Shown in pieces: positions 1 to 64,000 of a stretch of 64,000 bases of DNA (position 1 is its first letter; each line of letters starts with the position of its first letter). The DNA is taken from positions 44,488,922-44,552,921 of the forward strand of contig NC_054743.1 of NCBI RefSeq assembly GCF_018143015.1. Reading direction: 5' to 3'. The notes under the pieces were generated by a model that saw only the letters and a list, made by a program, of their open reading frames with translations, ran no database searches and was not told the DNA's origin. Position numbers and translations under genes: made by a program. This stretch comes from Lytechinus variegatus. Lineage: Eukaryota; Echinodermata; Echinoidea; Temnopleuroida; Toxopneustidae.

Positions 1-510
1 AAAAAATGTGTCTTGCACACCTTTACCCCAAGACCAAAATATGTACATACACACCAACATTCAACCCCCTCCACCGTTCCCTTCGGCTTGGTTAGCATCT
101 TCATTCAGATACTTGGTGCATTGAGATGCGAGGACAAACAGAAGATCTGTTCAAAAAGGGTCTGAATTCAAGAACTAATCCAATGCAAAATAATGCACTG
201 CTATTGAGTTTTGCACTAGCGCTAGTCTATATATCAGACAAATCTGAACTCATAAATTCTGACATTTTCACCCATTTTTTCACTGTTCCTGCAGCCAGAT
301 TTTTTGGAGCATACCCCATTCTTAATTCTTATACATAAACAAAGGTCTGGAGAAAAAATCACGCTTTTGTCCACCGTGTCCACAAGTAGGGCATTTTTGA
401 CGCTAACAGACCAGACTAGTTGTACAATACTGCATGTAGACAGGCTATCCTTCCATGCCCCTGCATGGGAAGAGAGGGTGCTGAAGCAGCACACCCAAGA
501 TTTGCATAAG

Positions 511-1033
511 GGTGCTATGAGGCGCCGATTGTACCAATATTATATAGAACAATTATTTATTGTATAATCATTGTTTATTAAACAATAACTTTTATTCAAA
601 TATAATTTACATTTTATTTGTAAATAATTACTATTGTATAAATAACATTTCTAATTATTCATATATAATTCCAAGTAATACTTTATTATTTGTAAATAAT
701 AATAGCTCGACATTCCATTATTTATAAATAATCATTATTTATAAATAATGGAAAACAAATGATAATTATTTATAAATTATGGAGGGTTGAATTGCTATTA
801 TTTATAAATAATGAAGCGTGGCCGGCTTGTAATTATATATAAATAATGAAAATTGTAAAATTATAAAATAGTAATCATTTATAAATAAAATGAAATTATA
901 TATATATATATATATATATAGATATATATATATATATATATATACATACATATATATATATATAATTGGTATTATTTGTTAAATAATAATTGTTCTATAT
1001 AATTTTGGTACAAACGGTGTCTCATAGGGTGCT
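511..1033. mobile_element. AT-rich element with about 50-bp terminal inverted repeats
   Basis: The left end, from GGTGCTATGAGGCGCCG to GAACAATTATT, is repeated in reverse at the right end (about 965-1033): shared core CTATGAGRCRCCG, TTGTACCAA, ATTATATAGAACAATTATT. The interior is almost pure A/T, with repeated ATTATTTATAAATAAT palindromes and an (AT)n tract at 897-965. It encodes no protein: a non-autonomous DNA transposon. Confidence 0.75.
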
Positions 1034-1624
1034 GCGTACACCTTACACAGCACCCCATGGAAATCAGGTAGGTATGCTAAAAAGAAGAAATCTAACCATA
1101 ATCCCCTTCAATTTTTTTAATGAAAAACCCTTTTATATTCGTCATTTTTTCTTCTATAGACCAGCACCCCCCATTCCTAGGGTTCTGTACGCACCCATTA
1201 AAACTACGGTGCTTTTATAAGCAATCAGTGAGATGGGAAAGTGTTATAAAACGTCAGTGGTGTTGACCTAACACCCTGGTGTTGTCGTCCTCTTTAAACA
1301 CTTGCGGTGTAGGTTTTACATTGCTGTTTTCGCAGTGTGGCAAAACAAACACATCATTCTTGTACGTATGGTAATTGTTGTGACCGTATGCGCATGTCTG
1401 ACAGAGAATTGACACTCCAAATCTTAAGAAGGGAAAATTGTTGTAAACAAAGTCGTACATCATGGGAAAAATAAATTCAGTTAAATCAATTTTTGAACAG
1501 TACAATGATTTTTTTTTCTTTTCTTTTTAAACAAGTGCGCTCCTAGTTACAAATAATGCATATAGCATTTCCATTTATTTGAACGCAGGATAACAGAGCA
1601 TTTGCAAATTAAATCCCTTGCTCA

Positions 1625-1700
1625 CGGGCATAGCCAGGCGCTTGCCGCTTGTATAGCCAGGCGCTTGCCGCTTTAAACCACTCGACCACGGCACCACTAC
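1625..1700 (-). mobile_element. Truncated tRNA-derived SINE head
   Basis: In reverse, GTGCCGTGGTCGAGTGGTTTA resembles the A-box end of a tRNA, followed by two copies of AAGCGGCAAGCGCCTGGCTAT. No B box follows. Confidence 0.5.
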
Positions 1701-1886
1701 AGTGAATTCAAATGTTCATAACGATATATCATATTATCATTGGTGTATGCACGGGTTTACAATCCAAGCTATTGTTTGTGCTAAGAGTCTCGTAATCGTC
1801 AATTCTCAAACAAAATACTAGATTGAAGAATAATGCGATTAAGCAATTACAGTAGACAGAGTAGAGCAAGCCATAGACCTACTGCA

Positions 1887-2275
1887 AGTAAAGTCGAAGA
1901 ACCGATTATAGTCGGTTTCATGGTTACACTTCGTAATTCCGAAGGTTCGTAACTCCGAAACACGTAAATTGCCTATACCTCGATGTTCGTTAATCCGAAC
2001 AATTGTGGCGTTATTCCGAAGGTTCGATAATCCGAAAACGAAATAAGGTTCAATGTTTCGAATGTTCGTTAGTCCGAAAACGAAATAAGGTTCGTTAATT
2101 ATTACGTTTTCGGAATAACGAACCTTCGGAATTACGAACCTTATTTCGTTTTCGGATTAACGAACCTCCGGAATTACGAATCTTCGGAATTACAAACCTT
2201 CGGAAATACGATCCTTCGAAATAACCGAACCTTTAGAATAATGAAGCTTCGGAATTACTAATGTATGCGGGTTTC
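1887..2275. repeat. Inverted phrase repeat based on TTCGTTAATCCGAAGG
   Basis: About ten degenerate copies of TTCGNTAATCCGAA run in one direction from 1931 to about 2096, then about ten of the complement (TTCGGAATTACGAACC) from 2105 to 2275. The phrase is itself near-palindromic, so the block can fold at both phrase and whole-block scale. Confidence 0.85.
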
Positions 2276-3579
2276 ATGATACAATGTCCCTGAGACATGA
2301 GATTTGCTATATAGTTGGTCTCAACAGTATTGGGCTAATGTTATTTGATGATAAACAATGGATTAATCATTATACCATTCGTATCTTTTCAGGGACCTAA
2401 GAAATACAAGCCCTGTTTTAAATTCAGGTTCCACCACTTTTGTTTCTCTTTGCAGAAACCAGTTTTAAAACTTATTATTGTACTTAGTCATTGAGCAAAT
2501 CAAGTCAAATTTTAGCGCAATGTATTGATAGTATCTCTGGTGTCTGGGTAAAACGTACATTAAACATTATTTTGTTTTCATGTAGATTCAGAGATTCAAT
2601 CAATTCAGTGGCGTAAATCCGATCCAAGCAGCAGGGAGGGGATGGGGGTGTACAAAATACTACAATATTTCAGTTCAAGGCATGTTCTGATATATACAAC
2701 TGAAATACAGTTACATATATGTTCTTCTACGAGCGAGCGAATCGAGTGAGAAAATTTTAATTAGTTAGATGACAGAATAGTGATCAACAACGTCTTTCAG
2801 GTGATGTGTATGTAACGTATAGAGATACATACTATAGCAATTAGTAATACATGTCTATGGTGTGTAATCATCACAACAAGGGCTATGTATAAACAGGGGT
2901 ATAATTTTAACTTAATACTACCATCCATCACTTTTGGTGATGACAGTTGAAGGTCTATTCCGATTTTTTTTCGATGGATATTGTAATTGTTTTGTTGTTA
3001 TACTAACTACTGAATTACAGTCAATGTCCAAATGCGACCGAGCGAAGCGAGCGAGCAAAGATGATGGTCAAAAAACGTCCTGCTAGGTGTGTGTGATTTT
3101 AAAGAAATGCGGCGAGCAAGCGTAGTAAGCGAGCCTAAAAAATCCTTCATTGTTATATTTTTATAGAGAATAACAAGGGTAACTTGTTAATAACGAAAAC
3201 TTCAGGAGATAGGGGGAGGAAATCTAAATACGCACTAAAAATATATAGAGCAAATAAGCAAATAAAAACATGCCATTTACACAGACAACAATTTATGACT
3301 GTAGAAGATTGCTTCTGGAGACTATAAATTTGTACATTACTTTATTTATTTATTGTACACACAGTGTAACCGGCAGACCAGCGTAGAAATTCGAAAAATC
3401 AACAAATATATATCAAAAGAATAGAGGCCAACTGAGTATTGGATTCATTTATGAAAGGTATAAAGCGAAACACCAGGCAGAGGTCAAAATAGAGAAATTC
3501 TTCTCAAATACATGTTACATCATTTTTATTTTCACCTGGAATGAATGATTGCTCATTACAATTTTCGGGTTCAATGGGT

Positions 3580-3772
3580 TCCATGACATTTTCTCCGGCG
3601 ATAATTGCTCCGCTGTAAATTTTTAAACACTACTGGGAATGACCAACACTGGATTTGTACTTTACCCTGCTAACCCTAAGCCAACGTAATACCCCATTGC
3701 AACCCTTACCCTGAACCTATATACTAGACGAAATAAATCCCGGAGTAATTGTCACCAGAGGAAATGTCGTGT
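3580..3772. mobile_element. Short inverted-repeat element (MITE-like)
   Basis: CATGACATTTTCTCCGG..ATAATTGCTCCG at the left is the reverse, with mismatches, of CGGAGTAATTGTCACCAGAGGAAATGTCGTG at the right, spaced by about 110 bp. It is non-coding. Confidence 0.6.
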
Positions 3773-4839
3773 CGTCCCGTTGTTCAATGAGTGGCTGTCG
3801 GCATTGTAGTATAACAAGTAGTTTTTTTTACTATGACGAGCTATATTATCTAAGTTGTGTGACATTGTGTCAATCCAAATTTGGAGGATTTAATGTTGTT
3901 TTTCCAGTAGGTAAACACGGAATTTGATATCACATGCCATTAAGGACGGAAATAGTTCAGAATCGGTATACCTATCGGATTAAGTTACTATTTATGAAGA
4001 ATCGCAATCAAAGGAAGATCCCAGAATAGATGCTAATTATTTATTCAATCTAGACGCGTGATTAAAATAACTCCAATGTGACATTGTGAATAACATAATA
4101 TTTATAACCATCTTTCTGGTCAAAACTCCTACCTTGTGTCTATCAAAATAGGTTCCAATAATATACTCCTAAAAAAAATTAGAAATCTGGCTTTGATCGA
4201 TAATCCCTCCTCGGTTTTTTTTAGTAAATATTAATGTTTGATTGATACAAATGAATAGAACATTTTAATTATCGTTAAAATGATACTCTATATGATATGA
4301 TTATGGTTCTTAAGGAGGTGCAGTGCCTTGAAATATGGGACAAGGACAAAATTCAAAAGCTGCAAAATGACATAATATTAAAAGTCGCTGTTCATTTTTT
4401 CTTGGTGATAAGTGAGTTTCTCAGTGATTTGTTATGTTTTCATGCACCATAACATCAACATTAACATGGAATCAAACACACCTTTGCAAAAGCAAATACA
4501 TAACAAACAAACAAATAAACATGCATGGGTATTTTAAAGCACGACTCAACCATGTTAATTCTGCTCGTTTTGCAGCTTTTTAATTCGAACCTCATCCAAC
4601 ACTTTTGAATCCTGCTCTTTTCGTAATGGCATGGTCATAACAAGCATGGTATCATTTTAAAGAGAATTACATGATATTTTGAATGATACCAAAATATGCA
4701 TTGTATAAAATTGGGAGTTGGGAGAAATTAATAGCCAAACCCAGATTTCCAAACTTTTTTGAGGGGGTTCAGTTCTTTACATGAATTATTTTTGAAAACC
4801 CTATATTTTTTTGTTAACACTACTAACCTGTTATAGTAG

Positions 4840-7196
4840 AAATGTTATACACACTGTTAAAATGTCCGAATTCAACAATGGAGATATGTTCGCACTGTGG
4901 ACACCTCGACAGTGTGACAGCTCACAGCGTGTTTACGCGGTCGACTATGAATATGTGATTCACACTGCCGACATGCGCAAATTTAACAATGTGAAGGTGA
5001 TTTCATAATGTGTTCCACACTGTGGCACACACTGTAGGACACTGTGTTCTCTCGAGTGTGTACGGAGTGAAGGTGTGTTGGAGTGCTCACATTTATAAAT
5101 GTGAAGGTGGTTTTAATTTGTGTTCCACATTGTGAACATACTGTGGCAAACACTATGGGACATTGTGTTCTGTCCAGTAGGGATGTGTGTATGGAGTGAA
5201 GGTGTGTTGGAATGCTCAATTGAACAGTGTGAAGGGGATTTCACATTGTGTTCCACACTGTGAGCACATTTGTGAACACACGGTTCGACAGTGTGTTCGG
5301 TCCAATAGGGATATGTGTATGGAGTGAAGGTGTGTTAACATGCTCAAATTTAACAATGTAAAGGGGATCTCACATTGTGTTCCACACTGTGAACACACTG
5401 TGGACACACTGTTGGACACTGTGTTCTCTCGAGTATGTATGTGTGTATGGAGTGAAGGTGTGTTGGAATGCTCAAATTTAACAATGTGAAGGGTATTTCA
5501 CATTGTTGTTCCACACTGTGAGTATACTGTGGACACACTGTTGGACAGCGTGTTCTGTTCAATAGGAATACGTGTATGGAGTGAAAGTGTTTTGACATGC
5601 TCAAATTTAACAATGTGAAGGGGATTTCACTTTGTGTTCCACACTGTGAACACAATGTGGGGCAATGTGTTTTTTCCAGTAGGATGTGTGTATGGAGTGA
5701 AGGTGTGTTGACATATGCTAAAATTTAGCAATGTGAAGGGGATTTCACATTGTGTTCCACACTGTGTGTTCCACACTGTGAACACACTGTGTTTTTTCCA
5801 GTAGGGATGTGTGTATGGAGTGAAAGTGTGTTGGAATGCTCAAATTTAACAATGTGAAGGTGATTTCACATTGTATTCCGCACTGTGAAAATACTGTGGC
5901 ACACATTATGGGACACTGTATTCTCTTCAATAGGGATATGTGTATGTAGTGAAAGTGTGTTGGAATGCTCAAATTTAACAATGTGAAGGTGATTTTACAT
6001 TGTGTTCCACACTGTGAACACACTGTGGACACACTGTTGGACAGCGTGTTCTAAAATACGTGTATGTAGTGAAAGTGTGTTGACATGCTCAAATTTAAGA
6101 ATGTGAAGGGGATTCCACATTGTGTACCACACTGTGAACACATTGGACACACTGTTGGACACTGTGTTCTCTTCAATAGGGATATGTGTATGGAGTGAAG
6201 GTGTGTTGGAATGCTCAAATTTAACAATGTGAAGGTTAATGTACAATGTGTTCCACACTGTGAACATACTGTGGCATACAATGTGAGACACTGTTTTTTC
6301 CAATAGGGATGTGTGTATGGAGTGAATGTGTGTTGACATATGCTCAAATTTATCTATGTGTAGGGGATTTCACATTGTGTACCACACTGTGAACATATTG
6401 GACACACTGTTGGACACTGTGTTCTCTTCAATAGGGATATGTGTATGGAGTGAAGGTGTGTTGGAATGCTCAAATTTAACAACGTGAAGGTGAAGTCACA
6501 TTGTGTTCCACACTGTGAACATACTGTGGCATACAATGTGAGACACTGTGTTTTTTCCAATAGGGATGTGTGTATGGAGTGAATGTGTGTTGACATATGC
6601 TCAAATTTATCTATGTGTAGGGGATTTCACATTGTGTACCACACTGTGAACATATTGGACACACTGTTGGACACTGTGTTCTCTTCAATAGGGATATGTG
6701 TATGGAGTGAAGGTGTGTTGGAATGCTCAAATTTAACAACGTGAAGGTGAAGTCACATTGTGTTCCACACTGTGAACACACTGTGGCACACACCGTGGGG
6801 AACTGTGTTCTGTCCAGTAGGGATGTGTGTATGGAGTGAAGGTGTGTTGACATGCTCAAATTTAAGAATGTGAAGGGGATTCCACATTGCGTTCCACCCT
6901 GTGAACACACTGTTGGGCAGCGTGTTCTCTTCAATAGGGATATGTGTATGTACTGAAAAAGTGTTGAAATGCTCAAATTGAACAGTGTGAAGGTGATTTC
7001 ACATTGTGTTCCACACTGTAAACACACTGTGTTTTTTCCAGTAGGGATATGTGTATGTAGTGAAAGTGTGTTGAAATGCTCAAATATGAAGGTTGATTTA
7101 CAATGTGTTCCACACTGTGAACATACTGTGGCATACATTGTGAGACACTGTGTTTTTTCCAGTCGGGATGTGTGTATGGCGTGAGGGTGTGCTCAT
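4840..7196. repeat. 128-bp tandem array 1, about 17 copies, with non-repeated head
   Basis: Units begin near TGCTCAAATTTAACAATGTG at about 5082, 5212, 5339, 5467, 5596, 5714, 5836, 5965, 6084, 6211, 6339, 6467, 6597, 6724, 6855, 6968 and 7076, so the period is near 128 bp with some short units of 108-122. Each unit contains palindromic CACACTGTGAACACACTGTG and the end phrase GGGATATGTGTATGGAGTG. The first 200 bp or so (4843-5010) differs from the unit and matches the head of the second array. All open frames here are translations of the repeat. Confidence 0.95.
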
Positions 7197-7749
7197 GCTT
7201 GAGTGCCTGACCGATACCATGGCTGATTGGTCTATGGCGACTTACCTACCTTATATGGAAGTTCGGAGATTATCTTCATTGCTCTTGCATCAAAGAAATT
7301 TATTTTTACAGCATACGTATACGGAATTATAGAGAAATCATATAAATTTTATACAAATTAATGAATACATAAGTGATTCGGTTATCAAATAAATAATCAA
7401 ACGAATTCATTAATAAGTAGAAAAAGTCTAAAGCAATTTATTTAAAAGTTGAATTAACAAACAAAAATGATTCAAAATTGATACTGTAACTACGTTTTTG
7501 TTCATTTGCTTTGTTATATCTGTATATTTGTACTTCATGAACTTTTGTAAATTGACCATTGACGCTTTCAGCATGTGCTGCTGGCCAATTTTTATGTGCA
7601 TATATACCAATAAATGAATAAATAATTGGTTATATAATCAATATGTTTTTATTGTTCGTTGTAAATGTAAAATAATAAGGCGCGAGATGATTATTTTGTT
7701 CGTGGTACATCTTCTCTATTAATGCACACTTCTTGTCTAAGAGGGGGCT

Positions 7750-8815
7750 ATACTTCTCAAAATGGGTTCATTCGAATCATATTTCTGTGGTCGAATCATA
7801 TTTCTGTGTGATTATGATACGAGTAGAATGAATTTGAAAGGAATACCATTATTTTACAAAGATATGTTGAAGGCATGGCACGAATTGGATAAGTGTAGAC
7901 ATTTTGGAGGGAAAAGTAATCCCATTATTTTTAATAACAAGCGTATATGCCTCAATAATAAGACCTTTTTGATATTGAATTATTTCAGAAAGGTATAGTT
8001 AAGGTCTCGGATATAATAGTTGGAGGTCAATTAAGACCAGTCATATTGGTATAATCTAAAATTTTCAGCTGAAAACTTGCTCAAAATTCAAAAGATATTT
8101 TCAGTAATAACAGAAGAGTGGATACAAGGTGATTTTATGGAAATGGATACAGACAACTTTGAAATTCAATTGATGATATGTGGGCATGTTCAGAAACTAT
8201 GTGATATAAAATCTAGACGGATATATGACCACTTCATTGAAAATTTTCAAATTGATTATGTATTTCATGTTACAGATGGGCAATCCGAATATAATTTGGG
8301 AATGGGGGAACTGAAAGAAGTATTTCTGAGACTGAAATGTGCAATGCTATGCAATAAACGCAGAGAATTTCAATACAAACAATTAAAAGGGGCTGTGTAC
8401 ATGAAAAGGGAACTTTTTACATTTGGTTTTGAGACAGATAATTTGTGCTCCTTTTGTAAAAAAAAGAAGTTGAGACTTACCAACATTTATTTTTTCATTG
8501 TCCTGAAGTTAAGCAATTATAGGAAGAGATGAGTAAAATATTTCAACTGAATGAACTTGGCGCTGACAATTGGAAAACAATTTTCATGGGGATATCTAGA
8601 AATACTACAAGGGTAGCTTTAATAAACTGTATTATATTCTTAATCAAGTATATTATTTTTAGTTCAAGAAAACAAGGAATATTGCCAACCGTACAGAAAG
8701 TGACACATTTGGTTAAAGAGTTTAGAGACATGGAATATCAAATAGCGTTTAAAAAAGGGAAGCTGGGGATGCACTTAAGGAAATGGGAACAAATCAATGC
8801 ACACCTTTCTTAATA
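7750..8815 (+). mobile_element. 3' part of a LINE (non-LTR retrotransposon) reverse transcriptase gene, decayed
   Basis: Pieces at 7762-7998, 8077-8520 and 8529-8813 match the C-terminal half of LINE pol proteins: PLFYKDMLKAWHEL, then a region ending FGFETDNLCSFCKKK, the CxxC half of the C-terminal zinc knuckle whose HLFFxC half is frame-shifted, then a helical tail ending REWEQ-like RKWEQINAHLS. At least two frame breaks are present, at about 7998-8077 and 8480-8525. The clade (L2/CR1-like or similar) cannot be fixed without a search. The 5' half is absent. Confidence 0.75.
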
Positions 8816-11560
8816 CCATGGATGTATTGGTTGTTTCATGTTATTTCTGTTTTGTGTTGTTTATTTGTTCAAATACAGATAGTTGTACCAGAGCCGGATG
8901 CATCGTGTGTGGGTGTACGTGTGTAGATGGATGTGTGAGTTCTATGACTGGGAAGAGGGGGGGGGGAGCTGTGGGTGATGGTGAGTTGAAGTGAGCTTGT
9001 GTGAGTGTTTGGGGAGAGAGATGAGGGGGAGGGGGTATGGGGGTTTAGGTGAGTGTGTATAGGAATGTTTTATGATAATAATCTTCCTCTTATTAACCTT
9101 TGAAATAATATTTCATCCCTTTTAAAATTTATTTATTTTACAATTATTATGTGCAAAAGAGATTATTTCTATTCTATTCAGGGAAAAAAGTCATCCTTTA
9201 CAAAGTTTTTTTTTCTTTGTTATTTTGTCGTTTGATATGGGTTTTTTCCTCTGCTTTCACATTGTTATAGAAGAGAAATTTGGCAGTTTAATTTCATTTG
9301 TAATCATTAAAAAAATTGTAATCTCATTGATATATTCATTTGTTTGATTGTATACATGCAAAGAATCTTTATTATATGAATTGAGATTGTAAACTTATTG
9401 ATTTTAAAGAGGAAGAAAATTAAAATATTATTCAAAACAAAAAAAATCGAATGTGAAGGTGGATTTTTAGAACCTATGCTTCTATACATGTATATGTCAA
9501 GAAAACTGTTTTTGTCCATCTGATTCTTTTTAATTGGTTTTCAATGAAAATTGATCATCATAATCACCCTTCGCCAGGGATGTACTGATTTTATTTATGA
9601 TTATGGTCATGGGATTACCAACCCAAAAAGAACACTAAAGCTCAAGATTTACGTCTTTTGTATCTTACCTGATTTACTGATAAGTAAATTATACAAAGCC
9701 CATTTGCAAAACATAACATCAACACATTTACGGAATGTGTCGCGATGACATTGTGGAATAAGTTTTATATAAGATATTTCATATTTCATATTTTCACAAT
9801 CTATATATTCATATTTTTGAATGCGTATTTGCTGAATAATATCTGGTCTGATTTGTTTGTGATTCGATTTTTTTGTATAATAAACAAGACTAAAATGAAT
9901 ATTTTATGATCGTGATAATTTTCATTTCATTATTGAGTTAAGTATTACCATGCAAAACGTTATTTGGTTATCATACAATAGTGTAGCAGTCTGGTGAACG
10001 TACATATGATAAATGTGAATGTTGATATTCGGCTTTGCCGAAGAGGTTGTTGAAAGATTTGTCTAACCCTGCGAGCTTTAGGTGTGTATGATATTCATCA
10101 TCATGCTGAACAAGATATTGAGAAGGAGATTTAGAGTAATGCGTCGGAAGGAAATTGACGTTTAGAATGGAATTAAATTGAATGCAATATAGAGTTATAA
10201 TAATAAATAATAATAATGGGTATTTTGAGGCGCTAAAAACAAAAAGTACCATAGCGCGTACAAAAGTAGGAAACAATTTAGTATTTGCAATGATTACTAC
10301 AATATTACTACAATGAGTATGTAAATATAGAATTATAGAAAAATATAGAATTATGAGTATGTAATTGATTAATGAAATTTATTTTATTCAGGTCTCTATA
10401 AATGAAATTATAGTAGCTGATAAAACGGTAAAATGAATGTCATTCACAGTAAATATTTTTCATATATTGAAACAAAACAAAAGGAATGTAACACACTGGA
10501 ATAGAAAAGTCCACTTGTCTGCGGCCTCATTGATAAAAGGCTCTATAGGCATGATAGACGTGAGTTACAATTTATATTGATATTTCTGTTGTGGAATAAG
10601 CACATTGAGAAATCTAAAAAAAAAATGCATTGGTCACTGAATCTACGTTAATGAATAACAATTCTATTCATCAAGTGCGGTTATCGGACCAAATACTTGT
10701 TTTGCATTTATTCTTTGGCCTCTTCTTGTGAGCCTCTCACCCGATAACGTCGTCGAACTTGGCCTTTGACCGCGGGGGCAAAGTTCTGACATACCACCGA
10801 TAAAGATGTATATAGCATATTGAGCATGGGCAGGAGCCGAGCATTGGCGTTAAGAAGACTTGTTATTATCGTCTTAATATTCTCTGCCAAACTAAGATTG
10901 TACAATTCTGTTGAGTTGGTGTTACAAAATTAAAACCCGATAATTCTTATTTTGCTCTAGATTTCGGGAAGAAGTATAGGTAAGTAGAATTACTTATTAA
11001 ACTCAAATGCCTTTAGGAAATATGAACTTCTTCCCATGTCTATGTTTAGTGCTAGCAGGTGCATTTTCCTATACATTAAAATGCGATATGAGAAAGTATC
11101 GTAAATCCACCATCCATTATACCTACTTGGGTCGATTTTTCAGTTTTGAATGTGTTACTTGACTTTAGTAAAAAGGAAATCCTTGAGAAAAGAATGAAAT
11201 TCCTGAAAATTCAAATATTATATTATATACAATGAAAATATACCATGGTTGATTTCTTTTCGGGGGGGGGGTGCGCGCTAGTGGCTACCATGATGGGTGA
11301 ATAGAATGTCATCGTCATCATTATACAATGTAATGGACGCCTATTTTATTTAAATCAACCTCTAAAATGAAACCGACGCAAAAGTAGGCCTATAACTCAG
11401 ACCAGTTTGCTGTAACCGACATTTCATTTCCATTTGGATCAATAGGTTGACATTCTGATTACACAATAATTGTTAATTGCATAATATGTTGCACCCCTTC
11501 ATAATTATTATCCAATATCTATCTTATTTATGTATTTCATTTCATTTTTATTTTCACTTG
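8816..11560. other. No recognised gene; AT-rich spacer
   Basis: It holds a G/T-rich stretch at 8890-9060, then AT-rich sequence. One open frame at 10905-10708 on the minus strand is described separately. Nothing else stands out until the 5' exon border of the methyltransferase. Confidence 0.6.
10708..10905 (-). other. Possible isolated coding exon (65 residues), unrecognised
   Basis: The frame after CAACAG encodes LPMLNMLYTSLSVVCQNF followed by APAVKGQVRRRYR and a stop. The mix of a hydrophobic span and a basic, Arg-rich end looks like the last membrane helix and tail of a receptor, and base composition is less AT-rich than the surroundings. There is no ATG and no partner exon was found. Confidence 0.25.
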
Positions 11561-11574
11561 CAGAACTGGGAAAA

Positions 11575-14500
11575 ATGAGAAGCATAACAACGAACGGCGA
11601 CTACTACAAGCAAATCTTTCAACTCTTCTGTCGAAAATGCAGAAAAACAGAAGTGGATAGAGCCTGGGCAGAACAAGTCTTTCCCAGACTCGTCATTGAT
11701 AAAATGCAATCGAAAATTCTGAATAAATCTGCCAATACATTTATCTCACTCGGTATAGGTAGCGGAACGGGTGAGTTAATGTATCGGTGTGTTTTGAACA
11801 CCTAGACTCGTCATTGATAAAATACAATCGAAAATTCTGAATAAATCTGGCAATACATTTTTCTCACTCGGTATAGGTAGCGGAACGGGTGAGTTAATGT
11901 ATCGGTGTGTTTTGAACACCTAGACTCGTCATTGATAAAATACAATCGAAAATTCTGAATAAATCTGGCAATACATTTTTCTCACTCGGTATAGGTAGCG
12001 GAACGGGTGAGTTAATGTATGGTGTATTTTGAACATCTAATCTGTCGAGCCAAGAGCATTAAGAGAGACTCACCCCCCCCCCCATGGTGTTCGTTTTATG
12101 CGAACCACCACGTATTTTTCACACGACGCAAAATCTACAAAATTGTATAATTTAGTAAATTTACCTAAAAAATTAAATTCATAAGGAACTGATTATGCTA
12201 TGATTATGCTTAAATTCAATCAAACTCACGTACCAAAAGTGTCAAGTGCTCTTTTTATGGAGTCTGATCAACCAAAAAAGGGGGGGGGCAAAATATTCTT
12301 TTTAGGCATTAATGCATTTCACTATTTTGTTTAAATGTTTCTGATGTATTTCTTACTTTTAGATATTCTACTACCCCTTTAAGAATATTATTTTGTTGTT
12401 GCTATTCTATTATATGATTGTTTCTTATATCTCGTCAATATTGTGATTGATTTGAGATTGATTTTATTCACAGATAAAAAAAACCAAATATATATTAAAG
12501 ACTTTTCGACATTCAAAATTTTTAGAAAAGGAAAATTCTTCCATCATATTTGATCACAATTATCATATAATGATATCAATTCAATCATTACAAGTAACAA
12601 CAACAATAACAATTCTGTTTGTAGGTGAATTTGAAAGTTCGCTGCTCCGGCAAATCTCGATGCGTTACAAATGCATCCATCATACCGTTGTTGAACCAGC
12701 GAAATCTTTCATCCAGCGTTACCAATCTCTTCTTTTAACGGAAGATGGGATCAAAGGTATGGTTCCGAAGTTTTAACTATTTACTACTGCTATCAATACT
12801 TTTTTCTACTACTACTGCCTTTACCTGGCTATAACAAACCACTATTACCACAGCAACAACAACTACCATGACTTCTACTACTAGTACTACTAGTACCAGT
12901 ACTACTACTACATGTACTACTACTACTACTACTACAGTATACTACTACTACTACTATACAACCACCACCAATATACTACTACTACTACTAATAATAATAA
13001 TAATAATAATACTATATATAGTAGCAATAGTAGAAATACCACTTCTACTTCTTCTTTTCCGTTTTCGTCTTATTTTCCTCATATTCCTCCTCCTCCCCTT
13101 TTATTCTTCCCTATTTATTTCCCTCCACAACTTCTTCATCGATATAAATTGCCAAAAAAGATTCGTCGAGTATAATTCTTATATTGTACTATAAAACTCG
13201 CCATATGCTTCGGTGTCACAGTTTCACGATGTTACAATTACTTACATTATTGCTTGCTATTTTATTCTATTGTTTACAAGTTTACTTTAATTCCAATATT
13301 GGAGGGAAGGGGACAAGAGGAGTGAAAAGAGAAAAAAAATTGAGGTAAAGGGCGAACTATATATACCTTACAATCTTTTCATAATTGTTCAAAATTTCTG
13401 GTCAGCAAGGGGGGGGGGGGGTTGATACCCCATTCCCCCCCCCCCCTCTGCAGGGTGCCGCCACTCTCTTTATAAATTCCTCTTATTCTCCCCAGATATT
13501 CAATTTGACTGGAAGGAGCAGACGATGCAGACGTTTCAGAAAGATCATGAAGAACAGAAAGGGGGCAAACAGCCGAATAATTTTCATTTCATCATCGCGG
13601 TGCATTCATTGTATTACGCCAGTGACATGGAAGACACCATACGATTCTTTCATGGCTTGCTCGATGACGGAGGCGTGTTGATGATAGCCGTCACAACTGG
13701 TAAACTATATAAACAATCAAGAAATTGGATTGTTGTTGCATATCATTTAGTTGCAGATAATTGTCGAATATGACATGCATTCATCAATATATACTGACCC
13801 CGCCAATAATATTGAAAAGAAGATCTAGAAAATAACCCGAAAATGATATGAGGTGAAAACAACATGAAGGATCCAGTTTCATGATTTCTTTTTTTTAAAT
13901 CCCAATTTTCCTTAACAAACTTGCGATCAGCCATTCAAATTGAGCTTAAACTGTTATTGCAAATTCGATATTATAAAAAGCCTTTTTTTAATATACCCGG
14001 CCAGATAGATAATAAAGAGAATAAAATAAAAAGTATAAATGCCAAACAAAATAGAAATAGGGACAGGCAAATTGACACTTCGCTAGGTCCAAAGTCATAC
14101 AATACAGGGCTTATAAAAATATTGTCAAGACCAAATCGAATAAGTCGATCATAATTATCATTACTAAAAAAAAAATACTACATACAGGCGTATATTGTAT
14201 CAAACTTCATTGCCATTGTGCCTATTCTTCGTATTTTGGCGGCTTACATAATGTTTATAGCATTATCGTTTTAATCTTTCCCTCCGCTATATTGATTTTT
14301 ACGTTTATAGATTTATATTTACTTTCTTTCAGACCAATCCAGCAACACGAAATTCATCAAAAATTTCCCGGTCATTATCGAACACAATCCTCACATCACA
14401 GTTGTGAACAGCTCCGACGTTGAACGATCGTTAAAGACCCTTGGTCTCCCGTACGACGTCCATGCGCAGTCATCATCGGCCGACATCAGCTCCGTCTTCG

Positions 14501-14697
14501 ACGAGTCATCTGCCGAGGGCAATCACATACTCGACTTCCTGACGCATACGATCGACTTCCGGAGCACTGCACCTGCGCAGCTCTGTGATGACGTCATCTC
14601 TTATTTGAAATCACCGGAATGTTGCCACCTTGCAGATGACGGGACTGTTCAATTTATGAACCCATGGAAAACATTTGTTATCCAGAACGCTAAATGA
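11575..14697 (+). CDS. HNMT-like: Histamine N-methyltransferase-like SAM-dependent methyltransferase, 4 coding exons
   Basis: The exons 11575-11770, 12625-12756, 13496-13699 and 14333-14697 join in frame (all introns phase 1, GT-AG) into 298 residues; human HNMT has 292. The family transfers methyl from S-adenosylmethionine to the ring nitrogen of histamine in the cytosol. Visible motifs are SAM motif I, SLGIGSGTGE, at about residues 58-67, VVEP at 87-90 (acidic ribose-contact position), an LYYASDMEDTIRFFHGLL stretch matching human LYYVKDIPATLKFFHSLL, and a C-terminal DFLTHTIDF matching DFLTETCNF. The N-terminal TE in CRKTE aligns with human E28, and the N in QFMNPW with the C-terminal active-site N. 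The ATG lies 11 nt inside an exon whose acceptor ends at 11563, so a 5' UTR exon must lie upstream. The 3' half of exon 1 is triplicated downstream. Family assignment is firm; histamine as the true substrate is inference, since echinoderms may hold several paralogues. Confidence 0.88.
11683..12035 (+). repeat. Tandem triplication of the 3' half of methyltransferase exon 1
   Basis: Three copies of a 118-bp unit start with GACTCGTCATTGATAAAAT at 11687, 11805 and 11923. Each unit holds the coding end of exon 1, including the SAM-binding GIGSGT segment, the GTGAGT splice donor, and about 30 bp of intron. Copies 2 and 3 share the same differences from copy 1 (ATG to ATA, GCC to GGC, ATC to TTC in coding terms), so copy 3 arose from copy 2. 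The junction puts CCTAG directly before copies 2 and 3, a possible splice acceptor. Confidence 0.95.
12860..13015. repeat. (TAC/CTA)n microsatellite in methyltransferase intron 2
   Basis: Runs of ACTACT and TACTAC change to AATAATAAT. It is placed between exons 2 and 3; frames through it give Thr/Tyr/Leu runs with no meaning. Confidence 0.95.
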
Positions 14698-15384
14698 TAA
14701 CACAAAAATAACATGCCCTACTCATGATTTATCATAAACAAAAATTACTGATTTTTTTAAGCCACCGGGTTTCTTGCTTTCTGCCTAAATATAGGCCTAA
14801 ATGACCTATTGTGACCTTACCTGTAAAGAACGTCAAATGTTAGACATGATATCCCGACCTTTGACTCAAGTGGCAAACAGCTTCGATGATTTCTTTGATT
14901 GTAAACTTTGCGACATTTGGTCATTAATCAGATGATATTGTACAAAAGTTGTTTATTTCTTGCTTTATTTCATTTCTTACGTCTGTTTAGTTCGCCGGTC
15001 TATGCAGGGGGTGGAATGTCATGCCCCCCCCGCCGAGCCCATAGCTACCCTATGAGGGCGGATAAAAATTTGCTGGCCCCCTGAATTGTGAAAATAATAA
15101 CTGTATATCTGAGCTTTGCGGCCAACTCGCTGCCCATTTTCTTCAACATCAGCTTCTGATAAAATTGTCGACTAGAAAGTGATTGTGATGACTTCACATC
15201 CAATGACGTGGGTTAGTCATATTATGTAATACTTTTGAACATATACGCTGGATTACATAACATTTTCCATTTTCCGGGCGTACATGAATGAGAAGGTTTC
15301 GGGGACTTTGCCAAAGTATGTTGATGTATGTATATTTGTTAACACGCCTCCCACCCCCCATGGAAATTTGTTACCGTAATCGCG

Positions 15385-15500
15385 TCTGTACGGAAGCGTT
15401 GTGGTTTAGTGGTTCTGAGTCTCGCCTTGTAAATAAAGGGTTGTATGTTCGAGTCCAACCGGGAGGCATAGCGTCCTTAATATTCATCACCTAAATGGAC
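15385..15500 (+). mobile_element. tRNA-derived SINE
   Basis: TGTGGTTTAGTGGTTCTGAG (A-box like) is followed 40 bp later by TGTTCGAGTCC (B-box like), then a short unrelated body and a (GT)n, G-rich tail at 15518-15542. Confidence 0.55.
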
Positions 15501-15896
15501 GGTACCATGTAGAATGGTGTGTGTGTGTGTGTGTGGGGGGGGCTGACCATGCAAAAAATCACAATCACATGGTAATTTTTACGTTTTTTTGTACACGGGT
15601 TCAGAAAAAAGTTGGGGGGGGCTGAAGCCCCCAGCCCCCCCACGGCCCCTGTACATTATGTGCAAGCAAGTGAGAATTCGATGACACCGCCGTAATTGTT
15701 AAGCTCTTAATAATTGGAGACGTCGCTCCGTTCAAACCGAATCCTATTCCTATTTGTTTGTCCATCTATCGTTGTATCTATATGACTACACACACAAACG
15801 ACCTCCCACCCTCACACATACACACACTCCCACACATATATAAACGGATAATGATAACGAATAATTAAAAAAAAAACTTTGAAAACAACTATGTCA

Positions 15897-16555
15897 CATG
15901 GTGTGATCACAGTGTGTTCACATGGTAGACTATGTGAAAATATTATTCACACTCATATTAAATTTCAACAGTGTGGAGATATTTTCACACTTTGGACACC
16001 TCAACGGTCTGACTGTTCACGGCGTGTTCACACGTTGGATTATATGTGAATATGTGATTCACAGCACTGTCGACATATTCCAATTCAACAGTGTGAAGGT
16101 GATTTGACATTGTGTTCCGCACTGTGAACACACTGTGGGACACTGTGTTCTGTCCAGTAGGGATATGTGTATGGAGAGCAGGTGTGTTGAAATGCTCAAA
16201 TTTAACAATGTGAAGGTGATTTTACATTGTGTTCCGCACTGTGAAAATACTGTGGACACACTGTTGGACAGCCTGTTCTGTTTAGTAGGGATGTGTGTGG
16301 AGTGAAGGTGTGTTGACATGCTCAAATTTAAATTTGTATGTGAAGGGGATTCCGGGAAGGGATTTCACATTGTGTTCCACACTGTGAACATACTGTGGCC
16401 CACACTGTTGGACAGCATGTTCTGTTCAGTAGAGATATGTGTATGGAGTAAAAGTGTGTTGACATGCTCAAATTGAACAATCTGAAGGTGATTTCACATT
16501 GTGTTCCACACTGTGAACACACTCTGGCACACAAAGTGTTTTTTTTTTCAGTAGA
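15897..16555. repeat. 128-bp tandem array 2, about 4 copies, with the same head as array 1
   Basis: The head (about 15935-16080) carries GGACACCTC, CACGGCGTGTTCACACG and GAATATGTGATTCACA, in the same order as in array 1. Units with TGCTCAAATTTAACAATGTG follow at about 16195, 16320 and 16468. The tail ends soon after a TTTTTTTCAGTAG-like end, as in array 1. Confidence 0.9.
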
Positions 16556-16872
16556 ACATAGGGATACCTATCAATCGATCCACTGTTATTTCATGATTCA
16601 TTTATGTCATGCGAATGTTCATGTTCTTGCCAGGTGCATTGACCTCTAGCTTAATTAACAGGAAACGATCCTTTTCAAGTCGGACTCCTTCCATATTGAA
16701 CTACATGTGGTACATCGAGCATGAATAGCATGCGTGTATGGCACTGATCAGTCAATAATTCAAAAATTTCAAAACGAAGGAATCAGAAAAAAGTATTTTA
16801 TTATCATTATTTTTTAGCAAAATTCAGATCTATCTAAACTGAGCGGTTAAGAGGATTTTTAACAGTAATCTA

Positions 16873-17854
16873 CAGTGCGTATCAAAAAAAAGTTTACACT
16901 TTGAAAAAATCCTGTAAAATTATACATTTGTAATATCCTGAAGATTTTTCCACATTTTAACGTTGGTACAGATCCATTCAAGCAAATGACGATATAACTA
17001 TCGAAAAATATTTCCGCTTGAGTGAGCACCACTTACTTTTGAAAAGTTAGTAAAAAATGATTTGCGCAAAACGTTGAAATAGCTATGCGAATAAAAGTAA
17101 ACCTTTATCATGAAGAACACGTCACTTAGCAAGTAAAATTGATTTGAAGATATCTTTGACCTCTTTCAACTTGTTTCCTTGCCCAATACACTTCGAAGAG
17201 TGCATTGCACCCGCCCTACTCCCCCTCACACCAAGGCCATCAAGATGATATTTGATTTACACCGAGCTGTGATTTACATAAAATGAATTAGGCTTGATTT
17301 TCATTCTGTTAATCATGTTGAGCTTGGGAAAAGAGTGGAGAAACAAGTATTAAAGGAAATAATAAATGTCAACCCACTTTAAATAATAAAAACTTAGTGA
17401 AAAAGTACTGGAGATGTCTGATGTAAACTTTTGTTCAGATTCAGTTATGTCCTCAGATCCAGCTGGCACAAAAAGGGTAAAAGTTGTCCTTACAAGTGTT
17501 GAAATTTCAATTTGGGTGGCAAATTTGTTTAAAAATGCTTGAATGTATCTGTTTTATCTTAATTGACTAAAAGTGCAAGGGAAATGCAGGAAAAATGTAT
17601 CGCAGGGTAAGTTTGATTTCGCCCTTTCCCCTTGACACTGCGTGAAAACGAGCATTTCTGCGCAAACAGATTTCTGCGAGCTTTACAAAAATGGACATTG
17701 CTCACTCAAGAGTAACATTCTGTCAAAAGTTTTACTTTCATTGGATAGATGAGACCCAAACCCAACATTATATGTGGAAAAATTACCCACATGTTGTATA
17801 TTTTTTAATTCCCAGAGCTTTTTCAAAGTGTAAACTTTTTTTTGATACGCACTG
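16873..17854. mobile_element. Tc1/mariner-like non-autonomous element, copy 1
   Basis: Ends are CAGTGCGTATCAAAAAAAAG and its reverse, flanked by TA (16871-16872) and TA (17855-17856), the target duplication of the Tc1/mariner group. The inverted repeat continues into GTTTACACTTTG. The 982-bp interior has only short frames, with no recognisable DDE transposase. Confidence 0.88.
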
Positions 17855-17856
17855 TA

Positions 17857-18596
17857 TAGAAGAGATTCTGGTGTGCTTATAGTGTTGATTGTTATAGGGT
17901 ACGTACTCATTAAAATGTGAATAGTTATGCCCGCGAACGATAATCATTTATTTACTTGTTTTCAGATTATTAAAAAAAAAAATAACAATCAAACGAATAT
18001 CATTATTGTTTTATTATTGAAGGAGAAATGCAACCTAACGTTGAGAATGCATATATGTTCGTGAAGATTCAGTGAAAGTATAGCAGGATACGATGACGTT
18101 ACATTCCCCTATTTTTATGAGATAATAAAAATATATTTCCAATTTCTTTTCATTAGAAAATGATTTTCCTGTGTAAACAATTTTATCGTCAGATCCCATG
18201 GGATAGAATCTTTATTACATGGTATGATGCCATATGGGCAGCTGGGAGTGACGTCACAGGATACCTTATGTATATTGCATTATGCTACACCTTCTTTATG
18301 TTAAATTTCAATTCGTCATTTCTCTTTGTATATAGATGTATATCTTTATGATAATTGGAAATCTATGTATTGACGTATTACAAATTTTAACGACATACAG
18401 TTATGAATGTTCTTGTTTATGTTATCATTTTATATATTTTTAAAACAAAATATTCATGCCATATGAATGAAGTTTGTTAATGAATTCAATTCGTACAAAA
18501 GATTATGCTTCCCTCATTTATCTGAATTGATCAAATATAAGTTGACTCTTGAGTAGACTTTCTCTAATTAATAGGCCTGATTTTTCCTCTTACTTT
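17857..18596. other. No recognised gene; AT-rich spacer
   Basis: No conserved frame, repeat end or RNA gene seen. Confidence 0.6.
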
Positions 18597-18597
18597 T

Positions 18598-18843
18598 GGA
18601 GCGTCATGGTCTAGTTGTTATGACTCTCGTCTTTCAATTAGAGGGTCGTGGGTTCGAATCCCAGGCATGGTGTGTGTGTGTGTGTGTGTAAGAAATTAAC
18701 CCACTGCACTCAGCCCTGGAACCGGAAGGATTTATTCCTTAGATTTTAATTAGCAGCTGGAGCTACAGCCGGTGTAATATACAATAAAGTGCGTCATTCA
18801 TTAGGCAACTAATCGGCGCCTCATAAATGCTATATTACCATCA
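18598..18843 (+). mobile_element. tRNA-derived SINE
   Basis: TGGTCTAGTTGTTATGACT (A box) and GGGTTCGAATCCC (B box) are spaced as in a tRNA, then a (GT)n run, then about 150 bp of body ending in AAATGCTATATTACCATCATT. Confidence 0.82.
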
Positions 18844-18844
18844 T

Positions 18845-20101
18845 TACTTTAACAGTTGAATCAACATTGTGTACAACAAAAAGTATGAATGGACAAAAAA
18901 GTCTATGACGACAAAAATTATGTACAAGTTGAGGCTAAAGACATGCAAGACAAAAGAATCAAGTATTAACAATCACATCAGTATGGTCATCATTGCCTAT
19001 ATATTGTACTTTCAGTTGTGGATTTTTTTTCAATAATGTTTACATCCCGGTTTACATATGTACATAAAATATTATATTACATCTATTTTCCCCATGAAAA
19101 ACTGCGAACAGATTTTAAGAGCACCCTCTCGTCATCTCGCCGTCTTTACGTTATCGGATAAACTTTTTATTGAAACAGATATATATTAACGTAATAAATT
19201 CTACGTTTATGTGGCCTAATGTCTGCCTCATTGAGGAGAAAGATCGCCCCCAATATTCCGCTCATTTTTACAAATCACTTTCTTTGAAACTCTCATCCTC
19301 GATGGTAGTTCCAGAAAGGTGGGTACATATAGCGTCTTTAATGGAGGCGGTGGCTAGAGGAGACAACTGCCCCATTTGCAATGAGAAGTGTTGTTATTCT
19401 TAGTTTGTCAGAAAAGTATTATTATATTTAGTTGTGTTATATTCATGTACATCGTCAATATTCCAATCGCCATGGTTGGAGTAAATTAATAAATAAATAC
19501 AAATGGTCAGATATTTCCATACCTCTTTCTTTTAAAGGAATTCATGGATACTTCGTATGCATGATTAACATCTGTTAACCTCAATAATCAATCTGTTTCG
19601 TCACACTTTGTTATCCTGGAGAAGCTTCATGGAGGTCATTAATCAGTGATTTCACTGCATGACAAATTCAATCTAAGCCAACAAGTTGCTCTGATCTCAG
19701 AAGCTTAGCCAAATGTCCTATGCTCATCAACTGGTGAAACAAACCCTTCATGAATGTAGCTAGCTTTCTTGCGTCAGTTTCTGAGAAAGCTTTTGACGTA
19801 TCAGTTTCGACGTACACAGGGAATGTAAAAAAAAAGACCGACTAAAACAACGTTATTTTAATTATCAACATTTATACGGCATATCCATTGGTTCCATGGG
19901 CACTGATCCTCGGCGGGGGGGGGGGGGTCCCTCGAATTTCGGAGTTTTTACAGCAGGCATTGGGTGAGATTCATCTCATCCCCACCCCTGTCCCTCTAGA
20001 GCAATGCCATAAAATCGGCCTACATGGTTCCGTACACGCTTTCACTGATCAGTAAAGCCACACTGCAAGTGTTTCATATATATGCACCATCTCAAAGTCG
20101 G
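18845..20101. other. No recognised gene
   Basis: A frame at 19170-19403 ends CPICNEKC but has no other support. The stretch ends in an AATAAATAAATAC tail near 19490 that could be the end of an old LINE. Confidence 0.5.
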
Positions 20102-22511
20102 CTATGAATTGACGTTACGACATAATTCTTGTTCATCATAAGTTGGTATTTCGAGCATTTCGACGTATCCCTCGGTCCTGAGGAATCCCGTGGCGGCCTC
20201 CTGTCTGTTTTTATGGGACATTATGGCGGCTCCAACCCCGAGTGACGCAATAAGCGCGACCAGAGCAACTCCAAGGGCAGCTACCGCCAATGTCGTCGAG
20301 CTCCTAAAATGCCAGTGATTATCCTGGGCTGATTTCCTGTATGGATCACCCACAGAGGGCCCATAGTGATCCGGTATGATCCGTTTGATTGGGTTAAGAC
20401 GGTTAGCCGCGTCAGCCGGAGTTCCGGCCGCGTTATTTGCGGCTGACGCTGCGTCGCTTGACTGTTGACTCTCTTCGCTTTCTGCACTGGTCGACGTGGA
20501 ACTGCCAACTGACGCCCCGTTCTGTGATTGTGCACTCTGACCAGCTGTGCCTGGGTCGGCGGCGTTTTGGTTTAACGGAATTTTGAATTCTTTCACCACC
20601 ATGCGTAAAGGCCGGTGTGCTGCCAGGGTTGTCCCCATTGACCCTAGATAAAGATGAAAATTTGAATTATGTTATTAAAAAAAAGAACAAGAATACCTAG
20701 CAAATGAGAAGTTTGCACCCAATCGGCAAATGAGAAGTTTGCACTCAATCGGATAATGAGAGTATCTGTGACGGCAAGTTTAGAATACTGCAAGGATGGG
20801 GGGGGGGGGGTGGAGGAGGAGAAGGGTACATAATCGTCAAGAGATTTCCTTATTTGATGCAGTAGAAATTTTGTTAATCTGTGAGATTGGTGAAATTGAA
20901 ATAAAGGGAGGCATCAGAGTATAATGCCCCCCATCTGTGCTCTATATTTGTAAATTTTTAATGAAAAAATAAACATACATTATAAAAGAAAATTAATAAA
21001 TATCCGTATAAACTTCGTTCTATAACTGGTTTATTGTTATGGTTCTTTATGTGTCTATAGTTTTAACCAGCAATTTAAGCAACGAAAAAAAAATTATTGT
21101 AGAAATTTCTCAAACTTGTTTGTTTAGAATCTTAACATATTAGTTCATAAACAACTCAATTTTGTACAAATGTATTTTTTTTACTGTGAATGGGGATAGA
21201 CTAGAAGGCTTATTAGACCTAATGATAATGGTGACATCATAATTCTTCCTACTTCTTTCCCCCTTCTATCCCTAAGGAAAATCATGGGGTGGAGTTGAAT
21301 GGAGCTGCAATAGTAGACTATTATACAGTGCGTATCAAAAAAAATTTACTCCTATAAAATTATACATTTGCAATATCCTGAAGATTTTTCCACATTCTAA
21401 CATTGGTAAAGATCCATATAAGCAAATGACGATATAACTGTCGAAAAATATTTCCGCTTGAGTGAGCACCACTTACTTTTGAAAAGTTAGTGAAAAATTA
21501 TTTGCGAAGAACTTTGAAATAGTTATGCGAAAAAAAGTAGACCTTAATCATGAAGAACACATGGAATTTAGTTAGTAAAATTGATTTGAAGATATCTTTT
21601 ACCTTTTTTAACTTGCTTCCTTGCCAAAAAACTTCGAAGAGTGCATTGCGCCCCACCCCATTCCCCCACACAATGAGGCGGCCATCGTGACAAAATTTGC
21701 TTTACACTGAGCTGTGATTTTCATGAAATGGCCTAGGCTTGATTTTTTTTTGTTAATCCATATCAAGCTTTGAAAAAGTGTGGTGAAACAAGTATTAAAT
21801 GAAAAATGAAATTTAAACCCACTTTAAGATAAGAAAAATTTGTGAAAATGCTGGAGATGTCTGATATCAATTTTTGTTCAGATTTAGGTATGTCCTCGGA
21901 TCCAGCTGGCACAAAAAATGTAAAGATTGTGCTAACTAAGTGTTGAAATTTCAATTTGGGTGGCAAAATTGTTTCAAAATGCTTGAATGTATTCGTTTTA
22001 TTTCAATTGAATAAAATTGCAAGGGAAATGTATGAGAAATGTTTCGCAGGGTAAGTTTGATTTCGCCCTTTCCCCCTTGACACGGCGTTAAAACGAGCAT
22101 TTCTGCGAAAACAGATTTCTGCGAGTTTTACAAAAATGGGCAGTGCTCACTCAAGGGTAGCATTCTGTAATAACATTCACTTTCATTGGATAGATGAGAC
22201 CCTAACCCAAGAATAAATGTAAAAAAAATACCCACATGTTGTATATTTTTTAATTCCTGTGGCATTTTCAAAGTGTAAACTTTTTTTTATACGCACTGCA
22301 GTGCGACCCCGTTGATGGTCAACTAATAGTGACGGAGCTGCCCCCCCCCCCCCCCCTATCGAATGCATGAAACAACTTGAATAGATCATAGAATTCGATT
22401 GCTTTATAAGACTGAAAGAAAAGGAGAGAAAGGAGAGAAATAAAATCAAAACTTACCGATGACGCAAACAAGCAAGAATAAATGCCGCGATGATGCATAA
22501 ATCTCCATCAT
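20102..22511 (-). CDS. Single-pass membrane protein with signal peptide and Ser/Ala-rich ectodomain, 2 exons
   Basis: Exon 1 (22511-22457) encodes MMEIYASSRHLFLLVCVIG, a signal-peptide-like start, and ends at GTAAGT. Exon 2 (20643-20102) follows a CTAG acceptor and stays in frame (phase 1), giving 198 residues. Order: signal peptide (1-25), short basic segment, Ser/Ala/Asn/Gln-rich low-complexity ectodomain (about 45-100, many possible O-glycosylation sites), one hydrophobic span (TTLAVAALGVALVALIASLG), then a cytoplasmic tail of about 40 residues with two Tyr motifs (EGYVEMLEI, TYDEQEL). I do not recognise the family. The predicted topology is type I. The 1.8-kb intron holds a Tc1/mariner-like element. 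The ATG at 22511 is chosen because it alone gives a hydrophobic leader; exon 2 alone could also start at 20638 without a leader. No expression evidence is available. Confidence 0.62.
21326..22298. mobile_element. Tc1/mariner-like non-autonomous element, copy 2
   Basis: Same ends and interior order as the copy at 16873, about 973 bp. TA flanks the left end; the right TA has changed to CA. It sits in the intron of the small membrane-protein gene. Confidence 0.88.
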
Positions 22512-23053
22512 ATTCTACATGTATATTGGTAAGTCAAAGGTGATTTGGGATCATTTAAGAAGTGTGACTAATTAATGGTCAATGCACAATAATCGTGGGA
22601 AAATCCGTTAATCCAACTGGAGCTCGGCGGGACGGAAAAACTATCTACAGAATCATGGTACAATATACTTGCTCGGAGTTTCAGTGAGCAATTTAACAGT
22701 ATTAGAATTAAGGTGGGAACGAATGGATAATTACCATATCACGAACTTTTGGACATTTTCCGAGTGACAAAAAGTAAAAGAAAACAAAACTTTCAACCTG
22801 CTTTGACCATGGTGACCTTTCAGAATACAAATGTCATTGGACGGCTAAATCACTGCCATCTTTGACGCATCCCCTCATTTACCATTATTTCCTCTTATAA
22901 TTAAGTTGTACATTTCAAAGTTGGCAAGGTATTACGTATTGTGCATTGATGATCAGTTAGCCAAGTTGTACACTTGTTGAGTACAATGGACATGCGTGTC
23001 TGTCTGTCCTTCGAGCACTTGTGACATGAGCAATAGGTCTTTAAAGCGGATTG
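22512..23053. other. Upstream region of the membrane-protein gene; nothing recognised
   Basis: The minus-strand promoter should lie here, but no TATA box or other motif can be assigned with confidence. Confidence 0.4.
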
Positions 23054-23650
23054 TTAAAAGACAAGTCAACCCAAACAAAAACTTGATATGAATAAAAAGA
23101 GTAAAATTCAACGAGCATAGCACTGAAAATTTCATCAAAATCGGATGTAAAATAAGAAAGTTATGGCATTTTAAAGTTTCGCTTCATTACACAAAACAGT
23201 TATGCACATCTCGGTCGGTATGCAAATGAGGAACTGATGACATCACTCACTCACTATTTCTTTTGTATTTTATTATTTGAAATATTTTCATTTTCTCATC
23301 ATTGTCATGTGAAATGAAGTTTCATTCCTCCCTGAACACGTGGAATTCCATATTTTAACATTTTGTGCTTCAGGCAAGGAGGTCCTAATCGTCAAATTTG
23401 TAAAATTTGAAATATTGTATATTTCAAACAATAAAAAACAAAAGAAATAGTGAGTGACATCATCGACTCTCTCATTTGGATGTAACTGGCTCGTTCATAT
23501 ATTTTTTTTTGTTAAAAATAAGCGAAACTTTGAAATGTCATAACTTTCTTATTTTACATCCGATTTTGATGAAATTTTCAGCATTGTGCTTGTCTGATTT
23601 TTTTATATTTATTCAAATCAACATTTTTCTGAGGTGGACTTGACCTTTAA
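23054..23650. mobile_element. 600-bp palindromic inverted-repeat element, copy 1
   Basis: The left arm from TTAAAAGACAAGTCAACCC and the right arm ending GGTGGACTTGACCTTTAA are reverse copies. Inner arms share TTTCATCAAAATCGGATG, AGAAAGTTATGGCATTTTAAAG and CACTCACTATTTCTTTTG, so nearly the whole element can fold on itself. It is non-coding. Confidence 0.9.
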
Positions 23651-24990
23651 ATATGAGTGTTATTAGAATGAAATGTCTAAACGATCATTATTTTCAAGAG
23701 CTTCGAAAGTGATAATCTTGAAAAGATCAGAGCTCGGTGTTATCTACATGTGAATCGTGGATTTTTTTTATATCTAATCAAAAAGTACATTGGCACTTCA
23801 AACCATTTTTTTTTTTTGGGGGGGGGGTAGAGTAATGAGGACGTAAGGAACTGGCAGTTGTGTATTAAAAATGAATAATACATTGAACAGTTTTAAAACA
23901 GGATCATTCACAAATTCCATTTACAAATCGGTCTCGATCGCTTCAACTCTCACTCTGTCTACACCTTTCTCAACCATTTTTTATCTGATACGCCATAAAA
24001 AGTACAAACTTAGGAAAAACATAAAAAGAGAAAACCCTTACAAACTGAAGGGACGCTATTGTTAAATTTGCAATAAGTAGACATACACAGGCAACAAGTT
24101 TGAAATCGATTGAGGAAGTGATTAATCAAAGAAACAAACCTGAGGGGTAACTCTAAGCCCCCCCCCCCTACCAAAATAGTGTCGCCCCTTGATGACGTGC
24201 GACCCCAAGAGTCTTGTTGAGTATTTATGAAATGAAGGGAAAATATAGAGAGATCGATGAGAAACTATTTCTGGACCACCCCCTCCCCATAAACAATCAC
24301 CATGTTCACAAAGCTCCTATAACATTGTGGGGGTGATTGAAAGCTATTCTAATAACTTTATGGTCAAAAGAAGTTTTGAGAAAGCAGTGTCTTGTTTCTG
24401 TGTTAACTATTAAAGTTCAGCCAGTTCATTTTCCTTTTCATTTACGCTTGTGTTTATGTTGTGGTATAACTAAATGATCAATAATTTTCAGATGTCGGAT
24501 GCACATGTTACCACTTAAAAGAGACATGAAGGTGTCAATTACGTAGGCCGGTGCCTTTCGAGTACATTTTTTTATGAAAATAATATTGCACTTTATGGAC
24601 TTTTTTCTACTTTTTTTAATCAGGCTTACATGGCAAGTCGGGAAGCTGTTTGCACGTGACGTCACAAAATTACAATTTGTTAAAATCCACATCTCTCTTT
24701 TTCGCCGATCCTTCCTTGTTAATTTCTTTATTTTAAAAGATTCCCGAATTAATAACAATATCAATGATAATAATAATTATAATAATAATGATAAGAACTA
24801 TCATACAATAAGAGCAATAATTACAATAATAACAATCGTAGTAATGCAAATTATCACAAAGATAAATAATATATTAAGCGCGCAATTTTTGGCCTTTAAA
24901 TATTTTTTTGGCAGTATTTGTGATTTAAAACATTTGTTGGCTCCCACAGCTTACATATTCGACTATTTATCTCGGATTATTGACAGCTTA
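23651..24990. other. No recognised gene
   Basis: Mixed AT-rich sequence with short G and C runs. An open frame overlapping 24574-25143 runs into a transposon and is not a gene. Confidence 0.6.
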
Positions 24991-25151
24991 TACCATGGTC
25001 ACATTTGCTCTACGGCGGCCGTACGGCGAGTCGAAAACAGCCGTTTCAACATTTTTGTACCAACTACATATAGGTGGTTTGAATTGAAATTAATAAAACG
25101 GCTGTTGTCGACTCGCCGTACGGCCGCCGTAGATCAAATGTGACCAAGGTA
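24991..25151. mobile_element. 161-bp MITE, copy 1, with TTA target duplication
   Basis: TACCATGGTCACATTTG and CTACGGCGGCCGTACGGCGA at the left are repeated in reverse at the right, with arms of about 55 bp. TTA flanks both ends (24988-24990 and 25152-25154). A 3-bp TWA duplication is typical of PIF/Harbinger elements. Confidence 0.88.
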
Positions 25152-25679
25152 TTATTAATATAGGTGGATATAGACTTTATCTTGCTGGAAGAAAATATAG
25201 CAGCATCGATTTATTTTATATTCAACGACATATAATATACAAAACTGGTGATATATACAATTCATTTTTTTACAAGAGTTTTTTTGGGGTGGTGTCATAC
25301 CAAAGCGATTGAAAAGTCTTCAATAAGTTTAACTGATATAATATTATCAATACATTTAATACGAAAATGAAAGTACTTAGTGAATAGAATATTAGCGCTC
25401 CTGATATCAAAGTTGGAAGCACAACAATCTAGACGATAAGAATCATCTCAGTAAAATTAAGGGGTTAGTTTTTTCTTTTCCGCATGAGAAAGTTGCTATC
25501 ATTTTCAGATACACATTCTCTTTTGCTTTGTGGTTTTCTCATTTATTTTTCCTGAATTGAATTAACGTTTTACCCATCATAATGTAATTATAATAGGCCC
25601 ATCTATTTTCATAAGCATAGTACCGAAAGTAATAAAATAAAATGAAAGTTCGATTAGAGTTTAATTCAATTTGTTATAA

Positions 25680-25790
25680 TTTTTATTTTATTTTTTTATT
25701 TATTCATTTTCCAACACATGGGCTGGATAGCCCTCTTCAGCCTAGCGGCTGTTCTTCTGAGGGGTCCAGATATTAAAAACATACAAAGTA
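25680..25790 (-). mobile_element. LINE 3' end fragment
   Basis: In reverse it reads AGGGCTATCCAGCCCATGTG then GGAAAATGAATAAATAA, a short-repeat tail of the kind seen at LINE 3' ends. Confidence 0.45.
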
Positions 25791-27903
25791 GATAGATTAC
25801 AAATGAAAAATACTTTACATACGTGAAAAATACATTGTAGCAAACAATAAAATACAAAAACACATAACAAAAATCATCAAATTATTACCATAAAAAAGGG
25901 GGATAATAAAAACAGAAAAAAGGAAAATACTGCGGTTTCAATAAATTGCACATAATCGTTAGTTTTTTTTAAATAACTTCTTCCTTTGTTAAACCACATC
26001 CAGATTTCACTTCCATATTGTTTTGTGCAGGCTTTACAAAGATCATACACTCATTGTGAAAACGTCTGTTATACTTTCAGTGCGTAATGAAATAATTTGT
26101 TAATATTTCCTCGAAATTCAAAGCGAGTTCAATTCCTTTCTATTTGCATTGAGATCATAAAGATTTCATGGGTGAAAGTTCAACTTCTTTAATGATATTT
26201 CAACAACCTAGCGCCAGTCACGTAAATTTGAATGTGTGTAAGGGATGCGTTTGGGTTTTTTGGTGACATCATAATAGCTGAGACCCACCCATTTATTTCT
26301 CTTTCATTCTTTCTGTCTCTGGTTCTCTTAGTGGCACAAAGAGGCAAAATTAAGGGGTGTGAAGGAGGGGGGGGGGGTGAGGGGAGATGGGTTTTAAACT
26401 GTGCACTCTCTCTACTATAAGCGAGCGAGTGGAGCGCTTTTGGCAAGTAATTTGACTCAAAGTTAGACTTTTTAGAAAATTATTTGTTCATGTTTTATTT
26501 ACAAAATCGATAAAAACAGAGGGGGGGGGGGTAATCCGATTCAGTTAAAAACCGCTTTACAAAGGAGCCCTCCACGAAAAAAAACCCCAATGAATAACAG
26601 TACATAAACATGGTGAATGCATAAATAACACAACATAATAAAAAATGAAAACATAAACCATAATTTAAGTGCGGCTGCACATGGTATACTACACCTCCCT
26701 TCTAAACTGGGCCAGGTTATATGCAGTTAGAGCATGTTTGTGAAAGGTTTGCAAAGTTTTTGAAATTATTTAGGGACGTAGAGTTTTTTAAGGACTATGA
26801 TAATTTATTCAATATAACATTTGCAGTGAATGAGAAAGATTTTTTTAAATTTAGATTTAGGGTATGGTATTTGTAGACTTAACTCATAGAGGTGGATAAC
26901 TTTTGACTACATTTCCATATAATTTATAGTATATCAGAATTTTTGATCTTATACGATTTTCACCCCCCCCCCCAAAAAAAAAAGAAGGAAAGAAAGTGTG
27001 TTTTTTTTACGGAGGGGTGTCATAGATCATATATAATTGTGGTTGTATGTAGAAATTTCATATAGAGGGGGCATACAAATTATGAGAAAGTGGGGGGGGG
27101 GGGGAGGCGACAAAGTAAGTGAACAGGTTGATTTTTTCATTTCATATATAAAGATCAAAATTAAGGATTTGGTACACGCTTTTATGAGGGAATTTCCCTT
27201 TAACAAGTTTTGGTGGGGGTTAACGACGACCGGCACAGAGGAGAGAGAGAAAAAACTCGTGTCTTTATTTGCAAAAAAAAATAGGACACACTATACATGC
27301 TATAGCAATTTATTTTGTCTGAAACAACCACATGCGAAGCAAGCAAGATTTACTCTGCATTGGGCTATTATATCTGTTTCTGTTTTATGAAACAACAATT
27401 GCATAAAATTAGTAATCTCTCTAAATGTGATTGCGAGAAAAATTGGCACGCCCGTAAGCCATGAAAGCCATAAATATTGGGTAAAAATGCTCCATGAGGG
27501 CAATTATGTATCCAACCAACATTGGGCATTTCGTTGGGGCATTTTTATTTATCCAATGTGATGACAATTTTGCTCATTTTAAAATAATTGCTTCCTATTT
27601 TTTAACCTTACTGGAAAATATGCTTCCCGCATTAGGTAAAATACTGCCCCAAATTGGTTGGATTCAGAATTAGCCTCGTCATGCTCGTGCTGGTAAAAAT
27701 TTTGCCCAATATTTTTTACAGTGGACGTATATTTCCCAACAACTATTTCAATGTTCCTATTGTGATATATACAATGTTCATGCGTTTTCTGTGGAGTATA
27801 TTTTTTACGCAGATAACCTATTTGTTATTGTACTTGACATTGAGAATAATTGTACAGTTTGTGTATAGTATGGATTTAAAGTTTTAATCTGAATCTGAGT
27901 ACA
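25791..27903. other. No recognised gene
   Basis: AT-rich, with several runs of 8-12 G or C (26368, 26520, 26960, 27090). Short frames only. Confidence 0.6.
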
Positions 27904-28051
27904 GGGGCCCGTTGCAGAAAGAGTTACAATCAAACGCAACTCTAAAAATCATGCGTAACTTGATTTTCAACCAATCAACAGCGCGCATTTTGGAATTGCA
28001 ATTGCTTTGTTTTACTTGCGTTTAAACGCAACACTTTCTGCAACGGACCCC
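27904..28051. mobile_element. 148-bp MITE, copy 1 (GGGGCCCGTTGCAGAAAGAG ends)
   Basis: GGGGCCCGTTGCAGAAAGAG at the left and CTTTCTGCAACGGACCCC at the right are inverted. The middle holds CAACCAATCAACAGCGCGCA. Confidence 0.92.
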
Positions 28052-29536
28052 TGATCGGAGTCATTTCTGTGCATCCCTCCCTGGCCTAGCCCCCTCACCC
28101 CCCCCCCCACACACACATGTCTACAATCTATCTTACCATTCATTAATTTTACCCAAAAGGATATAGGCCTACGTGTGCCAAAATCGCTTTTGATCAATTC
28201 GAACGGATTAACATGTTTAAGGGAAATTCCCTCGACTGTCAAGAGTTTCGAATTAAGTAACCATGGCCTGATCATGGTCCCACAGGATTTGAAACAACAT
28301 ACGTTAAAAAAATGAAGCATTTCACTGCGCTTTTATAGGTTCAGTAACCATAACAATAACGAAACCAATTCCGAACAGATCACGTATATTGTCATTGGAA
28401 AAAGCGCAAATCGGATTGCATCCTTTTCCGCATGTTGTGGCGGTGTCTCGAGACTTAAACTTCTAAAATGCAAGAAGGAAATGAAATGGAAAGTCACGTG
28501 ACAGGTATATGATACGGAAAATACATTCCATTAAAGGAAGGCGATGTGTTTAATGTCAAAACAATAAACTTGAAAGTCAATATGATTATAAGCAGGATTA
28601 CAAGCAGGCGCGGACCCAGCATTGTCCAATGCGGGGGGGGGGGGGGATCTCAACAACAATTTTCTTCCATCGGCTGATCGAAAAGATGAGCTGAAATTAG
28701 ATATTAATTAATTCAATAGATTACTTTATTTAATTATTTATTTATTTATTTCATTTATTGAGTAGGGTCGAAAAGATTTTGACAAACAACATTTGCTATC
28801 TCTTTAGATCGAAACGAAAATTGCGAGCTGCAAAATACTTATGTATCTCATTAAACAGACAATATATGCACGGGGTGTGGAAGCGGAATTTTTATTTGTC
28901 ATTAAAAAAATTGCCATTTCTTTTTCGCCCTTTGAATACAATATTTTTCTAATCAATAGGAGCATAACCGATAATCAAACTAACGTTAACATGTCAATAC
29001 TGAAAACAAAATGAATTTTATTTTCGATATTGACATCTTCAATAAAAAATCAAGAAAAGAAGTATTGAAACTGGAAACTGGAAAAAGTATTTGAAACAAT
29101 CGCGGATAGGTCGCAACCAGTGGATGTGATTTCAAAAAAAAGGAAATTGCATAAGCCGAGAGTTCGTTACCATCACGGGCGGAAATCTGTCCCCTGAGGT
29201 AGGGGGACCAGGGGCTGGAAAATTTGAAAAGCCAAGAAAAAAAGTAATCATCATTTAGTCCTAAAAACATGTATCATTTCAATTGTGAATGATGTATTTT
29301 TCTCCATCATAAAATAGTAGGGGGGCATTTGATATTGTGTCACCCTTACTATTTTTGGTAGGGGGACGCGCCCCCCCCCTTGGATTTCTGCCCATGGCTA
29401 CCATATTTGTGATCTTAACCATCTTTGCATGGCATACGATTTTCAATAAATTCAACCATTATTTTGATACATAACCTAATTACGAACATGGGAACTGAAA
29501 CTATGAAGAGCCCAATTACACACCGCTTAGTAGACC
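28052..29536. other. No recognised gene
   Basis: Spacer between two copies of one MITE, with G and C runs at 28100, 28635 and 29370. No conserved frame. Confidence 0.6.
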
Positions 29537-29684
29537 GGGGCCCGTTGCAGAAAGAGTTGCAATCAATCGCAACTCTAAAAATCATGCGTGACTTGATTTT
29601 CAACCAATCAACAGCGCGCATTTGGGACTTGCGATTAATTTTTTGGCTTGCGTTTGAACGCAACTCTTTCTGCAACGGGCCCCC
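29537..29684. mobile_element. 148-bp MITE, copy 2
   Basis: Same ends, length and middle as the copy at 27904, in the same orientation 1.6 kb away. Confidence 0.92.
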
Positions 29685-30420
29685 AGACTTTTCAAATCAG
29701 TGGCGTTATGAGTAAAATAATCTTGAGAGGGTCAGACATGGCGCAGGGGGCAAATTATTCTTAACACTACGAACGAGCGAAGCGAGAAATGTCTTAACAT
29801 CTTGAATACAAAATCAAAATTGTGTGAGTTTTTTGCATATTATAAAAATTACATACGTCACCACTTTCATTTCATTTTCTTTCTTTTTGTCCTTATACTT
29901 GTGGGGGTTGGGGTCCATTCCAACATCTGTTTGTTCCGAATGGTTGTCTTTGACATTACAAGCAACCGATTGAAATAAAATATACGTTCATGCTAAGCTT
30001 TATGTAACCGGGTCCGGAATACTATTAAACCTGATAATGATACTCGAACTGAAATTCCCCCTTTTCTACTTAAAGGCCTATGTAATTAAAGCGATCGAAA
30101 CATCCTTTGTAAATACCAAGCGTTTCCGCGATATGAAACTTGATCTTAATAGTTCCATTTTACGTCAAAGTATTAATTGATTATCTTTTTTCTATAATGT
30201 CTTTCACATCCACGCAGTAGGCATTATACCTGCTTTGCGTTTTTATAATCGTGGTTTTGAAGGAAGCAAAGAGCACTAGCACAACTTATTTCCATATCAT
30301 ACGGATTTTATTTCCACAACTACATTCAAACTTGATTGGAAAAGTGGTCTAGACGAAGTGAAGTGAAAACATATGAGGAGTTCCTCTTCCATCTAAAGTG
30401 GATTATAGATCTATGCCAAC
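29685..30420. other. Upstream region of the GPCR gene; nothing recognised
   Basis: No promoter motif could be assigned. An in-frame TAG at 30406 bounds the coding region. Confidence 0.4.
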
Positions 30421-33400
30421 ATGACTACCCCAATGTCAACATTGTATGGAGATACATTTTTAACGACCGGGATGGTTACCGCGATGAATGCAACCGCCGA
30501 AACCGTCCTCCACAAGTCAAACTCACTCGCAGTTATCCTCGAGTCTTCCACGCTCGCTCTCATCATGGCGATCGCAATCGTAGCCAATCTGGTCGCCATG
30601 GTTACCATCTTCCGTGTCCCGATGCTGAGGAAGAATCCGCATAATATCTTGATCGTCAATCTGACGCTGGACGATCTCGGGGTCGCGTTAACGAGCATGG
30701 TGTTTTCAATGATATCTGTATTCGACGACGGCCGTCTCTTGAAGACATATCCTGTCCTGTGCGATGTAAGTGATGATAACGATAGTGATGATGACGATGA
30801 TGATGACGAAAATGATGATATAGGAATGATGTCGATGATCAGGGTCAAGAATGCATAGTATGATTTGAAGCGGATATTTTTGCTTGTCATTCTTTTTTTA
30901 AGTGAAAAGGCACTCCGTGAGTATTTTTGTTGTTGCAAAAGCAGCCTCCCCGATATGGGCAATCTTGGATCTGCCCCAGTACTCCCCCCTTCCCACTCCT
31001 TACTGCCATGCCGCCATCGTGATCATGATCATAATGGTGATGGCAATGATAAAGGCGATGATGAGATGGTGACTATTGTATGTGATAATGGTTTCAAAAT
31101 TTTTTTGGAATGAAAAGAAAAAAAAACATGGTATTGACGATATATGATCCAGATGGTGGTGCTGGTGATTATACAAGTACTAGTAATCGAGAATGTGATG
31201 TTGATGATGCGATATGGTGCAACATTTTACAAGTTGTCGGAAATAAAGGAGCAACGATTTTAAGTTAGTGCTTGTGGTGGTGATGAGGATGAATTAAATA
31301 ATGAACTATCTTTGGAGATGACAATTGACAGTGCGGTGATGATGGATGGTTGCTTGGGGTGATGATGAGGATGGTCAAATGGTAAAATGTGAAATGGCGA
31401 TAATGAATGGTGGTGGTGATAACAGTGACGTTGATGGAAATAAGTATTAAATGGTGAGCTAGGTCTTGGGGAGGGGGTGACGATGAGAACCGAGATGGCT
31501 TGATCGCGATGGTGATGATAATGATGCGAAAGGATTAAGTGGTGCAGGGACTGCGGAACGGTTGGTTGGGGGCCGGGGGTGACCATGCCCAAAAAAAATC
31601 ACAATCAGGTGGTAATTTTCACGTTTTTCAACACGGTTTTGGAAAAATGGGGGAGCGGCTGAAGCCCACCCAGCGATGAAACTAAAAATACATTAGATGA
31701 GGAAGTAGTAAATTAAGAATAAAAACATAAGAAACAAGTTGTAAAAGATCATTAAGAATAAATTGATATAAAATTGCAGGTGTTGCTTTCCTCATTCATT
31801 AAAAAGTTAACATTGCAAGTAGGCATGTTTATGGTATTGCTTTCAAATGATTAATGGATTGATTGATAGGGCACGTCTTTATTCAGGAGTATGGGGCTAT
31901 TGCGGAATCGATTTGTTTTACATTTGTATTGCTGATATCTAGAAATTGGCGGAAATTGATGGTTAAGTTTTTTTAGAGGAGGTAGCCAGGTACCAAAGTT
32001 TTAAATAAAGGTTAAATATGATGTAGCATTTGACAAGGCCTCGTAACTTGGCTCTATTTATCGTCAAGCAGTGGCTGTGACGAGACTTGCGGCCGACGAA
32101 AAGAAAGAGATAGCGATACGCGAGCGAGCGACTTAATCCTCGCACTCACTCGGGTTTTTGCGAATATTTTGTTTTCCCAGTCGGTAGGTATGTGATATAA
32201 ATATCGCAACACAGGGCCTTGTTTAAAGGCTATAGATGATGATGAGGAATAACCGCTACGCCGATGGCATGTTGTGATCAAAGTGTTGATATGGACGAAA
32301 AGACGATGAACCACAGATATAAAGGTGAAGATGACAATAACGAATGCATAGGTCATGATGGTAATGACGGTGACAATGAAGAAAATAGTGAGGATGACGA
32401 TGGTTGTGGTGGTGGTGATGATGATAAAATAGTGGGGTGGAGACCCGGGGGGGGGGGCACTTCCATTCACGAGTGGATACCATGCGCGACCATGGGGTCT
32501 CAAAAAGCACCCTAAACACGTAATTTCCATATTCTGAAAATGCACGCCTTAACAAGTATTGGCGTGTGAAACCCTACCCTTAACAAGTATTGGAAACAAA
32601 ACGATACTCTTGGCAAATATTCCCTGAAATGAACCCCTAAACAAGTACAGGGATGTTTTATTGTTACGGGTCCATCGGTCGTCGGCTTTACCTTATTTGG
32701 TTAAGTACGACCCCACCTTCTACACCTCGCGCAAATCGGACTCTAAACACGAAGTGTTGGGGCAAAAAGGACATCCTTTATAAAACATTTTAATTTTGTT
32801 TTATCATCCCCGCAAATTCGACCCTAAACACGTAATTTTCCTCGCGAAATAGATACCCTTTTCCCACTATTTTTGTGTTTTTGACACCCTTATCACGTTA
32901 CGTACATAACGTGCCATATCGTGAAAAAGACATCCTTTTTACGTGTTTTTTGGTCGCGCATGGTATCCACTCGTCAATGTAAGTGCCCCCCCCCCGGGGT
33001 GGAGATGGTGGTAAGGGGTAGCGAAACGGTTTTGAAGGGGGAGGGGATGAGAAGTGGGGGGCTGACCCATGCAAGAAATATCGGACACCCCCCCCCCCTC
33101 TGGCTCTGCAGCATTTGGTGGTGGTGATGATGGTGACGACGATGTTGAATATTCAATAATGGGGGGGGGGGGGTGGTGATGATTATGGGGATGTTGATGC
33201 TGACGATAACAATGGTGGTAAATTGCAAATTCGTCCACTCACCACATGGTCTACCTTCATTTAGTCTAATGCCATTCCGTCTTCAACATTCCGTCTAACA
33301 ACCATTTGGCCTAATAACCATTTGGTCCAATTATCACTTCGTCTAATCACCAGTTTGTCTATTACCATTCGTCTAATAACCAGTTGGTCTGATATTTTTT

Positions 33401-36157
33401 TTATTTTCATTCATTTTACCCAATTAGCACTTGGTCTAATCAGATCAAATGGTATATGGACTAAATGGCTATATTGGACCAACTGGTTATTAGACAAAAT
33501 GGTGAGTGGACGAAATCACAACAAGACCATGTGGATACTGGACGAACTGATAGTAGACCGAATGATAGTAGATGAGTTGGCAATTGGACGAATTGGCACT
33601 AGACCAAATGAAAATAAACCGCAATAATATGCATGACAGAAAAAGTCATGATGGTGAAGACAATGGTGGTGATGATGATGCTGACGATATCAATCATAAG
33701 GTGGTCATGATAGTGATACGATGATTATAAGGTGGGGATGAAAGAAATACAACAGCAAGAGAGCTAGATCATAATGGACAGAAGTTTTCATAAAAGATTT
33801 GGGAAACTACAATGAAACAGATTTTATCATTTGAAAGATTAATATTAGCAGTTTGGAAATCAATTCTTTCATATCAATGCAGGAATTGTGAAATACAAAC
33901 TTGGTTAATGACAAGATAATGTACTTTGAAATTAATCTTCATACTTTTTACTTACAATTTCTTGTATGTAAACTTCCTTATTTTTCTGATTCATTCACTT
34001 TTTGTTGAAACTCATGATTACTTCACACACGAAAGATATTTTACTTTGTCATTGTTTTTCCAGTTTAATGGATATTGCACAGTGTTATTCTCCGCTTCCA
34101 GTTTTGCCACCATCACCTGCATCGCTATCGACCGCTACCTATCTGTAGTCTGGTCTACGCGCTTCCCGCCAAGCCATCGACGCTCCTGCATTATGGTTGT
34201 CGGGATCTGGATTTTCTCTGCATCATACGCAGCTCTGCCATTGGTTCATTTCCTTTCATCTTTCTCCTATCTGGACGGCACGCACCACTGCTCGCCCATC
34301 TGGGAGAATTGTTTCTTCTACGTCGTTGGTTTCATGGTCAATTATGTCGTCACAATACCCATAATGTTTCTTTGTTACGTGTTTGTCTTCCGGGTCATTT
34401 GGAAGAAACAGGTGAAGTTAAGTGAATACCAGGCAGCAGCCAAGAACCTCACATATAGCCAAGTAAGTTCCAAAAAAGCATCATAAATTTTGACTATTAA
34501 TCTCCTCCATAAATATTATTTTCCAAAGAACTCTAAAACATGTAATAAAAGTATAAAATGCAACTTCGAATATTAGCCAAAAATGCACATCTGGAATTCT
34601 TGTTTGGTTTAAAAAAAATAAATAAAACTAGCAACATGCATTAACAGACCAATGCTAGACTCAAAATATATGAATTGAAATTCCAAATCTTAAAATATTC
34701 ACATTTGAAGCCTTTCAAGTTCAACTTTGATTGTATCCACTGGAAAATCTAATCTTGGAAAAGGGAATCACGTACTTTTTGGAAGAGACGATTCAATTTT
34801 GATGTTTCCTGAAATCTTAACAACACAGAACACAGAAGGTACTTGTGATATGATATAGTTGCTTGCATTTTTTGTTCTTAATTTTTATTCTCTACAGCAA
34901 TCATTTGATGACACAATTGGTGAATCTGGATCTAAAACGGGCCAGTCTGTTTCCTTTGCACTTGTTCCTCCATCTTCCGGGATGTCCACTTCTTCAGACG
35001 AGATCAAGGAAAGGAATGGAGTGGCAAGAATGTCCAAGTCTCTATCAATGCCACAGCTGGATGTTTTGGGGTCTGAAGAATGTTCTTCAGTTGATTTGAA
35101 AACATATGACAGATGTACAGGAGATTGCCATCTTAGAGGATACCATAACTGTGAGAGATGCAGATCACTTCTTATCGAACAAATTCGTGGCTGCACTGCA
35201 AACCAAGAGAATGGACGTGAAAGACCTGTCCAACGATCAGCAAGCACAGTCGGACCCTCACGGAGAAAGTCCAAGCGAGGTCAATCTCGCGGGCGGAGTT
35301 GTTCAACTGACAGACAGCTTTCTACATCCAGGTCATTTGGCAGAACTGACGTTGAGGTCAGAAAACCGAGAAAGGTTTCAAGAAGTCTTGACCGGTCCGG
35401 GTCTTTCTTTTCTCTGTCAAGTCTCCGTCGCAAGTCATTTGGGCTGAAACGCAATACAACGGGAAAAGCGACCAAAGAGCAGCGGAAGATGTACAGAAAA
35501 CGTATGAAGAAACTCACAGCAGACAAACAAGTTGCTCTTACAGGTTTGCATTGTTTTTATTTGACACACCATGAGAAGACAAGTTTGTGCCATGAATGAT
35601 TATAGATTGAAGAATCATGTGCAGCTGTATGTATTCTTGAAAATGATAAAGATCCAAAAAGTCTTGAACCAATTAATCTGAAGGCTAACATGATGGTACT
35701 TTATGGGCAATGACCTGTTTTAACCTACTTGGTACTAGGTTATCTGAGAACTAACACCAATTTCTTGTAGACCAAGTGAATATAAACTCAAAGATGCCAT
35801 CAACTCAGACACACTGGACAAGTGTCCAGGATATGACCAGAAACTTTTCTCTAGGATCATTTAACAAGATTAGTTCATTCTAAATCCTTTTTTCTTACAG
35901 GGTCATTTCTGATTCTATCCAGCCTCATCTGTTGGTTACCTTATGCCATCACACGGTCTTGTTTCTTCCCTGTCGACACCAAACACTGGGTCGAGGTCAC
36001 CGCCATGTGGATCTCCTTCGTCAATGCTTTCCTTGATCCAGTCATCTACGCTTTCATGAACAGGCGAGTCAAGGCCAAGATAAGGGAGGACTTCAGGGCT
36101 ATTCGACGGTGCATCAGGTCCTGCGGTCGCAATGATTTAGAGGAAGACGACTCGTAG
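30421..36157 (+). CDS. Orphan class A (rhodopsin-like) G protein-coupled receptor, 4 exons, very long third intracellular loop
   Basis: The exons 30421-30765, 34064-34462, 34898-35543 and 35901-36157 join in frame (phases 0, 0, 1) into 548 residues. An in-frame TAG at 30406 supports the first ATG. There is an NAT glycosylation site at residue 23. TM1 has N56 (1.50); TM2 has LTLDD, with D85 as 2.50; C114 is exactly 25 residues before R139 of the DRY motif, so it is the conserved TM3 cysteine, with its ECL2 partner in HHCSPIW. TM4 has W in VGIWIF, TM5 has P in TIPIMFLCY, TM6 has CWLP, and TM7 has DPVIY in place of NPxxY. About 220 residues of Ser/Arg-rich sequence, mostly exon 3, separate TM5 and TM6. 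The C-terminal tail is short with two Cys (RRCIRSC) for possible palmitoylation. The ligand is unknown. The long loop recalls GPR101, GPR161 and amine receptors, but I cannot place it. Confidence 0.9.
32444..32999. mobile_element. 556-bp inverted-repeat element in GPCR intron 1
   Basis: Ends are CCCGGGGGGGGGGCACTT and its reverse, continuing with an imperfectly matched ACGAGTGGATACCATGCGCG arm. GGTGGAGA occurs before the left end and overlaps the right end (a direct repeat of 6-8 bp), compatible with the 8-bp duplication of hAT elements. The interior repeats phrases such as CCTTAACAAGTATTGG. It is non-coding. Confidence 0.78.
33236..33625. repeat. Inverted phrase repeat based on ATTTGGTCTAATAACC
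   Basis: About ten degenerate copies of CATTTGGTCTAATNACC run from 33236 to 33385. A spacer follows at about 33390-33430, then the complementary phrase (ATTAGACCAAATGG, GGACGAANTGG) to 33625. The block lies in GPCR intron 1. Confidence 0.85.
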
Positions 36158-36256
36158 ATATTGCTGATGGCATCATCATCATCAAAAGCAGCTGAAGCCT
36201 ACATGCCAATCTTCAGACAATCCAAAGTATATTTACCACTGACATTTATGACTTGG

Positions 36257-36262
36257 AATAAA
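36257..36262 (+). terminator. Candidate polyadenylation signal of the GPCR gene
   Basis: AATAAA lies 100 nt after the stop codon in the expected orientation. Other signals may lie further downstream. Confidence 0.45.
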
Positions 36263-36503
36263 AAGGTAAAATCATTCAATACTTCATGACCATTAAATGT
36301 AGCTAGTAAAACCAAAAAGCCCACAGACCTGGGGCCCTGTTTCATAGAGTTAAAACAATTGCAACTTTGCCATTATGGCGATTACCATGTACACTCTGAT
36401 CTTGGTTGGTAGTAAAGCTTATTCTCTGCATAGTTGTTTCAAAGGTACATTATTTCAAGACCAGCAATTTATAACACTCAGTTAATGAGAGACCAAACAC
36501 TTT

Positions 36504-36764
36504 TGGACACCGTTCTCACTACCTTCCTAAAACTAGTTCAGAAGCAATCTTCACAGAATGCCTACGCTGTGGTTTCGAATTTCGCGCGATAAGTGTCACC
36601 CCACTGACAGCGTTCTCATAGCAAAAAGATCACTTTACATGAAGTGATTTTAAAAACCACTTCCGGGTGATCGAATGGGAACGCTAGCAAAGCAATCTTA
36701 CAAACTGGTTTCCTCAACCGGTTTCCAGTAAACTAGTTTTAGAAAGTGTAGTGAGAACAGGGTC
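36504..36764. mobile_element. 261-bp MITE downstream of the GPCR
   Basis: GGACACCGTTCTCACTAC..CCTAAAACTAGTT at the left is inverted at the right as AACTAGTTTTAGAAAGTGTAGTGAGAACAGGGTC, read in two parts. Confidence 0.8.
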
Positions 36765-36949
36765 TTGGTCAGTCATTCTACTACATAAGTATGTGCATTA
36801 TCGTCACACATTTCACTGACATATCGCTTCTCAGTCACAAACCTCTTTTCCACTCACCATCAAGTCTGAATTTGGTCTGAACAAATCTGAAACACATACG
36901 AATTGCACTCTGTAGACGAGCACTAAACCTGCATCTTGCCAATGCTCAC

Positions 36950-37460
36950 TCTCACACTCTGTGCAATATACAAATAGCAAATAGGCATGAGTGCGATGGT
37001 GCGAGATTTCGCATGAGGTGAAAGAAAGATGCTCTATTCAACTCGGCTAACGCCTCGTTGAATAGAGCTTCTTTCTTTCACCGCATGCGAAATCTCGCAC
37101 CATCGCACGAATAAGAATATTCGCTATTTGTGTTGTACAACGCCTCGGAATCTAGCGAAAATATGAAAAAAAAAGAGTTTTTCCCTCCAGTAATCTATGA
37201 AAAGGGAGCAAAAATATTGAAAGCGAAAAGCAAAATCCCACAAGCGCACATGATCTTGGACAGCATTGCGCATTTAGCCAGCGGGCTGTACGCGCATTGT
37301 CACCTTATTCAATGAAATCGCATTGTGACGTCACCTCCTAAAGCCGTGCAATGGTACATTTTGGATGGTACGTCTTGTGTGCAACGGTACGAATGTGTGA
37401 CATTCAGCCTCCCATTTGATCGCGTACAACAAGCTAAGTAGGCGTTGTACAATGTGCCTT
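36950..37460. mobile_element. Hairpin-bearing repeat, copy 1
   Basis: The core 36991-37108 is a hairpin with 52-bp arms that match almost throughout (GTGCGATGGTGCGAGATTTC..) and a 14-nt loop. Outside it, GTTGTACAACGCCTCGGAA and AGCGAAAATATGAA match a second copy at 53020-53230. GCGTTGTACAA recurs inverted near 37450. Confidence 0.8.
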
Positions 37461-38559
37461 AACGATCACAAGTAGACAACTATGCACTATTCTTGTTATC
37501 ACAGATTCTATATTTTTCCATTCACCAATACACGTACATATCATATTACAGAATTAGTCATTTTTCCTAATTCACCATCATGCAAATGTATACATGAATG
37601 AAATCCACACAGAGAAATGAAAGTTACAGCACACAGGCACTTCTCCACCTTGTGTGAAATGTTCAACCTCTTATATTCTCGATTAGAATAATATTCAAAA
37701 ACTGGTTAGAACACAGAGAATAAACAATTTTTTTCACTTTTATAAATAGTTTGTTTTACATGACACTTCCTGCACATTTTGAGCATACGCCTGAAGAGAA
37801 GAAAAAAAAAGTTTCAGCATGACATAAAATAGAATACATTACAAAGAAAATGATGGACCATGCAAACATTTTTTTTTTAGGTACTGGCTATGGCCATCTA
37901 TCTACATCATTGTATGCAGCAATATAGAGGTATATTTCATATTACATCAGCTTTTTTCAAAGATAAAGTCTGGTACTGGAAAAAAAACACAGAAAATAAA
38001 ATGTTCACAGAATTGAACAAATCTTCCACAGAAATACAATAAATAAATTAATGATACATGCATCTGCCAAACTTTTTTTCCCCAGAAAAATGTATAATTA
38101 CAGAGTAATAACTAAAATTATTGGAAAATGCCTGTTTATAGTGTGGTCCCACATGCTGTATCCTGTGTTAGCTACACCGGGAAAAGCAAATGGTAACAAA
38201 ATGAATAATTACAAGCAAGCCTGAATTAGTTCAATTGAACATTGTTCTCAATAAGCATTCTGGCATATGACAAATACTTCAGTACTGCTTCCAATCATTT
38301 CCTAACAAAATTAGATTTCTATAACAGAACTCAAACTTACGTTTTAAGAGAGGTAAACTTCTGTTACCGGTATATGCACACCTTGTACTTAGACCCTGTA
38401 GCTCAAAATTGTATACTCTAGTATACTTTTAAACAATGATGATAGCGATTTTTTAATTTTCACATTTTATTGCTTTAGCAGGTTAATCCAAACAATGCAA
38501 GAGGTAAATGTGATTATGAATCCTAATAACATGCAACATTTTCATAATGCTAAATACAA
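37461..38559. other. No recognised gene
   Basis: AT-rich, no conserved frame on either strand. Confidence 0.6.
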
Positions 38560-38800
38560 TGTTTCTAAGGGCTGCATACTATTACCCCGGCTTTAGCACG
38601 GCTACCCTGATCGGCGCATCAAGTATTCAAAGAATTCCTTCTTACCGGGTACCCATGTACAACACCTGGGTGAAGAGTGACAAATGTAGATAAACGCCAC
38701 GCCAAAAAGATGCAAGTGCCATGGTGGGATAAGAAATCCTGACCTTTTGTTTTGAAGTCTAGATACTTATCCACTGAGCCACAACACCTCTATTTATGTG
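38560..38800 (-). mobile_element. tRNA-derived SINE, family 2 copy 1
   Basis: In reverse, TGGCTCAGTGGATAAGTATC is an A-box-like tRNA start, followed by a body shared with the copy at 44111: GGTACCCGTGAGGAAGG-like and GGTAGCCGTGCTAAAGC. Confidence 0.75.
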
Positions 38801-38826
38801 TACACCCTGTATAGGGACCCTACAGT

Positions 38827-39430
38827 TTAAAGGTCAAGTCCACCTCAGAAAAATGTTGATTTGAATCAATAGAGAAAAATCAGACAAGCACAATGCTGAA
38901 AATTTCATCAAAATCGGATGTAAAATAAGAAAGTTATGACATTTCAAAGTTTCTCTTATTTTCAACAAAATAGTTATACGAACGAGCCAGTTACATCCAA
39001 ATGAGAGAGTCGATGATGTCATTCACTCACTATTTCTTTTGTTTTTTATTGTTTGAATTATACAATATTTCAATTTTTATGAATTTGACGATTAGGACCT
39101 GCTTGCCTGAAGCACAAAATGTTAAAATAATGGAATTCCACCTGTTCAGGGAGGAATGAAACTTCATTTCACATGACAATGGCGAGAAAATAAAAATATT
39201 TCATATAATAAAATACAAAAGAAATAGTGAGTGAGTGATGTCATCAACTCTCTCATTTGGATGTAACTGGCTCGTTCATATAACTGTTTTGCTGAAAATA
39301 AGCGAAACTTTAAAATGCTATAACTTTCTTATTTTACATCCGATTTTGATGAAATTTTCTGTGTTATGCTTGTTGAATTTTTCTCTTTTTATTCAAATCA
39401 AGTTTTAGTTGGGGTGGACTTGTCCTTTAA
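38827..39430. mobile_element. 600-bp palindromic inverted-repeat element, copy 2
   Basis: The arms start TTAAAGGTCAAGTCCACCTC and end GGGGTGGACTTGTCCTTTAA. The order of inner motifs is the same as in the copy at 23054. Arms of roughly 250 bp flank a short centre. Confidence 0.92.
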
Positions 39431-41019
39431 AGTAATGTATTTTTCAAGTTTGTGTTGAAGAGGTTGTTTGAACAAGGCAAAGAACACTTGTCAAGTTTTC
39501 TGTAGTATCTCTCTTTTGGTGCATTTGATATTTTGCCAGAGATGTCAACACATACATGTAAATATAAAATTTATAATTAATCATGGCAGAAACACTTACA
39601 GAATGTAATTCTTTTTTAAACAGCCTGATACAGGTCATTTTATCTTTTTATATACTTAGTTCACCTGTGTTGTTGATGTAACAACGTGCCAAAATCTATA
39701 TGTTTATCATTCTCATCAATAATGAAATTTTCTCTGTGAATATCACAAAAAAATCTAATTTATATGTTGTAAAAACAGTGAGCAGGTCTTACTATAGCTA
39801 ATTTATTGCAAATAGAATTAGAACATCTTGTATGAAATGAACATATTGTATCTCCTTTAATGAAATGTATATATGCACTGTACATGGACAGAGCAAGATA
39901 TTAACTCAAAGATATCAATTGTCATGCTTTTGTGCTGCAGCTTAAAGCTCCCACTCAGCTTTACAACTGCATGGTAACAGGTCCATGTAAGTTAAATGGC
40001 TGACTTGCCCAATCGGTTTATATATGTCACCTTTGTGGAAATTTTGCAGAAATGTCAAACTTGCAATTGGGAAGCACCATAGATAGTGGATACTGAATAC
40101 TCCCCAGAGTGGAGAATGTGCAGATCCTGTTGGCAAAGTCCAAATCTAATCTGTTAAATACTGCTTTCCGAAATTAATACACTATGATTACTGTAATATT
40201 GCTTGAAATAAAAAGAAATAGATGGATATCAACGGATAACTTGTGTCCACTTTGTTCTTTGAGTCTATCTTTAATCTTTATCATTGTGTCCATCAATGAG
40301 CATACACTACACATTCACTTATCCACACATCCAATTTAACCTATAGAAAAAGAATTGATTTTTCCTAGATCTACAAAGATATTTATCTCCTATCCCTCCA
40401 CAAATTGGCAACATTTCAAAAATAAATACAGACTTTTCAAGTTCACAAAAATTGAAATGGATATGAAATAGTGTCAAATAAATGATGATAGCAAAGTTTC
40501 AGTAAAAAAACATTGCCAATTTACATTTTTAATACTAATCTTTTTTGTGTGTGGGTTTACTTGTTTATGCTGCAAGGCTGGTTTAGAAATTGAAATAACT
40601 GGCTTAAACAGCTTTTATTATTAAAGGAACCAGACAACATTCAGCACTGGAAATGTATTTTTCTTATTAGATTTGATTTGTGATGGTATTATGGATTTAG
40701 AGAAACTGTAAAATGTATATTTTTTCTTTATAGGTGCAAATGAGGAAGTTTGTATCAATATCTCTTCATTGTTGTTTTTTCTGTCATGAAGCTCTGTTCT
40801 TATAATAGAAGTTGGAACCTCGGGTGAAGTGCGATCTTATTTCTATTTAGGAATAAGGAGAGAGTAATTTCAGATGGATGTTTTGTTGTTTTTGGTACCG
40901 AGTCAATGAACTAGATTGCGTGTCAGAGCAGTGCCCACTTGAAATCGGTGCCAAGAAAAAATCAGAGAATAGTATGAAATTCACAGGAAAAATATTAAGA
41001 TAATAATTTGTTAACATGG
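39431..41019. other. No recognised gene
   Basis: AT-rich spacer between the GPCR and AMD1 with no supported frame. Confidence 0.55.
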
Positions 41020-41490
41020 TTTGTTACTAAGGTGCCCAAATATGGAACTCTATTGAAATGAAAATTCCCCCTTGTATCACTTTATATTCCTTTAAAACAC
41101 ATCTTAAAAACATACTCATTCCCCCCATTCCTGGTTATTGTTGTTAACAATGCCTGCATCATTCCCCACTCAATCAGTCCCTTAGCCCGACTTGAGTTTA
41201 GGTTATCTTTTAAGTTATTTTTCTTATTGTTCAATTTTTTCTAAGTTTTTCTTTTAGTCCCCCTATTGGTTTTTAATTATATTTTGGTTTCATTATCATA
41301 TAGTATTTTGTTTCTTTTACCAATATTGTATGTTTTTACGATTTAAGTCATGATTTTGTGAATTTGTCATTACCTTGTTTGACTGTACGTTTCATTTTTG
41401 TGTGTATGGATCCCTATGAAAAACGGCATTTGCTGATAGGGTGTTCCATCCCACAAGTGGTAAATAAATAAAAATAAAATAAAACATTAC
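41020..41490 (+). mobile_element. LINE 3' end with the last pol residues
   Basis: From 41031 one frame reads GAQIWNSIEMKIPPCITLYS then FKTHLKNIL, the IWNSL..FKxxLKxxL ending of LINE pol proteins. A 3' UTR follows, ending in AAATAAATAAAAATAAAAT. Confidence 0.7.
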
Positions 41491-41882
41491 CACGCGATAT
41501 GAAAAAAAGATAAAACATAAGATAAGATAAAAGTAACATTAACATGATGAATTAAATAAACTTAAAATCAAAGACTTCTGAAATATAATCAGAACCGGTA
41601 TATTAAGTTTTACTTGAAGGCACTGACCCAAACATTTAAATACAACCATAAAGCATCTAGAAATATATATTATCATAACATTTTATAATCAAACAGATTA
41701 ATCCTCAAGTACCATCAATATCACCATTAATAACAAGAATATAATAATAACCAAAATTATATGTTCCTTCCCCTACAAAATTGCCTCAATCAATAATAAA
41801 CATGATTATAAGATTCAAAATAAAGAAAAAATTCTGTACGAGATCAACTGAATCAATTTTGGAAGAGGTCTAAAGAATGACC

Positions 41883-44800
41883 TTACGCTTTCTTGTCTCT
41901 GATGTAATGGCCGAAGGTCAGGTCATAGTTCTTGAACTCAGAGTACTGGCGATCTTGGCGGGTGTAGCGGTCAAGGAAAGTCTCCTTCAAGGCTCCATGG
42001 CTTGACCGGCATGCTGCTTGCTGTGGGGTCAGAGAGGGAGAGGGAGAGGAGGGGGGGGGGCAAAGTATAAAGAAATGTGATTTGAATATATAGATGAGGA
42101 AAAGGAGAGACAGGAAGAGAGGCAGAGAGGAGTATGGGAGGGGGAGAGATGCACAGAGGAAAACAGAACAAAACAACACAAATGGCAGAGAAAAGAGACA
42201 AAAATAAAGAGCGAAAGGCATACAAACAGAGATAGAAAAATGAGTGATGAGAGGGGAGAAATAGAGAGAGATGGGGTGGATAGAAGAAACAAAGCAGAGA
42301 TGGATGGATGGATATAGCAAGTAGGATATAGAGAGAGAAAGATGGAGAGAGAAAGGAAGAGACAGAGAGTGACAGGAAGGAAGCAAACAAAAAAGCAAAG
42401 AATTAAGAGAGGGAGAGAGAAAGTGATGAGCATGTTAAATGATCAGAGAGCGATTCTAAAATCTAATTCTTCAAAATAATCATCCTAATATTTCATGTAA
42501 TACAATATGAGACCTACACAATTCAATGACCCCTGGTATTGTTTATATTTTCAAAGAATTTGATTTGACTTTTCATCTGACTTCCCATTTGACATAAAAA
42601 GTCTTTAACATTAAAAAAGATAAATACACTTTCAGATGGCTATAGAAAGTACTTAATAGTGGAATTTATATTTATTGATACAAATCGATATGCAAAATCG
42701 CCACTTAGAAGCCGACACCATTAATCCTTCCTGTCATATTTTGTTCTCTCCAAGGTAGATAAAAAAAAGCCAAGAAGTGAAACTATAAAGAAACCACAGG
42801 GTAGTAATAAGGTCATTTATACTTTAATATTAAATGTATTATCTAGTAGTGGGCAGTGGTGTAATTGGTGAACAATTTAGAATGGGCAATATGGTGTATG
42901 TGTGGAGAAAAATGACCTTTAAAAATTAAATTCAGATGTTTTGACTTCCCATTTGACAAAGGACGTTTTACAACATTAAACAGATAAATACCCTTTCAGA
43001 CGGCTATAGAAAGTACTTAATAGGAATGATTAGTGGAATTAATATCTTGTTGATAAAAATCACAACACAAAATCGCCACTTAGAAGCTGACACCAAGCTG
43101 ACTGGGCAATATGGTGTATGTGAGGATAATAATTACCTTTCAAAAATGAAATTCAGAAGTTTTGATAAGTTTTTATGATATTCAACAAATAGTATTCACC
43201 CTTTTTTCATTTCATTTCCTTTACCCCTTATATTCCCCCTTGTTTATTTTTCTTGATCATGGTATTTTTGTCTTTTTTTTTCAGGGGGGGGGGGTGCTCT
43301 GATTCCTTTATTATGTAAGCCAGTGGTAGTGAGAGAGGAGTTCCTTTGGATATTAATTGTAACTTATTTGTCAGCTTGAATGAAAATGGCTACATAATAT
43401 ATTGATGGTTTATTTTCCATCAAAAATTGTTTCAGAAACCTGCTGATTATTATTTCATTAAAATTCATCCATAAATGAGAAAAAAGCAATGAGCTGCCTG
43501 ACCCTAAGATTTCCTTACTTTTATCTACTATACTCATATAAAAAAAAAAAATAAATAAATAAAGATAACTAAAATTGGCTGATGGCATCATCTATATCGT
43601 AAGTGGACACTCGTGCCTGGCCAATAATAAAACTGAAAAGTTCATTATGGAACAACAATGATTAAAATACAAAGTCTGCAAAAGACAGAACTAAAACAAT
43701 CTCACGTTGCCAGCAGAAATCATTCACACTGCCAAGAGAATGACATAAAGACCATGAATAAAATGAAAAGAAGAAAATACATATCACTTATTACAATGAA
43801 GACTTATTTGATTACTAAACCTTCAATCAGGGCAAAAGAATGAAGTGGAAATTTCTTTCTTTCTTTATTCAGTGATATAGTGACAAATAAATTTCATTTC
43901 ACTGACTATCTGGCAAAAATCAGTGCTTACTGCAACATCATTCACATTAATACCCAGGTAATAATTACCTCATTAGTGAAGAGCGTCATAACAAATTTCC
44001 CAGGCCTGAAGGTAGTGAGAATACGCTCAACGAGGCTACTATACTCCTCCTGCAAAAAGAAAAATAAATAAATAAAAACAATGTATCCTAATTGTCTTAA
44101 AAGTGGCATCAAATAATAATAATAACAACAATAATAATAACAATAATAAAAATAATAATAATGTGCAACATTTATATGCACTAAATACAAATGTTTCTAA
44201 GCGCTGCATAGTATTGTCTCAGCTTTAGCACGGCTACCCTAATTGGATGCTCGAGCATTCAAGGAATTCCTTCCTCACGGGTACCCATTTTCTACACCTG
44301 GGTGGAGAGTGGCGAATGGAGTGCTGTGATTTGATCCTGAACTTTGTGGTTCAAAGTCCAGAGACTTATCCACTGTGTCCCAATACCTCTACATTAATTA
44401 CATTTAACAACTGACAAGTCAATGAAGGAAGTAAGCATATTTTTAAACTTGCATGGCTTGGGTTCTACACAAGGATAATCATGCTATTGAAGTGCCATGA
44501 TTTATTGCCTAATCTGTCAAAGTTTTCACGATGAGAAAACAATCAAGCAGTTAATCATATGGAAAAACACTTAGGATCGTTTAGGGACCCCTGGCTATAA
44601 AGACATAGTGGTATATATACGGTAAACCATGGTTTAGTTAAATCTGGCTTAATTTATAACACTTTGTTATGGAGTTCTAGGTGTCAACCCATTCATCAAT
44701 TAAAAGTCATTCTTATCCTGCTGCAAAAAACTGTAAAAAATAAATAAACTGAGTCATGAACAGGAAAATACATGTACAAAATATCTTATTAAATTTTAAT

Positions 44801-47800
44801 GGAATCTTTGGTATAATATATTAGACAAAAATATGGAACAAATATGAAGTCTAGCATTACATAGAGGTGTGGTTTGAAATTCTAGTTTAGACGACGTTTT
44901 AACCTAGGTTTAATTACAGGAATACCATCCATAAAGTTTGGATTCTCGTGAACAGTTTTAGCCTTATAACTTGTACTACAGGTAGCTATCAAAACAATCC
45001 AACTGCTCATACATGTTATCACTGTTCTTCTTATCTCCACTGGGTAGTTTTTACATACTGGGGCCAGTTTCATAAACCTTGTTATAACAGCAACTTTGCA
45101 ATGACAGTTAAAAGCTACTGAAATGCTTCTATCAGGGTCCAGTATCACAGAGGTTAGCGATAGATTGTACGCTTGATTTTCACTACTAATTGTACATTGT
45201 AGTCAATGTAAACAATCATAGAAAAATGTTATACAATCACTGCTAAGCTTTGTGTTATGGTCCCATGGTTGGCTGATAGTAAATTTGTTATGGAAAAGGT
45301 GTCAGGTGGGTGTTTCATGAAGCTGTTAGTAAGTTACGAGCGACTTTACGAAGGACTGGTGATCAATTCTTAGGAACTCAATCACCACCTCTGAAATTTC
45401 AATGCACATGATTAACTGCAAGATATGATCACCAGTCATTCGTAAAGTCGCTTGTTACTTACAATCAGCTCAGGTTTCACTGTTTAATAGGAGAGAAAAT
45501 GATTTACCATGGAAGCATTGGTCTCAAAGCTGACATAGGAGAATTCCTTTTCTGGTGTAACATGGATAGTGACATAGCCATCCTGAGAAAGACAAAATAA
45601 AAAATATATAAATATAAGTGACGAGCCTAACAACTGCATGGATTACATTGATAATCCCAAAAGATTAAATATACAAATTTAAATAAATTTCTCAATATTA
45701 CATAAAAAGTAGGGACAGTGATTTTCTATCTGCCCAGTAAATTGAATCGAAAGGACCATTTTGTTTCTTTCTTACTTTTCACATGAAATTTCAGAAACAA
45801 ATAAAGACCAATGTCTCTATTAAAAGATGCTTGCTTTGGGGTAAAATATGATGCAAAAAGAATTTTTTGTGAGTACATATTAACAGAAAATTGCATCAAA
45901 GTACAAACAAAATGAGGAATTAAAATTTACATTTAAAGTGTAGATTTAATTAACTGTGTCTCTATATATTATGGATACATGACATCCTTCTTGCTTTATC
46001 TAGAGTATTACAAAAATAGGAAACAGGAGCATTTCATGAAAAGTTTAGTCAGTGAATTTCCCTGACAGATGTTATAAGCTACCGTACTTCAGATCGTTGC
46101 ATCTGATTGGCTGAACTAGTCAATGAAAATCACTGATTTAATTCTTCATGAAAAGCTTCCCTGACATCTCCACAAGATAATACTCATCTATTCAAATTAT
46201 GATTTCCAAAGGGAAGTCCAGGAAAGCAAGGGGTTAAAATCACGAAAAGCATATTTTGTTCTGAGCAAATTGGTAAAAATTCATTTTTCCACTTGAATAT
46301 TTGTTTAACTTCCTGCAGGCCCCACATTACAGGGTTTATGACCTCAATCAAGAGGATCTTGTAAAATTAATAAAGCTGGGAAATGTGCTCAGATTGACTA
46401 TTATATTCTTTGTGTGAATTTCCATTTTTTAAGAAAACAAAGTCTCTCTTGAATCAAATTAAATTTACTTTTTGATATTGTACATGTATAGTCCGCTGCC
46501 CTGAATTTTATCAGCCAAAATATCAGAAATCCATTTAATTACTTCTTAAAATCAAAACTTTGAATTTATTGAATGTAGATTTGAACTAAAGTGAAACCAA
46601 AAACAGGAACTCACCAAACACACTGAATAAAAATATCATATGAACATTCGGCCATTCTATCAAAACTCTATCAAGACTACAATATTCAATAGGTTAACCC
46701 ATTGCCCACTGGAAATGGACTGTCTTTGTACAAAGCCAACAGGAATCACAGAATTCAGAACTAAACAGGTTAACCCATTGCCTACTGGAACCAGGTTCCT
46801 GATCGGAATCAGAGCCTTCAGAGGGGTGTTTCACAAAGCCAATGCACATGTAACTCAACGTGTAATCTGATTGATGTGTATGTGGTAATGTGCATCCCAT
46901 GCACATTATCAGGTGGGTGTTTCATAAAGCTGTCTGTAGGAGCAACTGTAAGAATGACTGGTGAACCTTTCTTACGCTCAAAATAGTCACCAATTAACAT
47001 TTATTGGTCAATATCATTAACCACAAGAAACGATCACCAATCATTCTTGAAGTCACTCTTAACTTGTGATCAGCTTTATGATATGGCCCCCTGGCAATTG
47101 CTTGCGGTGATACGTTACAGACCACACACAACTGCAACTTTAGGGTCACACTGAAATCTTTGTAAAGCACCCCTTCCCCCGGAGTCAAATGGATGAAAAC
47201 AACAAGACAATATGATTAACAAACAGTAAAGATCAGAGACCCGTCATAAGAGTTGCCATTGATTGATCCAATCGATCACAACTATGAACGGCCAGCAACA
47301 TCAACATCTAAAATGTATTCTTATTCAAAATATTCAAGATATGATGTATATTAATACATTCATCATTCTCTTGTAAATTCAGTGTGATTCTCTGTGTTTA
47401 CCAAGGAGATTGTGCAGATTTCCTGCAGAAAAAATTATGGTATGGATGGATTTTATAGAGTTGAGATTGATTGGATTGATCACAACTCTTTGTAAGACGG
47501 AAGCCAAATGTGCTAGAGAGGTGACACTGATTTTGTATCCTGCACAAAGAAACTAACTTCCTTTCATTGGTAATTCTGTCAATCTTTGTTTTTGAGGAAT
47601 CAACAAAGCACTAGGGTTTGCCAGATGATACTCACATTTTGTAGCAGTCCATTCATTGAGTAGCCGCATGGATCAAACACAAAGCCGTCAATCATACAAT
47701 CTGGTAAAAGATCAGCTATTCCACTGTCCTGTGTTATAAAACAAAAATGGGCAAAAATTATATGTCATGAGTATGGTATAGGCTGAACTCTTTAGCCCGT

Positions 47801-50800
47801 ATTCTGAAGTCAGGTTTAAGTCAGACCACGGTCTAACTCTGTGCTTAAATTATGGGGAGCCAAAAATTCTGTTTATATTGTATATTTCTTTTGGTTACTG
47901 TTTTACTTCCTTTTGGTTTTAAAAAGAAGAAAAATACTTCAATTATCATTCCGAGCAATTACGAACAATTTGGGTGTCACATGAGTTAGTAAATTGAATG
48001 TGTAATTGTTAGTGATTTGTGCCCCCAATTGGCTCTCTATAGTTAAACTATAACTCTAAACCAGGGTTTAATTTAAACCCGAGTTCAGAATAAGGGCCTT
48101 TGTGTTGTATTTCCCCCTCAAATTCTGGGATGTAATGACAGCAAACATGTAGCTTTAGCCATGTACCCTATTTTACAATACGATACAACGATTGGGACAC
48201 GCTGCATCAAAATTCCTATTATGGTAGCTTTACCATTCTATTGAAACTTCTAGAATATTGTGATTGACTGTTGAGCATTGTAACCATGGATATCTACCAT
48301 AATAATTAATGCAACAGGAGCCTAGAAAAAGATAGTCTATTTCATTCTGCCTTTCATGTATTAAGTTAATTCAATAAACCATAAAATAACACAAGGCAAA
48401 AGCGATTTTGTGTCTCGCCCAGGTATGAAAATAACAAGAAATATCGTGATTCGTGAGGGCATGCAACAGAATTGTATCAAAACTTCATTGTAATATAACT
48501 AAGATGGAATAACACTTGCCTTAAGAGCCTTGCACGTAAATTTTAATGTTGACCTGAAAATTATTCTTTGACCTTATCATGTGACCTCCGACTGCAGCAT
48601 AACATGCAGGTCCCCCAAGTCAATCTACCATCCAAGTTTGGTTGAAAAGCACCTTACGGTTGCGGAGTAAGGTAAGGTTGACCTGAAAATGACCTTTGAC
48701 CTTATCGTGTGACCTCCGACTACAGCATAACATGCAGGTCCCCCAAGTCCATCTACCATCCAAGTTTGGTTGAAAAGCACCTTACGGTTGCGGAGTTAGG
48801 TAAGGTTGACCTGAAAATGACCTTTGACCTTATCATGTGACCTCCGACTGCAGCATAACATGCAGGTCCCCCAAGTCCATCTACCATCCAAGTTTGGTTG
48901 AAAAGCACCATACGGTTGCTGAGTTAGGTAAGGTTGACCTGAAAATGACCTTTGACCTTATTGTGTGACCTCCAACTGCAGCATAACATGCAGGTCCCCC
49001 AAGTCCATCCACCATCCAAGTTTGGTTGAAAAGTGACTTACGGTTGCAGAGTTAGGTGTCATAAGAGAGTCTTCAATGTAAACTTTAACGTTGACCTGAA
49101 AATGACCTTTGACCTTACCATGTGACCTCCGACTACAGCCTAACATGCAGGTCCCCAAGTCCATCTACCACCCAAGTTTGGTTGAAAAGCGACCTACGGT
49201 TGCGGAGTTAGGTGTCTTCAGAGAGTCTTGCATGTAAACTTTAACGTTGACCTGAAAATGACCTTTGACCTTACCATGTGACCTCTAACTGCAGCATAAC
49301 ATGCAGGTCCCCCAAGTCCATCTACCATCCAAGTTTAATTGAAAAGCGACTTACGGTTGTGGAGTTATGTGTCATTAGATTTGTGATGGACGGACGGACG
49401 ACAGACATTTGGATCCCTAAGTCTCGCCTTCACCTCTGGTGGGCGAGACAAAAACTGTACAAAGAAATCTGTTAAATCAATCTCTTAGGTCCACAGATAT
49501 CTGCCTAAGGAGAAATTCACCTCTATTTGAAGCACCAGCACCACTTTAGATGAATATTTTATGAACCAAATATTAATATGACAAGGTGTGAGAAAGAAGT
49601 ACACAACTTTAGGGGAAATTAGACCATCTTGGCATTAGACTAAATGTCATATTTTGAGAATGAGACCAAATGAGGGTTGCATCAAATGGCGATTGGACCA
49701 AGTTGATCGTGGACAAAGTAGGTATGGCAATGATGATGTAAAAGATGATCTGAGAATTAGACCATCTGCTAGTAGACCAAGTGAATTCAGATCTCATAAA
49801 AAGCTTGCTCATTTGAATAGATTCAATCTTACCTTAGTGACTGCTTCTGACTTGCGTCCCTTGGTGTTCTGGAAGTGGGCCATGATTTCATCATCTAGCT
49901 CGGTCATGAGGATGTAATGTAATGGTCAAGGATATTGACCACTGACCCTTTTCTATCAGAACAATACATGTACAGTCAATCCTATTGTTACATAGAATCC
50001 CAAAGAGAGTGTTTAGAGCAAAATTTAGAAGTTTTGGAGCTTCATTTAAAGATCAAAAGCCAAATTCTGATTTTATGCATAAATTAGCATAGTTAAAGAT
50101 AAATGCCAGTAGTTGCAGTAAACACCGATTTCATGAGAAAGTCTGTAAAACCAGGCTTAATTGTCAGTATATCATCGAGGATCCAGATCTGGTACAGTTA
50201 CATAAACTGAACTTTGTGAAATCTTGAAATCTACGCTGAAAAATGTTCACACTGAAGATCACCAACACAGATAGGCACATGTGGGACAGTGTATTATTAT
50301 TGCTGGAATAAAGACCCGACGGAAGTGACCGAATCCGCTCTTATTTTGCTTATTTCTCAGCGATTACACAATTTCTTCCAGAATCCATTGGCACATATTT
50401 TTTATTCATACAAACAGACACTTGGGTGGTTATTATATTAGATTCTGTAAAAAGTCATTTTGAGATCGTTACCAATATTGGCATTTATCTTTAATCAGGC
50501 CATAATAAAACAAATTACTATAATTACATGTAATGTTGTACAATTTGGTACATCACTGTGTAAATAAAGTTGATTGTGACATGCATATCAGGGGAGAGGT
50601 GTTCTTAGGCTATTGCAATTTAAAATAAAAAGCTACTAAAGGCTGAAGCCTGCCTATTTTAACTTGAGTTTAGTGCATGGTACCATTCCAATTTACAGTT
50701 CTTATATGGAGGAAATAATGAGCGTATTTGATTGAATTTTGTGATTTCAAATGAAATCTATTTTGATTGATAGCCCAATATAAATCACTTCAAAAGAATA

Positions 50801-53800
50801 GGGAATGGGCTATAAATTTGTTGGTGGATTTCTGTTATCTGAATCACTAAACTTTGTCAGATGTTTGCTCAGAGGACCTTTTAGTTAAGAGGAATGCAAA
50901 CAGTTCTGAGAGACTGTGAGATATCAAAAAATTGAAATAAAATTTTCACAAAGAATAGACAGTTGGGAAAAAAATCCTACAGCCGAAACATTTCTTTTCC
51001 CGACTAGAATTTTAAATGATACTCAAGTATACTTCGCATTATCATCCATGAGTGCTTTCGACAAGAATAAAAGAAAATTTGTCATTAAAAAAATTCCGAA
51101 GGATATTTCCAGAGTCTGATCAGGTTGTTCAATACTGGAGTTGTCCAATGTGTAAAGATACCTGAAAAATAAATATGATAATAGAGAATGTCTTATTATT
51201 GGTTGACATGTTTGATTTTCTGAAAAACAAATTTTGGAACAGTATTGCATGGTTTACAGGTATTGTTTACAAATATGAGGTAGAGTAGATTAAAACTGTA
51301 AGTCTTTCATCTTACATTGCATGGGAGTTAAATGGGGTGTTTGAGTGAAAACGAGATTGGTATTTTGAGAAAGACTTGCGAGAGCTACTATGGTGAGCGC
51401 GATGTGTGGTGTGAAGCTGATGGAAAGGAAGAAGACTGAGCTTTTGATGAAGTTATTGGAAGAGACGGATCAGATGTTGAATACAAAGGCGTACATTGGT
51501 ATGGGCATGTGTTCAGGAGGGATATTAAATGTTTTGAGATGTGCGCTTGAGTTTGAGGTGGCTGGTCAGAGGGGAAGGGGTGAGGGAGACCGAAGCAGAT
51601 ATAGAAGAAGCAACTGTTCGAGCTTGGTGTTTCAGCCATGTTTAGCAGCCTTTTTTTAAGCTCTCAACACCAACAATGTACTTGAAATCCCCCAATGTAA
51701 CAAACAATTTGAATTTCTTTCATAAAGAGAACAAACAATGAATAAAATTGTCGAGTGAAAAATCGAAATAGATGTACCCAAAACTTTAACAAGTGGAATG
51801 CCTCTGGCCGTCTCACCTGCATCACGCGGTTCAATATAGCAGCAGTGCTGACTTTGAATACTACTCTAACTCGCACAAGATGTTCAGTGATACATGGTTA
51901 CTCTTATGTCCACTTTTTATGAACTAGACCAATAAAATTACAGAGATATGATGGTTATTCAACAAAAAACCCCAACATGGCCAAAGTTCATTGACCTTAC
52001 ATGACCTTTGACCTTGATCATGTGACCTGAAACTCGAACAGGATGTTCAGTGATACTTGATTACTCTTATGTACAAGTTTCATGAATCAGATCCATAAAC
52101 TTTTAAAGTTATGATGGTAATTCAACAGATACACCCAATTTGGCCAAAGTTCATTGACCTTTGACCTTGGTCATGTGACCTGAAACGCGCACAGGATGTT
52201 CAGTGATACTTGATTACTCTAATGTCAAGTTTAATGAACTAGACCAATAAACTTTCAAAGTTATGATGGTAATTCAACAGATACCCCCCGATTCGACCAA
52301 AGTTCATTGACCCTAAATGACCTTTGACTTTAATCATGAGACCTGAAACTTGCACAAAATTTTCAGTGATGCTTGATTACTATTATGTCCAAGTTTCATG
52401 AATCAGATCCATAAACTTTCAAAGTTAAGATGGGAATTCAACAGATATCCCCAATTCGGCCAAAATTCATTGACCCTAAATGACCTTTGACCTTGGTCAT
52501 GTGACATGAAACTCTAATAGGATGTTCAGTAATACTTGATTAACCTTATGGCCAAGTTTTATTAACTAGGTCCATATACTTTCTAAGTTATGACATCATT
52601 TAAAAAACTTAACCTCAGGTTAAGATTTGATGTTGACGCCGCCGCCGCCGTCGGAAAAGCGGCGCCTATAGTCTCACTTTGCTTCGCAGGTGAGACAAAA
52701 ACAAATAACTCTTTCAAGAAATAAAAAGTTGATTGGGCATAAAAAGACATTAATCTTTTTGTTTGTTTTGTTTTGCTTTTAGCTTTTTTTTTTTTTGGGG
52801 GGGGTCCTTTTTGACAAAACAGGTGCAAATGGTGAACCATAGAGGTAACATGGGTTAACATTTTCTTTCCAGAAAACATAAACTTTTTTTCCTCCCAGAA
52901 ATCTTTATTTTCAAGTCTAGTCTGTTGTTACGGGCTGACTCCACTCTAACAAAGGACACAAAACAAAGTATCAGGCCAATACTAAAACCACACTCACTAA
53001 CTGAAACCTTTTATCAATGTATATCATGAGATAAATAGTGAGTAGGCATGAGTGAGAGATTTGGCATAAGGTGAAAGAAAGATGCTCAATCCAACGAGAC
53101 ATAGCCGAGTTGGATAGAGTGTCTCTTTCGCTGAATGTGGAATGTTGCATCGTTGTGCAGATGAGATTATGCAGTATTTGTATTGTACAATGCCTCGCAA
53201 GTTAGCGAAAATATGAATAATCAATATTTTTCCTATGTTAATTTATGAAAGTAAGAATAACTGAAAGCCAATAGTAAGGTTCTACTTACCAACAATCCCC
53301 ATTCATCCTCCCCAAGACATAGGCAGCGCCACCTGCAAGAGGAAAGAAACATAAAAAAAATCCATATCTTATTGTTCGAAATAGAGGTCTCAAATGGAAA
53401 TACTCAGAAAATTTTGCCCAATTGATCATGGGCTCAGCTGCCACTGCGCAGTGTGCGATTGACGTAGCTCTATACAGATATTATCAAACAATCAATAACT
53501 ATGATATAACTGGCTGTCATAATCACCCGGGCCAGGTCTCACAAAGAGTTATGATTGATTCAATCTAATCATCCTAAACTATGATGAATGTAATACATGT
53601 AATACAGAGATTAATACAGCAATTGGTCAATTCTTCTTTGAATGATTTCAATGTATCCGCTCATTTTTCTCTCAAATCACCCTTAACTGTTTCTAAAAAG
53701 TAAATAAGATAGCTTTGTTCACCATTCACGAGTTAGGAAAGAGCATGACAAACATTCATTATAAGGAAAATTTCGACATTTTTTACTTTCGATAATTTGG

Positions 53801-56800
53801 CACAGAGTTAAACCATGGTCAAAGTTAAACCTGACTTCAGAATACAGGGCCCTGTATTCATTGTAGATGTTGCTGATAGCTTTCCATAGTTATGATTGAG
53901 CATATTAATCGCAAGTACATGGATTGGGAACTTACGATCAAAAATTGAATCGAGGTACTTGACCTCATCCTCAAAGCTCTTATAGAGGGAGTGCTGAAGA
54001 TCCGGTCGCATGAAATTCTTCCTGGAGTAAAATATATCCTGATGAAACAGAAGAAAAAAAAGGGCAGTTGGCAATCGGAATCCTACTTTGTCTACATCTA
54101 GTTTGCCTGTACATAATGATTTGATCTCCATCATAATCATCATCAACACAATCACTAACACTATCAGTATCATCATCACCAGCATCATCATCATCATCAC
54201 CACCATCACTATCACCATCATCATCATTATCATCATCATCATTATCATCATCACTATCACCATCATCAACATCATCATCACCATCACCATCATCATCACC
54301 ATCATCATCACTATCATCATCACCATCATCTCCATCAATATCACCATCATCTCCATCACTATCACCATCATCATCATCACCATCATAATCATAACCATCA
54401 CTATCATCATCATCATTATTATCATCATCATCATCATCACTATCATCATCACCATCATCACCACCATCATCTTCATCATGATAATCCTCATTTTCATCAT
54501 CGTTCATCATATTCATCATTTTTATTTACTTACAACTACTTTGAAGTTGCAGTATTTTTCAGCCAAGGTAATAAGAGGCTCAAGACTAGCTAGAATGGTG
54601 GTCATGCCGCAAGTCTTTAGGATCAAGCGTCTCTTGCTGATGAAAAGGCTACTTTCACTGAGAAAATACAATTAGAATAATATAGACAGGGGGTAATCAT
54701 TTGAGTGTTCATCTGGACATGATGCATCTTTAATATCTTCACAGTACTTTTTTCATATTTCATTGTACAGTATGTAGTAGTTTTCCAAACGTCTTTTCAA
54801 ATAAATTCTTTGTGTACAACAATGTTTGAAGTACAAATCTCTACATACAGTGGACATTTAAATGCACAACTCATGCCATTTAAGCCCATTTTCAAAATGT
54901 TTTGATACCCCCCCCCCCCCCAGTGCACTGTCATTTCTGAATTCATTAATATGAATGTGCATGCCTAAAAACAGTTGAGATACACAATAGAAGATGTAGA
55001 ATTAAATCGTAATTTCTTGGATGAACTTCGTGACTTTACAAGAAAAAATAATTAGGAATGGATACCAAATCAAACTAAAATACCTGTAAATTATAACATA
55101 AAGATGGCTAGAAACACTAAAAATGCTTTTTGTGCTTATAGAAACACTAAAAAGTAAAAACTAATTTTTTTTTACATGTAGCAAACATAATACATATCAG
55201 TTGAATTGTTCATCTCCAGCAGGGGTAAAAATATGTATGATATGTGAGAGTAACGCACCAGTAGCTGTGCTATATGAATTGACCTCTTAAAACTTAGTAG
55301 CTTACTTGTGCATCAAATCAAATCGAAATAGAATATTTAATGTATCAAGTTTAATAATCAAGAATTAGTGATTCTTCATTGAATTTGGACAACTAGAGCC
55401 AACTGTGAAAAATTGTTTCTTTTCCCATTTTCTTGGCAATTCCCTCTGAAGGCCTCTCTTTAAGAGGAGATTACATATAAAATATGCTTGAGTGCTCACA
55501 TTTACTGTATTTCTGTTCAACGTAAATGCTTGTGCACTCATACATATTTCTATACAATATAATGCTTACCTGCTCACATCTCACAGGATCATTTATACCA
55601 TGGTCACATTTACGCTACGGTGGCCGTATGGTGAGTAGAAAACAGCAGTTTTAACATTTTTTGTACCAGCTATATATAGGTGGTTTGAATAAAAATGATT
55701 AACCTGCTGTTTTCGGCTGATCGAGGTATCAGTATACATGTATGGCACTAGTTAGACAGTGTTCCATTCAACCAATTCACAATCATCGAACAATATTTGA
55801 ATATCAGGGTGTCTGAAGGGTGACACAACATTCTATCCTGCGACAATAGCTCCCAGCTTCATTTCGTCTAGGATGAGGGTTATTAACAAGTTATGTTGCA
55901 ATCAGGTTTTAATATATATGAGGATTAGGGGTTTTGTAGATTGAGGGTAGGTATCAAAATACAGGGTTGAAGTTCTAATAGTTATTCAATTAGAGCCTGG
56001 AATTGATAGCCGACCAACCGCTGCCGGGTCAGTTGTCATGGAATCGTCTGGAGAGAAACCCTTTACAATGGACCCAGATTCTACTATTCTATTCTGAATA
56101 AAGTAAAAGGAATTTGGAACTCAGCAATACCATTCCCGTATATTAAGTACTGTATATAAGCATAAAGTTTATAAAAAAACACCTAAAAACTACACCATAC
56201 CATTCTGAAAATGTATTTAGAAAGAACATGTACATCGTATGCTTTAATAATAATTTATAATAATCTGCTTTTATATAGCGCATAATAAATGTATCAGAAC
56301 AATGTTACTACATGTAAGTGCTTTACAGATATATTATCACCCCCGTCATCGGTTCCTGGCGTGCCTGCACACAATGTACATGTATGCACTTTCTCCACTC
56401 CCTGGAGAGCATTCCAACATTATGCGTCACCGCCAAGCAGCAACGATGACAGTGTTCTCTCCGTTTCAAACAATAAGTCCAGATGATCAGATTTATTTCT
56501 AATTGTTATTTACATGAAGTTCAGATATCATGTAAGCAAAGTTTTGGGAAGAAAACCTCATTCAATTTGTTGCCATGGTAACCAAATTCAGCCTTGCAGA
56601 TGTTAACTGATAGCTCAAAAAAATCCTGAAAACCCAGGCCGGGGGTCCAGGGCCCCGCCCAGGGCCCCTGGCGGGGTCAAGGGCGAAGCCCCCTGAAGCT
56701 GGAACGTTTTCTTATTCTTTAGAGGGCTGAAATCATTAATCTACAGTAGTACATAACAAATAATCAATGACATAATAAACTTCATATCATAGGCAAGAAA

Positions 56801-59800
56801 GGTGCTAAAAAAAAAAAAATCATGTAACCCGTACTCATTACGGTACGGTTAACCTGCTGTGGGTTAATATGCTGCGGCCAATGGGTGCGACTCGGGACGG
56901 GTGTATGTAGCAGCTGGGGTCCCTTTTTCACTCACTGTACTCATCAACAAGACAATCCTATACTATTGAAAATCCATAAATCACAATTTCTATCAAAATG
57001 ATGGATAGTTCACACATATGAATTGATGAATACGCACCAGAGAACACATATTTCATGGTAGCAAATAGGTTTTCAGCTGAAAATACAGGAAAATTTGCAG
57101 TTTTCATTTTGTGGTAGTGAGTGTAGCAGCTACATGTTTTTTCTGCTTTTTGGCTGATCCAGACTTTGTCATGTTCTTCCTTTTGAGGGTTTTTGGCAGC
57201 ATGACCAAGTTTCTAAGTTCTGCTGCTTTCGTTTGGACCGATTTCTTTGCAGCTTGTTCTGGTGGTACGTCAGAGCCTGGCTTGGTCTTGGAGGCCTTCT
57301 TGAATTTTGACCAGGAGGTCTGCAAGTGATAACATAATGCAGTATCTACTGGAGAATGGAGCACATTGGGTCGGTGAAAGAGTTCCAAGCTGGATTTTCC
57401 CTCAGACTGCAGATGGAACTTCACTGTCTGAACAGCACTGAAAGTTTTTATCTCTAGTCGGTTAGTCTTTTGGTTTATGTAATTGTTCATAAGGCTAAAG
57501 TGCTGCTCTACTACAGGCGCTGTGATGATGGACAAGCATGCCTTGACTACTTTCCCCAACATGGGATACCCATCTACAACAGCAGCCCACCAGTGATCTG
57601 CACGAACTGCCTTTTCATCAACAAAAGCAGGTGGCAACATAGGATCACTATTAATCCTTAACACTTCATGTATGTATGCATCCTTGTCTTCGTCACTTGA
57701 TATCACTGTAGGAAAGTGATGAACTAACTTCTTCATTGTGTTTGTACATTCAGATCTGCCAGAGCACACAGCGATTGGATCAACAGCAGCTAACCTCTGC
57801 AGTGTTACATTCACCAAGGGAAGTTTATTCACCAAGTACTTTCCACTGTCAATATAGGCTGTTTGAAGTTTTTCCAGAAATTGAGACTTTGAGTGCTTTT
57901 TCTTAGCAAGAAGCTTCTTAGCCTTTGATCCCATGTACATGTTGCTCAAATCTTCCAAGTTCTCCTTTGCATCAATCTGTAACGATTTGATTTGTTGTGC
58001 TGTGATGTTCTTGATCTTTTCAGTCTTCACAAAACATGCCAAAAAGTGGGTGGCTAACTCCATATGCTCCTCGTGTGCTCTGTGCACCATTGGTGCTCTC
58101 TGTTCGAAAGTTATGATGAAAGATTTGAACATGGGAAGTAGGGACAGATACAAGTGGATATGGATGAAAGTATCTATTCTTGTGTAGAAGATCCGTTCAA
58201 CGATGCGTTTTTTCCTCTTTCTTCCATCTTCTGTGAGGTTTTTTTCCCTACAGACTTTGATAATTTTGGAAAGCTTGCTCAGGTTACTTGTAGAAACACC
58301 TTCCAGAATCTCATCGAGGACAGATTGGTAGACTTCTCTCTCATTCCGGGCAACCATGCTGAATACGTAACAGTCAAGGCATCTAGCATTTCCTCACTGG
58401 GTTGTAAGACATCAAGAACTTACAGCCATCTGTGTGGTACTCTTTGTTTTGGGATGTGGAAGCTGCATTGAAGAATGTTACAGATTTCCTCTAAGTATTG
58501 CCGTAGATCAGTAGAAAACTTGAACTCGGTGTGCAAGTCATCAACCAGTCTCTCTACAACATTGTTGAAGTGACTGCAAAACCTACGGGAGGCATTGTGT
58601 ATATGATGACATACATCACCATCGATGTCAAGCAAATGGTTGGCATGATGTTGACGCAGGAGGGTTTCAAACCCTCCTTTTTTCCCTCTCATGTAGTTTG
58701 CGGAATCACATAGCACAGAAATCAAATAGGACAGAGGAATGTTGTCATCTTTCAACAGTTTTACTATTGAATCACTTATAGTTTTGGCACTGACAATGGT
58801 AAGAGTCAATGAACTGTAGTGCTGAACAATTGTCTCTCCTTTTTCTGGGGAGAAATAGGCTACCATAACACTTCGAACTTTCTTGTTATTATTACTTGTT
58901 GCTTCATCAAGATTCAAGGAAAAGCAGTTGGTCTGCATCTGATAGACAAGATGCTTCCGGGCAACAGCCCCAATGCCATGGACCATTTTATATGTAGCGG
59001 AAGCCCTCCCCAGTTGTACACCATCAAGGGCCATTTTGTCCTGGGACATTTCTTTGGCATAGGCAACAAGATGTGGAGCGTCGCTCAACTTGTACTTGTG
59101 TTCCGCCATGAAGGCTAAAGTCCGTCCTTCAGCATGTGATATCCTATCTTTCAGGTGCACAAAGGGTTTGGGAGTCTTGCTGTAAAGGAATAAATAAGAA
59201 ATTCAATCAGCAAAAACACAAGAATATAATACATGATAACTTCAAAATTAAAATAATATAAATCTTCATAATATTAATGCACATGTATGTGCACTACCAT
59301 ACTATAATTTTTATTTAAATCCGAGCTAAGGTCAATTCAAAATGCTATCATCACATGATGGTAATTCACGATTGAATCTGAATGCTAATGACAATCTGTT
59401 AGTGATTATTGTCAATTTGTTAGTATAAATGAAAAATCTAAAAAAGCAAAATTCCTCATTGAATATCAAACTAAATTGTTTATAAAGATCAATGTAACAG
59501 GGTGGGATGAATTTGGAATTATGATTAAAAAAAAAAAAACAATGGAGAAATTTTAACTTTGGCCTCTGTCATACAGATTACAGTAATTTCATAACATGAT
59601 GGTTTAAAAGATGAAAATGTACTCTAACTCAAGAGAAAAAAAAGACATCACGCACATCCAGTGGCAGTCGTAGCAAGTGAAGGCGCTCCACATACAGCAT
59701 CCATAAACCAGGCGGTGAAGTACATGATGATGTAGAAGTGGGCCGTTTCAGGAGTAGCAACTTCTGAGGTATTAGTAAAAATAATCCAAACATGTTGATG

Positions 59801-62800
59801 GGTTTATCCAGTTAAATAAATAACAGCATTGTCATGCTAAACATACAAAAACTTTTTATCATGCAAACAAAAAAATAAAGAAAGTAAACAATTAAGTACA
59901 AAAACATTTTCTCATGAAAAAAAATCTGGAAAAAATTAATTTTAGAAAGACAGTAAAAAATTATACTCACGTTTGCTTACAAGTTTCAGTGGCAGGATGA
60001 ACATTGGGAGGTGCCCCATACGGTATCCCTGAACCAAGTGATGAGCATGAGGTACTGGGTGCTGCGGCTGCAGTTTCTGGTGTGGGGACAGCACATTCTT
60101 TCTGAGCTGCAGCCTGATTAAAATGAGTTGAGTTTGAGCGTACAGAGAAAAATTAATTTCCTATTACTAAGTACACAGCAAATCTGAGTTTCTTCAACTA
60201 TAATACATGTACTGACAAATGTATGAGATGGCAGATTTAGTATTTATGTGGCTAATAAAAGAAGTTCTAAATTTGTGATAGCCTCAGAAAAACAGGTATG
60301 TAAGGCACTAAACTGTAAAAAGGCTCTTGATAAGCATGTGCCATCAGCTGAACCCATAATATATAAACATATTTATATGAACGAGAATATGTTAAAAAAA
60401 AAATAATGATATAAAACAGTAAGAGGGGGAAAACTGTACGAAAAATGCTTACAATACTTGAAGTATATGACTAATCACCATACAATAAAGACCAGATTTA
60501 AAAGAAGTTATGCAATTTAACTTGTGAATGTTGGACCAACCTGAAAAACAGAGGGCAACAGTTGAGCTCCCTTTCTTGCTCCACGCCATTGTCTGTGGCC
60601 TTTTGATGTTGCATGACCTCTCAGTGCTTTGAATCCTGCACGAAAGATAGATCACTTATAGGTGTAAGTTATACCGTATAACATTTTTGTTGGAACTTCG
60701 TAACGAATACATGTAGGCCGAACATTACACATCATTCTGAAACAGTGGAACCAAAAGAAAGTCTAGGGTCGAGAGTCTACTATGCCTCCATGGCCTCAGT
60801 CTATCGGCGACTTAATTTTTAAAGTTAATGATAATCTACAACTCGCTTGGACTCTAGGCTCTAGCTACTAATGTCCACGAAACATATAATTTTTGTGCTT
60901 GTTCTCTATGGGAACAAACACAAATAATGAAGAAAAAAAATCAAAGCCTAAAAAGGCCAAGTTATACCAATTACAGTCTACGAAGTCTAACGACTCTAGC
61001 CTCTACTCTTGAATTTGATACATGTTATTTAGCTCTAACTTAATACATTTGAATCCAAAGAAAACTGGGGAAAATAAGTGAATCACTGTCTTAAAAAAAA
61101 TCAGTTTTGCACGACTTTACAAAAATTAAGTTTTGCATGATTTTACAGGGATTTTAAAAATTCACTTTAAATTTCAAAGCCGAAAGAACACCCACCTGAT
61201 GCACCGTAATTGATCTGCTTTCCATTACACCACATGCAAATCGCCTTGCCCGACTGCCTTATCTTTCTGATGTATTCTGATAGGTAATCCCCATTCTCAT
61301 CTTTGATCTCGAGCCAGGACCATCGCCATTTGTTTTTTACTCCTTCTTCTAAATCTCTGACACATCCTTCTTCTTCTCTCTCGATGATTTCAGACATTTG
61401 TAAATGGTGACTGGAAATCAGGGTCGAAATGCAGTCCACGCCGATTAGCTGAAATCCCGCGGCAGACAACCAATCACTCACGCAGCAGCAGGCAATTGCA
61501 GCCACACCGGGCCGTGCTTCGAGCGGTTCTACCGGGCGATCGCCCGACTGGGATAGCGCTGACACCCGTATCCCTGCAGGGTATAGGGCGGCGTTTGCAA
61601 CTGCTACAATGTATTGCTCGCGCGTACCGTGCAAGTACAGTACCAGCTAAACTTCATGCTGCGCACAACGCTAATAATTTTCCGTCTGCGCAAATTGGCC
61701 ATCCAAAATTGAAATTGCGCTCTCCGTAGCGAACTCCGTGACAAGATTTGGAGGGGAAATTTTTACGGATTTCACTTTGACAATCGATTTTTTTTCCGAA
61801 ATATTTTTCAGCAAAGGAAAAAATCCTGAATTCCTGAAAAATCCGGAAAATTAGCAACTCTGCAAATTAATAAATAATAATTTTACAATTTGAGTTTTAA
61901 ATAAAGGATGATAAAAACAGTAAAATCATGGGCCTGAAATCGCAAAAAGATTTTGAAAATTGGTTGAACCCATGGTTTATGCAGATTTTGTATAAGTTAC
62001 ACTTAACTTCCCATGCAATAAATGTCCAATACTACTGATGCCCGATTTTGTTACACTGTGCCAAATTAATGCCTGTTGCCATGGTGAAGCACACTATTTT
62101 ATTCAAAGGTGCACTGTTTTGAAGAGTGGACTCATGAATAAAATAGTGGATGATGGGGTTCCTATTGTAATAATATCACAAACATTGTATGCTTGACACA
62201 GCAAAAAAAAACCTCACAAAAACACCATCGAGTTACATTCATAAATATAAATATCGGCGTGCAGGAAAAGGGCCCAATATTTGAAGCATTCTACTTTAGG
62301 GCTGGGGGTGGGATTACTCCAATTTCAACGAACATGTACAGGCCGTACATGAAACAAATATTTATTGATATCAATTGCTGTTATCATTGGCATACTTGTC
62401 ATCAAAATAAGAATGATCATTACCTTAGTAACAAATTCAACATTTACAATATAATAGGGCTGCATTTGTGCAACTTCAAGTGCGAGAATTACAAACATAT
62501 AAATCAAAATATTTCAACAGAAATATTCTCTCCTGTCCATTGACATTATTCCCCATAGCTTACTGAACCTAACCTATAAAATGTGTCACTTATGACAACA
62601 TGCCGGCCGGCAAAGATTATATTAACTGTGATCTTACAGAAGTGTAGGCCTCAAATATCTTTTTTTCAAGCTCACCTCAATACATAGGCATGCTGCTCAT
62701 CTCGCTCTGAAAAGCTGACGATCTCACACTGCACTTTGACAAGCATTTCAGCAATCTCATCTCTGAAAAGCAAAGGCAAATTAGATGTAGACTGAATTAG

Positions 62801-63807
62801 ATATTGAGTGCTGCTGCTAACTACAACAACTACTAAGTACTTCCACTACAACTACATAATGGCAGGCTTATTATAAACGGCCGTGTTAGAGGCACACCAC
62901 TTACAGGACTCTTTATAACAAGCCCAATGGCCGTACTTTGATGAAGATGTTGATGGTAATGCCATGATGATGATGATGAAGATGACGACGATGATGAAGA
63001 TAATGATAAATCTGACAATAATTTGTATAAAATAACTAATCAAAATATTGAAACAAAAACTACCATAATAACAATATCATTTATTTTCTACAACAGCTCT
63101 AAGCAACACTAGGGTCCATATTTTGAAGTCGGGTTTAACTTAAAGCTTTAAAGTTGTGGTTTAAGTATGGGAAGCCAAAAGTATCAACATTTTTATCAGG
63201 TTGTAGGCCTTTGTTTCCTATGTTAACTGCATTCTTTCATGATTCATCGATGGTGAAGACAATAATATATTATACTTCCTAGACAATAATCAATGATTTG
63301 AGAGCCAAATGAGCTGAAGTATGATATCTCTACTGTTAGTGATTTATGTAACAATTGGCTATCCATACTTAAACCACAACTTTAAACCAGAGTTTAAGTT
63401 AAACCTGCTATCAGAATACGGGCCTAGGAGGCTAGCTAAATTGCTAACCCATATTGCTGGCCAAAATTTTCAAAATTCTTAGGGGCTGCCCTCTACATCT
63501 TCTGCACAATAGCTTCATGTATTAAAACACACTCTAGTTTGTACTGTTGTAGTGGTGAGAAGTGAACGGAACAGAGACATAAAAACTTTGGTCTAATATT
63601 AAACTGTATACCCGACGAACATGTATGATGACAAAAATTATGTTCATACCTTGGAATGACTCGGAGGTCATCTGGCAACTTAGGCTTTTTAACCTCTCCA
63701 TTTTCCAGGGTGATGGTGTCAAACCATAGTTCTAGAAGCTTCTCTGTGCCTTCGTAGTGTGTCAGCTTACTGCCCTCATTGTTGACCTTATCACTGCCCT
63801 GATCCAT
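41883..63807 (-). CDS. AMD1: S-adenosylmethionine decarboxylase proenzyme, 11 coding exons
   Basis: Exons in coding order: 63807-63650, 62762-62676, 54657-54534, 54038-53936, 53332-53290, 51161-51107, 49913-49833, 47728-47636, 45582-45508, 44049-43969, 42020-41883. They total 1038 nt, or 345 residues (human 334). The enzyme decarboxylates S-adenosylmethionine to give the aminopropyl donor for spermidine and spermine, with a pyruvoyl group made by self-cleavage. The cleavage site is SES at 82-84 (E83/S84, human E67/S68). K96 and C98 (human K80, C82), S241 in CGYSMNG (S229), H255 (H243) and E268 (E256) are present, as are E19, E22, E26 and the putrescine-site D186 and E190 of QPDQTLE (D174, E178). 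YSRKNFMRP and [11 protein letters not shown] match the human enzyme. All introns are GT-AG except intron 6, which is AT-AC. It looks fully functional. Confidence 0.97.
42025..42430. repeat. GA-rich tract directly upstream of AMD1 exon 11
   Basis: About 400 bp of G/A-rich sequence on the plus strand (AGAGAGAGA, GGAGAGGGAG phrases) forms a long pyrimidine tract on the AMD1 strand ending at the exon 11 acceptor (42021). Ser/Leu/Pro-rich frames over it are artefacts. Confidence 0.9.
44090..44400 (-). mobile_element. tRNA-derived SINE, family 2 copy 2, with (ATT)n tail
   Basis: The head in reverse contains CAGTGGATAAGTCTCTGGAC and GGTTCAGGATCAAATC-like B-box spacing. The body matches the copy at 38560. 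The 3' tail is an AAT-type microsatellite at about 44111-44163. It lies in AMD1 intron 9. Confidence 0.75.
45305..45472. mobile_element. MITE in AMD1 intron 9
   Basis: GGTGGGTGTTTCATGAAGCT and AGTAAGTTACGAGCGACTT at the left are inverted at the right (AAGTCGCTTGTTACTTAC, then AGCT). The inner motif GACTGGTGATCA is repeated inverted. Confidence 0.75.
46912..47091. mobile_element. MITE in AMD1 intron 8, related to the 45305 element
   Basis: The left end GGTGGGTGTTTCATAAAGCT is inverted at the right as AGCTTTATGATATGGCCCCC. It shares the inner GACTGGTGA motif. Confidence 0.75.
47239..47510. mobile_element. MITE in AMD1 intron 8
   Basis: CCCGTCATAAGAGTTG..ATTGATTGATCCAATCGATCAC is matched in reverse by GATTGATTGGATTGATCAC..AACTCTTTGTAAGACGG. 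Confidence 0.6.
47795..48098. mobile_element. MITE with GCCCGTATTCTGAAGTC ends, copy 1
   Basis: The left end GCCCGTATTCTGAAGTCAGG and the right end GAGTTCAGAATAAGGGCC are inverted, with inner GTTTAA-rich arms. It lies in AMD1 intron 7. Confidence 0.8.
48406..49454. mobile_element. Inverted-repeat element with six tandem units, most bearing a DR1 site (AMD1 intron 7)
   Basis: The element opens TTTTGTCTCGCCCA and closes with its reverse, GGGCGAGACAAAA. Inside are six units starting TTGACCTGAAAA at 48548, 48678, 48806, 48934, 49091 and 49247. Spacing is 128 bp for the middle ones and about 156 bp where an extra 29-bp piece (GAGAGTCTT..) is added. Units 2-6 each hold a perfect TGACCTTTGACCT. The element is non-coding. 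Confidence 0.85.
49620..49800. repeat. Phrase repeat related to the block at 33236
   Basis: Degenerate copies of ATTAGACCAAATG and GACTAAATGTCAT in one orientation. It lies in AMD1 intron 7 next to exon 7. Confidence 0.6.
49914..51106 (-). other. AMD1: AT-AC, U12-type intron 6 of AMD1
   Basis: Exon 6 ends CTGGAA at 51107 and the intron opens ATATCCTT, the exact U12 AT-AC donor core. The next exon, ATCCTCATG (I L M), begins at 49913 right after AC. TCCTTGAC at 49932-49925 matches the U12 branch site, with the branch A at 49926, 12 nt before the intron end. No AG lies where a U2 acceptor would be needed, and the reading frame has a stop just upstream. The join restores LEILMTELD, matching human LEILMSELD. 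Confidence 0.9.
51807..52698. mobile_element. Inverted-repeat element with four tandem DR1-bearing units (AMD1 intron 5)
   Basis: The left end GTCTCACCTGC (51809) is inverted at the right as GCAGGTGAGACAAAAA. Units of about 140-165 bp repeat GATGTTCAGTGATACTTGAT, AAACTTTCAAAGTTATGATG and CCAAAGTTCATTGACC. TGACCTTTGACCT is perfect in three units and altered in one. The GC-rich end GACGCCGCCGCCGCCG precedes the right arm. Confidence 0.85.
53020..53230. mobile_element. Hairpin-bearing repeat, copy 2, diverged (AMD1 intron 5)
   Basis: It matches the 36950 element through GTGAAAGAAAGATGCTC, an imperfect hairpin, TTGTACAATGCCTCGCAA and AGCGAAAATATGAA. Confidence 0.7.
54130..54525. repeat. (ATC)n microsatellite filling AMD1 intron 3
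   Basis: About 390 bp of ATC/ACC/ATT triplets (GAT on the gene strand) make up most of the 495-bp intron and stop 9 bp short of the exon 3 donor. Met- and Asp-rich frames here are artefacts. Confidence 0.95.
55596..55728. mobile_element. MITE related to 24991, copy 2, right arm decayed
   Basis: TACCATGGTCACATTT, ACGGTGGCCGTA and ATATATAGGTGGTTTGAAT match the first copy. TTA precedes the left end. The right arm is shortened to about 25 bp ending GAGGTA. Confidence 0.75.
56250..56480 (+). mobile_element. SINE-like fragment with TTTATATAGCGC motif
   Basis: AATAATAATTTATAATAATC followed by GCTTTTATATAGCGC and AAGTGCTTTACAGATA is the tail-side consensus of a common invertebrate SINE group. No tRNA head was seen. 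Confidence 0.4.
57104..61397 (-). mobile_element. hAT-superfamily transposase gene with N-terminal zinc finger, 4 coding exons, nested in AMD1 intron 2
   Basis: Exons 61397-61196, 60635-60541, 60113-59971 and 59179-57104 join with GT-AG borders and matching phases. Exon 1 starts [10 protein letters not shown] and ends in a CMWC pair; exon 2 supplies HATSKGH, together a C2-H2 (BED-like) finger, CxxC..HxxxxxH. Exon 3 is an Ala/Pro/Ser linker. Exon 4 holds a hAT catalytic core: D in [10 protein letters not shown] in [15 protein letters not shown], an HRWL motif, and near the C-terminus [13 protein letters not shown], the region of the hAT glutamate and dimerisation fold, then a basic tail. Length is about 835 residues. 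Damage: an in-frame TAA at 58422-58420 right after HRWL, and a one-base frame change near 58355. No 8-bp target duplication or terminal repeats could be fixed by eye. It runs in the AMD1 direction. Confidence 0.82.
59655..59762 (-). pseudogene. Diverged second copy of the hAT linker exon
   Basis: Downstream of linker exon 3 in the hAT gene lies a stretch related to it. Both contain a PETA-coding segment, then a related run ending in a GTATGGGGC- or GTATGTGGAGC-like stretch. The frames are no longer consistent with the flanking exons, and exon 3 joins exon 4 directly in phase, so this copy appears unused. Confidence 0.4.
63112..63425. mobile_element. MITE with GTATTCTGAAGTC-type ends, copy 2 (AMD1 intron 1)
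   Basis: GGGTCCATATTTTGAAGTC..GGTTTAACTTAAA at the left is inverted at the right (TTTAAGTTAAACC..ATCAGAATACGGGCC). Same family as 47795. A half copy lies near 53805-53860. Confidence 0.78.
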
Positions 63808-64000
63808 GTTTGCATGGTCAAAGGAGCCACCAGCCTTTCAGTGGATTCTGCTCCCGTCTACATGAAAATCTTGGACACAATTCAAAATTCAAATTATTTA
63901 CTTTTACTGTCTGTAAAAACACAGAATTTCGCCTCTGCTGGCCCCTAATCATTCATCACACAATCACAGACAAAAAGAAAAGTATTAAACATATCAGATA
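63808..64000 (-). promoter_or_regulatory. AMD1: AMD1 5' leader with two upstream ATGs
   Basis: Reading towards the AMD1 start, ATGTAG at 63863-63858 is a start codon followed at once by a stop. A second ATG at 63815, with A at -3, lies 8 nt before the main ATG and out of frame with it; it runs to a TGA inside exon 1. The main ATG at 63807 has A at -3 and G at +4. Mammalian AMD1 is controlled by a short upstream frame (MAGDIS); that peptide is not visible here. The promoter probably lies beyond the window, and a leader intron could remove these ATGs. Confidence 0.5.

Follow-up and report, generated by a model that had tools for sequence, protein, structure and literature searches.

A predicted U12-type AT-AC intron in the AMD1 gene of Lytechinus variegatus, with further candidate U12-type introns in spermine synthase

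Introduction

The window analysed here is a stretch of 64,000 nucleotides from the sea urchin Lytechinus variegatus, and it carries a gene for the polyamine-making enzyme S-adenosylmethionine decarboxylase (AMD1) on its minus strand. A first-pass annotation, made from the letters of the window, had read the sixth intron of that gene as an AT-AC intron of the minor class, placed exactly behind the codon of a putrescine-site glutamate, and had proposed that such an intron would link polyamine synthesis to the activity of the minor spliceosome. The locus thus raises two questions: whether the intron belongs to the U12 class, and whether its presence bears on how the enzyme is controlled.

U12-type AT-AC introns have a 5' splice site consensus close to ATATCCTTT and a branch motif, TTCCTTRAC, whose A lies about 8 to 21 nt from the 3' end of the intron. 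AT-AC introns that are removed by the major spliceosome also exist in other animals, and their donors resemble ATAAGT. In the portion of PMC10639083 that was available, 0.5% of introns is given as a bound on the share of minor introns in nearly every genome previously examined (the direction of the bound is lost in that portion), about 26% of human minor introns are of the AT-AC type, and phase 0 averages 22% among minor introns. The literature searched, which omits most subscription papers, yielded no report that deals with AMD1 or spermine synthase in connection with minor splicing, and in the accessible part of PMC12359035 the terms for the enzyme or polyamines and for minor splicing occur together in the reference list only.

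Results

The AMD1 coding region (window 41883..63807, minus strand) comprises 11 coding exons, delimited by splice sites and homology, whose joined frame is open and encodes 345 amino acids (1,038 nt with the stop codon). The spliced protein matches the proenzyme 1msv_A, a chain that we take to be human AMD1, with an E value of 7.2e-99, its residues 17 to 341 aligning to residues 6 to 327. The beta chain is matched up to residue 83 and the alpha chain from residue 85, on either side of the proenzyme cleavage site, and the PF01536 matches within the organism's own genome agree with the gene model. Of the 10 coding introns, nine have GT-AG ends, the exception being the AT-AC intron 6.

Intron 6 (49914..51106, minus strand) is 1,193 nt long and in phase 0, between codons 190 and 191. 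Exon 6 (51107..51161, minus strand, 55 nt) reads CAGACTCTGGAA at its 3' end, its last codon being GAA for E190, and the intron then begins ATATCCTTCGGA. At the other end the intron reads AATATCCTTGACCATTACATTAC (in a shorter form, ATCCTTGACCATTACATTAC), and exon 7 (49833..49913, minus strand, 81 nt) starts at 49913 with ATCCTCATG, encoding I L M; a U2-type donor, GTAAGA, follows that exon. The borders are therefore GAA/ATATCCTTC and TCCTTGACCATTACATTAC/ATC, the slash marking the junction, and they agree to the base with those proposed in the first-pass annotation for a U12-type AT-AC intron (51106 to 49914). The 5' splice site ATATCCTTC (51098..51106, minus strand) agrees with the consensus [AG]TATCCTTT at 8 of 9 positions. 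The branch-site motif ATCCTTGAC (49925..49933, minus strand), which contains an in-frame TGA, likewise agrees with TTCCTTRAC at 8 of 9. Its branch A is base 49926, at the previously claimed distance of 12 nt from the intron end, and the 3' splice site is TAC (49914..49916, minus strand).

The position of this junction is fixed by the protein. It is ungapped in the alignment of AMD1 with 1msv_A, and E190 pairs with human E178, while the D four residues upstream corresponds to D174 (the alignment being counted by eye). Codon position and alignment together thus bear out the earlier placement of the intron after the equivalent of human E178, which, with D174, presumably binds putrescine. The letters AT are common to both sides of the intron border, and by inspection sliding the junction yields no GT-AG intron.

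The nine other AMD1 introns have 4 to 6 mismatches in the 9 donor positions and at least 3 in the branch motif, and all end in CAG. Neither signal is unusual in the window when taken by itself: ATATCCTT was found 3 times, with 3.75 expected, and the branch motif followed by YAC once, with 0.82 expected. A donor with at most one mismatch occurs at 50 of 127,982 positions, and a branch motif with at most one mismatch at the right distance occurs at 546 of 127,920. The joint chance of donor and branch motif is about 1.7e-6 per protein-fixed junction, a figure that assumes independence and refers to one junction, where 10 introns were examined.

This small chance value also bears on the reading that the AT-AC ends derive from a damaged GT-AG intron, through an assembly error or in a pseudogene. 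The genome contains a second copy of AMD1 (contig C4, 26.59-26.61 Mb), inverted and 18 Mb from the window copy on the same contig, and the near identity of the two inverted copies suggests that part of the sequence could be an unmerged haplotype, which gives the error reading some footing. However, both copies keep an open frame of 345 codons, differing at 7 of 1,038 coding bases (three residues), and the splice signals of intron 6 are identical in the two, with 99.66% identity over the aligned bases of the intron. A U12-type donor and branch motif would, in addition, seldom arise together by chance at such a junction. Damage or misassembly is accordingly a far-fetched account of the intron's ends. 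The second copy could have arisen by a recent duplication or be a haplotype left unmerged, and it is too similar to serve as a gauge of conservation or selection. A genome search with exons 4 to 8 as the query revealed no AMD1 retrocopy; the 10 matches were all to single exons, 5 for each gene copy.

A second alternative is that intron 6 is a U2-type intron with AT-AC ends, taken out by the major spliceosome. Introns of that kind occur in other animals, so the terminal dinucleotides are compatible with it. Yet the donor ATATCCTT, with a U12 branch motif 12 nt from the intron end, differs from the ATAAGT-like donors of U2-type AT-AC introns, and the calculations show no pairing with U1: the U1 5' end gave +1.4 kcal/mol at the intron 6 donor versus -5.3 to -10.7 kcal/mol at the nine GT introns. 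We consider removal by the major spliceosome very improbable.

The other small RNAs were less informative in such calculations. For the combined U11 and U6atac duplex, 117 of 1,184 intron positions and 379 of 4,000 random 9-mers scored as well as or better than the intron 6 donor. With U11 alone, introns 2 and 4 had better-scoring donors than intron 6; with U6atac alone intron 6 was the best of the ten AMD1 introns. For U12, intron 6 was surpassed by introns 4, 8, and 9, and 445 of 4,000 random stretches equalled or exceeded it. Apart from U1, the snRNA duplex energies were non-discriminating and were set aside as an independent test. The genes for these RNAs are present. A search of the genome (869,567,369 bases in 33 contigs) at Rfam cut-offs returned five matches to U12, one to U6atac, six to U11, and three to U4atac, and the first 60 bases of the U11, U12, U4atac, and U6atac genes appear intact when compared by eye with the known sequences.

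The first-pass annotation had also stated that no usable AG is available, and within the stretch tested this was borne out. Twenty-one GT or GC donors (in exon 6 plus 300 nt) were combined with 20 AG acceptors (in 300 nt plus exon 7), and none of the 420 pairs restored the 345-residue protein. Fourteen of them keep the frame, giving products of 311 to 363 residues, and the best donor among these matches at 5 of 9 positions. A GT-AG or GC-AG route for intron 6 was thus ruled out in that stretch.

Since the donor and branch motif are near consensus, the AT-AC ends are fixed by the protein, no GT/GC-AG substitute was found among the nearby pairs, and the snRNA genes are present, intron 6 is almost certainly an ordinary U12-type AT-AC intron of the minor spliceosome, as judged from sequence. 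The U12-type AT-AC class is already known in animals, and on this assignment intron 6 is an additional instance of it.

Retention of intron 6 would give 190 normal residues followed by 27 encoded by the intron and then a stop, for a product of 217 amino acids that lacks everything beyond the equivalent of human E178. The fold of AMD1 consists of two similar halves, and the earlier statement was that failed splicing would cut the enzyme between them; the truncation holds up on translation. Skipping exons 6 and 7 together shifts the frame and leads to a stop after 175 residues, and skipping exon 6 alone gives a stop after 171. The frame is kept when exon 7 alone (318 amino acids), exons 4 to 6 (278), or exons 4 to 7 (251) are skipped, each with the loss of conserved parts.

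Other genes of polyamine metabolism were inspected for similar introns. The spermine synthase gene (SMS; contig C4, 50.624-50.675 Mb) matched 3c6k_A with an E value of 1.5e-19 for a single exon; its C-terminal half, once joined, gave 8.7e-80. Five C-terminal introns of this gene were seen on both sides, and two of them appear, from the sequence of their splice sites, to be of the U12 type, one with AT-AC ends and the other with GT-AG ends. The AT-AC intron follows an exon ending GTGGAA and starts with ATATCCTTT at 50624592, in phase 0 after a Glu codon; its 3' end is CCTTGACCTTTCACCTCAC, the next exon begins ATAGATCAG at 50632832, and its branch motif has two mismatches. The last intron is the GT-AG one. 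It starts with GTATCCTTT at 50668974, directly after GAAAT, contains TTCCTTGAC, and ends CAG/GTGGG; its end reads TTCCTTGACAGACATTTCTCTTTCAG at 50674574, and the next exon is GTGGGTATTC. Once the introns are taken out, an open frame remains, and its protein aligns without gaps to the solved spermine synthase at both of these junctions.

By eye, no [AG]TATC[CT]TT was seen at the exon ends of spermidine synthase (SRM, 5 junctions) or of one ODC gene (8 junctions, not all pinned to the base), and a scan reaching 100 bases from three MAT matches did not reveal the motif. Including AMD1, 3 of 26 introns count as minor, with a Poisson probability of 0.0003 at a rate of 0.5%; leaving AMD1 out, the count is 2 of 16, with a probability of 0.003 at the same rate, or 2 of about 18 when the junctions are tallied as SMS 5, SRM 5, and ODC 8, with a probability of about 0.004. 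These counts cover neither a second ODC-like locus (contig C17, 16.73-16.76 Mb), nor MAT, nor a pair of ODC matches at 18.45 Mb of C17. We give the enrichment estimate little weight, as it is post hoc and minor introns tend to occur in old genes.

Discussion

We infer that intron 6 is removed by the minor spliceosome. Following the general mechanism of the class, U11 and then U6atac would read the donor ATATCCTT, U12 would pair with TCCTTGAC, and exons 6 and 7 would be ligated, bringing the codons of E190 and I191 together. AMD1 protein in the animal should then depend on minor splicing, since no GT/GC-AG route restores the protein in the stretch tested, a retained intron would run into a stop codon, and loss of exons 6 and 7 together breaks the frame. 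The case for a strict dependence is weakened by those exon skips that keep the frame.

Dependence on the minor spliceosome is distinct from regulation by it. A further reading, which adds to the assignment of an ordinary U12-type intron and is compatible with it, is that intron 6 is removed slowly or to a limited extent, so that this step sets the level of AMD1 protein, that the U12-type introns of SMS add to this effect, and that polyamine output tracks the minor spliceosome. In its favour are the truncation at 217 amino acids upon retention, the lack of a nearby GT/GC-AG substitute, and the two apparent U12-type introns in SMS, with no such intron noticed at the junctions read in SRM and ODC or up to 100 bases from the three MAT matches. 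Against it, the genes are few and were chosen after the fact, and PMC10639083, in its available portion, explains the functional biases among genes with minor introns mainly by gene age and favours neutral processes. On balance we think regulation of this kind unlikely. Doubtful to a similar degree is the wider proposal that minor-spliceosome activity might set the spermine branch of polyamine synthesis as a unit. On this proposal AMD1 (one U12-type intron), which makes decarboxylated SAM, and SMS (two), which uses that product for spermine, would both depend on minor splicing, while the junctions read in ODC and spermidine synthase showed no such introns.

The apparent presence of U12-type introns in SMS makes a link between minor splicing and the polyamine pathway somewhat more worth testing. 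Should RNA confirm the intron class, AMD1 and SMS would offer a concrete route by which a faulty minor spliceosome could reduce polyamine levels, and retention of introns in the two genes is easily measured. If their U12-type introns are simply retained history, the two would be one further pair of minor-intron genes.

Compared with known U12-type AT-AC introns, AMD1 intron 6 is alike in its AT-AC ends, its ATATCCTT donor, the TCCTTRAC branch motif near its end, a donor that is not U1-like, and the accompanying four snRNA families. Its signals show no difference from that class, and its phase, phase 0, is the minority phase. U2-type AT-AC introns share its terminal dinucleotides, but the donor and branch site of intron 6 are of the U12 kind. 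The SMS AT-AC intron resembles it in being AT-AC, in phase 0, and behind a Glu codon, although the two are unrelated in protein and position. Human AMD1 is homologous to the sea urchin protein over residues 17 to 341, with E190, the residue directly before the intron, as the counterpart of E178.

Two copies of the AMD1 locus

The AMD1 locus, encoding S-adenosylmethionine decarboxylase, is present twice on a single contig of the L. variegatus genome, C4, in inverted orientation and with approximately 18 Mb between the copies (window 38230 to 64000, compared with C4:26590682 to 26615000). The introns of the two copies, of which 9 of 10 were compared, are 93 to 99.7% identical over their aligned bases. 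The pair may represent a recent duplication or an unmerged haplotype. A stretch within intron 2 (window 56588 to 61863) has no match at the corresponding place of the second copy, and its minus strand contains two open frames, 429 and 260 amino acids in length. No Pfam match was found for this stretch, which is possibly a mobile element. Other AMD1 introns carry repeats: intron 3 contains an extended CATCAT array (window 54129 to 54519), and tandem repeats of ∼163 bp and of ∼128/156 bp are found in intron 5 (51868 to 52593) and intron 7 (48544 to 49379), respectively.

A short upstream frame of 17 codons overlaps the main start of AMD1 (window 63762 to 63815, minus strand); it begins at an ATG located 8 nt 5′ of that start, and the situation in the second copy is identical. 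A simple pattern for a MAGDIS-like upstream frame gave no match across 10.4 kb.

Other polyamine and minor-spliceosome genes

Paired matches, ∼0.8 to 1.7 Mb apart, were also observed for ODC and for the minor-spliceosome snRNAs U11 and U4atac. In the spermidine synthase gene (C14:23214001 to 23244000; loci L047 to L049), one exon is repeated in tandem, with several decayed copies and two that read openly. The spermine synthase gene has, at C4:50627371, a degenerate second copy of the exon end that carries ATATCCTTT. Judged by their sequences, two introns of spermine synthase are U12 type, one AT-AC and one GT-AG (C4:50624592 to 50632831 and C4:50668974 to 50674574; loci L055, L056, L059, and L062).
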